From contig NZ_PDJQ01000001.1 in assembly GCF_002563855.1 (NCBI RefSeq), forward strand, positions 558,001-622,000: DNA of 64,000 nt, given 5' to 3'. Below the pieces are notes generated by a model. It searched no databases and had not been told where the DNA came from. It saw only the letters and a list, made by a program, of their open reading frames with translations. Numbering within the stretch: position 1 is the first letter of the stretch; every line of letters starts with the position of its first letter. This stretch comes from Tepidiforma thermophila. Its GTDB lineage: Bacteria > Chloroflexota > Dehalococcoidia > Tepidiformales > Tepidiformaceae. The position numbers and the translations under genes were made by a program. Shown here in pieces: positions 1-64,000 of this stretch.

Positions 1-627
1 GCCGGCGGCCCCGAGCCGACCGTGGCGCTGCCGGCCAGCAAGTACGCCCCGCTCCTCTCGGAGATGCCGCCCGAGATGCAGGTGAATGTCTCCGAGACGT
101 TCGCGATGAACCTCGGCACCTTCTCCGCCTCCTACTGGTTCGACACGAACGCCCAGGGCGAGGAGCTGGCGAAGCAGTGGCGCATCCTCGACGGCTACCA
201 GGTGCAGTACGACCCTGTCGGCCTGGCAGCCCAGGTCGCCCAGGGCGGCTACTACGCCTGGGCCGAGGTCTACCTTTTCGAAACCCCCGCCGGCGCGAAG
301 CTCGCCTACGACTACCTCGAAGGGCGGCTGGCGGCCCGCAAGGGGAGCGAGCGCGCCCAGGCGAAGCCGCTCGGCAACCAGTCCGCCGCCTTCCGCTACC
401 TGGGCCCGACCATCGGGACGACCGACATCCCCTCGGTCTATCATCGCTTCGTTTTCCGGCGGGGCAACGCGGTGGTCGCCATCCAGACCTTCGGCGCGGT
501 CCCGTACATGTCGACCGACCGGGCACGCGAACTCGCGCTCCTGGTCGATGCGAAGCTCCTCGGCGAGGCGCCGGCCGTGGAGCCCACGCCGATCCCGACG
601 CCGGCCATCGGGGTGATCGGCAACTGA
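1..627 (+). CDS. hypothetical exported protein, 5' end outside the window
   Basis: The reading frame is already open at base 1 and continues without a stop through the GTG at 22, so the true start most likely lies upstream and this is a partial gene of at least 208 codons. No catalytic motif or known domain is recognisable. The visible part is rich in aromatic and Gly/Ala residues and finishes with a short Pro/Thr stretch (VEPTPIPTP), a style common in exported proteins of this window. It lies 25 bp ahead of the secreted subtilase on the same strand, so the two may be co-transcribed. Function is unknown to me. Confidence 0.7.
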   Translation, partial: AGGPEPTVALPASKYAPLLSEMPPEMQVNVSETFAMNLGTFSASYWFDTNAQGEELAKQWRILDGYQVQYDPVGLAAQVAQGGYYAWAEVYLFETPAGAKLAYDYLEGRLAARKGSERAQAKPLGNQSAAFRYLGPTIGTTDIPSVYHRFVFRRGNAVVAIQTFGAVPYMSTDRARELALLVDAKLLGEAPAVEPTPIPTPAIGVIGN

Positions 628-652
628 CGGCCTGAGGGCGGAAGGAGGCCCC

Positions 653-2881
653 GTGCGACGACGCTGGTTTGCCATTCTCCTGGCGGTAGCGGGGATCAGC
701 GGCGCAGCGGGTGCAGCGGGCAGCAGCCCGGCCCCGGCAGGGGCCGACCCGGCGCAGCCGCCGGCGGCCTACATTGCGGTGCAGTTCGATACGGCCCTCC
801 GCGCCCAGGCCCGCCGGGAGTGGATGCCGCCGCCCACCCTCGCCGAGCAGGGCTTCGCCTCCATCCCCGTACCGCCCGGCCGCGACCCCGCGGAGTTCGC
901 CGCCGAGCTCTCCCGCGCACCGAACGTCGTGAGCGCCGTGCCCGATGCCCCGGTCCGCGCGGCCGAAATCCCGAACGACCCGTACTACCTCGGCTCCGGC
1001 AACGGGCCGAACCAGGCGCAGTACCTCGCCGCCATCGGCGCGCCCGCCGCCTGGGACCTGCACACCGGCTCGCGCGAGGTCATCGTCGCCGTGATCGATT
1101 CCGGGCTCGATGTGCGCCACCCGGAGTTCGCCGGCCAGCTCTGGGAGAACCCCATCGATAACCGCAGCGACGGCATCGACCGTGACGGCAACGGCTGCAT
1201 CAACGACCGCTACGGCTGCCGCTTCATCAACCTGACGCAGGTGAACGCGGCGATGTGCGGCTACACCACCTCGACGCCGACCGGCGCCATCCTCGACGAC
1301 ATGCCGAGCAGCCACGGCACGCTGGTGGCCGGCATCATCGGCGCAGCGGGCGATAACAGCATCGGCGTCGCGGGCGTCGCCTGGAAGGTGCGGCTGCTGA
1401 CGGTCAAGGCGCTCGACTGCCGCGGCGAGGGTTTCATGACGCGCATCGCCGAGGCGATTGTGTACGCGGTGCGGCAGGGGGCGCGCGTCATCAACATCAG
1501 CATCGCCTCCGACCCGCCCCACACCCAGGCCGACATCCCTGCGCTGCGGGCGGCGCTCCAGCTCGCGCAGGACAGCGGCGTCATCGTCGTGGCGGCGGCC
1601 GGCAACCACGTGCCCGGTCAGCCGGCCGGGGTGGCGTATCCCGCGGCCTACACCCAGTACCCGAACCTGATCGCGGTCGGCGCAGCGAACAACCTGAATG
1701 GCATGACCTGGGCGAGCTACAGCAACTACGGCCCGGCGGTGGACTTCGCCGCCCCTGGCAACCGGCTGCTCTCGACCACCCGCACCGATATCGGGCTTTC
1801 GAACCCCTACGCCGAAATCGGCGAGCCGAACGGCGGCTTCCAGGGCGGCACCAGCTTCGCGACCCCGCTGGTGAGCGGGATGTTCGCCCTGCTCATCTCC
1901 CGCAACACCAGGCTGAGCGCCGATGACTACATCGCCGCCGCCCGGGCTGCGGCCACGCCGGCGCCGCCCGCGCCCCACGGCCAGAACTGGGCTGGAAGCG
2001 GCATCATCAACATCGGCGGCGCCGTCGCCCGCATCCCGCTCTCGCTCACCGGCGTGCCCCAGCACGACTGGCGCGACGTTCCCGGCGGGACGCTCATCGA
2101 GGCCCGGGTCGGCACGACGGTCTGCGGTTCGACCTCGGCGATTGCGGCGGGGCCGGTCTCGACCTTCACCGTCAAGGTGAAGAGCGCCGCCGAGCAGCCG
2201 GGCTGCGGCGCCCCGGGCGCCACGGTCGAGCTGGTCATCGGGGGGCTGGCTGCGAAGCCGACCGTCACCTGGGGCGGGCGGAACGCCGACCTCGGCATGG
2301 CCGGCCTGTTCATCAGCAGCGTCTCGCCGCCGCCGGGCTCGGTGGTGGTGCAGACCATCGGCAGCGGCTGGTCGAACCTGGCGCACCTGGAGGCGACGGG
2401 TCCGCTGCCGGGCGCCGCGTCGACTCTCCCGCTGCCCTGGAACGCCATCTACCGGTGGGACCCGCTGAAGTGGGCGTTCAGCGAGGCGGAGGGGGTGCTC
2501 GGCGCCTACCGGCGGTTCATCCGCGGCGCGCCGTCGGTCGTCAGCGACTACCCCGTCATCCAGCAGTACGACGCCTACTGGGTCGATGCCCCGGCGGCGA
2601 ACGTAGCCTCGCTCAATCCGAACCCGCCGGCCGGCCGGACCATCGAGCTGGCGGCAGGCTGGAACAACTTCACGTACACAGGCCAGCCGCGGGCCGTGGC
2701 CGATGCGCTGGCGAGCATCGGCGGGAAGTACACGCAGGTCCTGCAGTATGACAACGCAAGCGGCCGCTGGCTGAGCCACCTGCCGGGGCAGCCGCGCTAC
2801 CTGAACGATTTCGGCGGCCTGTTCACCCTGCGGGTCTACTGGGTCTACATGAAGGAGCCCGGCACGCTCGTCATGCAGTAG
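653..2881 (+). CDS. secreted subtilisin-like serine protease (peptidase S8)
   Basis: A 742-residue exported protease. Residues 1-30 form a signal peptide (MRRR, then a hydrophobic Ala/Gly run). Residues about 38-105 look like an inhibitor-type propeptide. The S8 catalytic core is complete: Asp149 in VIDSG, His221 in SSHGTLVAG, oxyanion Asn318 in AAAGN and Ser401 in GGTSFATP. Beyond residue 460 there is no protease motif; two Trp-rich segments (GSGWSNL and AGWNNFTYTG) suggest a C-terminal surface-binding or cell-wall module. The GTG start at 653 follows AAGGAGG at 642-648. The gene is followed by a G-rich repeat block rather than an ordinary terminator. Confidence 0.93.
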   Translation: MRRRWFAILLAVAGISGAAGAAGSSPAPAGADPAQPPAAYIAVQFDTALRAQARREWMPPPTLAEQGFASIPVPPGRDPAEFAAELSRAPNVVSAVPDAPVRAAEIPNDPYYLGSGNGPNQAQYLAAIGAPAAWDLHTGSREVIVAVIDSGLDVRHPEFAGQLWENPIDNRSDGIDRDGNGCINDRYGCRFINLTQVNAAMCGYTTSTPTGAILDDMPSSHGTLVAGIIGAAGDNSIGVAGVAWKVRLLTVKALDCRGEGFMTRIAEAIVYAVRQGARVINISIASDPPHTQADIPALRAALQLAQDSGVIVVAAAGNHVPGQPAGVAYPAAYTQYPNLIAVGAANNLNGMTWASYSNYGPAVDFAAPGNRLLSTTRTDIGLSNPYAEIGEPNGGFQGGTSFATPLVSGMFALLISRNTRLSADDYIAAARAAATPAPPAPHGQNWAGSGIINIGGAVARIPLSLTGVPQHDWRDVPGGTLIEARVGTTVCGSTSAIAAGPVSTFTVKVKSAAEQPGCGAPGATVELVIGGLAAKPTVTWGGRNADLGMAGLFISSVSPPPGSVVVQTIGSGWSNLAHLEATGPLPGAASTLPLPWNAIYRWDPLKWAFSEAEGVLGAYRRFIRGAPSVVSDYPVIQQYDAYWVDAPAANVASLNPNPPAGRTIELAAGWNNFTYTGQPRAVADALASIGGKYTQVLQYDNASGRWLSHLPGQPRYLNDFGGLFTLRVYWVYMKEPGTLVMQ

Positions 2882-3345
2882 CGGGGGCCGCCCCGCCCCG
2901 TGGCCGCCCCGCCCCGGGGGAGGAGGGAGGCCCCGCCCCGGTGCAGCCCCGCCCCCAAGGGAGGAGGGAGGTCCCGCCCCGGTGCAGCCCCGCCCCGCCG
3001 AGGGAGGAGGGAGCCCCGCCCCGCGGTCTCCCTGCCCCGCCGGGGAGGAGGGAGGAGCCGGGAAGGTGCACGTCAAAACGGTCTGCCGCGTGCCTTCCAC
3101 CCTGGGGCGGCGGAGTGGCGCGGAAGGGCTCCCTCCTCCCTCCTCCCTGGGGCGGTGGAGTGGCGCGGAAGGGCTCCCTCCTCCCTCTTCCCTCGGGTGG
3201 CGCGGGGGCCGAGGTGGGGCATCCCTCCTCCCTTCTCCCTGGCGTGGCGGGGGCCGGTGCGGGGTTCCCTTCTCCCTCTTCCCTCGGGTGGCGCGGGGGC
3301 CGAGGTGGGGCATCCCTCCTCCCTCCTCCCGCTCCCCCCAGTGCC
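2882..3345. repeat. G/C-skewed 41-47 bp repeats in inverted arrangement
   Basis: About nine imperfect copies of a 41-47 bp unit. The four on the left (2882 to about 3060) carry GGGAGGAGGGAGG on the + strand. The five on the right (about 3100-3345) carry its complement, CCTCCCTCCTCCC, joined to GGGGCGGtgGAGtGGCGCGG. The halves face each other around a roughly 40-bp non-repeated core (AAGGTGCACG ... CGCGTGCCTT). Purine bias therefore switches strand at the centre. Several frames stay open across it, but the translations are low-complexity, so I do not call genes here. A related pair of units occurs at 18801-18895. Confidence 0.8.
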
Positions 3346-3419
3346 GCCCGGGCCTTGGAGATCGCGGCGGCCGCCGTCCACGCTCCGGGGAGCACGCTTC
3401 CTACGGAGGTCCCGGCCAG

Positions 3420-4682
3420 GTGCCGTACCAGCTCCCCCTGCCCGATGTCCCGCTGCCGCTGCAGCTCCGCCAGCTCGACCACGAGCGGATGGGCCGTTAC
3501 CGCGACAACCTCGCCTTCTACCAGGGCCGCCACTGGACCGGCCGCGGCCGCCGCGGCGAGCGCCGCCTTACCTTCAATTACGCCCGCGCCATTGTCGATA
3601 AAGTGACGGGCTACCTCCTGGCCGGCGCCGCGGTCCAGGTCGTCGGTGACGATTCCCCGGCCGGCATCGAGCGGGCCCGCGCGGCCGAGCAGGCCCTCCG
3701 CAGGGTCGAAGCGGCCAACGGGCTGAGCCAGCTCGACTTCGAAACCGAGCTCGACTGCGCCATCCTCGGGGACGGCGCCTACCGCGTGGCCTGGGATGCC
3801 GCGGCCGGCGAGGTGCGGGTCACCGCCCCCGATGTGCAGGGGCTCTTCGCCTGGCGAGAGCCCGCCGACCCGGCCCGCCTCACGGCCGTCGCCCACCGCT
3901 ACCGCGCCGGCGATGAGGAGCTGGTCGAATGGTGGTCGGCGGAGACGTTCGAACTCTGGCGGGGTTCGGAGCTGGCCGACCGGGTGCCGAACCCGTACGG
4001 CTTCATCCCCTACGTCATCTTCCCGAACCTGCGCGAACCGAAGGAGGCCTGGGGCGCGAGCGACCTCCCGCCCGTGATGGAGGCGAACAGGGAGCTGAAT
4101 CGCGCCTTCAGCCAGCTCAGCCAGGTGCTCGAGCTCTCGGGCAACCCGATCGCCGTGCTCGAAGGCGTCACCGGCTCGGAGGACATCACGGTCGAGCCGG
4201 GCGCCATCTGGGAGGTGCCGGAGGATGCGCGGGCCTACCTGCTCGACCTCCTCCAGGGCGGAGGGGTGGCGCTGCACACCGCCTATATCGACCTGCTCTA
4301 CCGGGTCATCCACGACCTCGGCGAATCGCCGCGCACGGCCTTCGGACACAACCCGCAGGGGCTGAGCGGCGTGGCGCTGAACATGGAGCTCGACCCGATT
4401 GCGCGGAAGGTGGAGCGGAAGCGGCGGATCCGCACGGCGGTCTACGAGCGGCGGGCGTGGATGGTGCTGCAGCTGCTGGCGCGGTTCACCGGGCTCGAGG
4501 TGGAGGGGCTGCGGCCGGTGATGCAGTGGGGGCCGGTGCTGCCGGCCGACCGTTCGCGGCAGGTGCAGGATGCGCGGGCGCTCGTGGAGGCCGGGATCAT
4601 TTCGCGGCGGACGGCCGCGGCCACCCTCGGCATCGACGACCCCGAGCTCGAGCGCGCCTTCGTCCGCGAGGAGGCGGGGTGA
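3420..4682 (+). CDS. phage portal protein, SPP1 Gp6-like family (orphan)
   Basis: A 420-residue protein resembling the SPP1 Gp6-type portal family, the dodecameric ring through which tailed phages package DNA. Supporting features are the family-like segments FNYARAIVDKVTGYLLAG, NPYGFIPYVIFPN and GVALNMELDPIARK, the acidic central region, and a C-terminal end reading GIISRRTAAATLGI, typical of portals. The GTG at 3420 was chosen because GGAGG ends 10 nt upstream and the family-like sequence begins there; the frame is open further upstream only through the repeat block. No terminase, capsid or tail gene lies beside it. The gene looks intact, so it may be a domesticated remnant or part of a dispersed gene-transfer-type module. 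Confidence 0.82.
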   Translation: MPYQLPLPDVPLPLQLRQLDHERMGRYRDNLAFYQGRHWTGRGRRGERRLTFNYARAIVDKVTGYLLAGAAVQVVGDDSPAGIERARAAEQALRRVEAANGLSQLDFETELDCAILGDGAYRVAWDAAAGEVRVTAPDVQGLFAWREPADPARLTAVAHRYRAGDEELVEWWSAETFELWRGSELADRVPNPYGFIPYVIFPNLREPKEAWGASDLPPVMEANRELNRAFSQLSQVLELSGNPIAVLEGVTGSEDITVEPGAIWEVPEDARAYLLDLLQGGGVALHTAYIDLLYRVIHDLGESPRTAFGHNPQGLSGVALNMELDPIARKVERKRRIRTAVYERRAWMVLQLLARFTGLEVEGLRPVMQWGPVLPADRSRQVQDARALVEAGIISRRTAAATLGIDDPELERAFVREEAG

Positions 4683-4881
4683 GGGGGGCTATGTCCCCTG
4701 CGCGCGGTGAACGCGCCCGGCTCCCGGTGACACGGCGGTGGACGGCCGGTGGATGAACCGGCAGAAACGCGTAGGAATTGAGGGAAGAGGTGGCAAGGCA
4801 TCTTCCCATGCGGTGGCCGCGGGGTGACGATGCGATGACCAACCGGGAACACTCCCCGGGGCACCCAACGGAGCACCAGCC
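4683..4881 (+). other. structured intergenic leader upstream of the CpaE-like gene
   Basis: This 199-bp gap holds no gene. Three short inverted repeats are visible: AGGGG/CCCCT straddling the portal stop codon, CCGG/CCGG around 4745-4762, and a 7-bp perfect stem GGGAAGA (4782-4788) with TCTTCCC (4801-4807). No T-tract follows any of them and no riboswitch family could be matched. A GGAG (4870-4873) lies 8 nt before the next start. Confidence 0.35.
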
Positions 4882-6123
4882 ATGACCCCACACCTCGTCA
4901 CCCTCCTCGTCGACAGCGACGAGCTTTCGCGCGAGATGGTCCGCCGCCGCCTCGAACAGGCCGGACTCGAGGTAACGCTCGAGCGGCCCGGCGGCCTCGC
5001 CGCCCAGCAGACCATCGCCGAGTCGCATCCGGACGTCATCATCGTCGCGGTCGAACCGCCCATCCAGCGTGCGCTGCAGGTCATCGATTTCGCCCGGGCG
5101 CTGCTGCCCGGCGCGATGCTCGTCGCGTATTCGCGGGAATGGTCGCCCCACCTCGAGCGGCGGCTCCTGCAGGCCGGCGTCAACGACTTCGTCCACGGCT
5201 CGCTCTCGCGCGAGCGGTTCATCGAGGTCGCGGCCCGGGCCCGGGCGATGGCGATCCGGCGCGCGAAGCTGGCCAGCGACGAGATCGCACCGGTCGGGCG
5301 CGTGGTCACGGTTGTCGGGCAGAAGGGCGGCATCGGCAAGACCACCACGAGCACGAACCTCGCCGCAGCCATCGCCGCGAGCGGGCAGCGCTCGGTGCTG
5401 CTGATCGACCTCGATACCCGCTTCGGCGATGTGGCGATCATGCTCGACGTGAAGCCCGAGTACACCGTCTCGGAGGTCGCGCGCGAAGCCCAGTACCTCG
5501 ACCGGGAGGTCTTCCACCGGGTGCTGCTCCGGCACGAGTCGGGCGCGTACGTGCTTCCTGCCCCGCGCGACTACCGGAGCTGGCTGAACTGCACTCCCGA
5601 GGAGATCCAGCGGCTCATCCGCTTCGCGGCCACCCTGTTCGACGTGGTCATCTGCGACACGCCGGGCACCTACAACGATGTGGTCGGCGCAGCAGTAGAG
5701 GTGAGCGACCGGGTCGTCGCGGTCACCAGCACCGACCCCGCGAGCCTGAAGAACGCGGCCCTGCTGGTTGAGCACCTCCGGATGCTGGGCCGCCCGGAGG
5801 ACGCGCTCCTCGTCACGCTCGTGCACGGCCACGGCGAGGCGGCACCCCGGCGGGAGGAGGTGGAGTTCGTGATCGGCCACCCGGTGAACTTCGAGGTGCC
5901 GTTCGACCCGGCGGTGCGGAAGGCGACGCAGGCGGGCGTCCCGGTGGTCTGTTACCGGCCCGGCGCGCCGGCCGCGCGCGTGTTCGAGGCGCTCGCGGCA
6001 GCGGTGGCGGGCTACCCGCCGCCGCCCGGCGAGCGTGAGGTGCGGGGCCGCTTCTTCGGCGTCTTCGGCCGGAAGGCGCGGCATGGCGGAGTGAAGCCCG
6101 GCCGCGAACGGGCGGCCGTGTAA
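4882..6123 (+). CDS. CpaE-like protein: degenerate receiver domain plus MinD/ParA-type ATPase
   Basis: Residues 1-125 have the fold pattern of a response-regulator receiver, but the position of the phosphorylated Asp, at the end of the third strand, reads VIIVAVEPP and has no Asp, so it is probably a pseudo-receiver. Residues 140-380 form a deviant-Walker ATPase with KGGIGKTT (148-155) and the Walker-B-like LLIDLDTRFGD. In CpaE proteins this pairing places Tad/Flp pilus machinery at a cell pole, but no pilus gene flanks it here. The ATG is preceded by GGAG at 8 nt. A strong terminator follows and the next gene converges on it, so it is probably monocistronic. Confidence 0.85.
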   Translation: MTPHLVTLLVDSDELSREMVRRRLEQAGLEVTLERPGGLAAQQTIAESHPDVIIVAVEPPIQRALQVIDFARALLPGAMLVAYSREWSPHLERRLLQAGVNDFVHGSLSRERFIEVAARARAMAIRRAKLASDEIAPVGRVVTVVGQKGGIGKTTTSTNLAAAIAASGQRSVLLIDLDTRFGDVAIMLDVKPEYTVSEVAREAQYLDREVFHRVLLRHESGAYVLPAPRDYRSWLNCTPEEIQRLIRFAATLFDVVICDTPGTYNDVVGAAVEVSDRVVAVTSTDPASLKNAALLVEHLRMLGRPEDALLVTLVHGHGEAAPRREEVEFVIGHPVNFEVPFDPAVRKATQAGVPVVCYRPGAPAARVFEALAAAVAGYPPPPGEREVRGRFFGVFGRKARHGGVKPGRERAAV

Positions 6124-6192
6124 CCGGCAATCCTCCGCCGTGCAGCCCGGCGGCGCGGCGGTTCGAGACAGGTTCCCTCTCCAGGCGCGACG

Positions 6193-6218
6193 CCCCCGGA
6201 CCGGACGGCCGGGGGTTT
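6193..6218 (+). terminator. Rho-independent terminator after the CpaE-like gene
   Basis: CCCCCGG pairs with CCGGGGG around a 9-nt loop and is followed by TTT. It lies between two convergent genes, 70 bp after the CpaE-like stop codon. Confidence 0.75.
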
Positions 6219-6241
6219 CGCGCGTGCAGTGCGCATGGCGG

Positions 6242-7417
6242 CTACCAGGCGGGCGGGACGATCGTTTCGACGTGGCCGCCCCGGTGGTAGATGCGGGGCA
6301 GCCGGCCCGAGAGCCCGGCGAGGAGGTCCCAGGCGATCGTCCCGGCCAGGCGGGCGGCTTCCGTCGCGGTGATCCGGTCGGCGCCGTCGGCCCCGAGCAG
6401 CGTCACCACAGTGCCTTCTTCCGCCCCGGGGACGTCGGTGACGTCGGCGAGGAACTGGTCCATGCAGACGCGGCCGATCATCGGGCAGCGGCGCCCGGCG
6501 ACGAGCACCTCGCCGGCGTTGGTCAGCGAGCGGCGCCAGCCGTCGGCGTAGCCGATGGGCACCAGCCCGGCGCGGGTCGGCCGGGTGGCGCGCCAGGTCA
6601 GCCCGTAGCTCACGCCTTCGCCGGGTGCCACCCGGGATACCCGGGCGAGCCGGGCCCGGAGGGCGAGCACCTGCCGGAGCTCCGGGCCGGGCGTGTTCGC
6701 GGGGAGCTCGCCGTGGAGGGCGAGCCCGATCCGGACGCCGGAGTACCGGAACCCCGGCCGGCGGAGGGCCGTGGCCGAGTTCGCGGTGTGGAGATACGGA
6801 ATCCACGGGAGCGCCCGGGCCGCGGCTTCGAAGCGCCGGTGCTGCTCCTCGCTGAACGAGTCGTCGGCTTCGTCGGCGTTCGCCATATGGGTCATCAGCC
6901 CCTCGACGATAATGCCGGGGAGCGTGCGGCAGTACTCGGCGAGGGCAATCGCCTCTTCGAGTTCGTTGCCGAAGCGGTGGAGGCCGGTATCCACCTTGAT
7001 GTGCATGGCCGCCGGGGCCCCGGCTTCGACCGCGGCCGCCGAGAGCGCGTCGGCGAGGGGGCGCGAGTGGCAGGTGAGGGTGAGCCGGGAGCGCACGGCC
7101 TGGGTGGCGTCCGCGGGGAAGGCGTGGCCAAGGACGAGGATCGGGCGGGTGACCCCGGCCTGGCGGAGGAGGTAGCCCTCGTGCGGCCACACGACCGCAA
7201 ACCGGTCGACCCCCGCGGCCTCGAGGGCCGGCGCGACGACCGCTGCGCCGGCGCCGTAGGCGTTCGCCTTGACCACGGCGATCAGCTCGACGGGGCCGAG
7301 GAGCGCCTTGAGAGTACGGACGTTCGCTTCGAGGGCGTCGAGGTCGATTTCGAGCCACGCGTTGAGGGCGGTGGTGACCTCGGCGAGGGCGTTGCGGGTG
7401 GTTGGCGGGTGGGCCAC
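6242..7417 (-). CDS. alr: alanine racemase
   Basis: A 391-residue fold-type III PLP enzyme that interconverts L- and D-alanine for peptidoglycan. The PLP lysine is Lys50 in VVKANAYGAG. The second catalytic base is Tyr271 in GVSYGLTW. The substrate-contacting Arg148 is in DTGLHRFG, and MIGRVCMDQ marks the C-terminal beta domain. Length is normal. The start is GTG. It is divergent from the lytic transglycosylase, so the 74 bp between them must hold both promoters, pairing a peptidoglycan precursor enzyme with a peptidoglycan-cleaving one. Confidence 0.96.
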   Translation of the reverse strand: MAHPPTTRNALAEVTTALNAWLEIDLDALEANVRTLKALLGPVELIAVVKANAYGAGAAVVAPALEAAGVDRFAVVWPHEGYLLRQAGVTRPILVLGHAFPADATQAVRSRLTLTCHSRPLADALSAAAVEAGAPAAMHIKVDTGLHRFGNELEEAIALAEYCRTLPGIIVEGLMTHMANADEADDSFSEEQHRRFEAAARALPWIPYLHTANSATALRRPGFRYSGVRIGLALHGELPANTPGPELRQVLALRARLARVSRVAPGEGVSYGLTWRATRPTRAGLVPIGYADGWRRSLTNAGEVLVAGRRCPMIGRVCMDQFLADVTDVPGAEEGTVVTLLGADGADRITATEAARLAGTIAWDLLAGLSGRLPRIYHRGGHVETIVPPAW

Positions 7418-7454
7418 GAGCCTGACCGGTCCTTTCGCCTGGCCGCGGGGGCCT

Positions 7455-7484
7455 TTGACCGGCCTCCTGCGTGGAGCCTAGCAT
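7455..7484 (+). promoter_or_regulatory. promoter for the lytic transglycosylase, leaderless type
   Basis: TTGACC (7455-7460), an 18-nt spacer, then TAGCAT (7479-7484). The GTG at 7492 is 7 nt further, exactly where transcription would begin, and there is no Shine-Dalgarno sequence. Confidence 0.7.
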
Positions 7485-7491
7485 CGGCGAC

Positions 7492-9741
7492 GTGAGGGCC
7501 GGACGCAATCGCGCGGCCTGGGGCGGCTTCGTCCTGCTGTGTACCGCAGTCGTTCTCGCTGCCGGGCTCATCGAGGTGGGCCGGGAGAGCGCTCCGCCGC
7601 CCGCCGCCGGCGAGCGCACGCCGCTGCCGCCGGTCAGCCCGTCGCCCGCGGCGACCGGGACGCCGCCCCCCGTCCCGTCGCCGCCTGGCACGCTGCCCTC
7701 GCTGGCGGGCCCGGAGGAGCTGCTGCGCGAGGGCCGGTTCGCCGAGGCGCGGGCCGCCTTCGAAGCGGCAGCCCTGGCGGCCCGCGACCCCGCCGAGGCA
7801 GCCGAAGCCTGGTTCGGGGCCGGCCGCGCCGCCGAGGAAGGCGGCGACCGCGACGGTGCCATTTCGGCGTACCGGCGGGCCGTGGCTGCTGCCTCGCCCG
7901 GCGGCGAAGCGGCCGACCGCGCCGCCTTCCGGCTGCTGCGCGCGCTGAATAATGCAGGGAGGTTCGCCGATGCCCTCGATGTCGGGCTCCCGGCGGGCGG
8001 GGGCACCCTTGCCGCCTATGCCCGCGCCGAGCGGGGGCGCGCCCTCGCCGGGGTCGGCCGCGGCGCCGAGGCGGCTGCGCTCTGGGAACCGATCGCAGCC
8101 GATAGCGGGCTCGCGGTAGCCGTGCGGGTGCAGGCGCTCGAGGGGATGGCCGGGCTGGCGCGGGATGCGGGCGACCTCCCTGCCCTCGCCCGGTGGCTCG
8201 ATGCGCGGATTGCGCTCGACGGCAGCCCGGCGGGGCGCCTCGAACGGGCCGAGGTGGCCCGCCGGCTCGGCGACCCGGCCGGCTTCGAGCGGGAGCTGCG
8301 CGCGCTCCTGGCGGCCTCGCCCCTCGCGCGCGAGGCGACGCGTGCGCTTGGGGCGCTCCAGGAGGCCGGGTACGCGGTCGACCGCGGGCAGGCGGGGTTC
8401 ATCCTCTACCGCCGGGGGGCGTATGCCGAGGCTGCCCGGGTGCTGCGGGCCGGCGTCGACGAGCCGGGCATCGACGCGGCGGTGCTCACCTACCGCGCCT
8501 ACTACCTCGGCGCCGCGCTCGAAGAGCTCGGCCGCGTGGACGAAGCCGTGGCCTGGTACGACGCCGCAGCCGCGACGGGTGCCGATTCTCCGTTCGTCCA
8601 CCGGGCAAAGTACTGGGCGGCGCGCGTGCTCGAAGGCGCCGGGCGGCGCGGCGAATCCGGGGCGCGCTACCTTGACCTCGCGGTAAACGGCCCGCCCGGC
8701 GAGTTCACCGCCGAGGCGGCGTTCCGCGCAGGGTATGACCGATATGTCGAGGGAGACATAGCCGGGGCGTTGGCGGCGTGGGAGCAGACGTCGGCGGCGG
8801 CAAGTCCGCGGCTGGAGTACTGGCGAGGACGGGCGCTCGAGACTGCCGGGCGAACGGTGGAGGCGGCTGACGCCTACCGGCGGGCTGTGGCGCTCGACCG
8901 GTTCGACTTCTTCGCCATCGAGGCCGCCGCGCGGCTGGGTGAGCCGGTGCTGGCGCTCGAGGTGCGCTACCGGCCGCGGGACCTTTCGCAGGGCGTCGAC
9001 TGGGAGGCGATCGCGGCGTGGCTCCGGGAGCGGATCGGCGGCGACTGGCCCGGTTCGCCGCCCACGGCCGCCTGCGCACTGGCGCGGGCCGGGCTCAGCG
9101 ACGAGGCGGAGGCCGAGCTGGAGCGCGCGGCTGCGGGCGTCCCGGCCTGGCGGCTGCTGGAGCTTGCGAGGGAGGCGCGGAGCTGCGGGCTGGGGCATCT
9201 TGCGATTGGGTATGCGGTCCGGGTCCGGGAGGCCGCGGGGGCGGCCCCCGGCGAGGCGCCGCCGGACCTGCTGCGGGTGGCGTACCCCGTGTTCTACGGG
9301 GCGGCGCTCGACCGGGCGGCCGCCGCTGCGGACATCGACCCGCTGTTCTTCGCCGCCCTGATCCGGGCCGAGAGCCTGTGGGACCCGGAGGCCGGCTCGG
9401 TGGCCGGCGCCCTGGGGCTCACGCAGGTCATCCCCTCGACGGGCGAGGGAATTGCGCGGGCGCTGGGGGTCCGGGAATTTGCTCCGTCCGACCTCTTCCG
9501 GCCGGCGGTGTCGCTCGAATTTGGGGCGTACTACCTAGGCGTGCAGCTGGAGCGGTTCGGCGACCCGCTGCTGGCGCTGGCGGCCTACAACGCGGGCCCG
9601 GGGAATGCCCTGCGGTGGGCTGGGGGCGGCGATGCCGGTGCTGCGGAGCTGGCGGAGCGGATCGACTTCCGGGAGACGCAGGCGTACGTGCGGGTGATTG
9701 TCGAGGCCTACGCGTACTACCTTGCGGCGTGGGGGCCCTGA
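7492..9741 (+). CDS. exported lytic murein transglycosylase with TPR-like repeats
   Basis: A 749-residue envelope protein that would cleave the MurNAc-GlcNAc bond. An N-terminal membrane segment (WGGFVLLCTAVVLAAGL) is followed by a Pro-rich linker, then about 480 residues of Ala-rich helical repeats of TPR type. The C-terminal about 150 residues are the Slt/GH23 domain: catalytic Glu in LIRAES, then GALGLTQVIPSTG and LAAYNAGPG. The layout matches Slt70-like soluble transglycosylases. I chose GTG 7492 over the in-frame GTG at 7471 because it sits 7 nt from a good promoter. Confidence 0.92.
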   Translation: MRAGRNRAAWGGFVLLCTAVVLAAGLIEVGRESAPPPAAGERTPLPPVSPSPAATGTPPPVPSPPGTLPSLAGPEELLREGRFAEARAAFEAAALAARDPAEAAEAWFGAGRAAEEGGDRDGAISAYRRAVAAASPGGEAADRAAFRLLRALNNAGRFADALDVGLPAGGGTLAAYARAERGRALAGVGRGAEAAALWEPIAADSGLAVAVRVQALEGMAGLARDAGDLPALARWLDARIALDGSPAGRLERAEVARRLGDPAGFERELRALLAASPLAREATRALGALQEAGYAVDRGQAGFILYRRGAYAEAARVLRAGVDEPGIDAAVLTYRAYYLGAALEELGRVDEAVAWYDAAAATGADSPFVHRAKYWAARVLEGAGRRGESGARYLDLAVNGPPGEFTAEAAFRAGYDRYVEGDIAGALAAWEQTSAAASPRLEYWRGRALETAGRTVEAADAYRRAVALDRFDFFAIEAAARLGEPVLALEVRYRPRDLSQGVDWEAIAAWLRERIGGDWPGSPPTAACALARAGLSDEAEAELERAAAGVPAWRLLELAREARSCGLGHLAIGYAVRVREAAGAAPGEAPPDLLRVAYPVFYGAALDRAAAAADIDPLFFAALIRAESLWDPEAGSVAGALGLTQVIPSTGEGIARALGVREFAPSDLFRPAVSLEFGAYYLGVQLERFGDPLLALAAYNAGPGNALRWAGGGDAGAAELAERIDFRETQAYVRVIVEAYAYYLAAWGP

Positions 9742-9742
9742 T

Positions 9743-9772
9743 TCGACCATAACGCCGGGGTGGCGGTAACGT
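9743..9772 (+). promoter_or_regulatory. possible promoter for rpmH-rnpA-yidD
   Basis: TCGACC (9743-9748), an 18-nt spacer, then TAACGT (9767-9772), about 40 nt before rpmH. It fits the 18-nt spacing of the other promoters here, but the -35 is weaker. Confidence 0.45.
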
Positions 9773-9813
9773 GAGGTTCCCGGCGAGCGGAGTCGGGACG
9801 CAGGAGGTGAGCC

Positions 9814-9957
9814 ATGGCGACGAAGCGCACGTACCAGCCGCACCGGATTCCGCGGAAGCGCGAGCACGGCTTCATGAAGCGGATGTCGACCCGTGCCGGG
9901 CGGCTCGTGCTGAAGGCCCGGCGGCTGAAGGGCCGGAAGCGCCTGACGGTCGTGTAG
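9814..9957 (+). CDS. rpmH: 50S ribosomal protein L34
   Basis: A 47-residue, strongly basic protein. [20 protein letters not shown] followed by [21 protein letters not shown] is the standard L34 sequence. AGGAGG ends 5 nt before the ATG. It is the first gene of the conserved rpmH-rnpA-yidD cluster. In many bacteria dnaA lies just upstream of rpmH, but here the neighbour is the lytic transglycosylase. Confidence 0.97.
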
Positions 9958-9968
9958 GGCCTGCTGCG

Positions 9969-10373
9969 ATGGACCGTTCGCGGCGGCTGCGGAAGGGTCC
10001 AGAGTTTGATATGGCGTATCAGAAGGGGACTGCCGTGCGCGGTCCCCTTCTGGTTGTGCGGGTTTCGCCGAACGGCCTGGGGCGGGACCGCTGGGGGTTT
10101 GCGGTGGGGCGGCGGCTGGCGCCGCTGGCGCACGACCGGAACCGGGTGCGGCGGCGGCTGCGGGAGGCGGCGCGGCAGGCCGGAGAGGAAGAGGGGCGGG
10201 ATATCATCGTGGTTGCCCGGGAGGGCGCGAAGGCTGCATCGGTTGCGGAGCTGGCGGAGGAGCTGCGGAGGCTGCTTCGGCGGGCGGCGAAGGGTGGAGG
10301 TGCTGGCGGGCGCCGGCCCGGGGCCGTCGAGGGGGCATCCGGGGAGGAGCAGAGGCAGGAGGGGGTGAGATGA
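9969..10373 (+). CDS. rnpA: ribonuclease P protein component
   Basis: A 134-residue basic protein that binds the RNase P RNA and helps mature the 5' ends of tRNAs. The core begins [12 protein letters not shown] and contains the family signature [13 protein letters not shown]. The last about 30 residues are a Gly/Arg/Glu-rich tail beyond the usual length. The ATG lies 11 bp after rpmH, and the stop overlaps yidD (ATGA), so the three are translated as one operon. Confidence 0.95.
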
Positions 10374-10594
10374 TTGGGCGAGTGCTGGCGAAGCCGCTGA
10401 TCTGGCTGGTGGTGGCGTACCAGGCGACGTTTTCGAAGGTGATGCCGCCGGTCTGCCGGTTCGAGCCGTCGTGTTCACGGTACGCAAAGGAGGCGCTGGA
10501 GCGGCACGGGGCGTGCCGGGGCGGGTGGCTGGCGCTTCGGCGGCTGAGCCGGTGCCGTCCGTTTGGCGGGAGCGGGTACGACCCGGTGCCGTAG
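10370..10594 (+). CDS. yidD: membrane protein insertion efficiency factor YidD
   Basis: A 74-residue protein with the family pattern: an N-terminal amphipathic or membrane-attached helix ([14 protein letters not shown]), then [38 protein letters not shown]. It helps YidC/Sec insert membrane proteins. Its start overlaps the rnpA stop by 4 nt. YidC itself lies 1.9 kb downstream, separated by the parS cluster and a lipoprotein gene. Confidence 0.95.
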
Positions 10595-10729
10595 GTGGCG
10601 GAGCCCGGTTCCCGGGCGCGGCAGAGGCGGCGGGCGGGAGCGCGAGGGGAACCGTGCTGAACGGGGACTCTCGGGAAGCGCTGCGAGATGCCCCTGCCAG
10701 CGGAGACCAGTCGCATGGGGTTCTCGGGG

Positions 10730-10745
10730 TGTTTCACGTGGAACG
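10730..10745. promoter_or_regulatory. parS site 1 (ParB binding)
   Basis: TGTTTCACGTGGAACG: 15 of 16 positions fit the near-universal parS palindrome TGTTNCACGTGNAACA. First of six sites in the gap between yidD and the lipoprotein gene. Confidence 0.85.
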
Positions 10746-10814
10746 GCCGCCCGCAGGAAGGGGCGGGGCATCGGATCCGACCGGCCGGGGCGGAATGTTG
10801 AGGCCGGAGTCGGG

Positions 10815-10830
10815 CGTTCCACGTGGAACG
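10815..10830. promoter_or_regulatory. parS site 2 (ParB binding)
   Basis: CGTTCCACGTGGAACG, a perfect 16-bp palindrome with the parS core TTCCACGTGGAA. Confidence 0.88.
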
Positions 10831-10904
10831 GGACGGCTCGCCGCGCAGTGCGGCAGCGGAGCCAGGAGCAGCGCGGCGCTCCGCCGGGCCCCGCCGTCGG
10901 CGGG

Positions 10905-10920
10905 TGTTTCACGTGAAACG
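10905..10920. promoter_or_regulatory. parS site 3 (ParB binding)
   Basis: TGTTTCACGTGAAACG, the common TTTCACGTGAAA form of parS. Confidence 0.88.
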
Positions 10921-11103
10921 GGAGCCCGCGACGGGCTTCTGATGCCGGCCGCAGTCGACGCAAGGGGCAGCCAGCGGGCGCTGCGAACGCCGTTGCGTAT
11001 AGAACGCGTCCTCGCAGCCGCCGCCCGGCGGGCCGCTGCTCTGCCATGACACCCGGGCCGGGCCGGGTGCGCCCGGGCGCGGCGCCTCGCCGAATCGCAG
11101 TGA

Positions 11104-11119
11104 CGTTCCACGTGAAACG
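11104..11119. promoter_or_regulatory. parS site 4 (ParB binding)
   Basis: CGTTCCACGTGAAACG, a mixed half-site form of parS. Confidence 0.86.
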
Positions 11120-11267
11120 CGCGCCCTGCCCGGCCCCGGCTGGCTCCGCGGGGCGGGCGGCAGCGCCGCCGGCGCGCCGGCGACGGCCATGCTTCACATG
11201 CAGCGCCCGGTGCGGCCTGGCGGCCCGCGGTGGCAGCCCCCTGGGCCCTCCCGATGCATGGCGCCGG

Positions 11268-11283
11268 TGTTTCACGTGCAACG
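11268..11283. promoter_or_regulatory. parS site 5 (ParB binding, slightly degenerate)
   Basis: TGTTTCACGTGCAACG, with one base of the right half-site changed. Confidence 0.75.
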
Positions 11284-11319
11284 CCGGGAGGCTGCGCCGG
11301 CAGAAGAACAAATGTTCGT

Positions 11320-11335
11320 CGTTCCACGTGGAACA
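11320..11335. promoter_or_regulatory. parS site 6 (ParB binding)
   Basis: CGTTCCACGTGGAACA, a near-perfect palindrome. It ends 35 bp before the -10 element of the lipoprotein gene, so ParB bound here could affect that promoter. Confidence 0.88.
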
Positions 11336-11369
11336 CCCCGTCGGCACGGCCCGTAAGCGCACGGCCTGC

Positions 11370-11375
11370 TACCAT
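11370..11375 (+). promoter_or_regulatory. -10 element of a leaderless promoter
   Basis: TACCAT, 6 nt before the GTG at 11382. No Shine-Dalgarno sequence and no clear -35 are seen. Confidence 0.55.
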
Positions 11376-11381
11376 CCTCGC

Positions 11382-12533
11382 GTGACCCGCCTCCGCTTCG
11401 CCGGCGCCGCCCTCCTCGCCGCCGCCGCCCTCCTCGCCGCCGCCTGCGTCTCCGTCACCAACCCCGAAGGGTGGGCCCCGCCCGTCCTCGACGGAGCCGC
11501 CCTCTACCTCACCACCGACCACGGCCATATCTCCCGCACGACCCTGAGCAGCGACGGCCGCTCCGCAACCGCCGCCTGGACCTTCCCCGATAAGGACATC
11601 AAGGCCGACGACAAACTCCGCCCCAACGCCGCCTACGGCCCGCCCATCCTCGCCGACGGGCGCGTCTACTACGCCACCTTCGAAGCCGGCGTCTTCGCCC
11701 TCAACGCCGAAACCGGCCGCCCCGAATGGCCCGAAGAAGGCAAAACCAACGCCTCCGCCATCACGGGCAACATCGCCGGCGGCCTCGCCTACGCCAACGG
11801 CATCCTCTTCTTCGGCACCACCGAAGGCCGCCTCTACGGCTGGAACGCCGCCAACGGCGCCCCCGCAAAGGGCTGGGAAACCCCCCTCGTCTTCGATGCG
11901 GGCATCTGGGCCACCCCCGTCGCCATCGGCGGCACCCTCTACGTCGCCACCATGAACGGCGAACTCCACGCCATCCGCATCAGCGACCGCTCCCCCGCCT
12001 GGCCCCAGCCGTTCAAAATCTCCGGCGCCATCCCCGACCTCGTCGCCCTCGACGAGGCCCGCCTCTTCGTCCCCAGCATCAACCGCCACGTCTATATCCT
12101 CGATGCCGCCACCGGACAGGTCCTCACCGACTTCCGCGCCAAAGACTGGGTCTGGACTGCCCCCGCCCTCGACGGCAACCGCCTCTTCTTCGGCGATTTC
12201 GGCGGCCACATCTACGGACTCGACATAAGCACATCGCCCGCGACCGAGCTCTGGCCCCCGGCGTCGACCGAAGGCCACCGCGTGAAAGCCGGCCCCGTCA
12301 TCGTGGATGATGTGCTGGTGGTTGCCGACCGCGCCCCCGTCGTCACCTTCATCGATGCCCGCACGGGCGAAGTGCTCAACCGCGTGCCGATCGACGGCGC
12401 GGGCACCGTCCGCGCCAACCTGCTCGCCGCCAATGGCGGCGCCTACATCCTCACGACGAAGGCCCGGCTCTTCTTCGCCAACCCGGCGAACCGCTCCGTC
12501 GTCGAAGTGCCGGTCAGCGGGGTGAAGCGCTGA
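11382..12533 (+). CDS. PQQ-type beta-propeller lipoprotein upstream of yidC
   Basis: A 383-residue lipoprotein. The signal peptide ends in a lipobox (LLAAAC), so it would be anchored outside the membrane. About seven blade-like repeats of the PQQ/BamB type follow, each reading like GxLYxxTxxGxLxAL (for example RVYYATFEAGVFALNAETG and ILFFGTTEGRLYGWNAANG). No enzymatic motif is seen, so a binding or scaffold role is likely. Its stop overlaps the yidC start (TGATG), which suggests a job linked to membrane protein insertion or envelope assembly. GTG 11382 was chosen because the signal peptide begins there, 6 nt after TACCAT. Confidence 0.88.
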   Translation: MTRLRFAGAALLAAAALLAAACVSVTNPEGWAPPVLDGAALYLTTDHGHISRTTLSSDGRSATAAWTFPDKDIKADDKLRPNAAYGPPILADGRVYYATFEAGVFALNAETGRPEWPEEGKTNASAITGNIAGGLAYANGILFFGTTEGRLYGWNAANGAPAKGWETPLVFDAGIWATPVAIGGTLYVATMNGELHAIRISDRSPAWPQPFKISGAIPDLVALDEARLFVPSINRHVYILDAATGQVLTDFRAKDWVWTAPALDGNRLFFGDFGGHIYGLDISTSPATELWPPASTEGHRVKAGPVIVDDVLVVADRAPVVTFIDARTGEVLNRVPIDGAGTVRANLLAANGGAYILTTKARLFFANPANRSVVEVPVSGVKR

Positions 12534-13390
12534 TGGGCGAGCTCTTCACCATTGCCCTGCTCAACCCGATGGTGAACCTCCTGGTTCTCCTCAACAACCT
12601 CCTCTTCGGCTCCTTCGGGCTCGCCATCATCGCCTTCACCATCCTCGTCCGCGTCGTCACCTTCCCGCTCACCTACCGCCAGCTCCACGTCACCCGCCAG
12701 ATGCAGGCGATTCAGCCGCGCGTCCAGGAGATCAACAAGAAGTACAGCGACCCGAAGCGCCGGCAGGAAGAGATGATGAAGCTCTACCGCGAGGCCGGCG
12801 TGAACCCCCTCGGCTGCCTCGGGCCGATGCTCATCCAGTTCCCCATCCTCATCGCCCTCTACAGCGCCGTCCGCATTGCGCTGCCGAACTCCCCGGAAGC
12901 CCTCGAAAAGCTCTCCAGCCACGTTTACGATTGGGCCTATCTCCAGCATGCCCTGCCCGTAAAGGAATTCTTCCTGGGTATGGACCTGCGCCACCCCAAC
13001 CTCCTCATGGTGGTGCTCGTGGGCATTACCACCTACGGCCAATCGAAAACGACCGTCACCGTCAGCACCGATGAACGGGTCCGCCAGCAGCAGGCCATGA
13101 TGAACGTGATGCTGCCCCTGATGTTCGCCTTCTTCGCGCTCCAGTTCCCGAGCGGCGTCAGCCTCTACTGGGTCGTGAACAGCATCGTCGGCATCGGCTT
13201 CAACATCCTCATCTATGGCTTCAAACCGCTCGGCATCGAACCGTTCTTCAAGGTCCGCGCGCCCGAACCGGCGCCCGCGGCGGCCGAGCCTGCACCAGCT
13301 GCCGCCGTCGTCTCATCCGCTCCAGAACTGAGGACACCCACCCATGGACCAGGCCGAAGCAAGCGGCAAAACCGTCGAAGACGCTCTTAA
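12533..13390 (+). CDS. yidC: membrane protein insertase YidC/Oxa1 family
   Basis: A 285-residue short-type YidC that inserts and folds membrane proteins with or without Sec. Core features are present: FTILVRVVTFPLT with the conserved positively charged residue in the groove, the cytoplasmic hairpin QPRVQEINKKYSDPKRRQEEMMKLYREAGVN, GCLGPMLIQFPI, and a final membrane pair FPSGVSLYWVVNSIVGI. The C-terminal tail is Ala/Pro-rich and ends RSKRQNRRRRS, a basic tail that may contact ribosomes. The last 47 nt overlap khpB in another frame, so the two are translationally coupled. Confidence 0.96.
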   Translation: MGELFTIALLNPMVNLLVLLNNLLFGSFGLAIIAFTILVRVVTFPLTYRQLHVTRQMQAIQPRVQEINKKYSDPKRRQEEMMKLYREAGVNPLGCLGPMLIQFPILIALYSAVRIALPNSPEALEKLSSHVYDWAYLQHALPVKEFFLGMDLRHPNLLMVVLVGITTYGQSKTTVTVSTDERVRQQQAMMNVMLPLMFAFFALQFPSGVSLYWVVNSIVGIGFNILIYGFKPLGIEPFFKVRAPEPAPAAAEPAPAAAVVSSAPELRTPTHGPGRSKRQNRRRRS

Positions 13391-14342
13391 GAACGCCCTC
13401 GCCATCCTCGGCGCAACCCGCGACGAAGTCGAAGTCACCATCATCGACGAAGGCAAGAAAGGCGGCCTCTTCAGCCGCGGCCGCGATGCCGTCGTCCGCG
13501 TTACCCGCATCGCCCGACCGGCCGCTCCACCGGCCTCCGACCCGGCCCCGCCGGCCGCAGAACCCCGCAACGGGGGGAGCCGCCCCCGCCAGCCGCGCCG
13601 CGGCCCCCAGCCGGCCGAGGGCGGCCAGCGTGCCGCAGGCCCGGCCGCCCGGTCCGCCGAGCCGCCGCCCCTCCGCCTCACCCAGGCTGACTTCCTCCGC
13701 CCCGGCGAGACCGCCCCCGCTGCGCCGGCCCGGGCCGAGCGGCCCCGCCAGCCGGCCCGCCCCCGGCAGGAGCGCCCCGCGGCCCCTGCCCGCCCGGCGC
13801 GGCCATCCCGCCCGTCCCGGCCGAAGGAGGAGCAGCCCCACGTGGAACCCGACATCAACGCCGAGGAGGTCGATTTCGCCGCCCAGACGATCGACGACAT
13901 CCTCCGCATCCTCGGCATCGACGCCGAAATCTCCATCCGCGAGCCGATCACCCCGGGCGACGGCCGCGGTTCCGTCCTCGCCGTCATCGACATCCGCGGC
14001 GACAACCTCGGCGTGCTCATCGGCCGCCGCGGCGAAACCCTCCTCGCCCTCCAGTTCCTCGTGAACCTTGCCCTCGCCCGGAAGTACCCCGGCCGCGGCG
14101 GCGTGACCGTTGATATCGAGCACTACCGCCACCGGAACGAAGAGCGGATCGTGGAGATGGCCCGCCGCATGGGCGACCGCGTCCGCCAGACCGGCACCCC
14201 GATCACGCTCGAACCGATGTCGGCCGCCGAACGCCGCATCGTCCACCTCCAGTTCGTCGATGACCCCGAGCTCGAAACCCACAGCATCGGCGAGGGGGAG
14301 AACCGCAAAGTCGTCATCAGCCGGAGAGGCGAAGGAGGCTAG
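13344..14342 (+). CDS. khpB: RNA-binding protein KhpB (Jag/EloR), KH and R3H domains
   Basis: A 332-residue protein. Residues 1-55 are the Jag N-terminal domain (VEDALKNALAILGATRDEVEV ... KKGGLFSRGRDAVVRV). Residues about 56-165 are a low-complexity Pro/Arg/Ala linker, unusually long. Next comes a KH domain with the GxxG loop in IGRRGE, then an R3H domain with the Arg-x3-His signature in AERRIVHLQF. In other bacteria KhpB with KhpA controls cell elongation through RNA binding. The yidC-khpB order is conserved. AAGGAGG at its very end serves as ribosome-binding site for the next gene. Confidence 0.95.
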   Translation: MDQAEASGKTVEDALKNALAILGATRDEVEVTIIDEGKKGGLFSRGRDAVVRVTRIARPAAPPASDPAPPAAEPRNGGSRPRQPRRGPQPAEGGQRAAGPAARSAEPPPLRLTQADFLRPGETAPAAPARAERPRQPARPRQERPAAPARPARPSRPSRPKEEQPHVEPDINAEEVDFAAQTIDDILRILGIDAEISIREPITPGDGRGSVLAVIDIRGDNLGVLIGRRGETLLALQFLVNLALARKYPGRGGVTVDIEHYRHRNEERIVEMARRMGDRVRQTGTPITLEPMSAAERRIVHLQFVDDPELETHSIGEGENRKVVISRRGEGG

Positions 14343-14344
14343 CC

Positions 14345-15178
14345 ACGCGCGCACTGGTCGCCGGCAACGTCGCGCTCGACCGCACCCCCGATGGCGGGTG
14401 GGCGCCCGGCGGCCCTGCGCTCTATTCGGCGCTCATGGCCCGCTCCCTCGGCTGCGAGGTTACCCTGGTCACCGCCCTCGAACCCGACTTCCCCCTCGGC
14501 ATCCTCGACGGCATCGACCTCCGCGCCGCGCCGGGGCTCGTCGCCCGCTACGAAAACCGGTACGACGCCCGCGGCAACCGCACCCAGCGCCTGCTCGCCC
14601 CCGGGAGCGACCTCCAGCTTGTGCCGCACCTCTCCCCCGGCGAAACGTTCGACCTCGTCTTCTACGCCCCGGCCTACCACGAGTTCCGGAAGGCGCCGCT
14701 CCGCTTCAAGGGGGCCGTCGTCGGCGTCTCGCTCCAGGGGGCCCTCCGCGCGTGCGAACCCGACGGCCGCGTCGTGCCGAACCCCCGGCCGCTCGAGGCG
14801 GCCCGCGCCCTCGTCCGCCCCGGCTGGTGCGCCTTCCTGAGCGAGGAGGACACGGCCGCCCCCGAGGCCCTCGCCGCCGCCCTCGCCGCCGAAAAGACGC
14901 TTGTCGTCCTGACGCGTGGCTACAACGGCGCTACACTGTTCGAACTGGATGGCAGCACGCAGAGCTACCCCGCCCTGCCTGCCCGGGCGACCGAGCCGAC
15001 CGGCGCCGGCGACTGCTTCGCCATGGCGTTCATGGTCCGCCTCGCCGAGACCGATTCCGTCGACGAGGCGATGCGGTTCGCCCTGGCGGCAGGCGCCCTC
15101 GCTGTCGAAGCGCCCGGGCTCGCCGGTATCGCGACCCGCGCCGCCATCGAAGAACGCATGACCCGGGAGGCCGCCTGA
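14345..15178 (+). CDS. PfkB-family sugar kinase with a probable ACG start
   Basis: A 277-residue kinase of the ribokinase/PfkB fold, transferring phosphate from ATP to a sugar-like substrate that I cannot name. The N-terminal glycine motif (GNVALDRTPDG, then GGPALYSALMARSLG) and the C-terminal anion hole/catalytic motif PTGAGDCFA are both intact. The conserved N-terminus starts before any ATG, GTG or TTG in frame. The codon ACG at 14345 sits 6 nt after a perfect AAGGAGG, so it is the best start; CTG at 14354 is the alternative, and ATG 14435 would delete part of the fold. The stop overlaps the parA start (TGATG). Confidence 0.85.
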   Translation, partial: TRALVAGNVALDRTPDGGWAPGGPALYSALMARSLGCEVTLVTALEPDFPLGILDGIDLRAAPGLVARYENRYDARGNRTQRLLAPGSDLQLVPHLSPGETFDLVFYAPAYHEFRKAPLRFKGAVVGVSLQGALRACEPDGRVVPNPRPLEAARALVRPGWCAFLSEEDTAAPEALAAALAAEKTLVVLTRGYNGATLFELDGSTQSYPALPARATEPTGAGDCFAMAFMVRLAETDSVDEAMRFALAAGALAVEAPGLAGIATRAAIEERMTREAA

Positions 15179-15948
15179 TGGGAGCTCGCATCGTCTCGCT
15201 CGTCAACCAGAAAGGCGGCGTCGGCAAAACCACCACCGCCGTCTCCCTCGCCGTGGCCCTCGCCCGCCGCGGCCAGCGCGTCCTCCTCGTCGACCTCGAC
15301 CCGCAGGCGAACGCGACCAGCGCCCTCGGTGTCCTCTGCAGCGACCGCCCCGGCGTCTACGACGCGATTCTCGACGAGACGCCGATCGCCGAGTGCATCG
15401 CCCGCGTCGAAGAGGAGGGCGTCGACCTCGTCCCCTCGAGCGCGGAGCTCTCCGGCGCGGAAGTTGAGCTTGTCCCCGTCCTCGCCCGGGAGCGGCGGCT
15501 CGCCAACGCCCTCCAGCCCGTGCGCGAACAGTACGACTGGGTGCTGATCGACTGTCCGCCGTCGCTCGGGCTGCTGACAATCAACGCGCTGACCGCGAGC
15601 GACAGCGTCATCATCCCCGTCCAGTGTGAGTACATGGCGCTCGAAGGGCTGAGCCGGCTGATGGAGACGCTCGAACTGGTCCGCCGGAACCTGAACCCCG
15701 GCCTCTCCATCCTCGGCGTCATCCTTACGATGTTCGACCCGCGCACCCGGCTCGCCCAGCAGGTGGTCGATGAGGTGCGCGGCCACTTCCCGCAGACGTT
15801 CGCGACCATCATCCCGCGGTCGGTCCGCCTGAGCGAGGCGCCGAGCCACGGCCAGTCGATCTTCCGCTACGACCCGGGCGGCCGCTCGGCCGCCGCCTAC
15901 GAGGCCGTCGCCTCCGAACTCTTGGAACGCGTGGGAGTCGCCGTATGA
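15178..15948 (+). CDS. parA: chromosome partitioning ATPase ParA (Soj)
   Basis: A 256-residue ATPase that binds DNA non-specifically when ATP-bound and moves ParB-parS complexes apart. The deviant Walker A KGGVGKTT is at residues 12-19, followed by LLVDLDPQANATSALG and IDCPPSLGLLT. It has no extra N-terminal DNA-binding domain, as usual for chromosomal ParA. The start overlaps the kinase stop and its own stop overlaps parB by 4 nt (ATGA). The six parS sites lie 3.8-4.4 kb upstream. Confidence 0.96.
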   Translation: MGARIVSLVNQKGGVGKTTTAVSLAVALARRGQRVLLVDLDPQANATSALGVLCSDRPGVYDAILDETPIAECIARVEEEGVDLVPSSAELSGAEVELVPVLARERRLANALQPVREQYDWVLIDCPPSLGLLTINALTASDSVIIPVQCEYMALEGLSRLMETLELVRRNLNPGLSILGVILTMFDPRTRLAQQVVDEVRGHFPQTFATIIPRSVRLSEAPSHGQSIFRYDPGGRSAAAYEAVASELLERVGVAV

Positions 15949-16961
15949 CACAGCCGAAGCGTGGACTGGGCCGGGGCCTCGATGCCCTTTTCGGGAGCTC
16001 CTCGGCCGCGCCCCCGGTGCAGGAGCCGCCGGCCCCCGCACCTCAGCCCCCCGCCAGCGAGGCGCCGACCATCCCCGAGCGCGAGCCGGCGCACGAGGTC
16101 CCGCCGGAGGCGGCCGCCAGCCCCGCGCCGGAACCGCGGCCCGCAGCGCCCGCCCGCCGCGGCGGCCCCGAGCTGCTCGATATCGACCTCATCGCCCCCA
16201 ACCCGGAGCAGCCGCGCACCCACTTCGAACCGGAGCAGCTCCGCGAACTGGCCGAATCGATCCGCGAGCACGGCATCATCCAGCCGCTCATCGTCACCCG
16301 CGACGAGGAGGGCGGCTACCGGCTGATCGCCGGCGAACGGCGCCTGCAGGCGGCCCGCCTCGCCGGGCTCGAGACGGTGCCCGTCGTCGTCCGCGAGGCC
16401 GCCGATTCGGAGCTGCTCGAACTCGCCCTCATCGAAAACATCCAGCGCGCCGACCTCAACCCGGTCGAAGAGGCGATGGCCTACCGCCGCCTGATCGAGG
16501 AGTACGGCCTGACGCAGGAGGAGGTGGCCCGCAGGGTCGGCAAGAGCCGCGCCACGATTGCGAACGCGCTCCGGCTGCTCAACCTCGAGGCGGAGATCCG
16601 GCGCAGCCTCGTCAGCGGCGAGATCACCGAGGGGCACGCCCGCGCCCTCCTCGGCCTGCCCGAGGGCCGCAGCCGGGTGAACGCCTGGCGCGAAGTCGTC
16701 CGCCGCCAGATGTCGGTGCGCGATACCGAAAGCTACGTCCGGCGCCAGCTCGCGGCCTCCCCCGCGACCGCCGCGAAGCCGGCCGCCCAGACGGCCCGCC
16801 GCGACGCCGCTCTCAGCGATATCGAAGCCCGCCTCCGTCGCGCCCTGAGCACCCGCGTCCGCGTCGAACCGCAGAAGAAGGGCGCGAAAATCATCATCGA
16901 GTGCTACTCCGCAGAGGAGTTCGAGAACGTCGTCGCCACCCTGCTCGGGGAGTACCAGTAG
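15945..16961 (+). CDS. parB: chromosome partitioning protein ParB (Spo0J)
   Basis: A 338-residue CTP-dependent DNA clamp that loads at parS. It starts with KRGLGRGLDALFG, the ParA-stimulating N-terminus of chromosomal ParBs, followed by a Pro/Ala linker (residues 25-75). The CTP-binding region contains QPRTHFEPEQLRELAESI and GERRLQAARLAGL, followed by ENIQRADLNPVEEA. The helix-turn-helix is TQEEVARRVGKSRATIANALR. The C-terminal dimerisation domain ends the protein. The ParB here and the parS-type sites at 10730-11335 make a complete segregation system within the window. Confidence 0.96.
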   Translation: MTQPKRGLGRGLDALFGSSSAAPPVQEPPAPAPQPPASEAPTIPEREPAHEVPPEAAASPAPEPRPAAPARRGGPELLDIDLIAPNPEQPRTHFEPEQLRELAESIREHGIIQPLIVTRDEEGGYRLIAGERRLQAARLAGLETVPVVVREAADSELLELALIENIQRADLNPVEEAMAYRRLIEEYGLTQEEVARRVGKSRATIANALRLLNLEAEIRRSLVSGEITEGHARALLGLPEGRSRVNAWREVVRRQMSVRDTESYVRRQLAASPATAAKPAAQTARRDAALSDIEARLRRALSTRVRVEPQKKGAKIIIECYSAEEFENVVATLLGEYQ

Positions 16962-16963
16962 CC

Positions 16964-17440
16964 ATGGCCCACGAAGAGACGCCCGAGCACCGCCTCGCCG
17001 ACCTGGGCATCGAGCTGCCGGCCGTGCCGCCGCCGGCGGGCCTCTACGCGCCGGCCGTGCGTTCCGGCAATCAGCTCTACGTCTCCGGCCAGGTGCCGCG
17101 CGCCGGCGACGGCTCCGGCGTGGCCGCCGTCGGCAAGCTCGGCCACGCCATCACCGTCGAAGAGGGCGCGGCGCTGGCGCGGACCTGCGCCCTGCAGGCG
17201 CTCGCCGTGGTCCGCGCCGAGCTTGGCAGCCTCGACCGGGTGCGGCGCGTGGTGCGGGTCGCCGGGTACGTCGCGAGCGCGCCCGGGTTCACGCAGCACC
17301 CGGCGGTCATCAACGGCGCCTCGCAGCTGCTGCTCGACGTCTTCGGCGAGGCCGGCCGCCACGCGCGGGTCGCCATCGGCGTCGCCGAACTCCCCGCCGG
17401 CGTCCCCGTCGAAGTCGAGTTCCTGTTCGAAGTCGAGTAG
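16964..17440 (+). CDS. RidA family protein
   Basis: A 158-residue YjgF/YER057c/UK114-type protein. The family core is clear: [12 protein letters not shown] near the N-terminus and the C-terminal strand [25 protein letters not shown], including the Arg that binds the carboxylate in imine deaminases. RidA proteins hydrolyse reactive enamines or imines released by PLP enzymes; this longer subtype may differ in substrate. The ATG at 16964 is 2 nt after the parB stop, so it is the last gene of the yidC-parB run. Confidence 0.9.
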
Positions 17441-17455
17441 CCTGTACCGGACCCC

Positions 17456-17484
17456 TTGTGGATGGCACCGGCCCCAGCGATACT
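17456..17484 (+). promoter_or_regulatory. promoter of the NYN-domain gene
   Basis: TTGTGG (17456-17461), a 17-nt spacer, then GATACT (17479-17484). It gives a leader of about 85 nt before the start at 17577. Confidence 0.5.
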
Positions 17485-17499
17485 GGTTGTGTATCCCCC

Positions 17500-17545
17500 C
17501 TCACCGCTTCGGCGGGAGGGCCAGGCCGCGGCAACGCGGCCTTTG
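17500..17545 (+). promoter_or_regulatory. leader with two tetraloop hairpins, possible attenuator
   Basis: The first hairpin is CCGC-TTCG-GCGG. The second is AGGCCGCG-GCAA-CGCGGCCT (17523-17542), followed by TTGTCATCT. UUCG and GNRA loops are the most stable RNA tetraloops. The second stem resembles a terminator, so the RNA may often stop here before the NYN gene, or form a short stable RNA. Confidence 0.5.
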
Positions 17546-17576
17546 TCATCTCTGGCTCGTGAGCGGCGACCGGTCC

Positions 17577-18242
17577 ATGCGGGCAGCAGCGTACATCGAC
17601 GGGTTCAATCTCTACTACGGCCTCCGCGCCCTGCGGGACCGCGCGCCGCAGTTCGGCGAGAACCGCTGGCTCGACCTCCGGCGCCTGGTGCAGGAGCTCG
17701 CACCACGTGCACAACTTGACCGGGTGCGCTACTTCACCGCCCGCGTCGAAGCGCGGGCGGGGGACCCGGGCCTGCCGCAGCGCCAGGATGCCTACCTTCG
17801 CGCCCTGCAGACGCTTCCCGGCCTGACCATCCATTTCGGGACCTTTCTCACGCACGAGGTGACATTGCCTCTTGCAGAGCCCGCCGGGAGTCAGCGCTGG
17901 GCGAAAGTGCTGCGCACCGAGGAGAAGGGTTCCGACGTCAACCTCGCCACGTTTCTGCTGCTCGACGCATTCTTCGACCGGTACGACCTCGCCATCGTCG
18001 TCTCCAACGACTCCGACCTCGCCGAGCCGGTCCGCGCGGTCCGCGACGAGCTGAAGCGGCGCGTCCTCGTGGTCTCCCCGCAGGAGCGCGTAACGGCACG
18101 CCTCCAGCGGGCCGCCTCGGACTCGCGTGTGCTTCGTCCAAAGGTGGTCGCTCGCTGCCAGCTGCCCATCCCGGTCATCGACGCGCAGGGGCGCCATATC
18201 CGGCCGCCGGCAACGTGGGGTCCCTTCGGGAGCACCACCTGA
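17577..18242 (+). CDS. NYN-domain (DUF88/LabA-like) putative ribonuclease
   Basis: A 221-residue protein with a NYN/PIN-like nuclease fold. The expected acidic positions are visible: Asp8 in [10 protein letters not shown], Asp in [18 protein letters not shown], and the pair in [12 protein letters not shown]. Families with this pattern cleave RNA or act as RNA-binding regulators; the target is unknown. ATG 17577 is the first start giving the conserved N-terminus. Upstream is a structured leader; downstream is the 7-bp tandem array. Confidence 0.88.
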
Positions 18243-18276
18243 GCCTGCCACGTCCGGCCGGCCTCCCTGCTCCCCA

Positions 18277-18337
18277 CCCCAGCTTGGAGCTTGGAGGTTG
18301 GAGCTCGGAGATTGACAGGCCGAACCCGCCCGCCACA
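18277..18337. repeat. degenerate 7-bp periodicity leading into the array
   Basis: Units of the AGCTTGG, AGCTTGG, AGGTTGG, AGCTCGG type with a 7-bp period, opposite in sense to the main array. They form a short transition between the NYN stop codon and the main array. Confidence 0.5.
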
Positions 18338-18800
18338 CTCGCTCCCAGCTCCCAGCTCCCAGCTCCCAGCTCCCAGCTCCCAGCTCCCAACTCCCAGCTC
18401 CCAGCTCCCAGCTCCCAGCTCCCAGCTCCCCGCTCCCAGCTCCCAGCTCCCCGCTCCCAGCTCCCAGCTCCCAGCTCCCCGCTCCCCGCTCCCCGCTCCC
18501 AGCTCCCCGCTCCCCGCTCCCAGCTCCCAGCTCCCCGCTCCCCGCTCCCAGCTCCCAGCTCCCAGCTCCCGGCTCCCGGCTCCCAGCTCCCAGCTCCCGG
18601 CTCCCGGCTCCCGGCTCCCGGCTCCCGGCTCCCGGCTCCCGGCTCCCGGCTCCCGGCTCCCGGCTCCCGGCTCCCCGCTCCCGGCTCCCAGCTCCCGGCT
18701 CCCAGCTCCCCGCTCCCCGCTCCCCGCTCCCAGCTCCCAGCTCCCGGCTCCCGGCTCCCGGCTCCCGGCTCCCAGCTCCCGGCTCCCGGCTCCCAGCTCC
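18338..18800. repeat. 7-bp tandem array, unit CTCCC(A/G/C)G, about 66 copies
   Basis: An uninterrupted array about 460 bp long. The sixth base of the unit varies between A, G and C, with no T seen; one unit also reads AACTCCC. Variants are clustered: mostly A at the left, mixed A and C in the middle, and a run of about a dozen identical G units near 18598-18680. No indel breaks the 7-bp phase. The period is not a multiple of three, so the array reads open in several frames, and long open frames across it are artefacts. The + strand is pyrimidine-rich. Confidence 0.95.
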
Positions 18801-18895
18801 TCCCTCGGGGCGGTGCCGGGGCTGGGCGGGGCTCCCTCCTCCCTCGGGGCGGGGCTGGCGCGGCCGGCGGGGCTCCCAGCTCCCTTCTTCCTCCC
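18801..18895. repeat. two copies of the G/C-skewed repeat also seen at 2882-3345
   Basis: GGGGCTCCCTCCTCCCTCGG followed by GGCGGGGCTGGCGCGG matches the unit in the right half of the 3-kb block. It abuts the 7-bp array and ends about 65 bp before prs. Confidence 0.7.
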
Positions 18896-18962
18896 CCGGC
18901 ACCGTGCTACCCTCCGTACCGGGGGAACGGCCTGAAGGCCCGCCGCTTCGAGGGGACTGCCG

Positions 18963-19904
18963 GTGTACAACGACCTCGCCATCTTCTCCGGCCGCGCCCA
19001 CCCGGCGCTTGCCGAAGCGATCGCTGCCCGCCTCGGCCGCACCCTCGGCAGGGTCGACGTCTTCGAGTTCTCCAACGAAAACATCTTCGTCCAGTTCCAG
19101 GAGAACATCCGCCAGCGCGACGTCTTCCTCGTCCAGCCGTTCGTCAGCCCGGTGAATACGTCGATCATGGAGCTGCTCATCATGATCGATGCCGCCCGGC
19201 GCGCCTCCGCCGGCCGGATCACCGCGGTCATCCCCTACTACGCCTACGGCCGCAGCGATAAGAAGGACCAGCCGCGCGTCCCCATCACGGCCCGGCTCAT
19301 CGCGAACATGCTTGAAACCGCCGGCGCCGACCGTGTCCTCACCCTCAACCTCCACGCCGGCCAGATCCAGGGCTTCTTCAACATCCCCGTCGATGAGCTG
19401 AACGCGCTCTACCCCGTCTCGGCCTACTTCCGCACCAAGAACCTCGAGAACTACACCGTCGTCGCCACCGATGTCGGCGGCGAAAAGCGCGCCCGCGACC
19501 TCGCCGTCCGGCTCGACCTGCCCCTCGCCATCATCGATAAGCGCCGCATCGGCAACGCCGAGGTGGCCGAGGCGATGCACGTCATCGGCGAAGTCGACGG
19601 CCGCAACTGCCTCATCCTCGACGACGAAATCAGCACCGCGGGGACGATCGTCTCGGCCGTGCACGCCCTGCGCCAGCACGGCGCGCGGGAGATCATCGTC
19701 AGCTGCTACCACCCCGTCTTCGCCGGCCCCGCCGTCGAACGGCTCCGCGCGCTCGAGGTGAAGGAGATTGTCGTCACCGATTCCGTGCCGCTCGGCCCGG
19801 AGAAAATCCTCCCGAACATGACGATCATTCCCGTGGCGCCGCAGTTCGGCGACGCCATCGGGCGCATCCACAGCGGACAGTCGGTCGGCGCGCTCTTCCA
19901 GTAG
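18963..19904 (+). CDS. prs: ribose-phosphate pyrophosphokinase
   Basis: A 313-residue class I enzyme that makes PRPP from ribose 5-phosphate and ATP, feeding purine, pyrimidine, His, Trp and NAD synthesis. Landmarks are [20 protein letters not shown] near the N-terminus, [30 protein letters not shown], and the PRPP-binding loop [22 protein letters not shown] is also typical. Length is normal. The GTG start is preceded by GAGGGG at about 8 nt. The repeats directly upstream mean the promoter must lie in or between them (TACCCT is at 18908-18913). Confidence 0.96.
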
Positions 19905-20001
19905 CCGGCCTCCCGCCCGGGGCGCCCATCCCCCGGCTGTTCTGTGCTGGCTGCCGTGTGTTGTTGACGAACTGTTCATCCACACGCCCCCGCGAATGTG
20001 G

Positions 20002-20007
20002 TATATG
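20002..20007 (+). promoter_or_regulatory. -10 element before the first c-di-AMP riboswitch
   Basis: TATATG, the most A/T-rich hexamer in this stretch, placed a few nt before the riboswitch. No good -35 at 17-18 nt was found. Confidence 0.4.
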
Positions 20008-20010
20008 TAG

Positions 20011-20140
20011 CTGTGCCGAATCGGCGGAACTGCCGCCGAGCGGGGGAACCGTCTCCCTGGGGTGTATCCCGGCTCCGGCCGGGTAGGCGACTCCCCTCGC
20101 CGAACCCGTCAGCTAACCCCGCAGGCGTAGTGGGAGAGGC
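20011..20140 (+). promoter_or_regulatory. c-di-AMP riboswitch (ydaO/yuaA class), copy 1
   Basis: The conserved blocks appear in order: CCGAATC, GCGGGGGAACC, GGGGTGTAT, GGGTAGGCGACTCCCC, then the family signature CCGAACCCGTCAGCTAACC, GCAGGC and GGGAGAGG. Some 110 nt separate it from the next start codon (20255). It differs from the second copy at 54248 in the loops but keeps all core blocks. c-di-AMP normally turns these switches off. Confidence 0.9.
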
Positions 20141-20254
20141 CCGGCAGCCCTCCAGCCTGCCGCACGTGCCTCTCAGGTCCGCAGGGACGTTCGCACCGGG
20201 GCTCTTGCCGCCGGGCGGCTGTCCCTCCAGCACCGCGATGCAAGGAGGCACGCA

Positions 20255-20431
20255 ATGCTCCGACCCGGATTCCAGCCCTGGTGGCTGCGCTGGCTCGCTC
20301 CCCAGCCCGCCAACCCCCTCGCCCGCCAGCAGCGCACCCGTATCTGCCCTGAATGCCGGGCGCAGTACGAACCGCGCGACCGCTACTGCCCCGGCTGCCA
20401 CATGGCCACCCCTGAGTGGCGCTACGGCTGA
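20255..20431 (+). CDS. 58-residue zinc-ribbon protein under a c-di-AMP riboswitch
   Basis: A small protein beginning MLRPGFQPWWLRWL, a Trp-rich, possibly membrane-touching segment, then the zinc-ribbon pattern CPECRAQYEPRDRYCPGC (Cys-x2-Cys ... Cys-x2-Cys). AAGGAGG lies 6 nt before the ATG, the best ribosome-binding site in the area. It is the only gene between the riboswitch and a strong terminator, so it is the sole protein product of this transcript. I do not recognise the family. It could sense or respond to osmotic or envelope stress, the usual theme of c-di-AMP, but that is inference. Confidence 0.8.
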   Translation: MLRPGFQPWWLRWLAPQPANPLARQQRTRICPECRAQYEPRDRYCPGCHMATPEWRYG

Positions 20432-20454
20432 AGACGCCCAGTTCCCTCCTCTGG

Positions 20455-20478
20455 TGTGCTGCGACCCCTGGCAGCACA
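20455..20478 (+). other. stable hairpin after the zinc-ribbon gene
   Basis: TGTGCTGC pairs with GCAGCACA around an 8-nt loop. It precedes the main terminator by 7 nt and may protect the 3' end of the mRNA. Confidence 0.5.
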
Positions 20479-20484
20479 CACCGG

Positions 20485-20524
20485 CGGGCCGCCCCGGCAC
20501 GGGCGGCCCGTTCGGCGTCTTCTT
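20485..20524 (+). terminator. Rho-independent terminator of the riboswitch transcript
   Basis: A perfect 10-bp stem, CGGGCCGCCC with GGGCGGCCCG, around a 6-nt loop, followed by TTCGGCGTCTTCTT. Confidence 0.75.
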
Positions 20525-20556
20525 GACCGGCGCGTGATCGCTGCGGCACGGCCTGC

Positions 20557-20562
20557 GACAAT
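20557..20562 (+). promoter_or_regulatory. -10 element of a leaderless promoter
   Basis: GACAAT, 6 nt before the GTG at 20569; the same hexamer and spacing occur before the thioredoxin gene at 27287. Confidence 0.5.
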
Positions 20563-20568
20563 GCCCGG

Positions 20569-21471
20569 GTGACAACTCCCGAGCCCGGGCAGCCGGGCCC
20601 CAGCGACCTTTCCGGGCCCCCGCCGCCCCTCGCGGTCGAGGACGGCACCGGCCGGCCGGTCTACCTCCGCCGCCAGCCTGCCTGGAGCTACTTCCTCACC
20701 CCCGGCGCCATCCTGCTCGGCGCGCTCGTCATCGCCGCCGCCATCTGGTGGCAGCCCGGCAGCGACGACCCGGCTCCGACCGCGGCCACGCCCGGGGCTG
20801 CCGCGGCCAGCACCGCGCCGGCCGGCTCGCCCACGGCCCGCGCCCAGGCGGCCACCCTCCTCGACACCTTCCTCGGCTACGCCCGCTCGCTCGAACTCGA
20901 TGAGCAGAAGCTGCTCCAGTGCCTGAACGACAGCGCCAACGTCCAGCTCATCAACAGCCACCTCCAGCGCGGCAGCCAGCTCGGCGTCTCGGGAACGCCC
21001 ACCTTCTTCATCAACAACAAGAAGCTCGTCGGCGCCCAGCCGACGGCCCTCCTCCTCGAAATCGTCGAAAAGGAGCGCTCGCCGAACCCGCCGACCTCCC
21101 TCGCCGACTACTCGCAGCAGCTCCAGCAGCTCGCGGCCCAGAACCCGCCCTCGTTCGAAATCCTGCCGCAGCGCCCCGACCTGACCGGCGCCGCCTTCGA
21201 GGGCAACCCGAACGCGCGCGTCGTCGTCGCCGAGTTCAGCGACTTCCAGTGCCCCTTCTGCCAGCGCTGGACGCAGACCTCCCTCCCCGAACTGCGCAAG
21301 CTGGTCGGCGACGATGTCGCGATCGCCTTCCTCCACTTCCCCATCGCGCAGATTCACCCGAACGCCGGCAACGCCAGCCTGCTCGCCATCTGCGCCGGCG
21401 CCCAGGGCAAGTTCTGGGAGATGCACGACCTCCTCTTCGCCCGCCAGGCGGAGTGGTCGAACCTGCGCTGA
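20569..21471 (+). CDS. membrane-anchored DsbA-like protein with swapped halves (circular permutation)
   Basis: A 300-residue thiol-disulfide protein. Residues about 37-61 are a membrane anchor, followed by an Ala/Pro linker. Residues 95-168 match the second half of a normal DsbA/DSBA-like domain (YARSLELDEQKLLQCLND, then GVSGTPTFFINNKKLVGA with the cis-Pro at 144). Residues 210-300 match its first half (VVVAEFSDFQCPFCQRW with Cys228/Cys231, then CAGAQGKFWEMHDLLFARQ). In ordinary homologues the CPFC half comes first and the GTPTF half second. Here the stop falls exactly where the second half would begin. The fold could close with the two halves in reverse order. GTG 20569 sits 6 nt after GACAAT. 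Confidence 0.85.
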   Translation: MTTPEPGQPGPSDLSGPPPPLAVEDGTGRPVYLRRQPAWSYFLTPGAILLGALVIAAAIWWQPGSDDPAPTAATPGAAAASTAPAGSPTARAQAATLLDTFLGYARSLELDEQKLLQCLNDSANVQLINSHLQRGSQLGVSGTPTFFINNKKLVGAQPTALLLEIVEKERSPNPPTSLADYSQQLQQLAAQNPPSFEILPQRPDLTGAAFEGNPNARVVVAEFSDFQCPFCQRWTQTSLPELRKLVGDDVAIAFLHFPIAQIHPNAGNASLLAICAGAQGKFWEMHDLLFARQAEWSNLR

Positions 21472-21511
21472 CGCGGCTGCCCCGCCCACGCGCAGCTCCG
21501 CTCGGCTTCGC

Positions 21512-21517
21512 TACGAT
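21512..21517 (+). promoter_or_regulatory. -10 element for the alpha/beta hydrolase
   Basis: TACGAT, 9 nt before the ATG at 21527; the leader would be at most a few nt. Confidence 0.45.
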
Positions 21518-21526
21518 CGACCCGGA

Positions 21527-22288
21527 ATGGCCGAAACCCGCCGCTCCGGCCTCCGCATCCACTACCGCGTCGAAGGGCGCGGCGACCCGGTCGTCCTCGT
21601 CCACGGCTACACCGCGAGCGGCTGGTCGAACTGGGTCGCCAGCGGCTGGGTCGAGCGGCTCGCCGACCGTCACACCCTGGTCATCCCCGACCTCCGCGGC
21701 CACGGCCGCAGCGAGAAGCCGCGCGAGGTCAGCGTCTACAGCACGGCGGCTTTCGCCGCCGATGTCCTCGCCGTGATGGACGAAGAGGGCATCGCTGCGG
21801 CGCCGGTGGTCGGCTATTCGATGGGCGGGATGGTCGCGCTCGAACTGCTCGGGCGGCACGGCGACCGGTTCCCCCGCGGCGTTGTCGGCGGCATGGGCAG
21901 CTACTTCCCGCCGGGGCGGGCCCGTTTCGCCCTCGGACGGTCGCACCCGCGCAGCCTCGCGCCGCGGCGTCGCCCGCTCGATGCCCTCGCCTACTTCGCC
22001 CGCTACTGGAGCGAGATGGACCTCGTGGCGCTCAACCGGGTGTTCCGCGGCGTCTTCGCCGACGGCGTCCCCGTCGAGGCCGAGCTGCTCCCGGCGATCC
22101 GCCAGCCCGTGCTCGTTGCCGCGGGGACGCGCGACATCTTCTTCGAGCCGGCGGTCGCTCTCGCCCGGTCGCTCCCGAACGCCCGGTTCCTGCCGGTCCC
22201 GCACGATGCGCACACGAATGCAGTGCGCAATCCGCGGTTCATCGACGCGGCGGCCGCCTTCCTGCGCGGCGAGGTGGCCGCGCGGTAG
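21527..22288 (+). CDS. alpha/beta hydrolase
   Basis: A 253-residue serine hydrolase. The oxyanion-hole motif is LVHGYT, the nucleophile elbow is GYSMGG, the acid is probably Asp in AGTRDIFF, and the catalytic His is in PHDAHTNA. Substrate is unknown; ester hydrolases with this short lid are diverse. The region between the elbow and the acid is Arg-rich. The gene ends 1 nt before the convergent DUF2231 gene. Confidence 0.9.
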   Translation: MAETRRSGLRIHYRVEGRGDPVVLVHGYTASGWSNWVASGWVERLADRHTLVIPDLRGHGRSEKPREVSVYSTAAFAADVLAVMDEEGIAAAPVVGYSMGGMVALELLGRHGDRFPRGVVGGMGSYFPPGRARFALGRSHPRSLAPRRRPLDALAYFARYWSEMDLVALNRVFRGVFADGVPVEAELLPAIRQPVLVAAGTRDIFFEPAVALARSLPNARFLPVPHDAHTNAVRNPRFIDAAAAFLRGEVAAR

Positions 22289-22795
22289 CTACCCGCCGCG
22301 CACAAAGTTGCCGACGTCCTTCCAGACGAGCTGAGCGCCCGAGTGGCCGGCAACCGTCATGGTGGCCGTGGCAACCGCGGCGATGACCACCACCGCGCCC
22401 CAGGCCGCCAGCGGCGCCCAGCGCGGCAGCTCCCGCTTGCGCTCCAGCCAGGCGAGCACGGCGAAGCCGATGAGCGCCAGCCCGAGGAGCATGGCCCAGA
22501 AGAACGCCGCATCGCCCTGCTCCGGGTGGTCGCCGAAGCGGGCGCGCTGGCCGACCGCCCTTGCCGCGTCCTTCACCCGGTCTTCGAGCGCCTCGCCGCT
22601 CGCCCGCGCCGCCCAGGCGAACACGGCCCCGGCGAAGCCGATGAGCGCCACCGGGATGGCGAAGGAGCGCCGCCAGGCTGGCCGCCAGCCCGTGACCAGG
22701 TGGGCAATGGCCGCAAGCGGCACCAGGACCACCGCTGCGTGGACAACCAGCGGATGCGCCGGCAGCCCGGCAATCGCACCCAAGGTGAGCACCAT
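22289..22795 (-). CDS. DUF2231-type integral membrane protein
   Basis: A 168-residue protein with four predicted membrane segments. It starts LTLGAIAGLPAHPLVVHAAVVLVPLAAIAHL, whose HPLVVHAAVVLVP motif is typical of DUF2231 proteins, which keep a conserved His pair at the membrane face. Their function is not established; some are found near c-type cytochromes. The ATG at 22795 has GGAGGT 7 nt upstream; the frame stays open above it but without family sequence. Confidence 0.85.
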   Translation of the reverse strand: MVLTLGAIAGLPAHPLVVHAAVVLVPLAAIAHLVTGWRPAWRRSFAIPVALIGFAGAVFAWAARASGEALEDRVKDAARAVGQRARFGDHPEQGDAAFFWAMLLGLALIGFAVLAWLERKRELPRWAPLAAWGAVVVIAAVATATMTVAGHSGAQLVWKDVGNFVRGG

Positions 22796-23012
22796 CTCTG
22801 CACCTCCATGACCTGGTGAGGGCTCCGCGGGGGAGTTTGGCATCGCCGGGGCGATGGGGATAGCGCAGAAAAGGCGCCCACCTTTACCCTGCAGGGGTCC
22901 CCAAACCGGGCGGATTCGCCGCCCCGAATCGGCCGGCGCGCTGCTCGACACGCCCGCCGGCCCGGCCGCACAATCGCGCCGAAGCCCGCTCGATCACAGG
23001 AGGTCCGCCGCG

Positions 23013-24215
23013 ATGGAGTTCCGCGATTCGCCCGCCGAAGCCGCCTTCCGCCAGGAGGTCCGCGCCTTCCTCGATGCCGAATTCCCGCCCGAGTTCGCCG
23101 AGCGGCCGGTCGAATGGGGGCTCTTCAACGGCGCCGGGCGCGCCGCGCCCGGGTTCGCCGACTTCATGCGCGAGTGGACGAAGAAGCTGAACGCCCGCGG
23201 CTGGGGCGCTCCCGCCTGGCCGAAGGAGCACGGCGGCGGCGGGCTCTCCGTCAAGGAGCAGTTCATCCTCAGCGAGGAGTTCGCTTGGCGGCGCGCCCCG
23301 CGGCCCGGCGGCATCGGCCACGGCTGGGCCGGGCCCACCATCATGGTCTACGGCACCGAGGAGCAGAAACGGGAGTACCTCCCGAAGATCATCTCGGGCG
23401 AGCATATCTGGTGCCAGCTCTTCTCCGAACCCGGCGCCGGCTCCGACCTCGCCTCGCTCCAGACCCGCGCCGTCCGCGACGGCGACGACTACGTCATCAA
23501 CGGCCAGAAGATCTGGACCTCCGGCGCCCAGTACGCCCACATGGGCATCCTCCTCGCCCGCACCAACCCCGACGCCCCCAAGCACCGCGGCATCAGCTAC
23601 TTCCTCGTCGATATGAAGACGCCCGGCATCACCGTCCGGCCGCTCGTCAACATGCTGAACAGCCACGAGTTCAACGAGGTCTTCTTCGAGGATGTCCGCG
23701 TGCCCGCCAAGAACCTCCTCGGCGAGGAGAACCGCGGCTGGTACCTGGCCACCACCACGCTCGATTTCGAACGGAGCGGCATCGCCACCAGCGTCTCCCA
23801 CCAGCTCATCGTGCGCGACCTCGTCCGGTTCGCGAAGGAGTCCGCCATCGGTGGCCGCAATGTAGCCACACGGCCCTCGCTCCGCACCGAGCTGGCCGAC
23901 CGCGCCATCGAGGCGCAGGTCGAATCCCTCATCTCCTACCGGATCATCTCCATGCAGGAGCGCGGCCAGATCCCGAACAAGGAATCGTCGATCGCGAAGC
24001 TGTACTCGAGCGAACTCGATGTCCGCCTGGCCGTGACAGCGATGCACCTCGCCGGCCTGTACGGCCAGATCACCGACCGCGAGGATGCGCGCGTGCTCGG
24101 CGGGCGGATCGCCCGCTTCTACATGCACAGCACCACGAGCCCGATCGGCGGCGGGACGAGCGAAATCCAGCGGAACATCATCGCCACCCGCGGGCTCGGG
24201 CTGCCGCGCGGCTGA
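23013..24215 (+). CDS. acyl-CoA dehydrogenase family protein
   Basis: A 400-residue flavoprotein that would oxidise an acyl-CoA to the enoyl-CoA. It carries the N-terminal helical domain, the FAD/substrate loop LFSEPGAGSDLASLQT, the beta-barrel motif INGQKIWTSGAQYA, and the C-terminal GGGTSEIQRNIIATRGLGLP. Chain-length preference cannot be read. The ATG follows AGGAGGT at 8 nt. It is divergent from DUF2231 and convergent with the PadR gene 5 bp downstream. A thiolase at 61.7 kb would fit the same beta-oxidation chemistry. Confidence 0.94.
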   Translation: MEFRDSPAEAAFRQEVRAFLDAEFPPEFAERPVEWGLFNGAGRAAPGFADFMREWTKKLNARGWGAPAWPKEHGGGGLSVKEQFILSEEFAWRRAPRPGGIGHGWAGPTIMVYGTEEQKREYLPKIISGEHIWCQLFSEPGAGSDLASLQTRAVRDGDDYVINGQKIWTSGAQYAHMGILLARTNPDAPKHRGISYFLVDMKTPGITVRPLVNMLNSHEFNEVFFEDVRVPAKNLLGEENRGWYLATTTLDFERSGIATSVSHQLIVRDLVRFAKESAIGGRNVATRPSLRTELADRAIEAQVESLISYRIISMQERGQIPNKESSIAKLYSSELDVRLAVTAMHLAGLYGQITDREDARVLGGRIARFYMHSTTSPIGGGTSEIQRNIIATRGLGLPRG

Positions 24216-24220
24216 GCCGC

Positions 24221-24718
24221 CTACCCGGCCCGGCGGAGCTGGCCCTGCAGCCAGGCGAGATCGGCGCGGAGGTGGGCCGCCTCCCGCTCCTCGAGCGCGG
24301 CGCGCGGCCCCGCAGCGCCCCCGCGCAGCCCCCGCTCGAGGGCCGTCAGCCGGCGCGCGGCGGCCGCCATCCGCTGGCGGAGCACCTCGCCGCGCCCGGG
24401 CGCATCAATCGCGTCGCCCGCGGCCAGGGCCAGGGCGAAGGCCGGCCCATCGACCGGCTCGCGCCGCAGGGCGCCGAGCGCGGCCGCGGCGAGCCGCTCC
24501 CGCCCGGCGTCGGTCAGCTCGAGCCGCTTCCGGCGGTGGCCGGTCTCTCCGGTCTCGACCTGCACGGTCACGAGCCCATCCCGTTCGAGCGCATCGACGG
24601 CGCGGTAGAGCGCGCTCCGGCTGACCGGGAGGCCGAGCGCAGAGAGGTGGTCGAGCAGGGCGTACGGGTGGGCGGGCGAAAGAGCAAGGGCGGCGAGTAC
24701 GGCGAAGCTGGCATCCAT
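24221..24718 (-). CDS. PadR-family transcriptional regulator
   Basis: A 165-residue repressor-type protein. The N-terminal winged helix (FAVLAALALSPAHPYALLDHL, then SRSALYRAVDALERDGLV and RKRLELTDAGRERL) is standard PadR. The C-terminal half is helical with many Arg and Ala residues, as in the dimerisation domain of long PadRs. No ligand is evident. It points away from the small Cys protein and MFS genes on the other side of the upstream gap, which could be its targets. Confidence 0.9.
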   Translation of the reverse strand: MDASFAVLAALALSPAHPYALLDHLSALGLPVSRSALYRAVDALERDGLVTVQVETGETGHRRKRLELTDAGRERLAAAALGALRREPVDGPAFALALAAGDAIDAPGRGEVLRQRMAAAARRLTALERGLRGGAAGPRAALEEREAAHLRADLAWLQGQLRRAG

Positions 24719-25016
24719 GGCCGCGATCCTGCCCGGCTCGCCTGCCGGGGCCGTATCGGGGATTCGCCCGATTCCGGCCCGTGCAGGGTACCGATTCGCC
24801 GCGTCGGCGCCGCGGACCGTCCCCCCGGGACCTGCTCCCGGCCCGGATGTTCCCCTTTGGGAGCCGCCCGGCCTGCGCTGCCGGCGGGCGCCCTGCTGGC
24901 GGGCAGCCCGTTCCTTCGCCGGAAGTATCGAACCGTTTTCTTCACCGGGCGGGTGGAGAGTTGGTGACCGGCCGCGGCACGTCGCCGGTGCGACAGGACC
25001 CGTCGGCCGAACCTGC
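24719..25016. other. 300-bp gap without a recognised gene
   Basis: It separates the PadR gene from the small Cys protein. Short GC-rich inverted repeats are present, and CAGGAT lies 7 nt before the padR start, but I recognise no gene, riboswitch or terminator in it. Confidence 0.4.
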
Positions 25017-25022
25017 TACCGT
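25017..25022 (+). promoter_or_regulatory. -10 element of a leaderless promoter
   Basis: TACCGT, 7 nt before the GTG at 25030. Confidence 0.4.
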
Positions 25023-25029
25023 GGATTAC

Positions 25030-25299
25030 GTGGATGACCCTGAATTTTCCCCGCCAGCCCTCACCGTCATCTGCGCCTGGTGCGAGACCGTGGTCAGCGG
25101 CCCCGGAGACGGTCCCGTGTCCCACGGCATCTGCCGGGCCTGCGCCTGCCGCTTCCTCGAGCGGCTCCCGCTTGCCTACCTCGAGGCGATCGCCGATGCC
25201 GACGGCACCGTGACGCTCTTCTCCGGCTACCGGTTCCGGCTCGCGGAGGTCCGGCAGGACGGCCGCCGGTCCGCCCATCCGGGAGAGGGTTTCCCCTGA
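25030..25299 (+). CDS. small Cys-rich putative zinc-binding protein
   Basis: An 89-residue protein with two Cys pairs, ICAWCE near residue 16 and GICRACACRF near residue 35, joined by a VSHGIC segment. This CxxC ... HGICxxC arrangement is seen in small metal-binding modules attached to PAS or kinase proteins, but here it stands alone. The remainder is an ordinary short domain (YLEAIADADGTVTLFSGYRFRLAEVRQ). GTG 25030 was chosen because it lies 7 nt from TACCGT; GTG 25021 is an alternative. It precedes the MFS gene by 116 bp. Confidence 0.65.
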   Translation: MDDPEFSPPALTVICAWCETVVSGPGDGPVSHGICRACACRFLERLPLAYLEAIADADGTVTLFSGYRFRLAEVRQDGRRSAHPGEGFP

Positions 25300-25415
25300 T
25301 CTTTTCGATGCCGCGGCCTGCTGTTTACGGCCCGTACACATCCCGAACGCGGGGCCGTGGTACGGTGAGACTGCGCGGGGTGCGCAGCTGCCTCGCGGCA
25401 TCCGTTGATCCAGGT

Positions 25416-26735
25416 GTGGCTGACTTGCAGGTGGCGGCCTTCCGTTTCCCCGGCCCGGCGCTCAGCGCCTTCACGATCGCCAAGCTGACGGCCCAGGCCG
25501 GGCAAAACCTCTTCTTTGCCGCCCTCCTCGTCGCTGCCGGCACCTCCGACCACGCCGCGGCCGGGCTCTCCTCGTTCTTCGTCGCGATGCTGGTCGCCTC
25601 GCTCGCGTTCGGGGTGCCCGGCGGGGCCCTGGCCGACCGGATCGGGCCTTCCCGGGCCTTCGCCCTCGGAGGCCTGGCGCGCGCTGCGGTCATCCTTGCC
25701 TGGGCGCTGGAACCGGGGCACGGGCTGGCCGTGCCGGCGGCCGTCTTCGCCTACTCTGCGGTTTCGCAGGCGTACTCCCCGGCCGAGATGGCGCTGGTCC
25801 GCACCCTCGGTCGGGGCCGCCACGGCGCCCTCCATGCGCTCCTCCTCGCTCTCCAGTTCGGCGGGCAGGGGCTGGCCGTCGCGGTGCTCGCGCCCTTGCT
25901 CTGGTGGCTCGGGGGCACCGGCGCCCTGGCCGCCGGCGGGGCTGCCTTCGCGCTCGCGGCCGCTGCGGCGGCATGTGGCCTCGCTGTAGCCACATCGCGC
26001 ATGCAGCTCGAAGTCCCGGCCCGCGGCTCGGCCTTCCGCGATACCGTCCGCTTCTTCCGCCGCCACGCGATCGCCCGCGAGGCGCTGATCGCCCTCGCCC
26101 TCACCTCGATGGTCGTGCAGGGCAGCATCGTCGCCCTGCCGCTCTACCTCCGGAACGACCTTGCCGCCGGCTCCCTCGGCGCAGGCGCGGTCATCAGCGC
26201 AGCTGCGCTCGGCGTGGCCGCCGGCCTCCTGCTCGCCGCGTTCCGGCTCCGCCCGCAGGAAGCCAGTGGAACCATGCGCGCAGCCGTCCTGGCCATGGCC
26301 GTCGGTACGTTCGCCCTCGCCGCGCTCGATTACGGCCTCCGCGCTGCGCTCGAGCTCACCGAGTTCGGCCCCCTCGTCGACCTCGACCTCCGCCTCGGCG
26401 CCTCCTTCGCGGTCGCCGTGCCCGTCGCCTTCCTCCTCGGCCTCGCGGTCTGCCTTGCGCTCCTCGCCGGGCGGACAGCGCTCACGGCCGCCGCGCCCGC
26501 TGCCCACCAGTCGCGCGTCTTCGCCGTGCAGGCGACGCTCACCGACGCCTTCGTCGTGCTGCCGCTCGTGCTGTTCGGCGTGGGGGTCGAAGTGGCCGGC
26601 GCCCGGCCCGTGCTCGCCCTGATGGGCGGCGTCGCCGGGTTTGCGTTCCTCGTGCTCGAAGGGCGGATCCTGGTGTCCTGGCTCCAGTCGCCGGCCGAGC
26701 CGGCTGCGGTGCCCGTGCCCGTCGAACGCGACTGA
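25416..26735 (+). CDS. MFS transporter
   Basis: A 439-residue carrier with about 12 membrane segments. GVPGGALADRIGPSRAF is the conserved loop between segments 2 and 3 of the major facilitator superfamily. It is a close paralogue of the riboswitch-controlled carrier at 54453: the starts (SAFTIAKLTAQAGQNLFFAA and YAARFTAQTSQNIWLAA) and the ends (HQSRVFAVQATLTDA and HGRVFAVQLTLTETA) line up. That alignment supports GTG 25416. No c-di-AMP switch precedes this copy. Substrate unknown. Confidence 0.88.
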   Translation: MADLQVAAFRFPGPALSAFTIAKLTAQAGQNLFFAALLVAAGTSDHAAAGLSSFFVAMLVASLAFGVPGGALADRIGPSRAFALGGLARAAVILAWALEPGHGLAVPAAVFAYSAVSQAYSPAEMALVRTLGRGRHGALHALLLALQFGGQGLAVAVLAPLLWWLGGTGALAAGGAAFALAAAAAACGLAVATSRMQLEVPARGSAFRDTVRFFRRHAIAREALIALALTSMVVQGSIVALPLYLRNDLAAGSLGAGAVISAAALGVAAGLLLAAFRLRPQEASGTMRAAVLAMAVGTFALAALDYGLRAALELTEFGPLVDLDLRLGASFAVAVPVAFLLGLAVCLALLAGRTALTAAAPAAHQSRVFAVQATLTDAFVVLPLVLFGVGVEVAGARPVLALMGGVAGFAFLVLEGRILVSWLQSPAEPAAVPVPVERD

Positions 26736-26744
26736 CCCGCCGCC

Positions 26745-27287
26745 TCAGCGCCCCGCGAGCAGCTCGTCCACCTTCGCCCGGAACGACTCCGCGTCGGGCA
26801 GCGCGCCGAACCGTGCCAGCTCCCGCCCCGCCGCATCGATGAGCACAAACGTCGGCGTCTCCCGGATGCCGTACGCCGCCGAGACGGGGTCGCGGTCGAC
26901 GGACTTTTCGACGAACACGACGCGGTCACGCTCCTCGGCCATCACCCGGTGCACGAACTGCATCCGTTCGCAGGCGGCGCAGGCCGGCGCGCTGAAGAAG
27001 ACGAGCGTGGGCCGGCCGTCGGCGCGCTGCGCGGATGCCGCCGGGAGCGGGGCGAGGCTGTGGTAGGCCGTGTGCTCCGGTCCGCGGACGATGACGATTT
27101 CGCTGCCCGCATTGGCGCGGGCAAGGTTGGCCAGCTCGGGGTCAACCGGCGATTCGCCGCGGGCGGCCAGCCCGACCCACGCGGTGAGGCCGACCGTCGG
27201 GAAAACCATCGCGAGGATGATCGCCCAGGCCTTCCAGCTCCAGCCGGGATTCCACCACTGCCGCCGGCCCGGCATCTTCGCTGCCAT
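26745..27287 (-). CDS. membrane-anchored thioredoxin-fold protein
   Basis: A 180-residue protein. After a positively charged N-terminus, a membrane helix (AIILAMVFPTVGLTAWVGL) leads to an outside thioredoxin domain with the active site FSAPACAACERM and the cis-Pro motif ETPTFVLID. It probably handles disulfides or haem/cytochrome thiols outside the membrane. The ATG lies 6 nt after GACAAT (27294-27299, minus strand), so the gene is probably leaderless. Confidence 0.9.
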   Translation of the reverse strand: MAAKMPGRRQWWNPGWSWKAWAIILAMVFPTVGLTAWVGLAARGESPVDPELANLARANAGSEIVIVRGPEHTAYHSLAPLPAASAQRADGRPTLVFFSAPACAACERMQFVHRVMAEERDRVVFVEKSVDRDPVSAAYGIRETPTFVLIDAAGRELARFGALPDAESFRAKVDELLAGR

Positions 27288-27326
27288 GCCTCCATTGTCG
27301 GGCCGCGGGCGGCCGGCGTCGCGCGG

Positions 27327-27572
27327 TCAGCCGCCCCCGCGCATCGTCTTCCGCCGGAGGAAGGCCGCTGCCTCGGCGGCGCGGGGCCCTTCGACCTCGT
27401 AGAAGACCACCGGGATGCGGCTGCCCCAGGCGCGGACCGCCTCGCCCGGCACGATGCGGACGGTCCACCCCTCCCCGCGGACGGTGTCGCCCTCTGCGGT
27501 TCCGCCGAACTCGCGCTCCAGGTAGCCGACGATGAGCGCCGTATCGACGTTCCGCACTTCGAGCCGCTCCAA
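27327..27572 (-). CDS. DUF1952-like MoaD partner protein
   Basis: An 81-residue protein (LERLEVRNVDTALIVGYLEREFGG ... WTVRIVPGEAVRAWGSRIPVVFYEVEG). It resembles the C-terminal MoaD-related domain (DUF1952) that is fused to MoaD in Thermus. Here it is separate and in the -1 frame relative to moaD, whose stop overlaps it: an in-frame CTG lies at 27581, a TTG at 27572 and a GTG at 27557. I chose TTG, 5 nt past the moaD stop. Function is tied to sulfur transfer only by its neighbour. Confidence 0.7.
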   Translation of the reverse strand: MERLEVRNVDTALIVGYLEREFGGTAEGDTVRGEGWTVRIVPGEAVRAWGSRIPVVFYEVEGPRAAEAAAFLRRKTMRGGG

Positions 27573-27577
27573 AGCGG

Positions 27578-27853
27578 TCAGCCCCCGGCCGCGGGCGGGA
27601 AGATGTCGACCTCCGCGCCCGGCGGCACCGGTGTCTCCAGCAGCTGCAGGTGCCGGATTTCGCGCCCGTTGACGAACACCTTGATGTAGTCGCCGAGTTC
27701 GCCCGGGGCGGTCCAGAGCAGCTCGCCGATGGCCGGGAACCGCGCCCCGACCGCCTCGAGGAGGTCGCGCGCGGTCGCCCCCGGCGGGAGGTCGAACTCC
27801 ACGGTCTTGCCGCCCGCAAGGGGTCTCAGGGTGGCGTAGAAGTTCACGTGCAT
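27578..27853 (-). CDS. MoaD/ThiS-like ubiquitin-fold sulfur carrier
   Basis: A 91-residue beta-grasp protein. VNFYATLRPLAGGKTVEFDLPPGATARDLLEAV and VNGREIRHLQ are family patterns, and the C-terminus is Gly-Gly, the residue adenylated and thiocarboxylated in MoaD and archaeal SAMPs. It may serve molybdopterin synthesis, since F420-type and other oxidoreductases surround it, or act as a protein modifier. No moaE or moeB is in the window. Confidence 0.88.
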   Translation of the reverse strand: MHVNFYATLRPLAGGKTVEFDLPPGATARDLLEAVGARFPAIGELLWTAPGELGDYIKVFVNGREIRHLQLLETPVPPGAEVDIFPPAAGG

Positions 27854-27886
27854 CGCGGCGAACCTCCCCTCCCGCCGGGCCGGCGG

Positions 27887-28723
27887 CTACAGCCCGGCGA
27901 CCTCCGCGTACCGCTTCAGGGCCGGGAGCACCTGGTCGGCGCCTTCGGGTCGGACGCCGAAGATGACGCGGTCGACGCCCATCTCGGCGTACTGTTCGAT
28001 GACCTCCTTCGAGGGCGGCACCCCGAAAACGGAGACCGGGATCGGCCCGCGGCCGGCAGCCTTCGCCCGCTCCTGCAGCTCGCGGATCATGCCGGCCAGC
28101 ACCTGGCCCGTCCGCCCGCCGATCGGCATCCAGCCGTCGCCGTACTCGAGCACGCGGTCGAGGGTGTGCGGGCCGGCCCCGCCCACGAGGATCGGCGGGT
28201 GCGGCTTCTGCACCGGCTTCGGCCACTGCCAGATCGGGTCGAAGTTCACGAACTTCCCGTGGAACTCCGCCTCCTCTTTCGTCCAGATCTCCTTCATCGC
28301 CAGGATCCGCTCGCGCAGGATCTTCCAGCGCAGCTTCGGGTCGGTGCCGTGGTTCTCCATCTCGTCTTCGTTCCAGCCGCCGCCGATGCCGAAGAGGAAC
28401 CGGCCGCCCGAGAAATGGTCGACCGAGGCGACCTCCTTCGCCGTGATGATCGGGTCGCGCTGCATCACGAGGCAGACGCCGGTGCCCACCTTCAGCGTCT
28501 TCGTAACCGCCGCCACGGCCGCGCAGACGACGAAGGGGTCGAGCGTGTGCGAATACTCCTTCGGGAGCTCGCCGCCGCCCGGCCAGGGGGTCCGGCGGCT
28601 GGTGGGGATGTGGGTGTGCTCCGGGAAGAAGACGGATTCGAAGCCGAGCTCCTCGGCGGCCCGGCCGAGCTCGGTGACCGGGATCGCGTAGTCCGTCGGG
28701 AACATCTGGATGCCGTACTTCAT
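27887..28723 (-). CDS. LLM-class F420-dependent oxidoreductase
   Basis: A 278-residue TIM-barrel flavin-type oxidoreductase. It starts MKYGIQMFPTDYAIPVTELG and contains FFPEHTHIPTSRRTPWPGG, a common F420-subfamily pattern, then KVGTGVCLVMQRDPI and FLFGIGGGWNEDEM. F420 rather than FMN is favoured because cofD and cofC are encoded at 43.7 kb. Substrate unknown. AAGGAG lies 8 nt before the ATG. It is probably co-transcribed with moaD (33 bp apart). Confidence 0.92.
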   Translation of the reverse strand: MKYGIQMFPTDYAIPVTELGRAAEELGFESVFFPEHTHIPTSRRTPWPGGGELPKEYSHTLDPFVVCAAVAAVTKTLKVGTGVCLVMQRDPIITAKEVASVDHFSGGRFLFGIGGGWNEDEMENHGTDPKLRWKILRERILAMKEIWTKEEAEFHGKFVNFDPIWQWPKPVQKPHPPILVGGAGPHTLDRVLEYGDGWMPIGGRTGQVLAGMIRELQERAKAAGRGPIPVSVFGVPPSKEVIEQYAEMGVDRVIFGVRPEGADQVLPALKRYAEVAGL

Positions 28724-28764
28724 CGAAGGCTCCTTGGGAAGCGGGGGTGTGGCGCCCGCGGATT

Positions 28765-29439
28765 CTAGCCCGCCGCGCCCGCCGGCGCGACCGCCCGCAC
28801 AATGGCGAGCGAATCGCTGATGACGCCGCGCACCCCCAGCGCAGCGAGCGGCCCGAGCAGCGCCGGGTCGTTCACCGGCCAGGTGAGCACCGCCCCGCTC
28901 AGCGCATGGAGCCGCTCGGCCCGCTCCGGCGTCAGCAGCTCCCGGTGGATGGCGACGGCTGCGGCCCGCCGTCCGCCGAGCTTTCCCGCGAGCCGCTCGA
29001 ACCGCCGCGCGCTGCCGATCGAGTGGACCACCAGCGCCTCCTCGGCGGCCTCGAACGGCGCGAGCAGCGACCAGCGCTGGGCGCTCACGAGGTAGGGCCG
29101 CCCCGGCGCAAGCGCGGCCATCGCCTGCCGCACGGCCGGCCCGAGCCGGTCGTCCCACCCCTTCAGGTCGAGGTGGAGGAGGATGTGAGCGGGCGCCAGC
29201 TCCAGCAGCTCCGGCAGGCGGAGCCGCGGGCCCCAGCCGGGACGCAGCTCCCAGCGGTCCCAGAGGATGGGCAGCGGCCCGGCGGTCTTCGTGTGGCGCA
29301 CCTCGATGTGGCCACGATGCAGCCACAGGTCGGCTTCGACGACCCTGGCGCCGGCGGCAACCGCTTCAGCCAGCCGCGCGGGCTCGTTCCCTGCGCGGTG
29401 GGCGATGGCGAACAGCCCGGCCGGCAGCTCAGGCGGCAT
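28765..29439 (-). CDS. glycerophosphodiester phosphodiesterase family protein
   Basis: A 224-residue GDPD-type TIM barrel that would cleave glycerophosphodiesters. The catalytic start is IAHRAGNEPARL (His-Arg), followed by VVEADLWLHRG (Glu-x-Asp metal ligands) and HTKTAG; LHLDLKG is another typical site. Its N-terminus overlaps the PAP2 gene by 11 nt, and ATG 29439 is the first start after which family sequence begins. The pairing with a lipid-phosphate phosphatase suggests lipid turnover. Confidence 0.88.
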   Translation of the reverse strand: MPPELPAGLFAIAHRAGNEPARLAEAVAAGARVVEADLWLHRGHIEVRHTKTAGPLPILWDRWELRPGWGPRLRLPELLELAPAHILLHLDLKGWDDRLGPAVRQAMAALAPGRPYLVSAQRWSLLAPFEAAEEALVVHSIGSARRFERLAGKLGGRRAAAVAIHRELLTPERAERLHALSGAVLTWPVNDPALLGPLAALGVRGVISDSLAIVRAVAPAGAAG

Positions 29440-30220
29440 CGGCGGGCACCCGCTCCAGCGGCCGGACCCAGGCCCGGATCGCCCACGGCGCGAACCGGCG
29501 CCCGCGCGCCAGCTCCACCGCGTAGAGCGCCGCCAGGGCGATCGCCGCCCCGGCCGCAAGGTCGAGGAGGTAGTGGTTGGCGGTCAGCACCGTCGCCAGG
29601 CCCATCGCCGCCGGGGCTGCCACCCCGGCTGCCTTCAGCCATCGCCGCTGCGCGCACCGCACGATGCCCAGGCCGATGAGCAGGTTCCAGCCGAAATGGA
29701 AGCTCGGCAGGGCGGCGTACTGGTTCACCAGCGCCGGCGGCTGGAGCACCCGGTACGCCCGCGAATGCTCGGTCACGGTATCCACAAACGACGGGTCGAA
29801 CAGCCGCGGCGGCGCCACGGGAAAGGTGGCGAAGATGACGAGGCCGACGCTCCCAGAGACAAGGAAGGCATTGCGGATCGCCCGGTACTCGGCCGGGTGG
29901 CTGATGACCAGCCAGGCCGCCACCGCGGCGATAAACGGCCAGTGGCCCCAGATGTAGACCCAGTTCGCCAGCGTCACCAGCGCATGGGAGCCGAGGATCA
30001 GCTCCTGCAGCTCCTCTTCGATGTGGATGCCGAGCAGCTGCTCGAGGTCGACGACCCGGCGCGCGTTCGCCAGCGCGTCGTCGTAGGCGCCTTCGGTGAA
30101 CCCGCGGATGGCGAAGTAGGCGATGACGGCGACGAACATGATCCCCAGCTCGCGGGCTGCGGCCAGGCCGGCCCGCCGGGCATCCAGCGTTTCGCCATTC
30201 CGGAAACCGCCATGCGTCAT
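29429..30220 (-). CDS. PAP2-family membrane phosphatase
   Basis: A 263-residue membrane enzyme, about six membrane segments. The PAP2 catalytic His motifs are in YAALPSFHFGWNLL and LTANHYLLDLAAG. The resemblance is closest to the inositolphosphotransferase-type branch (FPVAPPRLF, then the SFHFGW His), which moves headgroups in lipids. ATG 30220 lies 6 nt after TACACT (30227-30232, minus strand), so it is probably leaderless. Confidence 0.88.
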   Translation of the reverse strand: MTHGGFRNGETLDARRAGLAAARELGIMFVAVIAYFAIRGFTEGAYDDALANARRVVDLEQLLGIHIEEELQELILGSHALVTLANWVYIWGHWPFIAAVAAWLVISHPAEYRAIRNAFLVSGSVGLVIFATFPVAPPRLFDPSFVDTVTEHSRAYRVLQPPALVNQYAALPSFHFGWNLLIGLGIVRCAQRRWLKAAGVAAPAAMGLATVLTANHYLLDLAAGAAIALAALYAVELARGRRFAPWAIRAWVRPLERVPADAA

Positions 30221-30314
30221 CTTCCCAGTGTACCCCGCAGCGTCGGCCGGGTGAGCCCGGGGCACACGGGGCGTTCGCGCACGCGGCCCGGCTGCGTTCC
30301 GCCGCCCCGCCCGC

Positions 30315-30356
30315 TTGACGTTCGCCTGTCAAACCGCCAGATTGCATTTCGACAAT
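30315..30356 (+). promoter_or_regulatory. promoter region of the B12 operon
   Basis: Two readings are possible: TTGACG with an 18-nt spacer to AGATTG, or TGTCAA with an 18-nt spacer to GACAAT (30351-30356). The second is better placed for the riboswitch start. Confidence 0.5.
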
Positions 30357-30361
30357 CGAAG

Positions 30362-30475
30362 ACCGGGAGGGCCCTTCCGCCGCCAGCCGTGCGGGAGGAG
30401 CAGGGGCAAGTCCGGTGCGAATCCGGCGCTGTGCCGCAACTGTGAGGCCGAACGGCCGAGCCAGAAAACCCGCCC
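30362..30475 (+). promoter_or_regulatory. cobalamin riboswitch
   Basis: Core blocks in order: GGGGCAAGTCCGGTGCGAAT, CCGGCGCTGTGCCGCAACTG, GTGAGGCCGAAC, and the B12-box-like GAGCCAGAAAACCCGCC. It is followed by a terminator hairpin at 30533, so the switch probably works by ending transcription when adenosylcobalamin is bound. Confidence 0.93.
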
Positions 30476-30532
30476 AACCGGACCGATGATCCTTCGCGCG
30501 AAAGGGGTCGGTGCCATGGTTCTCGCTACCTG

Positions 30533-30563
30533 AGCCCGCCGCCGAGGCGGGCTTGTTCGTTCT
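30533..30563 (+). terminator. riboswitch expression-platform terminator
   Basis: AGCCCGCC-GCCGA-GGCGGGCT is an 8-bp stem, followed by TGTTCGTTCT. It lies 83 nt before the first gene of the B12 operon. Confidence 0.8.
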
Positions 30564-30645
30564 CCCCGCCTTCCCGGCCGTCCGATGCTGCCGCTGCCGC
30601 GCACACCGCGCGGCCCAGGTTCACCCTGATCTCTAAGGAGTCTCC

Positions 30646-31767
30646 ATGAAACGGCTTGTCCTTGCCTTCGCCGCGGCCCTCGCCGTGCTCCCCGCGGCCG
30701 CCTTCGCCGCGCTTCCCGCCACCGATGCCGTCATCAAAGGCGCAGCCTTCATCAAGACCGTGCAGCGCCCCGACGGCAGCTACGCCGAATCGCCCGGGCA
30801 GACCATCGACGCCATCCTCGCCGTCCGCGCGGCCGGCTACGATCCCCGCCTCGACGTGAAGGACGGCAAGTCCCCGGTCGACTGGCTGATCGCCGCCGCA
30901 CCGTCGATCACCTCCCCCGTCTCAGCGGCGAAAGCAGCGCTCGGCGCGAAAGCGCTCGGCCTCGACCCGAAGAACGTGGGCGGCACCGACCTGGTCGCCA
31001 TCGCCCAGGGCGGCTACGACGCCGAGACCGGCGCCTACGCGAACAACGCCTTCAGCCAGTCGATCGCCATCCTCGGCCTGGCCTGCACCGGCAACCCCGT
31101 CGGCCCGAAGGCGGCCGACAATCTCAAGGCGGCTTCCGTCGAGGGCGGCGGCTGGGGATTCGGCGGCAACGCCGACCCCGATACGACGGCGATCGCCATC
31201 CAGGCCCTCCTCGCGGCCGGCGTCCCGAAGACCGACCCGAAAGTTGCCGAGGGCCTCGCCTGGCTGAAGGCGAACCAGGGCAACGACGGCGGCTGGGGCT
31301 TCGACCCGAACGATTCGAACACCTCGTCGACTGCCTTCGCTATCCAGGCCCTCCTCGCCCTCGGTGAGGACCCGGAATCGGCGGCCTACACCAAGAACGG
31401 TGTCACGCCCGTCCAGTACCTCCTCAGCAAGCAGCTCCCGGACGGCTCCTTCGTCGGCTACGACCCGGCCTTCGCGGCGAACCAGGTGGTGCCTGCGCTC
31501 GCCGGCCGCACCTTCTGCAACGCTGCGGAGACGCCGATCACCCGCACCCGGCCGGCCGCGCAGCCGACGCCGACCCCGCAGCCGACAACCCCGGCGGCCT
31601 CGCCGACGCCGCAGGCCACGACCCCGGCGCCGCGCCCGCCGGCCACCGGCGATACCGCTGCCGCGCAGCCGGGCAGCCCCGCGCCCGCGCTCGCGGCCGG
31701 CGGGCTGCTCCTCCTCGCCCTCGGTGGCGCGGCTGCCGCAGCCGCCCGCCGGCGCACCGGCGCCTGA
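30646..31767 (+). CDS. surface-anchored alpha/alpha-barrel (prenyltransferase-repeat) protein, probable B12 capture domain
   Basis: A 373-residue exported protein. Residues 1-22 are a signal peptide. Residues 25-290 are an alpha/alpha barrel of the prenyltransferase/squalene-cyclase repeat type, with the signature GGGWGF at 168 and DGGWGF at 214, each followed by AIAIQALL-like helices. A Pro/Thr stalk (300-335) contains PPATGD, near a sortase motif, then a membrane anchor (349-366) and RRR. No cyclase active-site Asp box is seen. The N-terminal domain of human intrinsic factor and transcobalamin has this same barrel. AAGGAG lies 8 nt before the ATG. First gene after the cobalamin riboswitch. 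Confidence 0.88.
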   Translation: MKRLVLAFAAALAVLPAAAFAALPATDAVIKGAAFIKTVQRPDGSYAESPGQTIDAILAVRAAGYDPRLDVKDGKSPVDWLIAAAPSITSPVSAAKAALGAKALGLDPKNVGGTDLVAIAQGGYDAETGAYANNAFSQSIAILGLACTGNPVGPKAADNLKAASVEGGGWGFGGNADPDTTAIAIQALLAAGVPKTDPKVAEGLAWLKANQGNDGGWGFDPNDSNTSSTAFAIQALLALGEDPESAAYTKNGVTPVQYLLSKQLPDGSFVGYDPAFAANQVVPALAGRTFCNAAETPITRTRPAAQPTPTPQPTTPAASPTPQATTPAPRPPATGDTAAAQPGSPAPALAAGGLLLLALGGAAAAAARRRTGA

Positions 31768-31774
31768 CCCTGCC

Positions 31775-32860
31775 ATGCACCCGGCGAGCTGGGTCGGCTG
31801 GGTCCTCGCGGTGATGGTGGTGGCCCTCGCCACCACCAACCCGTTCTACCTGTCGCTCCTCCTGCTCGCCGTGGTGCTCGTGGCGGTCGTCGCCCCGCGC
31901 GAAGGCACCGGCGTCGTCAGCTTCCGCGCCCTGGCCGTCTTCGGCGTGGTGATGTTCGCGCTCTCGCTCGGCATCGCCGCCATCAACGGCAGCTACGGCG
32001 ACCACATCCTCTTCACCCTGCCCGGCCCGCGCGTGCCCGAGTGGCTCGGCGGGCTGCGGCTCGGCGGGCCGGTCTCGGCTGAAGGCTTCGCCGCAGCGTC
32101 GATCCGCGGGCTTGCCATTCTCTCCATCCTCTTCGCCTACGGCGTCTTCAACAGCGCCGTGAGCCCCCACCGGCTGCTCCGCTCGACGCCGGCAGCGCTC
32201 TTCCAGGCCAGCCTCGTCGTGACGGTCGGCCTGACGCTCCTCCCGTCGAGCGTGGAGGACCTCCGCCGCGTGCGGGAGATGCGGGCCCTGCGCGGGGCGC
32301 CCGGCGGCCTGCGCGAACTGCCCGCGCTCGTGGTGCCCGCCATCGTCGGCGGCCTCGAACGCTCGCTCCGGCTGGCCGAGGCGATGGAGGCCCGCGGCTA
32401 CGGCGCGAGCCCGCCGCTCCCTGCGCGGGCCCGGCTCGCTGCCGCTGCTTCGGCCCCGCTGCTCATCGCCGCGGCCTGGCTCTGGTTCTACGAAACGGAC
32501 TGGCGGCCGGCGGCCCTCGGCCTCTTCGCAGCTGCGCTGGCGCTCCTCGCGTTTTGGTGGAGAGCCGCCAGCCGCGCCCGTCCCGTGACCCGCTTCGAAC
32601 GGGAGCGGCTGCCGGCGGCCGAGCGGGCCGGGCTGGTCCTCGCCGGGGCGCTCGCCCTCGGCGCGCTCGGCCTGCGCCTCACCGGCCACGGGGCGATGGA
32701 CTACAACCCGTTCGCCGGCCTCGAGGTGCCGGGCTTCGAACTCCTGCCCGCGCTCATCGCCGTCGCCAGCGCCTGGCCGGCTGTCCTCCTCATCGCCCGG
32801 CCCGCCCCTGCCCCGGCCGCCTCGCCCGAGGCGCGGTTTGCCCCGGAGCGCGCCCCGTGA
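31775..32860 (+). CDS. ecfT: ECF transporter T component (EcfT)
   Basis: A 361-residue integral membrane protein that couples the ATPases to the substrate-binding S component. The EcfT coupling signature EAMEARGYG is present in LERSLRLAEAMEARGYGAS, with further ERGY-like features and about eight membrane segments. It is longer than typical EcfT because of two extra C-terminal membrane spans. It starts 7 nt after the barrel protein and overlaps ecfA (GTGA). Confidence 0.9.
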   Translation: MHPASWVGWVLAVMVVALATTNPFYLSLLLLAVVLVAVVAPREGTGVVSFRALAVFGVVMFALSLGIAAINGSYGDHILFTLPGPRVPEWLGGLRLGGPVSAEGFAAASIRGLAILSILFAYGVFNSAVSPHRLLRSTPAALFQASLVVTVGLTLLPSSVEDLRRVREMRALRGAPGGLRELPALVVPAIVGGLERSLRLAEAMEARGYGASPPLPARARLAAAASAPLLIAAAWLWFYETDWRPAALGLFAAALALLAFWWRAASRARPVTRFERERLPAAERAGLVLAGALALGALGLRLTGHGAMDYNPFAGLEVPGFELLPALIAVASAWPAVLLIARPAPAPAASPEARFAPERAP

Positions 32861-34449
32861 CGGCGCTGGCCAGCCTCCAGGGCGTCACCTACACCTACCC
32901 GGGCGCGGCCGGGCCCGCCCTCGAAGGCGCCGCGCTCGACCTCGAACCGGGCGCCTTCGCCCTCGTGGCCGGCCCCTCCGCGAGCGGCAAATCCACGCTC
33001 CTCCGCGTCTTCAACGGCCTCGTCCCGCAGTTCCACGGCGGGACCATCTCCGGCAGCGCCCGCGTGGCCGGGCTCGACCCCTTCGCCACGCCGGCCCGGC
33101 GGATGGCCCTGGCCGTCGGCATGGTCTTCCAGGAGCCGGAGGCCCAGGCCGTGGCCGAAACCGTCCAGGACGAAATCGTCTTCGGCATGGAGCAGCAGGC
33201 CGTCCCGCCGGCCGAGATGCGCCGGCGGCTCGAACGGGTGCTCGCCGAGCTCGGCATCGGCCACCTCCGCGGGCGGCGGCTCGCGACCCTCTCCGGCGGC
33301 GAACGCCAGCGGGTCGCCATCGCCGCTGTCCTCGCGCTCGAACCGCAGCTCCTCGTCCTCGACGAACCGACCTCCCAGCTCGACGGCGACGGCGCCGATG
33401 CCGTCCTCGCCGCGGTCGAGGCCCTCCACCGCCGGGGCGACCTCGCCATCGTCCTCGCCGAGCACCGGCTCGAACGCCTCCTCCACCGGGTCGATGCCGT
33501 TGTCGCCGTTGAGGGCGGCCGGGTGGCTGCCGCGCCGCCGGGCGAAGCGGCGCAGACGCTCCGCTCGGTGCCCCCCGCGGTCGAACTCGCCCGGTGGCTC
33601 GGGGCCGACCCGCTCCCGCTGACGGTCGACGGCGTGCGTGCGGCCCTCTCCGGCCGGCTCCCGGCAGCACGCCCGCGGCCGTACCCCCCGCCGGGCGACG
33701 AGCTGCTCCGCGCCGAGGGGCTGACCGTGGCCTACGGGCCGGTCGAGGCGCTGCGCGGCGTGTCGCTCACCCTGCGCGAAGGGGAGCTGGTCGCGCTCGT
33801 CGGGCCCAACGGCAGCGGCAAGACGACCCTCTTCCGCGCGCTCGCGGGCCTGGTCGAACCGGGCCGCGGCGAGATGCGCTTCGCCCGCGCGGCCGCGCCC
33901 CGCTCACCCCGGGAGCGGACCCGCCACGCCGGCCTCGTCCCGCAGGACCCGGCGCTCGCCCTCTACCAGGAGCAGGTCGCCGCCGAGCTCGCCGAGACGC
34001 TCCGCCACCGCGGCCTCCCCCGCGGCCGGGCCGACGTCGAAGCCGCCGCCCGGGCCTGGGGCATCGCCGACCTCCTCGCCCGCGACCCGCGCGACCTCTC
34101 CGTCGGCCAGCAGCAGCGGGTCGCCATCGCCGCCATGCTCGCCCACGGCCCCCGAACCTGGCTGATGGACGAACCGACCCGCGGCATGGACGGCCCGGCG
34201 AAGGCCTGGCTCGCCGCCCGCCTGCGCGACCACGCCGCCGCCGGCGGCGCGGCCATCGTCGCCACCCACGACATCGAAGCAGCCGCGCTCTTCGCCACCC
34301 GCGTCGTCGGGCTCCGCGCCGGCGAGGTCGTCTTCGACCTGCCCGCCCGCGAGGCGTTCGCGGCCGATGGGCCCCTCCCCACCCAGGTCGCCCGGCTCGT
34401 GCCCGGGGCGGTCACCCTCGACGAGGTCGTGCTCCCGTGCGCCGCCTGA
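32857..34449 (+). CDS. fused double ATP-binding protein of an ECF transporter (EcfA1-EcfA2)
   Basis: A 530-residue protein with two complete ABC ATPase domains. Domain 1: Walker A GPSASGKST (39-47), signature LSGGERQRVAIA, Walker B LLVLDEPTSQLD. Domain 2: Walker A GPNGSGKTT near 316, signature LSVGQQQRVAIAA, Walker B TWLMDEPTRGMD. Domain 2 has LSVGQ in place of the usual LSGGQ, and WLMDE in place of LLLDE. It would power the EcfT/CbrT importer. In many ECF systems these are two genes; here they are one, with a linker at 225-290. Confidence 0.94.
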   Translation: MTALASLQGVTYTYPGAAGPALEGAALDLEPGAFALVAGPSASGKSTLLRVFNGLVPQFHGGTISGSARVAGLDPFATPARRMALAVGMVFQEPEAQAVAETVQDEIVFGMEQQAVPPAEMRRRLERVLAELGIGHLRGRRLATLSGGERQRVAIAAVLALEPQLLVLDEPTSQLDGDGADAVLAAVEALHRRGDLAIVLAEHRLERLLHRVDAVVAVEGGRVAAAPPGEAAQTLRSVPPAVELARWLGADPLPLTVDGVRAALSGRLPAARPRPYPPPGDELLRAEGLTVAYGPVEALRGVSLTLREGELVALVGPNGSGKTTLFRALAGLVEPGRGEMRFARAAAPRSPRERTRHAGLVPQDPALALYQEQVAAELAETLRHRGLPRGRADVEAAARAWGIADLLARDPRDLSVGQQQRVAIAAMLAHGPRTWLMDEPTRGMDGPAKAWLAARLRDHAAAGGAAIVATHDIEAAALFATRVVGLRAGEVVFDLPAREAFAADGPLPTQVARLVPGAVTLDEVVLPCAA

Positions 34450-35288
34450 TCGCCGTGCTCGCGGCGGCCGCTGCCCTGGCGCCCTTCGCGGCCCGCGCCG
34501 ACGGCGAGGCCGGGCTCGTCATCCAGGTCGGCGACCAGGTCACCACCTACTGCGTGCCGTTTACCGGCGACAGCATCTCCGGCGAGCGCCTCCTGGCCGC
34601 CAGCGGCCTGCCGGTCGAGCTGTTCGGCGGCAGCTCGGGGCGCGTCGTCTGCGCCATCGGGCAGGTCGGCTGCTTCAACCCCTCCTCGTTCGACAGCTGC
34701 TTCTGCGAGTGCAAAGGGAACGATTGCACCTACTGGGCGTTCTTCACCCGCGCCTACGGCAAGGGCTGGGTCTACTCCTCGGTCGGGATTTCGCTCGCGC
34801 GGGCGAAGGACGGCGAGGTCCACGGCTGGAAGTGGGGCCGCGGCGGCCCTTCGAGCGCCCCGGCGCCGGCCGATATCACCTTCGAACAGATCTGCGGCTA
34901 CCCGCCCCGCGGCGGCACAGCGCCGACGCCGCTCCCGCCGACGCCGCTCCCGCCGACGTCGACGTCCGTGCCGGCCCTCCAGCCCTCGCCGACCGCGGGC
35001 GCCGCTGCCCCGGCGAGCCCGGCGGCGACCTCGGCCGCCAGCCCGGAAGCCCCGGGCGCAACGATGACGCTCGCTCCATCCCCCGCCGCGACCGCCGTCA
35101 TCACCATCGTCCCGCAGAGCCCGGCGGCTCCCCCGGCGCCGGCAGGCACCGCCGCTGCCGCCGGCGCGCCCGCGGACAGCGGGGACGGCAGCTCCACCAT
35201 GCGCCTCGCCGCGTTCGGACTGCTCGCGGGGGCCCTGCTCGCCGCGATCGGCGGTGCTGCTGCCTGGAGGGCGCGCCGTGGCCGTTAG
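34437..35288 (+). CDS. surface-anchored DUF4430/transcobalamin-beta-like protein
   Basis: A 283-residue exported protein. Residues 1-21 are the signal peptide. Residues 26-137 form a small Cys-rich domain (GLVIQVGDQVTTYCVPF, then SGERLLAASGLPVEL, CAIGQVGC, CFCECKGNDCTYWAFF, GWVYSSVGIS). This is the pattern of the DUF4430 family, which resembles the C-terminal beta domain of transcobalamin. Seven cysteines (39, 72, 79, 88, 90, 92, 97) suggest disulfides. A long Pro/Thr/Ala stalk (140-250) and a membrane anchor (257-277) follow. It starts inside the ecfA end (13-nt overlap), firmly in the B12 operon. Confidence 0.85.
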   Translation: MRRLIAVLAAAAALAPFAARADGEAGLVIQVGDQVTTYCVPFTGDSISGERLLAASGLPVELFGGSSGRVVCAIGQVGCFNPSSFDSCFCECKGNDCTYWAFFTRAYGKGWVYSSVGISLARAKDGEVHGWKWGRGGPSSAPAPADITFEQICGYPPRGGTAPTPLPPTPLPPTSTSVPALQPSPTAGAAAPASPAATSAASPEAPGATMTLAPSPAATAVITIVPQSPAAPPAPAGTAAAAGAPADSGDGSSTMRLAAFGLLAGALLAAIGGAAAWRARRGR

Positions 35289-36180
35289 CCTGCCTGCCCT
35301 CGCCCGCCCGCGCGCTGCGGCCCGCCTCGACCCCGGCGCCGTCGTCTTCGTGCTGCTCAACCTGCTCGGGCTGTTCGCCTACCTCCACCCCTTCTTCGCG
35401 CCCGGCGTCGTCGAGGAAGGCTCGGCCTGGTTCGCCCACCGCACCGATGCCCCGGCGGTGTTCGCAGGGATTGCGGCCCTCTGCCTCGTCCTCGTCGTGG
35501 CCGACCTCGCCGGCGGGGGCGTCGACAGCAAGCGGCTGGCGGTGCTGGGGGTGCTGTCGGCGCTCGCAGCGGTGCTCCGCACCATCACCCTGCCCGCGGG
35601 GGCGAACCTCTACTTCTTCCTGGTCATCCTCGGCGCGTTCACCTTCGGCGCCCGGCTGGGCTTCCTGCTCGGCGCGCTCTCCTTCTTCCTCAGCGCCGTC
35701 GTGACCGGCGGGTTCGGCCCCTGGCTGCCGTTCCAGATGTTCGCCGCGGCCTGGATGGGCGCCACCGCCGGGCTGCTCGGCCGGGCCGCCGACCGGGCGG
35801 AGATGGGCCCCCGCAGCCGCCTCGCGCTGGTCATCGCCTTCGGATCGGCCTGGGGCCTCATCTATGGCGCCATCACCAACCTCTGGGCCTGGCCCTGGAT
35901 CGTCTCCGGGCCGGATATCTCCTACGAACCCGGCCTCGGCCCGGCCGAAACCCTCCGCCGCTACTGGAACTACTACCTCCTCACCAGCCTCGGCTGGGAC
36001 CTTTTCCGGACCGTCTGCAACGCCGTCGTCCTTGCCGCCGTGGGCGGGCCCATCCTCCGCGCGCTCCTCCGCTTCCGCGAACGGTTCGCCTTCCAGGTCG
36101 ACGCTGGCCCGCCTACGTCCCGCAGCCGGCCGGCGCGACCGCCCGCGCCGCCGTCCGCCCTGCCCCGTCGTACGCCGTGA
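35278..36180 (+). CDS. ECF transporter S component, CbrT-like (cobalamin)
   Basis: A 300-residue membrane protein, about seven segments, which would bind the vitamin. GANLYFFLVILGAFTFGARLGFLLGALSFFLSAVVTGGFGPWLPFQMF is an S-component core of the CbrT type. Cobalamin is assigned from the riboswitch and the companion proteins rather than from binding residues. GTG 35278 has GGAGG 8 nt upstream, inside the previous gene. Its last 68 nt overlap, on the opposite strand, the end of the sigma-factor gene. The C-terminal tail is Pro/Arg-rich and may be dispensable. Confidence 0.88.
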   Translation: MAVSLPALARPRAAARLDPGAVVFVLLNLLGLFAYLHPFFAPGVVEEGSAWFAHRTDAPAVFAGIAALCLVLVVADLAGGGVDSKRLAVLGVLSALAAVLRTITLPAGANLYFFLVILGAFTFGARLGFLLGALSFFLSAVVTGGFGPWLPFQMFAAAWMGATAGLLGRAADRAEMGPRSRLALVIAFGSAWGLIYGAITNLWAWPWIVSGPDISYEPGLGPAETLRRYWNYYLLTSLGWDLFRTVCNAVVLAAVGGPILRALLRFRERFAFQVDAGPPTSRSRPARPPAPPSALPRRTP

Positions 36181-37993
36181 AGGTGACCTGCCCCACGCCC
36201 TGGAGGCTTACCTGCGTGCCGAGCGTCCAGCGCGTGCCGCCCGCGTGGCCGAGGTCGAGGGTCACCGGGCCGCCCTCGCCGGCGAACGTCACGGTCACCC
36301 GCACGACGGCGACGTCATCAGCCGCCTCGGCGACAAAGTTCGCGCCCGGCCGCGACGCCCCGGCGCAGGCTGCGCTCGCCGAGAGGAGCTGCGGCGGCTG
36401 CCCGCCCCTCCGGGCCGTGACGGGCAGGGTGAAGCTGTTCGCCGGCCCGGTCACCGTCACCGTCGCCGGGTAGTCGCCCTCCTCGGCCGGGAGCGCCCCG
36501 GGGTCGACCCGCAGGGTCACCGTCACCGAACCGAAGGCCGGCACCGTCCCGCCCGCAGGCCCGACCAGCCAGGCGGCGCCGTAGGCGAGGGAAAAGCCCG
36601 CCGGGCAGCCCGTCGCGTTCTGGAGCTGGAAGCTCGCCTGGCCGCCGGCCGGGATGGTCAGCCCGCCCGTGCCCGGCGGCAGGCCGATGGCCGGGGTGCA
36701 CGGCGTGGGGCTCGCGGTCGGTGTGGCGACGGTGCCGGTCGGCGACGGGTTCGCCGTGGCCGCGGCGGTGGGCGTCACGGGCGCCGGCGTTGATGTCGCA
36801 GCGGGCGTGGAGGTGGCGGCGGTGCCGCCCGGCGCCCCGCCCGACGATGGGCTCGGAGGCGCCGTGGGCGAACCGGCGGCAGCGGCCGTGGCCGTGGCCG
36901 TCGCCGAAGGGCTGACGGGGATGATGATGGTCGAACTGCCGCCCGGCCGCGGGGTCTCGCCGGCGGGCGCACCCATGCGCAGGCCGTTGCCGTCGCCCCG
37001 GGTGAGCGCGAGCGGGCTGAACGGCAGCACAAGGGCGAGGACCAGGAGCCCGGCGGCCACCCCGAGCAGCGCGCCCGCGCGGAGGAACTGCGGCGAGGTG
37101 AACCCGTGGTGCGCGTCCCGGGCCGGGCCGCCCGGCGGCTGCTTGGGCTGGCCCGGGGGCTCCCGGCGGGCCGGCGCCGGCGGCCGCGGCTGCCGGAGCA
37201 GCTGCTCCAGCCCGGCCGCGCGGATGCCCGGCGGCGGCGCCACCGGCGCCAGCGCCCCGAAGACGGCGAGCGGCGCGAGCTTCCGCCGCCGCTCGCGGCA
37301 GTCGGCGCACCGCTCCACGTGCCGGTCGACCTCCCTCCGGATGGCCGGGGTGAGCGCGCCCCCGGCCGCGGCCGGTGCGAGCACCGCCGCGAGCCCTTCG
37401 CACCGTTCGCCGGCCTGCTTCCAGAGCACGTAGGCCGAAATCGCGCTCTCCACCGCCTTCTTCAGCCGGTGGAGGAGCACATAGGCGTTGTTCCGGGTGA
37501 TGCCGAGCGCCTGCGCAATCTCCTCGGCGTCGAGCCCCTGCCGCACGTGGAGGTCGAGCAGCGAGAGCTGGCGCGGGTCGAGCGCGCTGGCCGCCTCCCA
37601 GACGAGCCGGGCTGCCGCCGCGGCCTCGGCCGCCTCCTCGGGGCTGGCGAAGCGGGAAGTGTCCACCACATCGAGGGTGAGCTCTTCGCCGTCGTCGCCG
37701 GCGGCCGTGAGCGGCCGGGTTCGGCCCCGCCGTTCGAGCCGGTTGAGCGCGGTGTTCCGCGCGATGCTGAACAGCCAGCCGCGGAAACTGGCCCCCTGCT
37801 TGAGCCCGCCGAGCCCGTTCATGGCCTTGAGGAACGTCTCCTGCGCAATGTCGGCGGCCTCGTCGCGGTCGCGCACCAGGCGCGCAGCAAAGTCGTAGAC
37901 GGCATCGACGTAGCGCTCGTACAGCGAGGCGAGCGCCTGCCGGTCGCCGCCCTGTGCGGCTTCGACGAGGTCCGCGTCAGTGAGCTGGGTCAT
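36113..37993 (-). CDS. membrane-tethered ECF sigma factor fused to a zinc-finger and an outside domain
   Basis: A 626-residue single chain. Residues 1-90 are sigma region 2 (AADIAQETFLKAM). Residues 130-190 are region 4 (EEIAQALGITRNNAYVLLHRL). Residues 195-240 resemble an anti-sigma zinc finger (His225-x3-Cys229-x2-Cys232, EVDRHVERCADCRERRRK). A membrane span lies at about 305-328. A long Ser/Thr/Pro/Ala stalk follows, then residues 445-626 look like Ig-type beta domains outside the cell. So the sigma factor, its likely inhibitor and a sensor are in one protein. GGAG lies 6 nt before the ATG. Release might need proteolysis. Confidence 0.88.
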   Translation of the reverse strand: MTQLTDADLVEAAQGGDRQALASLYERYVDAVYDFAARLVRDRDEAADIAQETFLKAMNGLGGLKQGASFRGWLFSIARNTALNRLERRGRTRPLTAAGDDGEELTLDVVDTSRFASPEEAAEAAAAARLVWEAASALDPRQLSLLDLHVRQGLDAEEIAQALGITRNNAYVLLHRLKKAVESAISAYVLWKQAGERCEGLAAVLAPAAAGGALTPAIRREVDRHVERCADCRERRRKLAPLAVFGALAPVAPPPGIRAAGLEQLLRQPRPPAPARREPPGQPKQPPGGPARDAHHGFTSPQFLRAGALLGVAAGLLVLALVLPFSPLALTRGDGNGLRMGAPAGETPRPGGSSTIIIPVSPSATATATAAAAGSPTAPPSPSSGGAPGGTAATSTPAATSTPAPVTPTAAATANPSPTGTVATPTASPTPCTPAIGLPPGTGGLTIPAGGQASFQLQNATGCPAGFSLAYGAAWLVGPAGGTVPAFGSVTVTLRVDPGALPAEEGDYPATVTVTGPANSFTLPVTARRGGQPPQLLSASAACAGASRPGANFVAEAADDVAVVRVTVTFAGEGGPVTLDLGHAGGTRWTLGTQVSLQGVGQVTFTAYDGAGRTAARAVAPAGCGT

Positions 37994-38080
37994 ACCAACT
38001 CCGGGCGCCCGGGCGGGCGGTGCCCCGGCCGGACAGGGAGGGGACCGCCGGGGCGGCGGTGATCTTACAGCCGGGCGCGG

Positions 38081-39115
38081 TCAGGCCCGGTTCGCGCGTT
38101 CGCGCCACCAGCCTTCGAGGAAGCCGGCCCCGTAGGCGAGGTGCATGGTGGCCATGGCGGCAAAGGTGAGCACCGGGTTCGCGCCATGGCGCTTTGCGGC
38201 CCGGTACGCCGCGAACCCGCCGAGCCCGAGGTAGGCAAGCGCCAGCCCGCGCAGGGCGAGCCGCGCCGTTTTCGAAACCCGCCCCGCCAGCCAGAGCGCG
38301 GGCCCGCCGACGACCATCGCCGAGGGCGCGAAGTGCCGCGGCCGGAGCGGCCGCCCCCGCGCGAAGAGCGTGCCCTTCGCCGCGCCGTACTCCCGGTACT
38401 GCCGTGCCAGCGCCTGCAGTGTCCGCCGCGGGTAGTAGGTCGAGCGGATCGCCGGGTCCAGCCAGATCCGCCCGCCGGCTTCGATGACGCGGGCGTTGTA
38501 GCTGTCCTCGTCGGCGCCGTCGACCGTTTCGTCGAATTCGCCGACCACCTCCCAGACCCGCCGGTGGTAGCAGCCGAACGGCACCGTATCGACGTAGCCC
38601 GCTTCGTTCGCGTAGCGGAACTTCGCGTTGCCGACGCCGAACGGGGAGGACATCGCGGCCGCGATGGCGCGGCCCACGGCGCCCTCGCCGACTGTGTCGA
38701 TCGGCCCGCCGACGCAGGCCGCGCCGGTCCGCTTCAGCGCTTCGACCGACTGGCGGACGAAGTCGGGCCGCACCGTGCTGTGCGCCCCGATGATGATCCA
38801 GCAGTCGCCGCGCGCCGCCTTCATCCCCTCGTTCAGGCCGGCCACCGTAATCCGGCGTGGGTTGTCGACAAGTTCGAGGCGGGCGAAGGGTGAGCAGTAG
38901 CTCCGCACCAGCTCGCGCGTCGCATCGGTGCTGCCGCCGTCGGCCACGATGACCTCGATCCCGTCCGGGCCGTAGTCCTGCGCGGCGAGCGCATCGAGCA
39001 GCCCCGTGATGTACCGCTCTTCGTTCAGGCAGGGGATGACGATCGAGACGAGCGGCCGCTCGGGAAGGGTGAGCGGGGCATCGTCGAGGCGGGCAGACGT
39101 GGCTGGCGCGGTCAT
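38081..39115 (-). CDS. glycosyltransferase family 2 (ExoA-like)
   Basis: A 344-residue enzyme. SIVIPCLNEERYI, VIVADGGSTDATREL and DEDSYNARVIEAGG are GT-A fold motifs that bind the nucleotide-sugar and metal, and two or three C-terminal hydrophobic segments suggest membrane attachment, as in ExoA-type enzymes of exopolysaccharide synthesis. Sugar donor unknown. It overlaps the preceding GT4 gene by 4 nt (ATGA). An alternative leaderless promoter (TTGACC, TAGCGT) lies in the end of that gene. Confidence 0.92.
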   Translation of the reverse strand: MTAPATSARLDDAPLTLPERPLVSIVIPCLNEERYITGLLDALAAQDYGPDGIEVIVADGGSTDATRELVRSYCSPFARLELVDNPRRITVAGLNEGMKAARGDCWIIIGAHSTVRPDFVRQSVEALKRTGAACVGGPIDTVGEGAVGRAIAAAMSSPFGVGNAKFRYANEAGYVDTVPFGCYHRRVWEVVGEFDETVDGADEDSYNARVIEAGGRIWLDPAIRSTYYPRRTLQALARQYREYGAAKGTLFARGRPLRPRHFAPSAMVVGGPALWLAGRVSKTARLALRGLALAYLGLGGFAAYRAAKRHGANPVLTFAAMATMHLAYGAGFLEGWWRERANRA

Positions 39116-40122
39116 GCCTCCACGCTACCACGGCCCGCGCGGCGGTCAATCCGCGCCCGGTGCCACGCCTCGACCCGCCCGGCGACCACGGCGGCGTCGT
39201 GATGCTCCTCCACCCACCGCCGGGAGGCCGCGCCGACGGCCCCGGCCAGCGCCCGGTCATCGAGGAGCTGCTCCACCGCCGCGGCGATCGCCTCGGGCGT
39301 TTCCGCGTGGACCACTGGCGCCTCCACGCCGTACACCTCGGCGAAGCGGAACGACGCGATGACCGGCCGCCCGCAGGCCATCCCCTCCAGCTCGACCATG
39401 CCGATCGCTCCCTCGTGCACCTGCCCGATGAGCACCCGGTGGCGGGCCATCAGCCCCGGGAGCCGCTCGCGCGGCTGGTGGAGGAGGAGCACGACGGTCG
39501 GGAGCGCCTCGAACTGCCGCGTCAGTTCGCCCCCGGCGATGGCCGTGACCCGCAGGCCGGGGCGGCGGGCGCTGAGCTGGCGCATCGCAGCGAGGATCTT
39601 CTCTGCGCCTTTGTTGCGCGCGAGGGCGCAGATGATGAAGACATCGCGCGCATCGGCCGGCAGCGGCTGCGGCCGGAAGGTCGCGGTATCGACCGGGTTC
39701 GGCAGGAACTCGGCATCGGGCCGGACGGCCGTGCACCACGGCGCAAGGTCCGGCGTGGAGTAATACACGTGCGCCGCCCGCCGGAGGGCCAGCCGGATCA
39801 GCCCGCGCCACGGCCGCCGGGCGAGGTCGCGCACGTCGTCGCCATGGCAGTGGAGGACGTACGGAACGCCCGCGAGGATGCCCACCAGCCCGAGGTAGGC
39901 GTAATGGATGTGGACCGCATCGTACCGGCCCCGGCGGAGCCGGGCTGCCAGCCGCACCCAGTCCATGACCCGCAGCGGGGCGACCGCCAGCTTCAGCAGC
40001 GGCGGCAGCTTCGCCCCGTACAGCCGCGGCAGGAGGATGTCGACGGTGTGCCCGCGGGCGCGCAGGCCAGCGGCGAGCCCGGCGGCGACGGAAGCGACGT
40101 CGTTGACCTGTGCGAACCGCAT
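39112..40122 (-). CDS. glycosyltransferase family 4 (copy A)
   Basis: A 336-residue GT-B enzyme. The start RFAQVNDVASVAAGLAAGLR is the acceptor-side Rossmann fold; HIHYAYLG and HCHGDDV are internal motifs; the donor-binding end has VELEGMACGRPVIA, the E-x7-E-like element of GT4. It is a tandem paralogue of copy B next door (MRxAxxNDxASVA ... LRARGHTVD in both). Its start overlaps copy B's stop by 1 nt, so the genes are coupled. Confidence 0.92.
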   Translation of the reverse strand: MRFAQVNDVASVAAGLAAGLRARGHTVDILLPRLYGAKLPPLLKLAVAPLRVMDWVRLAARLRRGRYDAVHIHYAYLGLVGILAGVPYVLHCHGDDVRDLARRPWRGLIRLALRRAAHVYYSTPDLAPWCTAVRPDAEFLPNPVDTATFRPQPLPADARDVFIICALARNKGAEKILAAMRQLSARRPGLRVTAIAGGELTRQFEALPTVVLLLHQPRERLPGLMARHRVLIGQVHEGAIGMVELEGMACGRPVIASFRFAEVYGVEAPVVHAETPEAIAAAVEQLLDDRALAGAVGAASRRWVEEHHDAAVVAGRVEAWHRARIDRRAGRGSVEA

Positions 40123-41129
40123 CAGGCTGCCGGTGCTGCGGGGATAGGTTCGCCGCGGACGATCGCCCGGGCCACGGCTTCGACGCGGTCGACGACCCGG
40201 TCCACCGCGTGGTGCCGCTCGACCCATGCCCGCCCGGCCGCCCCGGCCCGGTCGCGCAGGGCGGGGTCGTCGGCGAGGCGTCCGACGAGCCGGGCGATGT
40301 CGTCGCCGTCGACGGCGGAGAGGAACGGGGGCGGCTCGGCGTAGGCGCCCTGTTCGTTGAACCAGGTCACCACTGGCCGCCCGCAGGCCATCGCCTCGAG
40401 CTCGGCCATGCCGGCCGCGCCGAGCCGCGCCTGGCCGATGACGATGCCGTGCTCGTCGATAATCTGCGGCAGCCGGCTCCGCGGGTGGCGGGCGTAGAGC
40501 GTCACGTTCGGGAGCTCCCGGAAGGCGGCCGTGTACTCGCCCCCGCCGAAGGCGTCGATCCGGAGGCCGGGGTGCGTCTCGGCCAGCAGCCGGCAGGCGC
40601 GGAGGATGCGGCCCGCACCCTTCACCTCGGTCAGGGCGCAGGCGACCCAGGCCGACTGGTGGGCCGAGGGCGGCGTCTTCGGGGCGAACAGCGCGGTATC
40701 GACCGGGTTCGGCAGGAACTCGGCGTCCGGCCGCAGCGGCAACACCCAGCCCGCCAAATCGGGCGTGGAGTAGAACACGTGGCGCGCCTGACGGATGGCG
40801 TTGGCGATCAGAGGCCGGGTGAAGGCCGTGCCGCCGCGGAGGTCGGTGCCGTGGCAATGGAGGATATAGGGGAAGCCGCCGAGCGCCCCGATGTTGCCGA
40901 GGTAGGCGTAGTGGATGTGGACGAGGTCGTACCGGCCGGCCCGGATGCGCCGGATCAGGTCGAGCCAGTCGAGCGCGCGCAGCGGGCCGGTGATCGGCTT
41001 AATGTTCGGGTGGAGCTTCGCGCCCACCAGCCGCGGGTAATAGTAATCGACGGTGTGGCCGCGGGCGCGCAGCCCGCCACCGATCTCCGTCGCGACCGAG
41101 GCGATGTCGTTGATTTCGGCGATGCGCAT
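40122..41129 (-). CDS. glycosyltransferase family 4 (copy B)
   Basis: A 335-residue GT-B enzyme closely related to copy A. RIAEINDIASVATEIGGGLR, HIHYAYLGN, HCHGTDLRGG and AELEAMACGRPVVTW correspond motif by motif to copy A, but with HGTD where A has HGDD, so donor or acceptor may differ. It follows the Wzz-like gene by 5 bp in the same operon. Confidence 0.92.
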   Translation of the reverse strand: MRIAEINDIASVATEIGGGLRARGHTVDYYYPRLVGAKLHPNIKPITGPLRALDWLDLIRRIRAGRYDLVHIHYAYLGNIGALGGFPYILHCHGTDLRGGTAFTRPLIANAIRQARHVFYSTPDLAGWVLPLRPDAEFLPNPVDTALFAPKTPPSAHQSAWVACALTEVKGAGRILRACRLLAETHPGLRIDAFGGGEYTAAFRELPNVTLYARHPRSRLPQIIDEHGIVIGQARLGAAGMAELEAMACGRPVVTWFNEQGAYAEPPPFLSAVDGDDIARLVGRLADDPALRDRAGAAGRAWVERHHAVDRVVDRVEAVARAIVRGEPIPAAPAA

Positions 41130-41134
41130 GAGGG

Positions 41135-42235
41135 TCACCCCTCGCCCGGGCGCCGCGACGGGCTCAGCCACTCCAGGGCAAAGATGGCCGCCAGGCCGAA
41201 GATGACCGTCACCGCAAGCGCCACCGCAACGCGGCCGGCGAGCGTGCCCGCCAGCCCGCCCGAGAAGCTGTACGACGTCTCGATCCGGCTCTCGGCGCTG
41301 CGGACGGCAATCTGCGCGTTGCCGAGATTTACGTAGGCGGCATCGCGCACCTGGCGCAGCCCGCGGACCTCGTTCAGGAGCGCCTGCGTGGCCGGGTCGA
41401 GCTGCTGCTCGGGGAGGGCCGGGGCGAGCCGGCTGTACTCCTCCAGGGCCGCCTCCAGGGCCGCAACCCGCGCGTCCAGGACGGCCGCAGCCTGCCCGGC
41501 CTGCACCGGCTGGCCGATAACGGCCGCTGCGATCGCCGCCGCCGCTTCCGGGCTGGCGCCGGATGCCGCGGCCAGGGCGCCCTTCGCCTCGGCAAGCTGC
41601 CGCGTGAGCTCGGCCCGCTGCTGGGTCACGAAGACGAGCGGGTTGGCCTCGCCCCGCGTCTCGACCAGCGCCGCCAGGTCGATGCCTCTGCCCGCGGTGG
41701 CCTGCGCCAGCCGCTGGTAGGCAGCCTGGTAGTCGGCCTCGGCGTTTGCCGCCACCTCCCGGCGCCGGTCCACGAACCGCGTCCGGAAGAGGCCGTCGGG
41801 CTTCGTGTACTCGGCCGTGTAGACGTCGACGAACGCCTGCCGGTACCGCTCCGCTTTCGCCCTGTCCGGGTCCGAAATCGTCACCGTCAGGATGCCGCGC
41901 GAAATACCGTCGCCGACGGAGATGGGGGAGAGGCTCACGCTGAAGCGGGCGTACTCGAAATCGGACTCCCCGATCGCCGCAATGACCTTCTCCTTGAAGG
42001 CCGGGTCGGCCGTCATCGCCTGCGCCTCGAAGATCCGCAGCCCTCGGTCGCCGCCGATGACCAGGTCGTGAACCGTCGTGTCCAGCGTCATCGTCGCCAC
42101 GGCCGTCGACCCGCCGGAGACGGCGCCGATGGCGAGCGCTGCCAGGAGGCCGAGTGCGGCGAAGGGGAGGAACACCCACCAGCGGCGCCGGATGACCTCG
42201 ACGTCGCGCTGGAGGCCGCTGGTTTCGGAGGGCAT
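41135..42235 (-). CDS. Wzz/GumC-like polysaccharide chain-length protein
   Basis: A 366-residue protein with a membrane helix at each end (WWVFLPFAALGLLAALAIGA and VAVALAVTVIFGLAAIFALEWL) and a long coiled outside region between them (QRAELTRQLAEAKGAL, LDARVAALEAALEEY). This is the topology of Wzz-type proteins that set polymer length. It lacks a cytoplasmic kinase domain. Start ATG 42235 is 8 nt past TACCAT of a promoter with TTGACC. Confidence 0.88.
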   Translation of the reverse strand: MPSETSGLQRDVEVIRRRWWVFLPFAALGLLAALAIGAVSGGSTAVATMTLDTTVHDLVIGGDRGLRIFEAQAMTADPAFKEKVIAAIGESDFEYARFSVSLSPISVGDGISRGILTVTISDPDRAKAERYRQAFVDVYTAEYTKPDGLFRTRFVDRRREVAANAEADYQAAYQRLAQATAGRGIDLAALVETRGEANPLVFVTQQRAELTRQLAEAKGALAAASGASPEAAAAIAAAVIGQPVQAGQAAAVLDARVAALEAALEEYSRLAPALPEQQLDPATQALLNEVRGLRQVRDAAYVNLGNAQIAVRSAESRIETSYSFSGGLAGTLAGRVAVALAVTVIFGLAAIFALEWLSPSRRPGEG

Positions 42236-42243
42236 CGCGAGGT

Positions 42244-42273
42244 ATGGTAGGTTCGCCCGGTTTCACCGGTCAA
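42244..42273 (-). promoter_or_regulatory. promoter of the polysaccharide operon, leaderless type
   Basis: On the minus strand: TTGACC (42273-42268), an 18-nt spacer, TACCAT (42249-42244), 8 nt, then ATG. It matches the promoter at 7455. Confidence 0.72.
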
Positions 42274-42292
42274 TTGTGAAGCACTTCACGAG

Positions 42293-43711
42293 GTGCGCGT
42301 GCCCCACCCCGACCTCGCGCTCGTGGTCTTCGTGCAGGCGGCGCTGTTCGCCGCCGTCGTCATCCTCCGCGAGCCGAAGCTGCTCATCCCTGCGGTCGTC
42401 ATCGGCCTCCCCGTCGAATACCTCCAGACACAGGCGGTCGACACGCTCGGCGAAAGCGGCGTCGGGGGCGCCATCCGCGCGATGCTCAACCCCGGCAAGG
42501 CCGCCATGGCGGCCACTATCGTGGTCGCCGCCTGGCGCGCCCGGTACGATCCCCGGCGGCTCCTTCCGCCGAGCCGTGTACTCCTCCCGGCGCTCGTCAT
42601 CCTCTTCCTGTCGATCGTCGGCCTCGCCTGGGCCGACCTGCAGCGGCCGAACAACGCCGTGCTCATCCTGGTGCTGTATGTGGGGTTCGTCTTCGCCGCG
42701 CCGTCGCTCATTGACGACCGGCGCGACCTCGAGCGGATTCTCGCCGCGTTCTTCCTTGCGGCAATCGGGCTTTCGCTCCTGGCCGTGGCCCAGCGGCTGC
42801 TCGGCGTCTTCCAGTGGCGGGCCATCCTCGTGCAGTCCGATGCCTACAGCTACCGCGCGAACGCCACCTTCGCCGACCCGAACAACCTGGCCCGGCTGCT
42901 CGCCATCACCATCGCGCTGGCCGCCGCCGGCCTCCTCGCCCTCGGGCCGCGGCGGCTGACGGTTTACCTCGCAGCGCCGGCGCTCCTGCTTTCCGCCCCG
43001 GCGCTCATCGCCACCGCCTCGCGCTCCGGCTGGCTTGGCATGCTGCTGGCCAGTTTCATCGTTGTGGTCCTCGCGCCCGTGCCGCGCTACACGAAAACGC
43101 GCATCACCGTGGCCGCCTTCGGCACGCTGGCCGCACTCCTGGGCCTGCTCCTGGTCCAGGGCGGCGCCGATGCGGCCCGCGTCCGTTCGCTCGCGGGCGG
43201 CGTCGATGTCGTCCTCGGCGTCCGCCAGTTCCTCATCCGCGCCGGCTGGGAGATGTGGAAGGATAACCCGCTCGTCGGCGTCGGCACCGGCAGCTACCAG
43301 AACGCCCTGCTCGTCGCCTACAACTCCGTGATGCCCTACTGGGCGAAGACCTCGCTCTCCCACACCTCGTTCATCAGCATCCTCGCCGAGTGGGGGCTGG
43401 TCGGCGTCGTCGCCTTCGCCTTCTTCGCTGGCCGGGTCGGCGCTGCCGCGGTCCGCATCTATCGCAGCGCCGGCGACCCCTTCGAGCGGATGCTGGGCGG
43501 CTGGCTGATCGCCGCCTTCGTCGAAATCCTCTTCCAGTCGCAGTCCGAGGGGCGGCTGTTCGAGGAGCCGTACCTCTGGCTGCTGCTCGCGCTCGTCGCC
43601 GCGCTCGAAGCCGGCGCCGCCCGCCGCGCGCCCGCTGCCGCGCCCGCCGCGGCCGCGCCGGCTGCATCCGCGCCCGCACCGCCCCGCGAGCCGGCGGCGG
43701 CCCCCGCCTGA
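42293..43711 (+). CDS. O-antigen ligase/polymerase-like membrane protein (Wzy_C)
   Basis: A 472-residue protein with about 10-12 membrane segments. The large outside loop ends WEMWKDNPLVGVGTGSYQNALL, then SHTSFISILAEWGLVGVVAF, the conserved Wzy_C/WaaL pattern for joining or polymerising polysaccharide repeats. The start is a GTG (42293), with another at 42299. The C-terminal tail is Ala/Pro-rich. It is divergent from the Wzz-GT operon, sharing the 58-bp gap. Confidence 0.9.
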   Translation: MRVPHPDLALVVFVQAALFAAVVILREPKLLIPAVVIGLPVEYLQTQAVDTLGESGVGGAIRAMLNPGKAAMAATIVVAAWRARYDPRRLLPPSRVLLPALVILFLSIVGLAWADLQRPNNAVLILVLYVGFVFAAPSLIDDRRDLERILAAFFLAAIGLSLLAVAQRLLGVFQWRAILVQSDAYSYRANATFADPNNLARLLAITIALAAAGLLALGPRRLTVYLAAPALLLSAPALIATASRSGWLGMLLASFIVVVLAPVPRYTKTRITVAAFGTLAALLGLLLVQGGADAARVRSLAGGVDVVLGVRQFLIRAGWEMWKDNPLVGVGTGSYQNALLVAYNSVMPYWAKTSLSHTSFISILAEWGLVGVVAFAFFAGRVGAAAVRIYRSAGDPFERMLGGWLIAAFVEILFQSQSEGRLFEEPYLWLLLALVAALEAGAARRAPAAAPAAAAPAASAPAPPREPAAAPA

Positions 43712-43734
43712 TCGCGGCCATGCGGCCCGGGCGG

Positions 43735-43740
43735 TAGCAT
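43735..43740 (+). promoter_or_regulatory. -10 element of a probable leaderless promoter (cofD)
   Basis: TAGCAT, 10 nt before the ATG at 43751. No clear -35. Confidence 0.4.
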
Positions 43741-43750
43741 GGAGCCCGCC

Positions 43751-44683
43751 ATGTACACGGTCCTTGCCGGCGGCGTCGGGGCCTCCCGCTTCCTGCAGGG
43801 GCTCGCCGCGGCCGTCCCCCAGCGGGAGATCACCGTCATCTCCAACACCGGCGACGACCTCGACTTCGCCGGCCTGCACGTTTCGCCCGATACCGACATC
43901 GTCATCTACGCCCTCGCCGGCGCCGTGAACCCCGAGACCGGCTGGGGGCTCGCCGGCGATACCTTCGCCGTTGTCGAGGCGCTCGAACGGTTCGGCTACC
44001 CGCGCTGGTTCAACCTCGGCGACCGCGACCTCGCGATGTCGCTCCACCGGACCCGCCTCCTGCGCGAGGGCTGGCCGATGCACCGCATCGCCGCCGAACT
44101 CGCCCGCGCCTGGGGCCTCGAGGTGCGCCTCCTGCCGATGAGCGACGACCCGGTCCGCACGCTCATCGAAGGGCCGGAGGGCGAGCTGCCGTTCCAGGAG
44201 TACATGGTCCGCCTGCGGACGGAGGTGGAGGTCCGCGGCTTCCGCTTCGCCGGCGCGGAGGCGGCCCGCCCGGCCCCGGGCGTGCTCGAAGCGATCCGCG
44301 AGGCCCGGGCCGTCATCCTCGCGCCCAGCAACCCCTTCGTCAGCATCGGACCGATCCTCGCCGTGCCCGGCATCCGCGAGGCGCTGGCCGGCACCCGCGC
44401 CCGCCGGGCCGCCGTCAGCCCCATCATCGCCGGGCAGGTCGTCAAGGGCCCGGCCGCGAAGATGCTCGCCTCGCTCGGCCACGAGGTCTCCGCCCTCGGC
44501 GTGGCCCGGCTCTACCGCGGGCTCATCGACCTGTTCGTGCTCGATACGGCCGATGCTGGGCTCGCGCCGGAGGTCGAGGCGCTCGGCATGCGCGCCCTCG
44601 TCACCGAGACGCTGATGACGACCCCCGAGCGGAAGCGCGCGCTCGCCGCTGCGGTCCTCGCCGCACTGGAGGCTGCCCCGTGA
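43751..44683 (+). CDS. cofD: 2-phospho-L-lactate transferase (F420 biosynthesis)
   Basis: A 310-residue enzyme that joins the activated lactate-type donor to the deazaflavin Fo, making F420-0. It starts YTVLAGGVGASRFLQGL, the nucleotide-binding Gly motif, then SNTGDDLDFAGLHVSPDTD, a CofD signature, NLGDRDLA, and LAPSNPFVSIGPIL. ATG 43751 is preferred to the in-frame ATG at 43739 because homology begins there. It overlaps cofC by 4 nt (GTGA). Confidence 0.95.
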   Translation: MYTVLAGGVGASRFLQGLAAAVPQREITVISNTGDDLDFAGLHVSPDTDIVIYALAGAVNPETGWGLAGDTFAVVEALERFGYPRWFNLGDRDLAMSLHRTRLLREGWPMHRIAAELARAWGLEVRLLPMSDDPVRTLIEGPEGELPFQEYMVRLRTEVEVRGFRFAGAEAARPAPGVLEAIREARAVILAPSNPFVSIGPILAVPGIREALAGTRARRAAVSPIIAGQVVKGPAAKMLASLGHEVSALGVARLYRGLIDLFVLDTADAGLAPEVEALGMRALVTETLMTTPERKRALAAAVLAALEAAP

Positions 44684-45339
44684 CGCTCCCGGTCCTCATC
44701 CCCGTCAACCGGCTCGAACAGGCGAAAGGCCGCCTCGCCCCGCTTCTCACCGAGGCCGAGCGGGAGGAGCTCGCGCTCATCACCGCCGAGACGGCGGCCC
44801 ACGCCGCCGGCGCCGCTGCCGTCATCCTCACGGCCGACCCGCGGGTCATTGAGCGGATGGCCGGCCGCTACCGCGTCCTCCCGGAAGACCCGGCCGTGCA
44901 GGGGCTGAACGCCCAGCTCGAACGCGCCATCGAACGGCTGCGCGCCGACGGCACCGTCGCCGACCGGCTGCTCATCCTCCACGCCGACCTGCCGCTGGTT
45001 CGGGGCTGGACCATCGAGACGCTCGAGGCGGAGGACGAGGGGCCCGGCTGCGTGGTGATGGTCCGCAGCCGCGATGGCGGCACCAACGCCATGCTCCTCC
45101 ACCCGCCGGGCCGCTTCGCGCTCGCCTACGGGCCGGGCAGCTTCGAACGGCACGCGGCAGCTGCCCGCGCTGCAGGGATGCGCGTCATCGAAAGCCCGAA
45201 CCGCGAGCTGCAGCTCGACCTCGATACCCCGGCCGATGTGGCCGCCCTCCTCGCCACGGCCCGTGGCCAGCAGACAGCCGCCGGCCACTACCTCCTCGCC
45301 ATCGGCGCCGACCGGCGCCTCGCGGCCGCGCAGGCATGA
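44680..45339 (+). CDS. cofC: 2-phospho-L-lactate guanylyltransferase (F420 biosynthesis)
   Basis: A 219-residue GT-A-like nucleotidyltransferase. It begins LPVLIPVNRLEQAKGRLAP, and contains LLILHADLPLV (metal-site Asp) and GGTNAMLLHPPGRFALAYGPGSFERH, a CofC/FbiD pattern. It activates the lactate-type precursor used by CofD, the order of the two genes matching that pathway. cofE and cofG/H are not in the window. Confidence 0.94.
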   Translation: MTLPVLIPVNRLEQAKGRLAPLLTEAEREELALITAETAAHAAGAAAVILTADPRVIERMAGRYRVLPEDPAVQGLNAQLERAIERLRADGTVADRLLILHADLPLVRGWTIETLEAEDEGPGCVVMVRSRDGGTNAMLLHPPGRFALAYGPGSFERHAAAARAAGMRVIESPNRELQLDLDTPADVAALLATARGQQTAAGHYLLAIGADRRLAAAQA

Positions 45340-46289
45340 GGCGGCTGCTCCCGGCGCTCGCGGCCGCGCTCCTGCTCGCCGGGGCTGCCTGCGGCTCCGA
45401 GCGGCAGCAGGCGCCGCCCCGCCCCACGCCGACCCCCACCCTCGCCGGCAGCGCCCCGGCCGGCGACCGCGTCGTGACCGATATGGCCGGCCGCGCGGTG
45501 CGCCTCCCCGCCCGGGTGGAGCGCGTGGTGGTCACCGCGCCCGCCGCAGCCGATTACGCCCGTGCCCTCGGGCTCGAGGTCATCGGGCAACCCTCGGATA
45601 TCCCCCCGGCGGCCGGGGCGCAGCCGGTCGGCAGCACGCTCAACCCCGACTTCCCCGCCATCGCCGCCCTCGCGCCCGACCTCGTCATCGGCGACGCCGC
45701 CGTGCAGGGCGCGCGCATCGCCGATTTCGACCGCTTCACTGTGCCCGTCTACCTCGTAAAGGCCGCGGACTACCTCTCGATTCTCGATGCCATCGAGCGG
45801 CTCGGCGCGGCCGTCGGCCGGGAGGAGGAGGCGGCTGCCCTCCGCGGCGACGTCGAAGCGCGCGTTGTCGCCGCCGCGCTGGCCGCCCGGGAGCGCCGCG
45901 GGGCCGCCGGCCCGCGCGTGCTCGTGCTCACCGGCGCCGGCCGCGACACCTTCGCCGCCGGACCCGCCACCTACGTGGGCAACCTGCTGAGCATCCTCGG
46001 CGCCGAGAACGCCCTCGCGAACCCGCCCGAGGGCGGCCCGCTGCCCGGGTTCGGCGTTATCGATGTCGGCCAGGCCGCGCTCCTCGCGCCCGATGTCGTG
46101 CTGGTGCTCCCGGCCGCCGACGGCGGCCTCGACACGCTCATCCGGAGCGACCCGGCCTGGGCGACGACGCCCGCAGTCCGGGACGGCCGGGTGCACGTGC
46201 TCGACCGGATGCTCTTCCTGCGCGCGCCCGGGCCGCGCATCGCCGAGGCGATCGAAACGCTCCTCGTCCTCCTCTACCCTGCGCCCTAG
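45336..46289 (+). CDS. periplasmic-type metal/cobalamin binding lipoprotein (BtuF-like)
   Basis: A 317-residue lipoprotein. The lipobox is LLLAGAAC, followed by a Pro/Thr stalk. The fold is the long-helix type of the siderophore/B12/metal binding family: RVVVTAPAAADYARALGLEVIGQ, then APDLVIGDAAV, and a C-terminal lobe ending LLVLLYPAP. The permease and ATPase partners are not adjacent. Coupling to cofC (ATGA overlap) is unusual. Confidence 0.85.
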   Translation: MRRLLPALAAALLLAGAACGSERQQAPPRPTPTPTLAGSAPAGDRVVTDMAGRAVRLPARVERVVVTAPAAADYARALGLEVIGQPSDIPPAAGAQPVGSTLNPDFPAIAALAPDLVIGDAAVQGARIADFDRFTVPVYLVKAADYLSILDAIERLGAAVGREEEAAALRGDVEARVVAAALAARERRGAAGPRVLVLTGAGRDTFAAGPATYVGNLLSILGAENALANPPEGGPLPGFGVIDVGQAALLAPDVVLVLPAADGGLDTLIRSDPAWATTPAVRDGRVHVLDRMLFLRAPGPRIAEAIETLLVLLYPAP

Positions 46290-47443
46290 CCCTGCTGCCG
46301 GGCCGCTGCCGCCTCGAGCACCAGCGGATGGGGCCGCTCCTCCAGCGTATCCAGCACGTCGTACGCCTCGAGGTCGAGGATCGCATCCAGGGCCCGCCGG
46401 AGCATCGCCCGGGCCAGCGCCAGCCCGCGCTCGTTCGCCAGGTCGATCGACCCGCACGAGACCACCGGGTAGGTGAGGCACCACATGACGGTCATCCGGT
46501 AGTCGTCCCAGCACTGCTCCCAGCTGTAGTCCCGCACGCCGTGCTCCAACAGCGTGTCGTAATACGCGCGGACGATGTCGCGCTCGTGCGCCCGGCGGAC
46601 AGGCGTATCGACCGACTGGCTCATGAAGTAGCCGATGTCGTACGGGCCGCGCGCTTTGACGGCGATCTGCCAGTCGACCAGCGTGAGCGGCGCGTCGCCC
46701 TCGGGGCTGCCCCAGAAGACGTTGTCGAGGCGGAGGTCGCCGTGGCAGAGCGTCTCCGGTACCTGCGAGAAGCGGTCCTGCATCGGGTTCATCCGGTGCA
46801 TGTACCGGAGGACGAGGCCGCGCTCGAACTCGCTCAGTTCGCCGCCGAAGTTCTGGAGGAACGGTTCGACGGCCTGCGCGAAGGCGACGGCGGCCATCAG
46901 GTTGACGGGGTCGTTCCCGCGCGGGATCCAGTCGAGCGCGGCCAGCTCAGGCGCGTTCCACCAGCGGGCGTGCAGCTTCCCGATTTCGCGCGCGAGCGTG
47001 AAGCACTCCTCGGCCGAGGCCCCGGCCACCTGGTCGCCCAGGCGCAGCCCGGCGAGGTCCTCCATCAGGATGATGTACTGTACCGATTCGGGGTCGCCGG
47101 CCGTGTAGTACGCCCGGGCGCTGCGGACGCCGATCCGGTGGGCCAGCTCGTCGTAGATGCGGCGCTCTTTCTCGTAGAAGCCGAGCATGTGGGCCACACC
47201 CCGGCCGCCGGGGTCCGCCGTCGGGATCTTGGCGATCAGCGTCTGCGGCGCGCCCGGCTCCTCCCGGTCGTAGACGAGGGTGATGCGGGCGAGTTCGCCG
47301 AGGATGCCGACGCCTTCGCCGATCCGCTGGCGTGGGGCCTCGACGACGCGGGCCTCGCGCAGGTGGCCGCGCTCGCGCAGCGCGGCGGTCAGCCACTCCG
47401 GCGTGACGTCATCCATCGTGGCGGGAATGGAAAGGCTGGTCAT
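46286..47443 (-). CDS. phosphotransferase-family protein (APH/ecdysteroid-kinase-like)
   Basis: A 385-residue kinase-fold protein. The catalytic loop is CHGDLRLDNVFW and the metal-binding Asp follows in LVDWQIA. Upstream, PQTLIAKIP carries the ATP-binding Lys. Members phosphorylate small alcohols or drugs; in this branch, ecdysteroid kinase-like proteins, the substrate is unknown. It overlaps the binding lipoprotein's end by 4 nt in convergent orientation. A terminator-like hairpin lies 5 nt before its ATG. Confidence 0.87.
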   Translation of the reverse strand: MTSLSIPATMDDVTPEWLTAALRERGHLREARVVEAPRQRIGEGVGILGELARITLVYDREEPGAPQTLIAKIPTADPGGRGVAHMLGFYEKERRIYDELAHRIGVRSARAYYTAGDPESVQYIILMEDLAGLRLGDQVAGASAEECFTLAREIGKLHARWWNAPELAALDWIPRGNDPVNLMAAVAFAQAVEPFLQNFGGELSEFERGLVLRYMHRMNPMQDRFSQVPETLCHGDLRLDNVFWGSPEGDAPLTLVDWQIAVKARGPYDIGYFMSQSVDTPVRRAHERDIVRAYYDTLLEHGVRDYSWEQCWDDYRMTVMWCLTYPVVSCGSIDLANERGLALARAMLRRALDAILDLEAYDVLDTLEERPHPLVLEAAAARQQG

Positions 47444-47448
47444 TCAGC

Positions 47449-47494
47449 AAAAACCCCCCGGGCGAACAGATTTGAGGAATCTATCACCAGGGGG
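47449..47494 (-). terminator. terminator/attenuator hairpin before the phosphotransferase gene
   Basis: On the minus strand CCCCCTGG pairs with CCGGGGG, with an inner AGATT/AATCT stem, followed by TTTTT ending 5 nt before the ATG at 47443. It terminates the 47527 gene and may attenuate the next. Confidence 0.6.
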
Positions 47495-47526
47495 CGTTGG
47501 GGGCGATGCGCCCGGTGCGGTCCTGC

Positions 47527-48021
47527 TTACAGCTGGGGCGGCGGCGCCTTGGCCGGCTCGCGCAACTCAACCCAGAGGAGGGCCACGATCGCCGAGACGA
47601 TGGTCAGCGCCATCGAAATGCCGCCGAGCGCGGCCACGATCCGCCGCGTGTCCCGGCTCATCCCGTCGATGTCGCCGAGGAAGACCGAGACGGTGAAGAT
47701 GCCCGTGAGCAGCAGGAAGCCGCCGGGCACGGCCAGCGCCTCCCATTTCCCGCGGTACATCAGGTGGCCGAAGGCGAGCCCGGCAATCGCAAAAAATGGA
47801 ATCAGCATCACGAGCCAATCGCGGTGGTTGTCCCACGAATCGCGCAGCTCGAAGAGCGCCACCGTAAAGATGACCGAGAAGGCGACGCCCATCCCCAGGC
47901 CCCAGAAGCGGCCCGTGAGCTCCCGCCAGTCGATCGGCGGGCGCTTCGGGCGGGTCGCCCGGTCGTGGATGTAGCTCGATTTCTGCGGTTCGTACGGTGC
48001 GGGAAGCGAAAAGTCGGCCAT
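47527..48021 (-). CDS. hypothetical membrane protein, four segments
   Basis: A 164-residue protein. An N-terminal soluble piece (PYEPQKSSYIHDRATRPKRPPIDWREL) is followed by four membrane segments, the second and third joined by a short loop (LMYRGKWEALAV). I recognise no family. ATG 48021 lies 9 nt after CACAAT, so it may be leaderless. It shares strand with the TPR gene 56 bp upstream. Confidence 0.72.
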   Translation of the reverse strand: MADFSLPAPYEPQKSSYIHDRATRPKRPPIDWRELTGRFWGLGMGVAFSVIFTVALFELRDSWDNHRDWLVMLIPFFAIAGLAFGHLMYRGKWEALAVPGGFLLLTGIFTVSVFLGDIDGMSRDTRRIVAALGGISMALTIVSAIVALLWVELREPAKAPPPQL

Positions 48022-48077
48022 GCTGGCCCGATTGTGGCCGGAAGCGCGGGGTAGAGGCAACCGCCGGGGCCGCCGGC

Positions 48078-49409
48078 TCAGGCGGTCGCTGCCTCCCGCG
48101 CGGTGATGTGCTCCAGCCAGCGGCGGTCGCGGCCGTTCGGGCGCCGGTCGAGCCGCTCCTCGAGGATCGTCCGCGCCTGTTCGAGCCGGCCGGCCCGCGC
48201 GCACGCCTCGATGAGCGTCTCCTCGAAGACGTCGCGCTGGGCATGGCTGCCGCCGAGCCGGATGACCTCCGGCCGCGCCAGCTGGAAGAGGTTCGCCGCC
48301 CGGTCCCAGTCGCCATGGGCGAAGGCGAGGTACCCCTCGGCCAGCGTCACGAGCACCGGCCCGGCGTACACCTTCCCGCCGGCCACCCGGTCGCGCAGCT
48401 GGCCGACCAGCATCGTCAGGCGGTCGGTGTCGTTCACCGCGCACCAGGCAATGAGGCAATGGGCATCGGCCCAGGTAGTCCCGGGCCGCGGGAACCGGTC
48501 TGCGGCGTACGCGGCAACCTCGGCCCACGGGAGGTCGGCTGCCGGCCGCTCGGTGAGGGTGCAGCGCCAGAGGAGCGAGGCGGCATCGGCGATGGTGCCC
48601 AGCGGCGGTGAGGTGGCCACCGACGGCCGGATGACCCGGTCGTACAGCTCCATGACCCGCTCGAAGTTCCCGGCCGCCAGCTCGAAGAGGGCGAGGTGCC
48701 AGTGGTTGTGGACGTAGAGCTGGTGGGCCGGGTCGTAGCCGACGAGCCACTCCCGCAGGAAGGCCGCGCCGCCCTCGGCGTCGCCGGTCTCGTAGGCGAT
48801 ATGAGCGACGGTGTGGGAGGCGTGGCCGTTGCGCGGGTTCCCGGCGAGGGAACGCTCCACGGCCTGCTGCGCCTCGCGGTGGCGGAACAGCTCGTTGTAG
48901 GCAAAGGCGATCTGCGAAAGGAACCACCAGTCATCGCCGTAGGCCCCGGCGAGCGGTTCGAGCAGGGCGAGCTGCTCCTCGTTCCGCTCCAGCCGCCCGC
49001 TGAAGCCGATGAGCCCGTAGACGCCCGTGGCCTGCGAGAGCACGAAGGCATCGCGCGGGAACTCCGCCACGTGGGCCCGGACCTTCTCGAGCGCGCCGCG
49101 CGGGTCGCCCGCCACGGCGGTCGCGATGGCGTCCACGTGCTGGCGCTCCCGCCGGGTCGCCCCGCCGACCACCTGCAGGGCGCGGTCGGCGGCCTCGCGG
49201 GCTTCGGCCGGCCGTGCCCGGAACTGGAGCATCCGCGCCTCGGCGATGTGGGCGAGGGCGAAGCCCGGGTCCTCGAGCCGTGCCTCGCGGAAGCAGGCCT
49301 CGGCCTCGGCTTCGGCGGCGAGCGCGTGGTCGAGCCCGCGGCAGTACGCCTCGGCGGCTCGCGGCGAGGTGGTGGAAAGTTCGAGCCCGTAGCGGTCGGT
49401 AAAGGCCAT
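48078..49409 (-). CDS. TPR-repeat protein (TTC38-like)
   Basis: A 443-residue all-helical protein. Tandem helical hairpins such as AAEAYCRGLDHALAAEAEAEACFREA, DDWWFLSQIAFAYNELFRHREAQQAVERSLAGNPRNGHASHTVAHI and NHWHLALFELAAGNFERVMELYDRVI follow the TPR pattern of the TTC38 family, including the conserved His-rich HNHWHLAL segment. Partner unknown. GGGGGGA lies upstream of the ATG, and TAGAAT 26 nt before it. Confidence 0.85.
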   Translation of the reverse strand: MAFTDRYGLELSTTSPRAAEAYCRGLDHALAAEAEAEACFREARLEDPGFALAHIAEARMLQFRARPAEAREAADRALQVVGGATRRERQHVDAIATAVAGDPRGALEKVRAHVAEFPRDAFVLSQATGVYGLIGFSGRLERNEEQLALLEPLAGAYGDDWWFLSQIAFAYNELFRHREAQQAVERSLAGNPRNGHASHTVAHIAYETGDAEGGAAFLREWLVGYDPAHQLYVHNHWHLALFELAAGNFERVMELYDRVIRPSVATSPPLGTIADAASLLWRCTLTERPAADLPWAEVAAYAADRFPRPGTTWADAHCLIAWCAVNDTDRLTMLVGQLRDRVAGGKVYAGPVLVTLAEGYLAFAHGDWDRAANLFQLARPEVIRLGGSHAQRDVFEETLIEACARAGRLEQARTILEERLDRRPNGRDRRWLEHITAREAATA

Positions 49410-49467
49410 GCGCGTCCCCCCGGCAGCGTGGGGGCATTCTAGGGCAGCCGGCGCGCGTCCGCGCGGG

Positions 49468-50487
49468 CTACTGGCCGCTCCGCTTCGGCACGGGGAAAAG
49501 CGCCCAGACCCCGTTGTGGTCGCTCGCATAGAGCGGGCGGCCGTCCGGCAGCCGGCCCGGCTTCGTCGCAAACGCGGCCGCCACCGAGGCCCGCCACCCT
49601 GCCGAGAGGATGAACGACGTCCGTACCGTCGGCTCCGGCTGCTCGCCGATGACGCCCGGGCGGCAGCAGGTCGGCGGGTCGATGCCGGCCAGCGGGTCCT
49701 CGAAACCGAGGCCAATCAGCGCCTCGTAGGCGGGCGAGCCCGGCGGATCGGAAAGGTCGGCGAGGATGATCGCCGGCCCGCCGGTCCGCTGCTTCCGCAC
49801 GAACTCGGCGAACGATTCCGCCTGCTGGCCGCGCAGCCGTTCGCCTCCGCCGGTGAGGTGGGTGATGAAGACGTCGACGGTGCCCAGCGCCGGCGGCCCC
49901 TTGATGCGGACGTGGAGCGCGGCCCGCCCTTCGGTCTCGCTCGTGCGCGGGTTCAGCCATGCCGGCGTCGCGCCCAGCACCACCCACCGGTCGCTGCGGA
50001 CGAGCACCAGCTCGCCCTCCTCGAAGCCGATCTGCCTTGCGAGCTCCCGGTTTTGCTGCTCGGTGCGGCCAGCGAACCACGGGTTCGCCTGCACGAAGAG
50101 CGGCTCCATCTTCAGCTCGGCGGCGAGTTTCGCCACTGCCGAGCCGTGCTTCGCCGTCCACGTGGCCTCGCTGAAGCCGACGAGGTCGGGCCGGTAGCTC
50201 CGCAGCTCGTCGATGACGAGCTGGAGCCGCTGCTCGAAGGTGTCGCCGGCGATGGGGTCATTCGCGTCGGTCTGGATCGGGCTCATCAGGTTGATGAAGG
50301 CGACCCGGAACTCCGTCGGCTCCGGCGTCGGCTCGGGCGTCGGCACGGGCCGCGTCGGTGTCGGCTCCGGCGTCTCGACCGGGCGCGCGTAGCTGTCGGA
50401 GGGAGTGTTCCCCGAGCAGGCGGCGCCGAACCCCGCGAACGCCGCCGCAGCGAGGAAGCCGGCAAGCAGCCGCCGCCGGGTCAGCAT
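49468..50487 (-). CDS. exported endonuclease/exonuclease/phosphatase-family lipoprotein
   Basis: A 339-residue protein. A twin-Arg-like start (LTRRRLLAGF) leads to a lipobox (GFGAAC), a Pro/Thr stalk, and the EEP fold: FRVAFINLMS, then LVGFSEAT (metal Glu), VFITHLTGGGERLRGQQAESF, and the final DHNGVWA catalytic His-Asp. The usual GDFN site reads ADLSDPPG, so specificity may differ. Substrates in this family include sphingolipids, inositol phosphates and DNA. ATG 50487 was chosen because GAGGGGG lies 8 nt upstream. Confidence 0.87.
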   Translation of the reverse strand: MLTRRRLLAGFLAAAAFAGFGAACSGNTPSDSYARPVETPEPTPTRPVPTPEPTPEPTEFRVAFINLMSPIQTDANDPIAGDTFEQRLQLVIDELRSYRPDLVGFSEATWTAKHGSAVAKLAAELKMEPLFVQANPWFAGRTEQQNRELARQIGFEEGELVLVRSDRWVVLGATPAWLNPRTSETEGRAALHVRIKGPPALGTVDVFITHLTGGGERLRGQQAESFAEFVRKQRTGGPAIILADLSDPPGSPAYEALIGLGFEDPLAGIDPPTCCRPGVIGEQPEPTVRTSFILSAGWRASVAAAFATKPGRLPDGRPLYASDHNGVWALFPVPKRSGQ

Positions 50488-50516
50488 TGACATTCCCCCT
50501 CGGGCGCTGCTGTAGT
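50487..50516 (+). promoter_or_regulatory. promoter of ileS
   Basis: TTGACA (50487-50492), an 18-nt spacer, TGTAGT (50511-50516). It is the only perfect -35 hexamer among the promoters here, placed just ahead of the T-box. Confidence 0.65.
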
Positions 50517-50529
50517 GGAGCCCATCGGC

Positions 50530-50800
50530 GATGACGGAGACGAGTAGCGCCGCATCGGCCGTCCAGCGAGCCCCGGCGGGTGGAAGGGGGCACGGCACGG
50601 CAGCGCGAACATCCCTCCCGAGCCCCCGGCCGAACGGCGCCCCGCGCGCCCAGTAGACCCGGGCGGAGGCCCACCGTTACCAGGGGCAGGGGCGTGCTGG
50701 CGCCCCATGAGTGCCCGCCGCACGGCGGGAACCAGGGTGGTACCGCGGGCGCGCGCGCTCGTCCCTGGAGCGGGGGCAGGCGCGCGTTGTCGTGTCCGGG
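50530..50800 (+). promoter_or_regulatory. T-box leader, isoleucine specifier, upstream of ileS
   Basis: Stem I begins with GACGAGTAG. The specifier is probably ATC (Ile) at 50611-50613 in GCGAACATCCC. The antiterminator carries the invariant T-box core AGGGTGGTACCGCG (50734-50747); its TGGT bulge pairs with the uncharged tRNA end. The following GCGCGC/GCGCGC arms could form the competing terminator. About 110 nt separate it from the start. Uncharged tRNA-Ile would raise ileS expression. Confidence 0.9.
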
Positions 50801-50908
50801 CCTCCATGCGCGCATCCATCTCGCCGAAGGGTACGATACCGCCGCCCGCCGCGGCCTTCTCATTCGCACCCTGTGGCGTCAACGCTGCGTCCTGCACCGG
50901 AGGCCACC

Positions 50909-53900
50909 GTGTTCCGTCCTGTCGACCCAAAGGTCAGTTTCCCCGAGCTCGAAGCGCGCATCCTCCAGTTCTGGAAGGAGCACCGCATCTTCGAAAAGAG
51001 CATCGAGCAGCGCCCGGAAGACCGCCTCTTCGTCTTTTACGAAGGCCCGCCCACGGCCAACGCCCGCCCCGGCATCCACCACGTCCTCTCCCGCGTCTTC
51101 AAAGACCTCATCCCGCGCTACAAGACGATGCGCGGCTACCGCGTCCCCCGCAAAGGCGGCTGGGATACCCACGGCCTTCCCGTCGAACTCGAAATCGAAA
51201 AGGAGCTCGGCCTCAAATCCAAGCCCGAGATCGAGGAGTACGGCATCGCCGCCTTCAACGAGAAGTGCAAGGAGTCCGTCTCCCGCTACGTCGAAGAGTG
51301 GACCCGCCTGAGCGAGCGGATCGCCTTCTGGGCCGATTACGACAACCCCTACGTCACCTACGACAATGGCTACATCGAAACCTGCTGGTGGATCTTCAAG
51401 CAGCTCTGGGATGCCGGCTTCGTCTACCAGGACTACCGCTCCACGCCCCACTGCCCCCGCTGCGGTACCAGCCTCAGCGACCACGAAGTCGCCCTCGGCT
51501 ACCAGGACGACGTGCCCGACCCCTCCGTCTTCGTGAAGTTCCGCATCCCCGGCGATGCCCTCGCCGCCGCAGGCTTCCGCACCGACAGGCCGCTCGCCCT
51601 CGTGGCGTGGACCACCACCCCGTGGACGCTCCCCGGCAACGTCGCCCTCGCCGTCAAGAGCGATGCCTCCTACGGCGTCTACGACCTCGGCGACGAGGCC
51701 GTGGTGCTCGCTGAAGCCCTCGCCCCGCGCGTGCTCGGCGAGGGCGCGCAGCCGGCCGCTTCGCTCCGCGGCGAGCAGCTCGTCGGCATCGCCTATGAAC
51801 CGCTCTACCGGCCCGAGCTGCTCGGCCACCCGGTCCGCCGTTTCGGCGACGACGGCCGCCTCCGCCCGCTCGCGCCCGGCGAATCGACCGATGGCCTCCG
51901 CCGGGTCATCGCGGCCGACTACGTCTCGCTCGAAGACGGCTCGGGCATCGTCCACATCGCCCCGGCCTTCGGCGGCGAGGACTTCGAAGAGGGCAAGCAC
52001 TACCGCCTCCTCTTCGCCCAGCCGATCGACCTCCGCGGCATCATGGCCGAGGGCCTGCCCGGCGCCGGCAAATTCGCCAAGCAGGCCGACCGCGACATCG
52101 AGCGCGACCTCGAGGAGCGCGGCCTGCTCCTCAAGAAGGGCACCATCCGCCACACCTACCCCTTCTGCTGGCGCTGCGGCACCCCGCTCCTCTACTACGC
52201 CAAGCCGAGCTGGTACCTCCGCACCACGGCCCTCCGCGAGCAGCTCCTCGCCGGCAACGAACGGATCAACTGGTACCCCGAGCACATCAAGCACGGCCGT
52301 TTCGGCAACTGGCTCGCGAACAACATCGACTGGGCCGTCAGCCGGGAGCGGTACTGGGGCACGCCCCTCCCCTTCTGGCGGTGCGATGCCTGCGGCGAGA
52401 CGGCCTGCATCGGTTCCCGCGCCGAGCTTATCGAACGGGCCGAAGACCCGGAGGCCGCCCGTGCCCTCGACGACTTCCACCGCCCCTTCGTCGATGCCAT
52501 CACCATCCGCTGCGCGGCCTGCGGCGGCACCGCCCGGCGCGTCCCCGAGGTGGCCGACGCGTGGTTCGATAGCGGCGCCATGCCCTACGCCCAGTGGCAC
52601 TTCCCCTTCGAGCACGAGACGGAGTTCCAGCGCCACTTCCCGGCCGACTTCATCTGCGAGGCGATCGACCAGACCCGCGGCTGGTTCTACACCCTCCACG
52701 CCGAGGCCACGCTCCTCCACGCCGCCGGCGCCATCCCCGACGGCATCGCCTACCGCAACGTCATCTGCCTCGGCCACATCAACGACGAAAAGGGCAACAA
52801 GATGTCGAAGAGCCGGGGCAACACGGTCGACCCGTGGACCGTCATCGACCGCCACGGCGCCGATGCCACCCGCTGGTACATGTACGCCGCCAGCCCCGCC
52901 GGCTCGCCCCGCCGCTTCAGCGCCGGCCTCGTCGAAGAGGGGCTCCGCCGCTTCCTCCTCACCCTCTGGAACACCTACAGCTTCTTCGTCAGCTACGCCA
53001 GCATCGACGGCTTCCGCCCCTCCGGCCGCTGGGAGCCGGCCGCCGAAATCGACCGCTGGCTCCTGAGCGAGCTGAACGCCCTCATTGTCAAAGTCACCGA
53101 TGAGCTGGAGGCGTACGACCCGACCGACGCCGCCCGCGCCATCGAAGCATTCGTCGACGACCTGTCGAACTGGTACGTCCGCCGCTCCCGCCGCCGCTTC
53201 TGGCGCGGCGCTACCGAGGGCGACGCCGACAAGCAGAGCGCCTACGAAACGCTCTACGCAGCCCTCACCACCCTCGCGAAGCTGCTGGCGCCGTTCACGC
53301 CGTTCGTCGCCGAGGAGCTCTGGCAGAACCTCGTCCGCACCGTCGACCCCGCCGCGCCCGAGAGCGTCCACCTCGCGGCGTGGCCCGAGCCGGACCCGGC
53401 GCGCATCGACGCCCGCCTCAACGCCGAGACACAGCTCATCAAGCGGCTCTGCTCCCTCGGGCGCGCGGCCCGCGCGAAGGTCCAGATCAAGGTGCGCCAG
53501 CCGGTCGCCGAGGTGCTCGTCAGGCTTCGCGACCCCGCCGAAGCCGCGGTCGTCGAGCGCAACCGGCACCTTGTGCTCGAAGAGCTGAACGCGAAGGCGC
53601 TCCGCATCGTCGAGGACGAGACCGCCGTCGTCGCCTACGACGTCAAGCCGAACCTCCCGGTCCTCGGGCCGAAGCACGGGCAGGCGGTCGGCGCCATCCG
53701 GCAGGGGCTGGCGGCGATGGACCCCGCCGAGGTCGCCGCCGCCGTCCGCCGCGGGCGCACCGTCACCGTCGCCGGCATCGAGCTGGAGCCCGGCGACATC
53801 CTCCTCCAGGCGCAGGACCGCGAGGGGTACGCCGCCGCACAGGAGGCCGGCTACACCGTGGCCGTCACGACGGCCATCACGCCCGAGCTTGCCGATGAGG

Positions 53901-54154
53901 GGCTCGCCCGCGAAATCGTCCGCCGGCTGCAGGACCTCCGCCGCGAGGCCGGCTTCGAGCTCGCCGACCGGATCATCGCCTGGGTTGCCGGCGACGCCGA
54001 TGTCGCCCGCGTGCTGGAGCGCCACGGCGCCTACATCCGCGGCGAGACGCTCGCGCTCGAACTTCGCAGCGAGGAGCCGCCCGCCGATGCGGCCCGCGCC
54101 GAGGAGGACCTGGAGGGGACGCCCGTCGTCTTCGGGGTGCGCCGGGCGCGCTGA
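50909..54154 (+). CDS. ileS: isoleucyl-tRNA synthetase
   Basis: A 1081-residue class I synthetase charging tRNA-Ile. The HIGH-type motif is PGIHH near residue 57 (GPPTANARPGIHHVLSR) and the KMSKS loop is complete near residue 631. LVAWTTTPWTLPGN is the editing-domain start, and Cys pairs (CPRC; CAAC) mark zinc sites. The length and C-terminal structure match the IleS2-type long form. GTG 50909 follows CCGGAGG by 6 nt. It is preceded by a T-box leader, so it is regulated by tRNA charging. Confidence 0.96.
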   Translation: MFRPVDPKVSFPELEARILQFWKEHRIFEKSIEQRPEDRLFVFYEGPPTANARPGIHHVLSRVFKDLIPRYKTMRGYRVPRKGGWDTHGLPVELEIEKELGLKSKPEIEEYGIAAFNEKCKESVSRYVEEWTRLSERIAFWADYDNPYVTYDNGYIETCWWIFKQLWDAGFVYQDYRSTPHCPRCGTSLSDHEVALGYQDDVPDPSVFVKFRIPGDALAAAGFRTDRPLALVAWTTTPWTLPGNVALAVKSDASYGVYDLGDEAVVLAEALAPRVLGEGAQPAASLRGEQLVGIAYEPLYRPELLGHPVRRFGDDGRLRPLAPGESTDGLRRVIAADYVSLEDGSGIVHIAPAFGGEDFEEGKHYRLLFAQPIDLRGIMAEGLPGAGKFAKQADRDIERDLEERGLLLKKGTIRHTYPFCWRCGTPLLYYAKPSWYLRTTALREQLLAGNERINWYPEHIKHGRFGNWLANNIDWAVSRERYWGTPLPFWRCDACGETACIGSRAELIERAEDPEAARALDDFHRPFVDAITIRCAACGGTARRVPEVADAWFDSGAMPYAQWHFPFEHETEFQRHFPADFICEAIDQTRGWFYTLHAEATLLHAAGAIPDGIAYRNVICLGHINDEKGNKMSKSRGNTVDPWTVIDRHGADATRWYMYAASPAGSPRRFSAGLVEEGLRRFLLTLWNTYSFFVSYASIDGFRPSGRWEPAAEIDRWLLSELNALIVKVTDELEAYDPTDAARAIEAFVDDLSNWYVRRSRRRFWRGATEGDADKQSAYETLYAALTTLAKLLAPFTPFVAEELWQNLVRTVDPAAPESVHLAAWPEPDPARIDARLNAETQLIKRLCSLGRAARAKVQIKVRQPVAEVLVRLRDPAEAAVVERNRHLVLEELNAKALRIVEDETAVVAYDVKPNLPVLGPKHGQAVGAIRQGLAAMDPAEVAAAVRRGRTVTVAGIELEPGDILLQAQDREGYAAAQEAGYTVAVTTAITPELADEGLAREIVRRLQDLRREAGFELADRIIAWVAGDADVARVLERHGAYIRGETLALELRSEEPPADAARAEEDLEGTPVVFGVRRAR

Positions 54155-54236
54155 GCGGCTGTCTCCGCGGCACCGGCCGGGGACTGGTCGTTCGCCGTTC
54201 GTGAACCGTGTGCAAACCGGCCGATCACGGGCGGCG

Positions 54237-54242
54237 TATACT
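54237..54242 (+). promoter_or_regulatory. -10 element before the second c-di-AMP riboswitch
   Basis: TATACT, 6 nt before the riboswitch. No obvious TTGAC -35 upstream. Confidence 0.5.
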
Positions 54243-54247
54243 GTGCG

Positions 54248-54371
54248 AAGCCGAATCTCCGCCCACGCGGAGAGCGGGGGACCCAACGCACGGGGTGAAT
54301 CGCGCGCAGGCGCGTAGGCAACTCCCAATGCCGAACCCGTCAGCTAACCTCGCAGGCTCTTGGGAGAGACG
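54248..54371 (+). promoter_or_regulatory. c-di-AMP riboswitch (ydaO/yuaA class), copy 2
   Basis: The same ordered blocks as copy 1: GCCGAATCT, GCGGGGGACCC, CGGGGTGAAT, GCGTAGGCAACTCCC, CCGAACCCGTCAGCTAACC, TCGCAGGC and TTGGGAGAGAC. About 80 nt follow to the MFS start, with no terminator seen, so control may act on translation or through an unseen hairpin. Confidence 0.92.
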
Positions 54372-54452
54372 CGGAACCGGCACCTCCCGTCTCTCGAGGC
54401 CACCGGCCGCACCGCACCCGGCGCGGCCACCGGACTGTCACGGGGGAACGGG

Positions 54453-55781
54453 ATGGATTCCCGCGAGCCGTCATCGCTTCGCTTCGAACGCGCCCTGAGC
54501 TACGCCGCGCGGTTCACCGCGCAAACGTCCCAGAACATCTGGCTGGCCGCGCTCTTCCTCGTCGCCGGCACCGGAGCGAAGCCTGCGCTCGACCTCTCGA
54601 GCCTCTTCATCGCCATGCTCCTGCCCTCCATCCTGCTCGGCCTGCCGGGCGGGTCGATTGCCGACCGGCTCGGCCCGGGCAGGGGCTACGCCTTCGGGGC
54701 GCTCCTGCGCTTCCTGCCGGTGGCCGCCGGCACCTGGCTCCTCGATGGCGGCACCAGCGCCTGGGTGCTCGCCTTCCTCTACTCCACCGGCTCCCAGGTC
54801 TTCACCCCGGCCGAGCTCGCCCTCGTCCGGCCGCTCCAGGCGAGCCATGTCGGCCGCGTCCACTCCTGGCTGGCGGCGCTCCAGTACGCCGGCCAGGCCG
54901 CGGGGATGCTCGTGCTCGCGCCCGCGCTCTACTTCCTCGGCGGTCCCACGGCGATGGTGATCGGCGCTGCGGTCGGCATGTCCCTCCTCTTCGCACTGAC
55001 CGTGGTGCTGGCCGTGCGGGTTGCACCGCTGGCCCGGGCGTTCGCTGCCGGCAGCGCCCGGGCCGCCCTCAGCTTCCGCGAGACGATCGCCTTCTTCGGC
55101 CGCGAATCGCTCGCCCGCTACGCCCTCGTCGCCCTTGGGCTGAAGATGGTGGTCTCGAAAGGGATCGTCGTCGCCCTCCCCTTCTACCTCGAGCGCGACC
55201 TCGGCCTCGGCTGGGAGGCGATGGCGTACCTCTTCGCGCCCGGGGTCCTCGGCGTGCTGGCCGGGCTCTGGTGGTGCAGCCGCGAGCTGACCCTTGCCCG
55301 CGCCCACGAGGTGCTCAGGCTCGGGCTCCTCGGCCTGCTGGTTGCGCTGGCGGCGCTCACCGCCCTCGATTACGGCATCACCGCGGTCGCCCAGTACAGC
55401 CACATCCCGCCGGTGGCCCGCCTCGAAGCCTCGATGAACACCACCTTCGCGGTCGCCATCCCCGTCGCCTTCCTGCTTGGGGTCTCCCTTTCCGGGCTCC
55501 TCATCGCCGGGCGCGTCGCGCTCACCGAGACGGCCCCGGCCGGCCAGCACGGCCGCGTCTTCGCCGTCCAGCTCACCCTCACCGAGACGGCGATCTCCCT
55601 GCCGCTGCTCGCCCTCGGCGTGGGCACCACCTACGCCGGCGCCCGCGTCACCCTCGCGGCCATGGCGCTGCTCGTCGGCGGCTTCCTCCTCCTCGCCGAG
55701 CTCGACCGGGCGCGGTTCCTCCGCAGGGTCGGGCAGCCGGCCGACCTCCTGCCCCGCCCCGCAGCCTCGCCCGGGGCCTGA
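54453..55781 (+). CDS. MFS transporter under a c-di-AMP riboswitch
   Basis: A 442-residue carrier, about 12 membrane segments, paralogous to the one at 25416. LGLPGGSIADRLGPGRGY is the segment 2-3 loop motif of the superfamily. The start ATG 54453 aligns with the paralogue, and the frame above it is only the riboswitch. GGGGGAACGG lies before it. c-di-AMP usually governs potassium and osmolyte uptake, so an ion, osmolyte or efflux substrate is plausible, but the sequence does not show which. Confidence 0.9.
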   Translation: MDSREPSSLRFERALSYAARFTAQTSQNIWLAALFLVAGTGAKPALDLSSLFIAMLLPSILLGLPGGSIADRLGPGRGYAFGALLRFLPVAAGTWLLDGGTSAWVLAFLYSTGSQVFTPAELALVRPLQASHVGRVHSWLAALQYAGQAAGMLVLAPALYFLGGPTAMVIGAAVGMSLLFALTVVLAVRVAPLARAFAAGSARAALSFRETIAFFGRESLARYALVALGLKMVVSKGIVVALPFYLERDLGLGWEAMAYLFAPGVLGVLAGLWWCSRELTLARAHEVLRLGLLGLLVALAALTALDYGITAVAQYSHIPPVARLEASMNTTFAVAIPVAFLLGVSLSGLLIAGRVALTETAPAGQHGRVFAVQLTLTETAISLPLLALGVGTTYAGARVTLAAMALLVGGFLLLAELDRARFLRRVGQPADLLPRPAASPGA

Positions 55782-55785
55782 CGGC

Positions 55786-56616
55786 TCAGCCGAGCAGGAA
55801 CGGCCGCACCGCCTCGAGGAACCCCTGCGGCCGCTCGAGCGGGATCGAATGCCCCGCCCCCGGCACCTCCACCAGCCGGCAGTCCGGGATCGTCGCCGCC
55901 ATCCGGGCCGCAACCTCCGGCGCGAGCACGTCGCTCCGCTCGCCGCGGACGAGCAGCGTCGGCGCAGCAATCTTCGCGAGCTCCCGCCACGAAGCCTCCG
56001 GGTCCGGCCGGCTGATCGGCCGCGTCCCATCGCGGAAGGCGCGGTCGTACCGGAACGTCCAGGTCCCGTCCTCCAGGAGGAGGAGGTTGTTCAGCGTGCG
56101 GCGGCGCGCCTCGGCGGGGTCGGCGTTCGGGTTCGCCCGGAGCGCCCGTTCGACCGCCTCCTCCGGCGAGGCGAAGATGTCCGGCGCACGCACGCCCGAC
56201 TGGATGCGCGCGGCCCCGGCTGCGTGGACCTCGGGGCCGATATCGACGATGACCAGCCGCTCGACCGCCCCGGGGTAGCGGGCCGCAAAGAGGTAGGCGT
56301 TGCGGCCGCCCATCGAGAGGCCGAGCAGCGCGAACCGCTCCAGCCGCAGCGCCTGCGCGAAGGCGCGCAGGTCCTCGACCATGGCATCGGCCGTGTAGTC
56401 GTCGGCCCAGGCGCTTTCCCCGTGGCCGCGCTGGTCGAGCGCGTAGAGGTGGAACTGCGGCTGCATTGCCGCCGCAAAGGTGTCCCACGAGCGGGCGTGC
56501 CCGGTGAACCCGTGCAGCAGCACGAGCGGGGGCCGCCCGGGGTTCGGCCATTCCCGGTAGTGGAAGCGGAGGCCGCGCAGCAGCGCGTACTGGTCGAGCG
56601 GGGGCGGAAGCGTCAC
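55786..56616 (-). CDS. alpha/beta hydrolase
   Basis: A 276-residue serine hydrolase. The oxyanion motif is LLHGFTG, the nucleophile elbow GLSMGG (Ser101), the acid RGERSD, and the catalytic His PGAGHSIPLE. It resembles the MenH/haloperoxidase-like branch; the substrate is not visible. The start is GTG 56616 with GGAGG 7 nt upstream. It converges 4 bp from the MFS gene. Confidence 0.92.
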   Translation of the reverse strand: MTLPPPLDQYALLRGLRFHYREWPNPGRPPLVLLHGFTGHARSWDTFAAAMQPQFHLYALDQRGHGESAWADDYTADAMVEDLRAFAQALRLERFALLGLSMGGRNAYLFAARYPGAVERLVIVDIGPEVHAAGAARIQSGVRAPDIFASPEEAVERALRANPNADPAEARRRTLNNLLLLEDGTWTFRYDRAFRDGTRPISRPDPEASWRELAKIAAPTLLVRGERSDVLAPEVAARMAATIPDCRLVEVPGAGHSIPLERPQGFLEAVRPFLLG

Positions 56617-56704
56617 AGGTGGTCCTCCGTCGGGCGCAGCGTCGGTGTGCCGCGGATGCTACGCTGCCCGCCCGCGTCCGCAACCCCGCAAGCCGCCCCT
56701 CCCG

Positions 56705-56710
56705 TACAAT
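56705..56710 (+). promoter_or_regulatory. -10 element of a leaderless promoter
   Basis: TACAAT, 6 nt before the GTG at 56717. Confidence 0.55.
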
Positions 56711-56716
56711 CCGGGC

Positions 56717-58150
56717 GTGACCCGGTTCCCTTCGACGCCCGACCTCGACCTCCTCTTCCGTCCCCGCTCCGTTGCTGTCGCCGGCGCCTCCACCAACGTC
56801 GACAGCCCAGGCCACGACTACCTCGAAGCGATCAAACGGCAGGGGTTCAGCGGCCCCATCTACCCCATCAACCCGAAGGCCGACACGGTCGCCGGCCTCC
56901 GCGCCTACCCCTCCCTGCGCGAGGTGCCCGGCCAGGTCGACCTCGTCATCTCCTGCGTGCCGGCCCCCGCCGTCCCGGAGCTGGTCGAACACTGCGGCGA
57001 AAAAGGCGTCCGCTTCCTCCACCTCTTCACCGGCCGGTTCAGCGAAACCGGCGACGCCGAGGCCGCCCGCCTCGAACAGGCGATCGCCCGCCGCGCGGCC
57101 GAGCTCGGAGTGCGCATCCTCGGCCCGAACGGCATGGGCCTCTACCACCCGGCCGGCGGCCTCTCCTTCCGGCCCGACTTGCCGACCGACCGGGGCGGCG
57201 TCGCCTTCCTCAGCCAGTCCGGCAACAACGCCGTCGAGGTCATCACCCGCGGCAACGCCCGCGGCCTCGCCTTCGGCAAGGTCGTCAACTACGGCAACGG
57301 GCTCGATATCACGCCGGGCGAACTCCTCCGCTACCTTGCCGACGACCCTGAGACGACGGTCATCGGCGGCTACGTCGAAGGCGTGCCTGACGGCCGCGGC
57401 TTCTACGAAGGACTGCGCGCTGCCGCCGCCCGCAAGCCGGTCATCATCCACAAGGCCGGGCGCACCCGCGCCGGCGCCCGCTCCGCGGCCTCCCACACCG
57501 CCGCCCTCGCCGGCCAGGCCGAGCTCTGGAGCACCGTCCTCCGCCAGGCCGGCGCCATCGAAGCCCGGAACCAGGACCAGCTCCTCGACCTCATGGTCGG
57601 CGCCGCGCTCCTCCGCCCGCCCGCCGGCCGGCGGATCGCCATCGTGGGCGGCGGCGGCGGGCGCAGCGTCCAGTCGGCCGATGCCGCCGAAGAGAACGGC
57701 TTCGAGGTCGTGCCCCTCCCGCATGCCGTGCGCGAACGGGTCCGCGAGCGCGCCCCCATGCTCGCCGATTGGGTCGGCAACCCGGTCGACCAGTCGATCC
57801 TCGCCGGCAGCGGCCTCTCCTCGAACGGCCTGCTCGAGCTGATGCTCGAAGGCGACCACTACGACCTCGCCATCGCCAACGTCGGCGAGGACTGGTTCTT
57901 CGGCCGGCCCGATGCCGCTGACCGGCTGAAGCACGCCTGCGGCCGGCTCGCCGCCATCGCCGCCGCCAGCACGAAGCCGGTTGCCGTCGTCCTCGGGCCC
58001 ACGGAGACGCGCAACCGCGACCACCGCGCCCTCGTCGACGAGGTCCGCGACGACTTCGTCGCCCGGGGCATCGCCGTCTTCCCGAGCGTGGAGCGCGCCG
58101 CCTTCGCCCTCGGCCGGCTCGTCCAGGCCGCGGAGCGCCGCCGGGCCTAG
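56717..58150 (+). CDS. ADP-forming acyl-CoA synthetase alpha-like protein
   Basis: A 477-residue protein with the alpha-subunit modules of NDP-forming acetate-CoA ligases: a CoA-binding Rossmann domain (FRPRSVAVAGASTN), two succinyl-CoA-synthetase-like ligase domains (GVAFLSQSGNNAV), and the phosphohistidine loop SAASHTAALAG. The ATP-grasp beta subunit is neither fused nor adjacent. So it may pair with a distant subunit, or work differently. GTG 56717 is 6 nt past TACAAT; the homology begins there. Confidence 0.85.
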   Translation: MTRFPSTPDLDLLFRPRSVAVAGASTNVDSPGHDYLEAIKRQGFSGPIYPINPKADTVAGLRAYPSLREVPGQVDLVISCVPAPAVPELVEHCGEKGVRFLHLFTGRFSETGDAEAARLEQAIARRAAELGVRILGPNGMGLYHPAGGLSFRPDLPTDRGGVAFLSQSGNNAVEVITRGNARGLAFGKVVNYGNGLDITPGELLRYLADDPETTVIGGYVEGVPDGRGFYEGLRAAAARKPVIIHKAGRTRAGARSAASHTAALAGQAELWSTVLRQAGAIEARNQDQLLDLMVGAALLRPPAGRRIAIVGGGGGRSVQSADAAEENGFEVVPLPHAVRERVRERAPMLADWVGNPVDQSILAGSGLSSNGLLELMLEGDHYDLAIANVGEDWFFGRPDAADRLKHACGRLAAIAAASTKPVAVVLGPTETRNRDHRALVDEVRDDFVARGIAVFPSVERAAFALGRLVQAAERRRA

Positions 58151-58184
58151 CATGCCGGCAGGCCGCCGGCGGGAGGTTTTGCAC

Positions 58185-58979
58185 ATGGGCACCGACGACG
58201 TCCTCGCGCACTACCGCGGAGAGGCGCTCGCCGAGCGCATCCTTGAGGCCGCCCGCGCGGCCGGCGTCCACCCGCTTACCCCGGCCGCGCTCGCCCCCGC
58301 CGACCAGTTCCACATGGGCGGCCTCCGCGCCACCCGCGAACTCGCCCGCCTCGCCGGCATCGGCCCCGGCGACCGCGTGCTCGACCTCGGCTGCGGCCTC
58401 GGCGGCCCCGCCCGCGTGCTCGCCGCCGAGTTCGGCTGCGAGGTCACGGGCGTCGACCTCTCGCCCGAGTTTGTCCGCTCGGCTGCGGTGCTGACCGAGG
58501 CCTGCGGGCTCGGCGAACGGGCCGCCTTCCGCGTGGCCGATGCGACGGCGCTCCCCTTCGCCGATGCCAACTTCGATGTCGTCTTCACCCAGCACGCGGC
58601 GATGAACATCGCCGACCGGCGCGCCTTCTGGTCCGAGGCGTACCGGGTGCTCCGGCCCGGCGGGCGGTTCGCCTTCTTCGATGTCATCCGCGGGCCGAAC
58701 CCGGCCGAGCCGGCCTACCCGCTGCCCTGGGCGGGCGACCCCGCAATCAGCTTCCTCCTCGATGCCGGGGCGACCCGCGCGCTGCTGGAGGAGGTCGGCT
58801 TCGTCATCGAGGCCTGGAACCAGCCCCCGCCGCCCGTCGGCCGTCCCGATACGTCGAGCCCCTTCTCCCTCCGCGCGGTGATGGGCGCCGGGATGGAGCA
58901 GCGGGTCGCCAATCTCGCGGCCTGCATGGCCGACGGCCGCCTCGGGCTGCTGCAGGGGGTGTGCCGCCGCCCGGCCTGA
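58185..58979 (+). CDS. class I SAM-dependent methyltransferase
   Basis: A 264-residue methyltransferase. Motif I is VLDLGCGLGGPARVLA, the acidic end of strand 2 is TGVDLSPEF, and motif IV-like VFTQHAAMNIADR precedes the post-I loop. The N-terminus (HMGGLRATRELARLAGI) is of the sarcosine/dimethylglycine or sterol-type branch. Substrate unknown. GGGAGG lies 8-9 nt before the ATG; TAGCAT is about 30 nt upstream. Confidence 0.9.
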   Translation: MGTDDVLAHYRGEALAERILEAARAAGVHPLTPAALAPADQFHMGGLRATRELARLAGIGPGDRVLDLGCGLGGPARVLAAEFGCEVTGVDLSPEFVRSAAVLTEACGLGERAAFRVADATALPFADANFDVVFTQHAAMNIADRRAFWSEAYRVLRPGGRFAFFDVIRGPNPAEPAYPLPWAGDPAISFLLDAGATRALLEEVGFVIEAWNQPPPPVGRPDTSSPFSLRAVMGAGMEQRVANLAACMADGRLGLLQGVCRRPA

Positions 58980-59045
58980 CCCTGGCTCGTCGCCCGGAGG
59001 CCGGCGCCGGGCGAAACTTGGAATATCGCGTCCCGGGGCCCTCGC

Positions 59046-60413
59046 ATGCCCGATTCCGTCGAACCCCGCCCGATGGTGCTCCGCACGTTCCGCGTGCGCA
59101 CCAGCAACCACGTCGGCGTCCTCGCCCGCGTCCTCGCCATCCTCGCCGAGCACGGCGCCTCTATCGGCGACCTCCGCACCGTCTTCATGGGCCCCCTCAG
59201 CCGCGTCCGCGATATCGAAATCGGCTTCGCCGACGCGGCCGAGATCGAGCCGGCCATCCGCGCCATCGACGCCACCGGCGAGGCCCATGTGCTCGAAGTG
59301 CGCGACGAGGTGCTCGACCTCCACGTCGGCGGCAAGCTCGTCATCCGCGCCCGCCACCCCATCGCCAGCGAGGCCGACCTCCGCCGCGTCTACACGCCCG
59401 GCGTCGGCGAAGTCGCCCGCCGCATCGCCGCCGAACCGGAGCTGGCCGACCACTACACTATGCGCGCGAGCACCGTCGCCATCGTTTCCGACGGCACCGC
59501 CATCCTCGGGCTCGGCAACCTCGGGCCGCTCGCCGCCCTCCCGATCCTCGAAGGGAAGGCCGCCATCCTCGCTGAGCTCGTCGACGTCAGCTGCGTCCCG
59601 CTGGCGGCCGGGGCCGTGCCCACAAGCGAGCTCGTGCAGGCGATCGCGACCGTTGCGCACGGCTTCGGGCTGGTCCTGCTCGAAGATATCGCCGCGCCGC
59701 GCTGCTTCGAGGTCGAAGCCGGCCTCCGGGCAGCCGGCATCTCCGTCTTCCACGATGACCAGCACGGCACCGCAGCCGTCGTCCTCGCCGCCGTCATCGG
59801 CGCTGCGGGACTGGCCGGGCTCGACCTCGCCCGCTGCCGGGTGGGCTGCATCGGCCTCGGCGCCGCCGGCACCGCAATCGCCCGCGCGCTCATGGACTAC
59901 CTCGGCCGCCCCGTCCTCGGCGCCGACCTCGACCCGGGCGCCATCGAACGGTTCCGCGCCGCCGGCGGCGAACCCTCCGACCTCGCCGCCATCATGGCCA
60001 CCTGCGACCTCGTGGTGGCGACAACGGGCCGACCGGGCCTTATCGAGCCGGCCATGGTCCGCCGCGGACAGGTGATCCTCGCCCTCTCCAACCCCGTCCC
60101 CGAGATCGAGCGCGACGTGGCGATGGCCGCCGGCGCCGCGCTGGCCACCGACGGCCGGGCGACCAACAACATGCTTGCGTTCCCCGGGCTCTGCCGGGGC
60201 GGGCTCGATGCCGGCGTCCGCGAGTTCGTCCCGGCGATCTTCCGGGCCGCCGCCGAGGCGATCGTGCAGAGCGCTCCCCCCGGGCAGCTGCTTCCCCCGC
60301 CGCTCGACCGCGCCGTTCATCGGCGGGTGGCCCGGGCCGTCGCCGGCGCGGCGATCGATGCCGGGGTCGCCACCCGCGAGGTGCCGCCCGATTACATGCT
60401 CGAAGGCCGCTGA
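59046..60413 (+). CDS. malic enzyme with N-terminal ACT domain
   Basis: A 455-residue enzyme that would oxidatively decarboxylate malate to pyruvate. Residues 10-90 are an ACT regulatory domain (FRVRTSNHVGVLARVLAILAEHGA). The catalytic part has YTPGVGEVAR, LGLGNLGPLAALPILEGK, LEDIAAPRCFEVE and FHDDQHGTA (metal Asp pair), and the nucleotide fold GCIGLGAAGTAIA. ACT domains bind amino acids or other small ligands, so allosteric control is likely. Cofactor choice cannot be read safely. Confidence 0.94.
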   Translation: MPDSVEPRPMVLRTFRVRTSNHVGVLARVLAILAEHGASIGDLRTVFMGPLSRVRDIEIGFADAAEIEPAIRAIDATGEAHVLEVRDEVLDLHVGGKLVIRARHPIASEADLRRVYTPGVGEVARRIAAEPELADHYTMRASTVAIVSDGTAILGLGNLGPLAALPILEGKAAILAELVDVSCVPLAAGAVPTSELVQAIATVAHGFGLVLLEDIAAPRCFEVEAGLRAAGISVFHDDQHGTAAVVLAAVIGAAGLAGLDLARCRVGCIGLGAAGTAIARALMDYLGRPVLGADLDPGAIERFRAAGGEPSDLAAIMATCDLVVATTGRPGLIEPAMVRRGQVILALSNPVPEIERDVAMAAGAALATDGRATNNMLAFPGLCRGGLDAGVREFVPAIFRAAAEAIVQSAPPGQLLPPPLDRAVHRRVARAVAGAAIDAGVATREVPPDYMLEGR

Positions 60414-60467
60414 CGCCCCCGAGCGCATTGACCGCCCGCCCCCCGACCCTCGACGATCAACCACGAC

Positions 60468-61187
60468 ATGGTCACCGACCTCCCCGGGCACGTCGTCGAA
60501 CAGCGCCGCGACGGACGCAAGACCGTCCTCCTCCACCGCTCGATGGCCGTCATCGGCGACGACCGCATCGAAATCAAGAGCGCCCGCGGCACCGTCATCC
60601 TCCCCCTCATCGGCCTCCTCGTCTCGTTCGCCATCGGCTGGTTCATGGTCGACCGCGGCCCCGCCCTCCCCTTCTGGCTGCTGGTCATCCTCCTCCTCGT
60701 CCTCATCATCCTCGTGCCCGTCTCGGTCATGGGGCTCGTCGGCGCCCTCGTCGGCGCCGATGTCGTCATCGATCGGCGAAAGGGCTCGGCCACCTGGCAG
60801 CAGGGCTACCTCGGCATGGGCATCGGCACCAGGGAGCTCGTCCCCTTCGCGAAAATCGACCACCTCGAAATTTGCATCGAAGGCGACCAGCCCGACCGCT
60901 GGCACGACCTCCCCGATGACCTCCGCCAGTTCTCCCTTATCCTCGTCAAGAAGAGCGGCAAACGCCTGCCCATCTGCAACGTCCCCGTGCCCGCCTACGG
61001 CCAGGAGGACGGCATGGACCGCACCCTCGCCGTCGGTCAGGCGGTCGCCGCAATGACCGGCGCCCGGCTCGACCTGCCCGCGGGCTGGGAGCTGGTCGAA
61101 ATCGACCTCGAGACCGGCCAGCCGGTCACCAAACCCGCCGGGGAACGGCCCCGGCCACGGAGGAAGCGCCATGACCGCAGCCGCTGA
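60468..61187 (+). CDS. hypothetical membrane protein with two central spans
   Basis: A 239-residue protein. An N-terminal about 40-residue soluble piece precedes two membrane segments (VILPLIGLLVSFAIGWFMV and LLVILLLVLIILVPVSVMGLVGALVG), and a larger C-terminal domain (TRELVPFAKIDHLEICIEGD) follows. It ends with a basic tail (RPRPRRKRHDRSR). No family is recognised. Its last 17 nt overlap the next gene, so the two are coupled. Confidence 0.75.
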   Translation: MVTDLPGHVVEQRRDGRKTVLLHRSMAVIGDDRIEIKSARGTVILPLIGLLVSFAIGWFMVDRGPALPFWLLVILLLVLIILVPVSVMGLVGALVGADVVIDRRKGSATWQQGYLGMGIGTRELVPFAKIDHLEICIEGDQPDRWHDLPDDLRQFSLILVKKSGKRLPICNVPVPAYGQEDGMDRTLAVGQAVAAMTGARLDLPAGWELVEIDLETGQPVTKPAGERPRPRRKRHDRSR

Positions 61188-61617
61188 CCAGGCCGCCATC
61201 GACCTCTTGATGAACGCGAAGACCATCGCCGTCGTCGGCCTCGACAGCCGCACCGACCGCCCGGCCTACCGGATCGCCAGCTACCTCAAAGAAAACGGCT
61301 ACCGGGTCATCCCGGTCCACCGGGGGCGCTTCCCGGCCGACGAAATCCTCGGCGAACGGGCCTACGCCTCCCTGCGCGACATTCCCGGGCCCGTCGACCT
61401 CGTCGACGTCTTCGTCCGCCCTGCCGATACCGACGAGGTGATCGACGACGCCATCGCCATCGGCGCAAAGTGCGTCTGGCTGCAGGAGGGCATCACCAAC
61501 GACGCCGGCATCGAGCGGGCGCGGGCGGCCGGCCTCGCCGCCATCCAGGACCGCTGCGCGAAGGTGGTCCACCAGCAGCAGGCGGCGCGCCGCGCCGGGG
61601 AGAACGCCGCAGGCTGA
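61171..61617 (+). CDS. small CoA-binding domain protein
   Basis: A 148-residue Rossmann-fold protein of the YccU/CoA-binding type. KTIAVVGLDSRTDRPAYRIASYLKENGYRVIPVHRG is the characteristic start, then DLVDVFVRPADT and VWLQEGITND. These proteins bind CoA, and some are part of acyl-CoA control; the function is not known. The C-terminal Cys-Ala-Lys tail is typical. It overlaps the preceding membrane gene by 17 nt. Confidence 0.92.
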   Translation: MTAAADQAAIDLLMNAKTIAVVGLDSRTDRPAYRIASYLKENGYRVIPVHRGRFPADEILGERAYASLRDIPGPVDLVDVFVRPADTDEVIDDAIAIGAKCVWLQEGITNDAGIERARAAGLAAIQDRCAKVVHQQQAARRAGENAAG

Positions 61618-61676
61618 ACCGCCAGGCTCCGCGTCCCGCCCTGGCCGGGTGCGCCGTGAGCCGGAGCACACCAAAA

Positions 61677-61700
61677 CGGGGCCGCCACCAGGCGGCCCCG
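61677..61700. terminator. bidirectional Rho-independent terminator
   Basis: CGGGGCCGCC and GGCGGCCCCG form a 10-bp stem around ACCA. The preceding AAAA gives TTTT on the minus strand, so it best fits the thiolase gene and also separates the two convergent genes. Confidence 0.85.
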
Positions 61701-61722
61701 CTGCATTCGCCGGACGGCCGGG

Positions 61723-62898
61723 TCAGTCGAGCCGTTCGAAGATGGTGGCGATGCCCTGCCCGCCGCCGATGCAGAGGCTGACGATGCCGTAGCGGCCGCC
61801 CGTGCGCTCCAGCTCGTACATCAGCTTCACCGTCAGGATGGCGCCGGTCGCGCCGATTGGGTGGCCGAGCGCGATGGCGCCGCCGTTCGGGTTCACCTTC
61901 TCGGGGTCGAGGCAGAGCTCGCTCGCGCAGGCGCAGGAGACGCTGGCGAACGCCTCGTTCAGCTCGATGCAGTCGATCTGGTCGAGGGTCATCTGCGCCT
62001 TTTCGAGCGCCTTCCGGATCGCCGGGATCGGGCCGGAGCCCATAATCGCCGGGTCGACGCCGGCCTCGGCCCGGGCGACGATCCGCATCCGCGGGCGGGC
62101 GCCCAGCTCCTTCGCCTTGCTCGCGCTCATCAGGACGAGTGCGGCGGCGCCGTCGTTGATGCCGCTGGCGTTGCCGGCCGTCACCACGCCGCCCTCCTTG
62201 AAGGCCGGGCGGAGCTTGGCCAGCGCCTCCACGGTCGTGGCCCGCGGGTGCTCATCGGTATCGAAGACCTTCTCCTCTTTGCCGACGCGGATGGTGATCG
62301 GGGCGATCTGCTCCTTGAACCGGCCCGCTTCGATGGCGGCGAGGGCGCGCCGCTGGCTCTCGGCGGCGAAGGCGTCCTGCGCCTCGCGGCTCACTTCGAA
62401 CCGCTCGGCGAGGTTCTCCGCCGTGATGCCCATGTGGTACCCCTTGAAGGGGTCGCTCAGCATGTGGATGATGCCGTCTTCGATCGAGTCGTGGCCGAGC
62501 CGGTACCCCTGCCGCGCCTTGCGGAGGTAGAACGGCATCCGCGTCATGTTCTCGGCGCCGCCGGCGACGACCACCCCGGCATCCCCGCTCTGGATGAGGC
62601 GCGACGCGGTATTGATCGCCTCGAGCCCGGAACCGCAGATCCGGTTCACGTTCATCGCCGGCGTGCCGATCGGCAGGCCCGCCTTCACCGCCGCGTGGCG
62701 GGAGAGGTAGGCGTCCTCGGCAACCTGCCCGACAATGCCCATGACCACGTGGTCGACCCGGTCGGGTTCGACCCCCGCGCGGTTCACCGCCTCGCGGATG
62801 ACATGGGCGGCGAGGTCGGAGGCCGGCACATCGGCGAGCGAGCCCTGGAACCGGCCGATCGCGGTGCGCACACCGCTCGTGATGACGACATCTTCCAT
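61723..62898 (-). CDS. acetyl-CoA C-acyltransferase (thiolase)
   Basis: A 391-residue thiolase that would make or cleave beta-ketoacyl-CoA. The acylated Cys is Cys88 in [10 protein letters not shown], the active-site His is in [10 protein letters not shown], and the second Cys is in [10 protein letters not shown] near the end. ELNEAFA is also conserved. The ATG at 62898 was chosen because the homology starts VVITSG; an ATG at 62919 would add seven residues. TAGAAT lies at 62972-62967. It suits acyl-CoA chemistry with the dehydrogenase at 23 kb. Confidence 0.95.
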
Positions 62899-62997
62899 CT
62901 TCGAACATCCCGGGTGCATGGAATGCTGGAGCCCGCGGGGATGGGCCCAGGGAGCACGTGGGCTTCATTCTACGCGCGGCCTTCACCGCCGTGCCAG

Positions 62998-63036
62998 CCC
63001 ATAGCAGCCGCCCCACCGATAGCTCCGCCCTATGGG
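62998..63036. other. inverted repeat CCCATAG/CTATGGG
   Basis: Two perfect 7-bp arms 25 nt apart, A/T-rich for this genome, in the divergent gap between the thiolase and the small DUF3467-like gene. A possible operator. Confidence 0.35.
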
Positions 63037-63091
63037 TTAGAACGCGCTCCCGTCGTACCCTGCCCTCAGCATCCATCCGAGGAGCCGCCCC

Positions 63092-63385
63092 GTGAGCGAA
63101 GCCGAGCAATCCGTCCCCGAGTACTACGTCGATGCCGTCCAGATCAGCACCGGCGTCTACGGCGTCGCCCTCACCTTCGGGCTGAACCCGCCCCACCCGA
63201 CCGGCCCCCACGGCACGGTGCCGAAGGACCTCTGCGTCCTCCGGATGAGCCTCGAGCACGCCAAGGTGCTGGCCATGCTGCTGCGCGCCCAGCTGAAGGA
63301 GTACGAGCGGGAGAACGGCGAAATCCCCCTCCCGCCGAGCCTCTACACCTCGCTCGGCATCGCCCGCGAAGACTGGGGCTTCTAG
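63092..63385 (+). CDS. DUF3467-like small protein
   Basis: A 97-residue protein: YYVDAVQISTGVYGVALTFGLNP then VLRMSLEHAKVLAMLLRAQLKEYERENGEIPLP, the two halves of a DUF3467-type fold (compare the VQIG ... SPQHAKALLELL pattern). Function not established. GTG 63092 has GAGGAG 7 nt upstream. It is divergent from the thiolase and converges on radC. Confidence 0.78.
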   Translation: MSEAEQSVPEYYVDAVQISTGVYGVALTFGLNPPHPTGPHGTVPKDLCVLRMSLEHAKVLAMLLRAQLKEYERENGEIPLPPSLYTSLGIAREDWGF

Positions 63386-63394
63386 CCGGCCCGT

Positions 63395-64000
63395 TCACGC
63401 GTCGAAGGCGAGCCCCTCGCGCCGGAGCGAGACGAACCCCCGCGCGCCGATGACGACGTGGTCGAGCACGGCGATGTCGAGCATCTCGCCGGCCCGGATC
63501 AGTTCGCGCGTCAGGGCGATATCCTGCGGGCTCGGCCGCGGGTCGCCCGAGGGGTGGTTGTGGGCGAGGATCACCGACGTCGCCTCCAGCACGATCGCCT
63601 GCCGGAAGGTCTCGGCCGCGCGGATGCTGACCGCGTTGACGCTCCCGCCGTTCACGGGGGCGATGCCGCCGAGCAGCCGTCCCTTCGTATCGAGCGGGAG
63701 GGCGTAGAACTCCTCGCGCGTCTTCCCGAGCAGCCGCGGCCCGAGCAGGTCGAACACGGCCTCCGGGCGGAGGAGGGTCGGCTGCTCGCCCGGGTCGAGG
63801 GCGTGCACCCGCCGCCCGAGCTCGACCGCGGCGGCCAGCTCGGCCGCCTTGGCCGGGCCGAGGCCGTCGACCCGCTGGAGCGCCGCGGGGTCGGCGCGGA
63901 CCAGCCCGCGGAGCCCGCCGAGCGATTCGAGCAGCCGCCGGGCAAGGTCGACCACGTTTTCGCCGCGGCGGCCCGTGCGGAGGAGGATGGCCAGCAGCTC
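63395..64000 (-). CDS. radC: RadC-family protein, N-terminus outside the window
   Basis: At least 202 residues, still open at the window edge. A helix-hairpin-helix region (LQRVDGLGPAKAAELAAAVE) precedes the JAB/MPN metalloprotease-like domain with HNHPSGDPRPSPQD (His-x-His ... Asp) and a preceding Glu (REEFYAL). RadC was named as a repair protein, but its role is doubtful in E. coli. The visible part ends RREGLAFDA. Confidence 0.93.
   Translation of the reverse strand, partial: ELLAILLRTGRRGENVVDLARRLLESLGGLRGLVRADPAALQRVDGLGPAKAAELAAAVELGRRVHALDPGEQPTLLRPEAVFDLLGPRLLGKTREEFYALPLDTKGRLLGGIAPVNGGSVNAVSIRAAETFRQAIVLEATSVILAHNHPSGDPRPSPQDIALTRELIRAGEMLDIAVLDHVVIGARGFVSLRREGLAFDA

Follow-up and report, generated by a model that had tools for sequence, protein, structure and literature searches.

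To our knowledge, the membrane S component is usually taken as the sole substrate-binding protein of ECF importers. One such importer, ECF-CbrT of Lactobacillus delbrueckii (6FNP), takes up cobalamin and cobinamide alike (PMC5997447). Bacterial transcobalamin-like B12 scavengers are already known as a prediction: transcobalamin-type domains that occur together with alpha/alpha toroids in CbiO/CbiQ operons were proposed to scavenge B12 or its precursors, and animals to have acquired their own transcobalamin-type domains from bacteria (Burroughs, Balaji, Iyer and Aravind 2007, PMC1796856).

Here we analyze an operon of Tepidiforma thermophila, found in a window of 64,000 nucleotides (the whole stretch of DNA under study) from a Chloroflexota genome of 2.74 Mb in a single contig. 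The operon is composed of five genes, G1 to G5. The initial annotation had proposed that the products of G1 and G4, two anchored proteins outside the cell, split the animal-type B12 binder in two and pass cobalamin to an ECF importer. Our best explanation, with a probability of roughly 60%, is a B12-repressed corrinoid-scavenging operon in which G1 and G4 jointly hold the corrinoid for ECF import.

A cobalamin riboswitch ahead of predicted surface proteins and a predicted importer

The operon and its control region lie on the forward strand. The cobalamin riboswitch aptamer (RF00174, 30352-30491) scores 48.2 bits against a gathering threshold of 31.5 and covers the full length of the model (positions 1-189). 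Behind it, a terminator-like hairpin (30531-30555) with a 10-pair stem and a T-rich tail (-19.4 kcal/mol, z -1.97) is the probable expression platform of the riboswitch. The five genes are tightly packed, with neighboring ORFs that either overlap or are separated by at most 7 bases. This arrangement is the one that the initial annotation had described, and its assignment of the individual genes held as well, apart from the details discussed below.

The first and fourth genes have the same overall layout. G1 (30646-31767, 373 amino acids) encodes a predicted signal peptide, an alpha/alpha barrel (approximately 30709-31530), a Pro/Thr stalk and a C-terminal membrane anchor, as indicated by Pfam, NCBIfam and hydropathy. 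G4 (34437-35288, 283 amino acids) encodes a predicted signal peptide, a small Cys-rich domain of the transcobalamin beta type (34497-34910), a Pro/Thr stalk and a C-terminal membrane anchor, as indicated by an AlphaFold2 model, its structural matches and hydropathy. Both proteins begin with a hydrophobic N-terminus and, after the Pro/Thr-rich stalk, end with a single hydrophobic segment followed by a basic tail. Hydropathy and composition thus suggest that both are exported and anchored in the membrane.

The other three genes encode the S component of an ECF importer together with EcfT and both EcfA domains, and the predicted function of this set is cobalamin transport. G2 (31775-32860, 361 amino acids) is identified as the EcfT-like transmembrane component by its gene position and by a sub-threshold match to CbiQ (21.1 bits, cut-off 25), and it is kept across neighborhoods. 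G3 (32857-34449, 530 amino acids) is a fused double EcfA ATPase, with two ABC_tran stretches over the cut-off (189.7 bits) and ECF ATPases as its best NCBIfam matches. G5 (35278-36180, 300 amino acids) matches ECF_trnsprt with 57 bits (cut-off 30.7), and its nearest named loci are from Dehalococcoidia, Tepidiformaceae and Thermoflexaceae. When the G5 family was used as a profile, 6fnp was retrieved with an E-value of 1.1e-9, compared to 4e-4 to 5e-4 for FolT, so that among the solved S components CbrT appears to be the nearest.

Folds of the two predicted surface proteins

The AlphaFold2 model of the G4 domain, built on an alignment of 44 sequences, reached a pLDDT of 94.9 and a pTM of 0.89. 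Its top 19 Foldseek matches comprise 3u7z, from Ruminococcus gnavus, and otherwise only chains of the animal carriers transcobalamin, intrinsic factor and haptocorrin. A structural aligner superposed the model on the beta domains of the three animal carriers and on 3u7z at approximately 2.0 Å over 95-98 residues (Z 10.9-12.0), and the next-best fold reached a Z of only 5.7. The sequence identity to the beta domain of the animal carriers is 13-17%. These comparisons support the assignment of the modeled domain to the transcobalamin beta-domain fold. The order of its elements (E3-11, E14-22, H29-34, E40-45, E48-54, then other strands) places a beta-hairpin behind the helix, and a post-helix beta-hairpin is the mark of the transcobalamin-type SLBB clade (Burroughs et al. 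2007, PMC1796856).

G4 had initially been called DUF4430-like. The structure bears this out and the sequence profile does not: the Pfam profile of DUF4430 has no match in G4 or anywhere else in the genome, and retrieves one of the 44 G4 relatives at an E-value of 0.21 and none of the rest. We therefore dropped membership by sequence, and the link stands on structure. No other Pfam family recognizes G4 either, and its single NCBIfam match, to SCO2322, stays below the cut-off. Three cysteine pairs of the G4 family (C52/C68, C59/C70 and C72/C77) are each present or absent strictly as a unit, which suggests that they form disulfides, as expected outside the cell.

The barrel of G1 has the squalene-cyclase/prenyltransferase type of fold, with Pfam matches to SQHop_cyclase_C and Prenyltrans and an NCBIfam match to the SCO2321 family under the cut-off. 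The animal Cobalamin_bind profile (PF01122) scores 24.9 bits on G1, just below its cut-off of 25 (E-value 1.2e-5), and matches five of the 46 members of the barrel family. The nearest solved relatives of the barrel are squalene-hopene cyclases, both for the G1-family profile and for the structure of a fused relative (L088, see below). A specific resemblance of the barrel to transcobalamin, which had been expected, was thus not borne out, and the barrel considered alone is no proof of a role in B12 binding. On the other side, the DXDD motif of class II terpene cyclases is found in none of the 46 family members, and G1 is therefore probably not a cyclase. We rejected the reading of the barrel as a terpene cyclase because of this absence and of a context that points to B12.

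Conserved neighborhoods and natural fusions

We surveyed a sample of 301 Chloroflexota genomes, in which several loci stop at contig edges, and found relatives of G4 in 71 of them. In 63 of these 71 genomes the G4 relative is preceded by a same-strand cobalamin riboswitch at a distance of 0.2-4 kb (search range 6 kb), while the chance expectation is approximately 0.1 genome. A G1-type barrel adjoins the G4 relative in 33 out of 40 neighborhoods, usually with EcfT and EcfA and often with the S component. A second set was anchored on 80 loci with CbrT-like S genes: 38 have both the barrel and the beta gene, 15 the beta gene only, two the barrel only and 25 neither, the absence counts being upper bounds since a contig edge truncates many of these loci. 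At one of the two barrel-only loci (L078) the beta gene is located elsewhere in the same genome; at the other (L102) it was not found in the genome, and the contig starts near the barrel. The S-anchored set extends to Actinomycetota, where a cobalamin riboswitch occurs at six of the eight loci searched and several proteins have sub-threshold matches to SCO2321 and SCO2322. The co-occurrence of barrel and G4 next to a CbrT-like S component and behind a B12 riboswitch, which the initial annotation had named as a check, is therefore a recurrent arrangement.

The two surface proteins do not always go together. Two Chloroflexota families (f38 and f58) have the riboswitch, the G4 relative, EcfT, EcfA and the S component in an operon without barrel, and no full-length G1-type barrel was found in their genomes, which returned partial weak matches or none. 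Since such lineages exist, the pairing of G1 and G4 is not obligatory; it seems that the importer is constantly accompanied by the beta-type protein and often, but dispensably, by the barrel. These families lend weight to the best-surviving alternative, namely that G4 serves the importer as its corrinoid receptor at the surface by itself, and that the barrel is an accessory with a different task, for instance binding another ligand or the cell wall, with no joint clamp. The 15 out of 80 S-anchored loci with the beta gene only (an upper bound) and the lack of specific likeness between the barrel and the alpha domain of the animal carriers point in the same direction. The frequent adjacency of the two genes and their natural fusions in both orders argue instead for joint action, and we consider this alternative unlikely.

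The fusions join barrel and beta domain in a single ORF at nine loci. Three of them (L074, L088 and L135) have the barrel first, which is the order of transcobalamin, and six (L039, L089, L095, L123, L137 and L140) have the beta domain first. The protein at L135, from a member of the Nocardioidaceae, has the domain layout of transcobalamin, with a single barrel ahead of a single beta domain; a stalk and a membrane anchor come after these, and its gene lies directly behind a cobalamin riboswitch.

In order to see both domains in one chain, we modeled the second barrel of L088 together with the L088 beta domain (pLDDT 90, pTM 0.75). The 15 best Foldseek matches of this model are all chains of transcobalamin, intrinsic factor or haptocorrin (E-values 2e-12 to 5e-9), and the alignments to these animal B12 carriers span both domains and outrank any cyclase. 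The placement of the two domains in the ligand-free model differs from the closed holo form by an rmsd of 18-19 Å over both domains. Since the domains of the carriers assemble only with the ligand, the modeled placement neither supports nor excludes a clamp.

Proposed corrinoid capture and comparison with known systems

The corrinoid-using proteins of the genome include MetH and a cobalamin adenosyltransferase. CbiC, the single marker of ring synthesis that was searched, has no match over the cut-off in the genome. Judging from this one marker and from the use of corrinoid, the genome probably depends on uptake. Its other cobalamin riboswitch precedes a FecCD-type permease, so that the genome may have two importers, which might differ in the corrinoid they take, and the G1-G5 system need not be the main route of B12.

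The same permease could also suggest that the FecCD-type importer takes cobalamin and that the operon serves a different B12-related substrate, either cobalt or a corrinoid that is incomplete or of an alternative kind, for example cobinamide. G2 is CbiQ-like, and cobalt transporters are also found under cobalamin riboswitches (PMC3766115). However, G5 resembles CbrT and not the cobalt S components, a carrier-type beta domain would be unexpected for a bare metal ion, and cobinamide would fit our main reading too, as CbrT takes both (PMC5997447). We regard this second alternative as quite improbable. A reading of the barrel as a terpenoid-type enzyme that is exported and stands beside G4 incidentally is highly implausible: although squalene-hopene cyclases are the nearest solved sequences and folds of the barrel, this reading is at odds with the missing DXDD motif, the predicted export signal and anchor of G1, and a neighborhood and riboswitch that are kept across the phylum.

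Surface capture of corrinoid by G4, in this lineage with G1, followed by hand-over to the S component, is thus the most likely function. When cobalamin is scarce, the riboswitch would permit transcription, and the two anchored extracellular proteins would be produced together with the ECF importer. One corrinoid would be held, on membrane stalks, between the transcobalamin-beta-type domain of G4 and, as counterpart of the alpha domain, the barrel of G1, and the ligand itself would bridge the two proteins and so bring them together. G1 and G4 would then hand the corrinoid to the CbrT-like S component G5, and EcfT and the double EcfA would drive it across the membrane with ATP. A binder split in this way appears workable because human TC-alpha and TC-beta, when produced separately, co-elute only in the presence of cobalamin (PMC5599065).

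In estimating the probability of this joint capture, we counted against it that the barrel alone is nearest to cyclases, that the model does not show the two domains in their closed arrangement, that f38 and f58 keep G4 without a G1-type barrel, and that the genome has a second permease, of the FecCD type. The idea of a split animal-type binder therefore survives in part: the beta fold of G4, the co-occurrence, the fusions and an S component nearest to CbrT speak for it, and the barrel, which is not specifically transcobalamin-like, and the closed clamp, which the model did not reproduce, do not. That the pair is a split transcobalamin, the first of its kind, in which two anchored surface proteins close on the corrinoid only upon binding and feed an ECF transporter, is a tentative proposal that we place slightly short of even odds. 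The direction implied by a splitting of the animal-type binder did not hold, as the fused form is argued to have passed from bacteria to animals (PMC1796856).

If our main reading is correct, a conserved surface pair that resembles the B12 carriers would give an ECF importer an extracellular capture step, and the competition of these bacteria for corrinoids in short supply would thereby be explained. Bacteria, too, probably catch B12 in the animal manner, in split form. One-chain and two-chain forms of both folds coexist in Chloroflexota and Actinomycetota, and the proposed bacterial ancestry of the animal carriers can therefore be tested with many more sequences. The results also suggest a function for the NCBIfam families SCO2321 and SCO2322.

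In the open literature, we found nothing useful on SCO2321, RUMGNA_00854 or riboswitch-linked bacterial transcobalamin-like proteins. Its open-access part returned no description of the doubly anchored two-chain form, nor of the Pfam-invisible G4 family, its spread in Chloroflexota and Actinomycetota and its association with a riboswitch-controlled, CbrT-like S gene. As far as this part of the literature shows, the split pair, the Pfam-invisible family with its range, its association with such an S gene, and the structural evidence are new.

Compared to the SLBB proteins of Burroughs et al., G1 and G4 share the beta-grasp with a post-helix hairpin, the export or anchoring, the alpha/alpha toroid alongside, the CbiO/CbiQ operons and the predicted scavenging of B12. 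In those proteins, found mostly in low-GC Gram-positives, toroid and beta domain are described as fused, whereas in this Chloroflexota operon each is a protein of its own with its own predicted anchor; in addition, the G4 family is invisible to the Pfam profile of DUF4430, and a riboswitch and a CbrT-like S component belong to the operon. Distant relatives of G1 and G4 are the Streptomyces families SCO2321 and SCO2322, whose locus tags are consecutive; G1 and G4 score well below the curated cut-offs of both, and the two family names give no function. Animal transcobalamin, intrinsic factor and haptocorrin have the two folds in common with G1 and G4, and their beta domain superposes on G4. However, they are single soluble chains that enter the cell through receptor endocytosis, whereas the two chains described here are predicted to be membrane-anchored beside an ECF importer and are encoded by genes 2.7 kb apart. 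Finally, ECF-CbrT of L. delbrueckii resembles G2, G3 and G5 in the type of S component, EcfT and EcfA. It relies on a shared ECF module and has no extracellular capture protein; in the Tepidiforma operon, by contrast, the ATPases are fused, the ECF module lies inside the operon, and two surface proteins are encoded alongside.

Copy number and occurrence of the two domains

In two Chloroflexota families with relatives of G4, the anchored protein with a transcobalamin-beta-type Cys-rich domain, a cobalamin riboswitch, a G4-type gene and ECF genes are present (f38 and f58; loci L059, L060, L061, L062, L070 and L071). At all six loci the operon lacks the G1-type alpha/alpha barrel, and a search of the f38 and f58 genomes for a full-length barrel elsewhere found none. 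G4-type genes occur as tandem pairs in some Chloroflexota loci, and tandem barrels lie within a single ORF in others (doubled genes or barrels at L031 782-1908, L033 1486-2517 and L057 6198-7533). The stoichiometry of the G4-type domain to the barrel is therefore variable among loci.

Cysteine pairs of the G4 family

We found that the cysteines of the G4 domain (window 34497-34910, residues 52-77) co-occur strictly in pairs among the 44 family members. The C52/C68 pair is present in 43 of the 44, C59/C70 in 30 and C72/C77 in 14; some members lack both of the latter pairs. Judging from this pattern in the sequences, the co-occurring cysteines probably form disulfides.

Neighboring ORF and additional riboswitches

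The 3' end of the gene for G5, the CbrT-like S component, is overlapped by an ORF of 626 aa on the opposite strand (window 36113-37993, minus strand), read from sequence only. Its N-terminus resembles a sigma factor and leads to a stretch that looks like a Cys/His zinc finger. Next come a hydrophobic segment, a stalk rich in Pro and Thr, and finally a long C-terminal portion; the product would apparently be a fusion of a sigma factor with an exported region.

Scanning the 64 kb also returned two c-di-AMP riboswitches (RF00379; 20004-20141 and 54239-54373, both plus strand), scoring 89 and 92 bits. The second cobalamin riboswitch of the genome precedes a FecCD-type permease (L004 1501-1617 and 1734-2927, plus strand; genome C1:2325668 onward). 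A GATase_3 (CobB/CobQ-type) match lies around 8 kb farther along, an arrangement that suggests a separate corrinoid salvage cluster.
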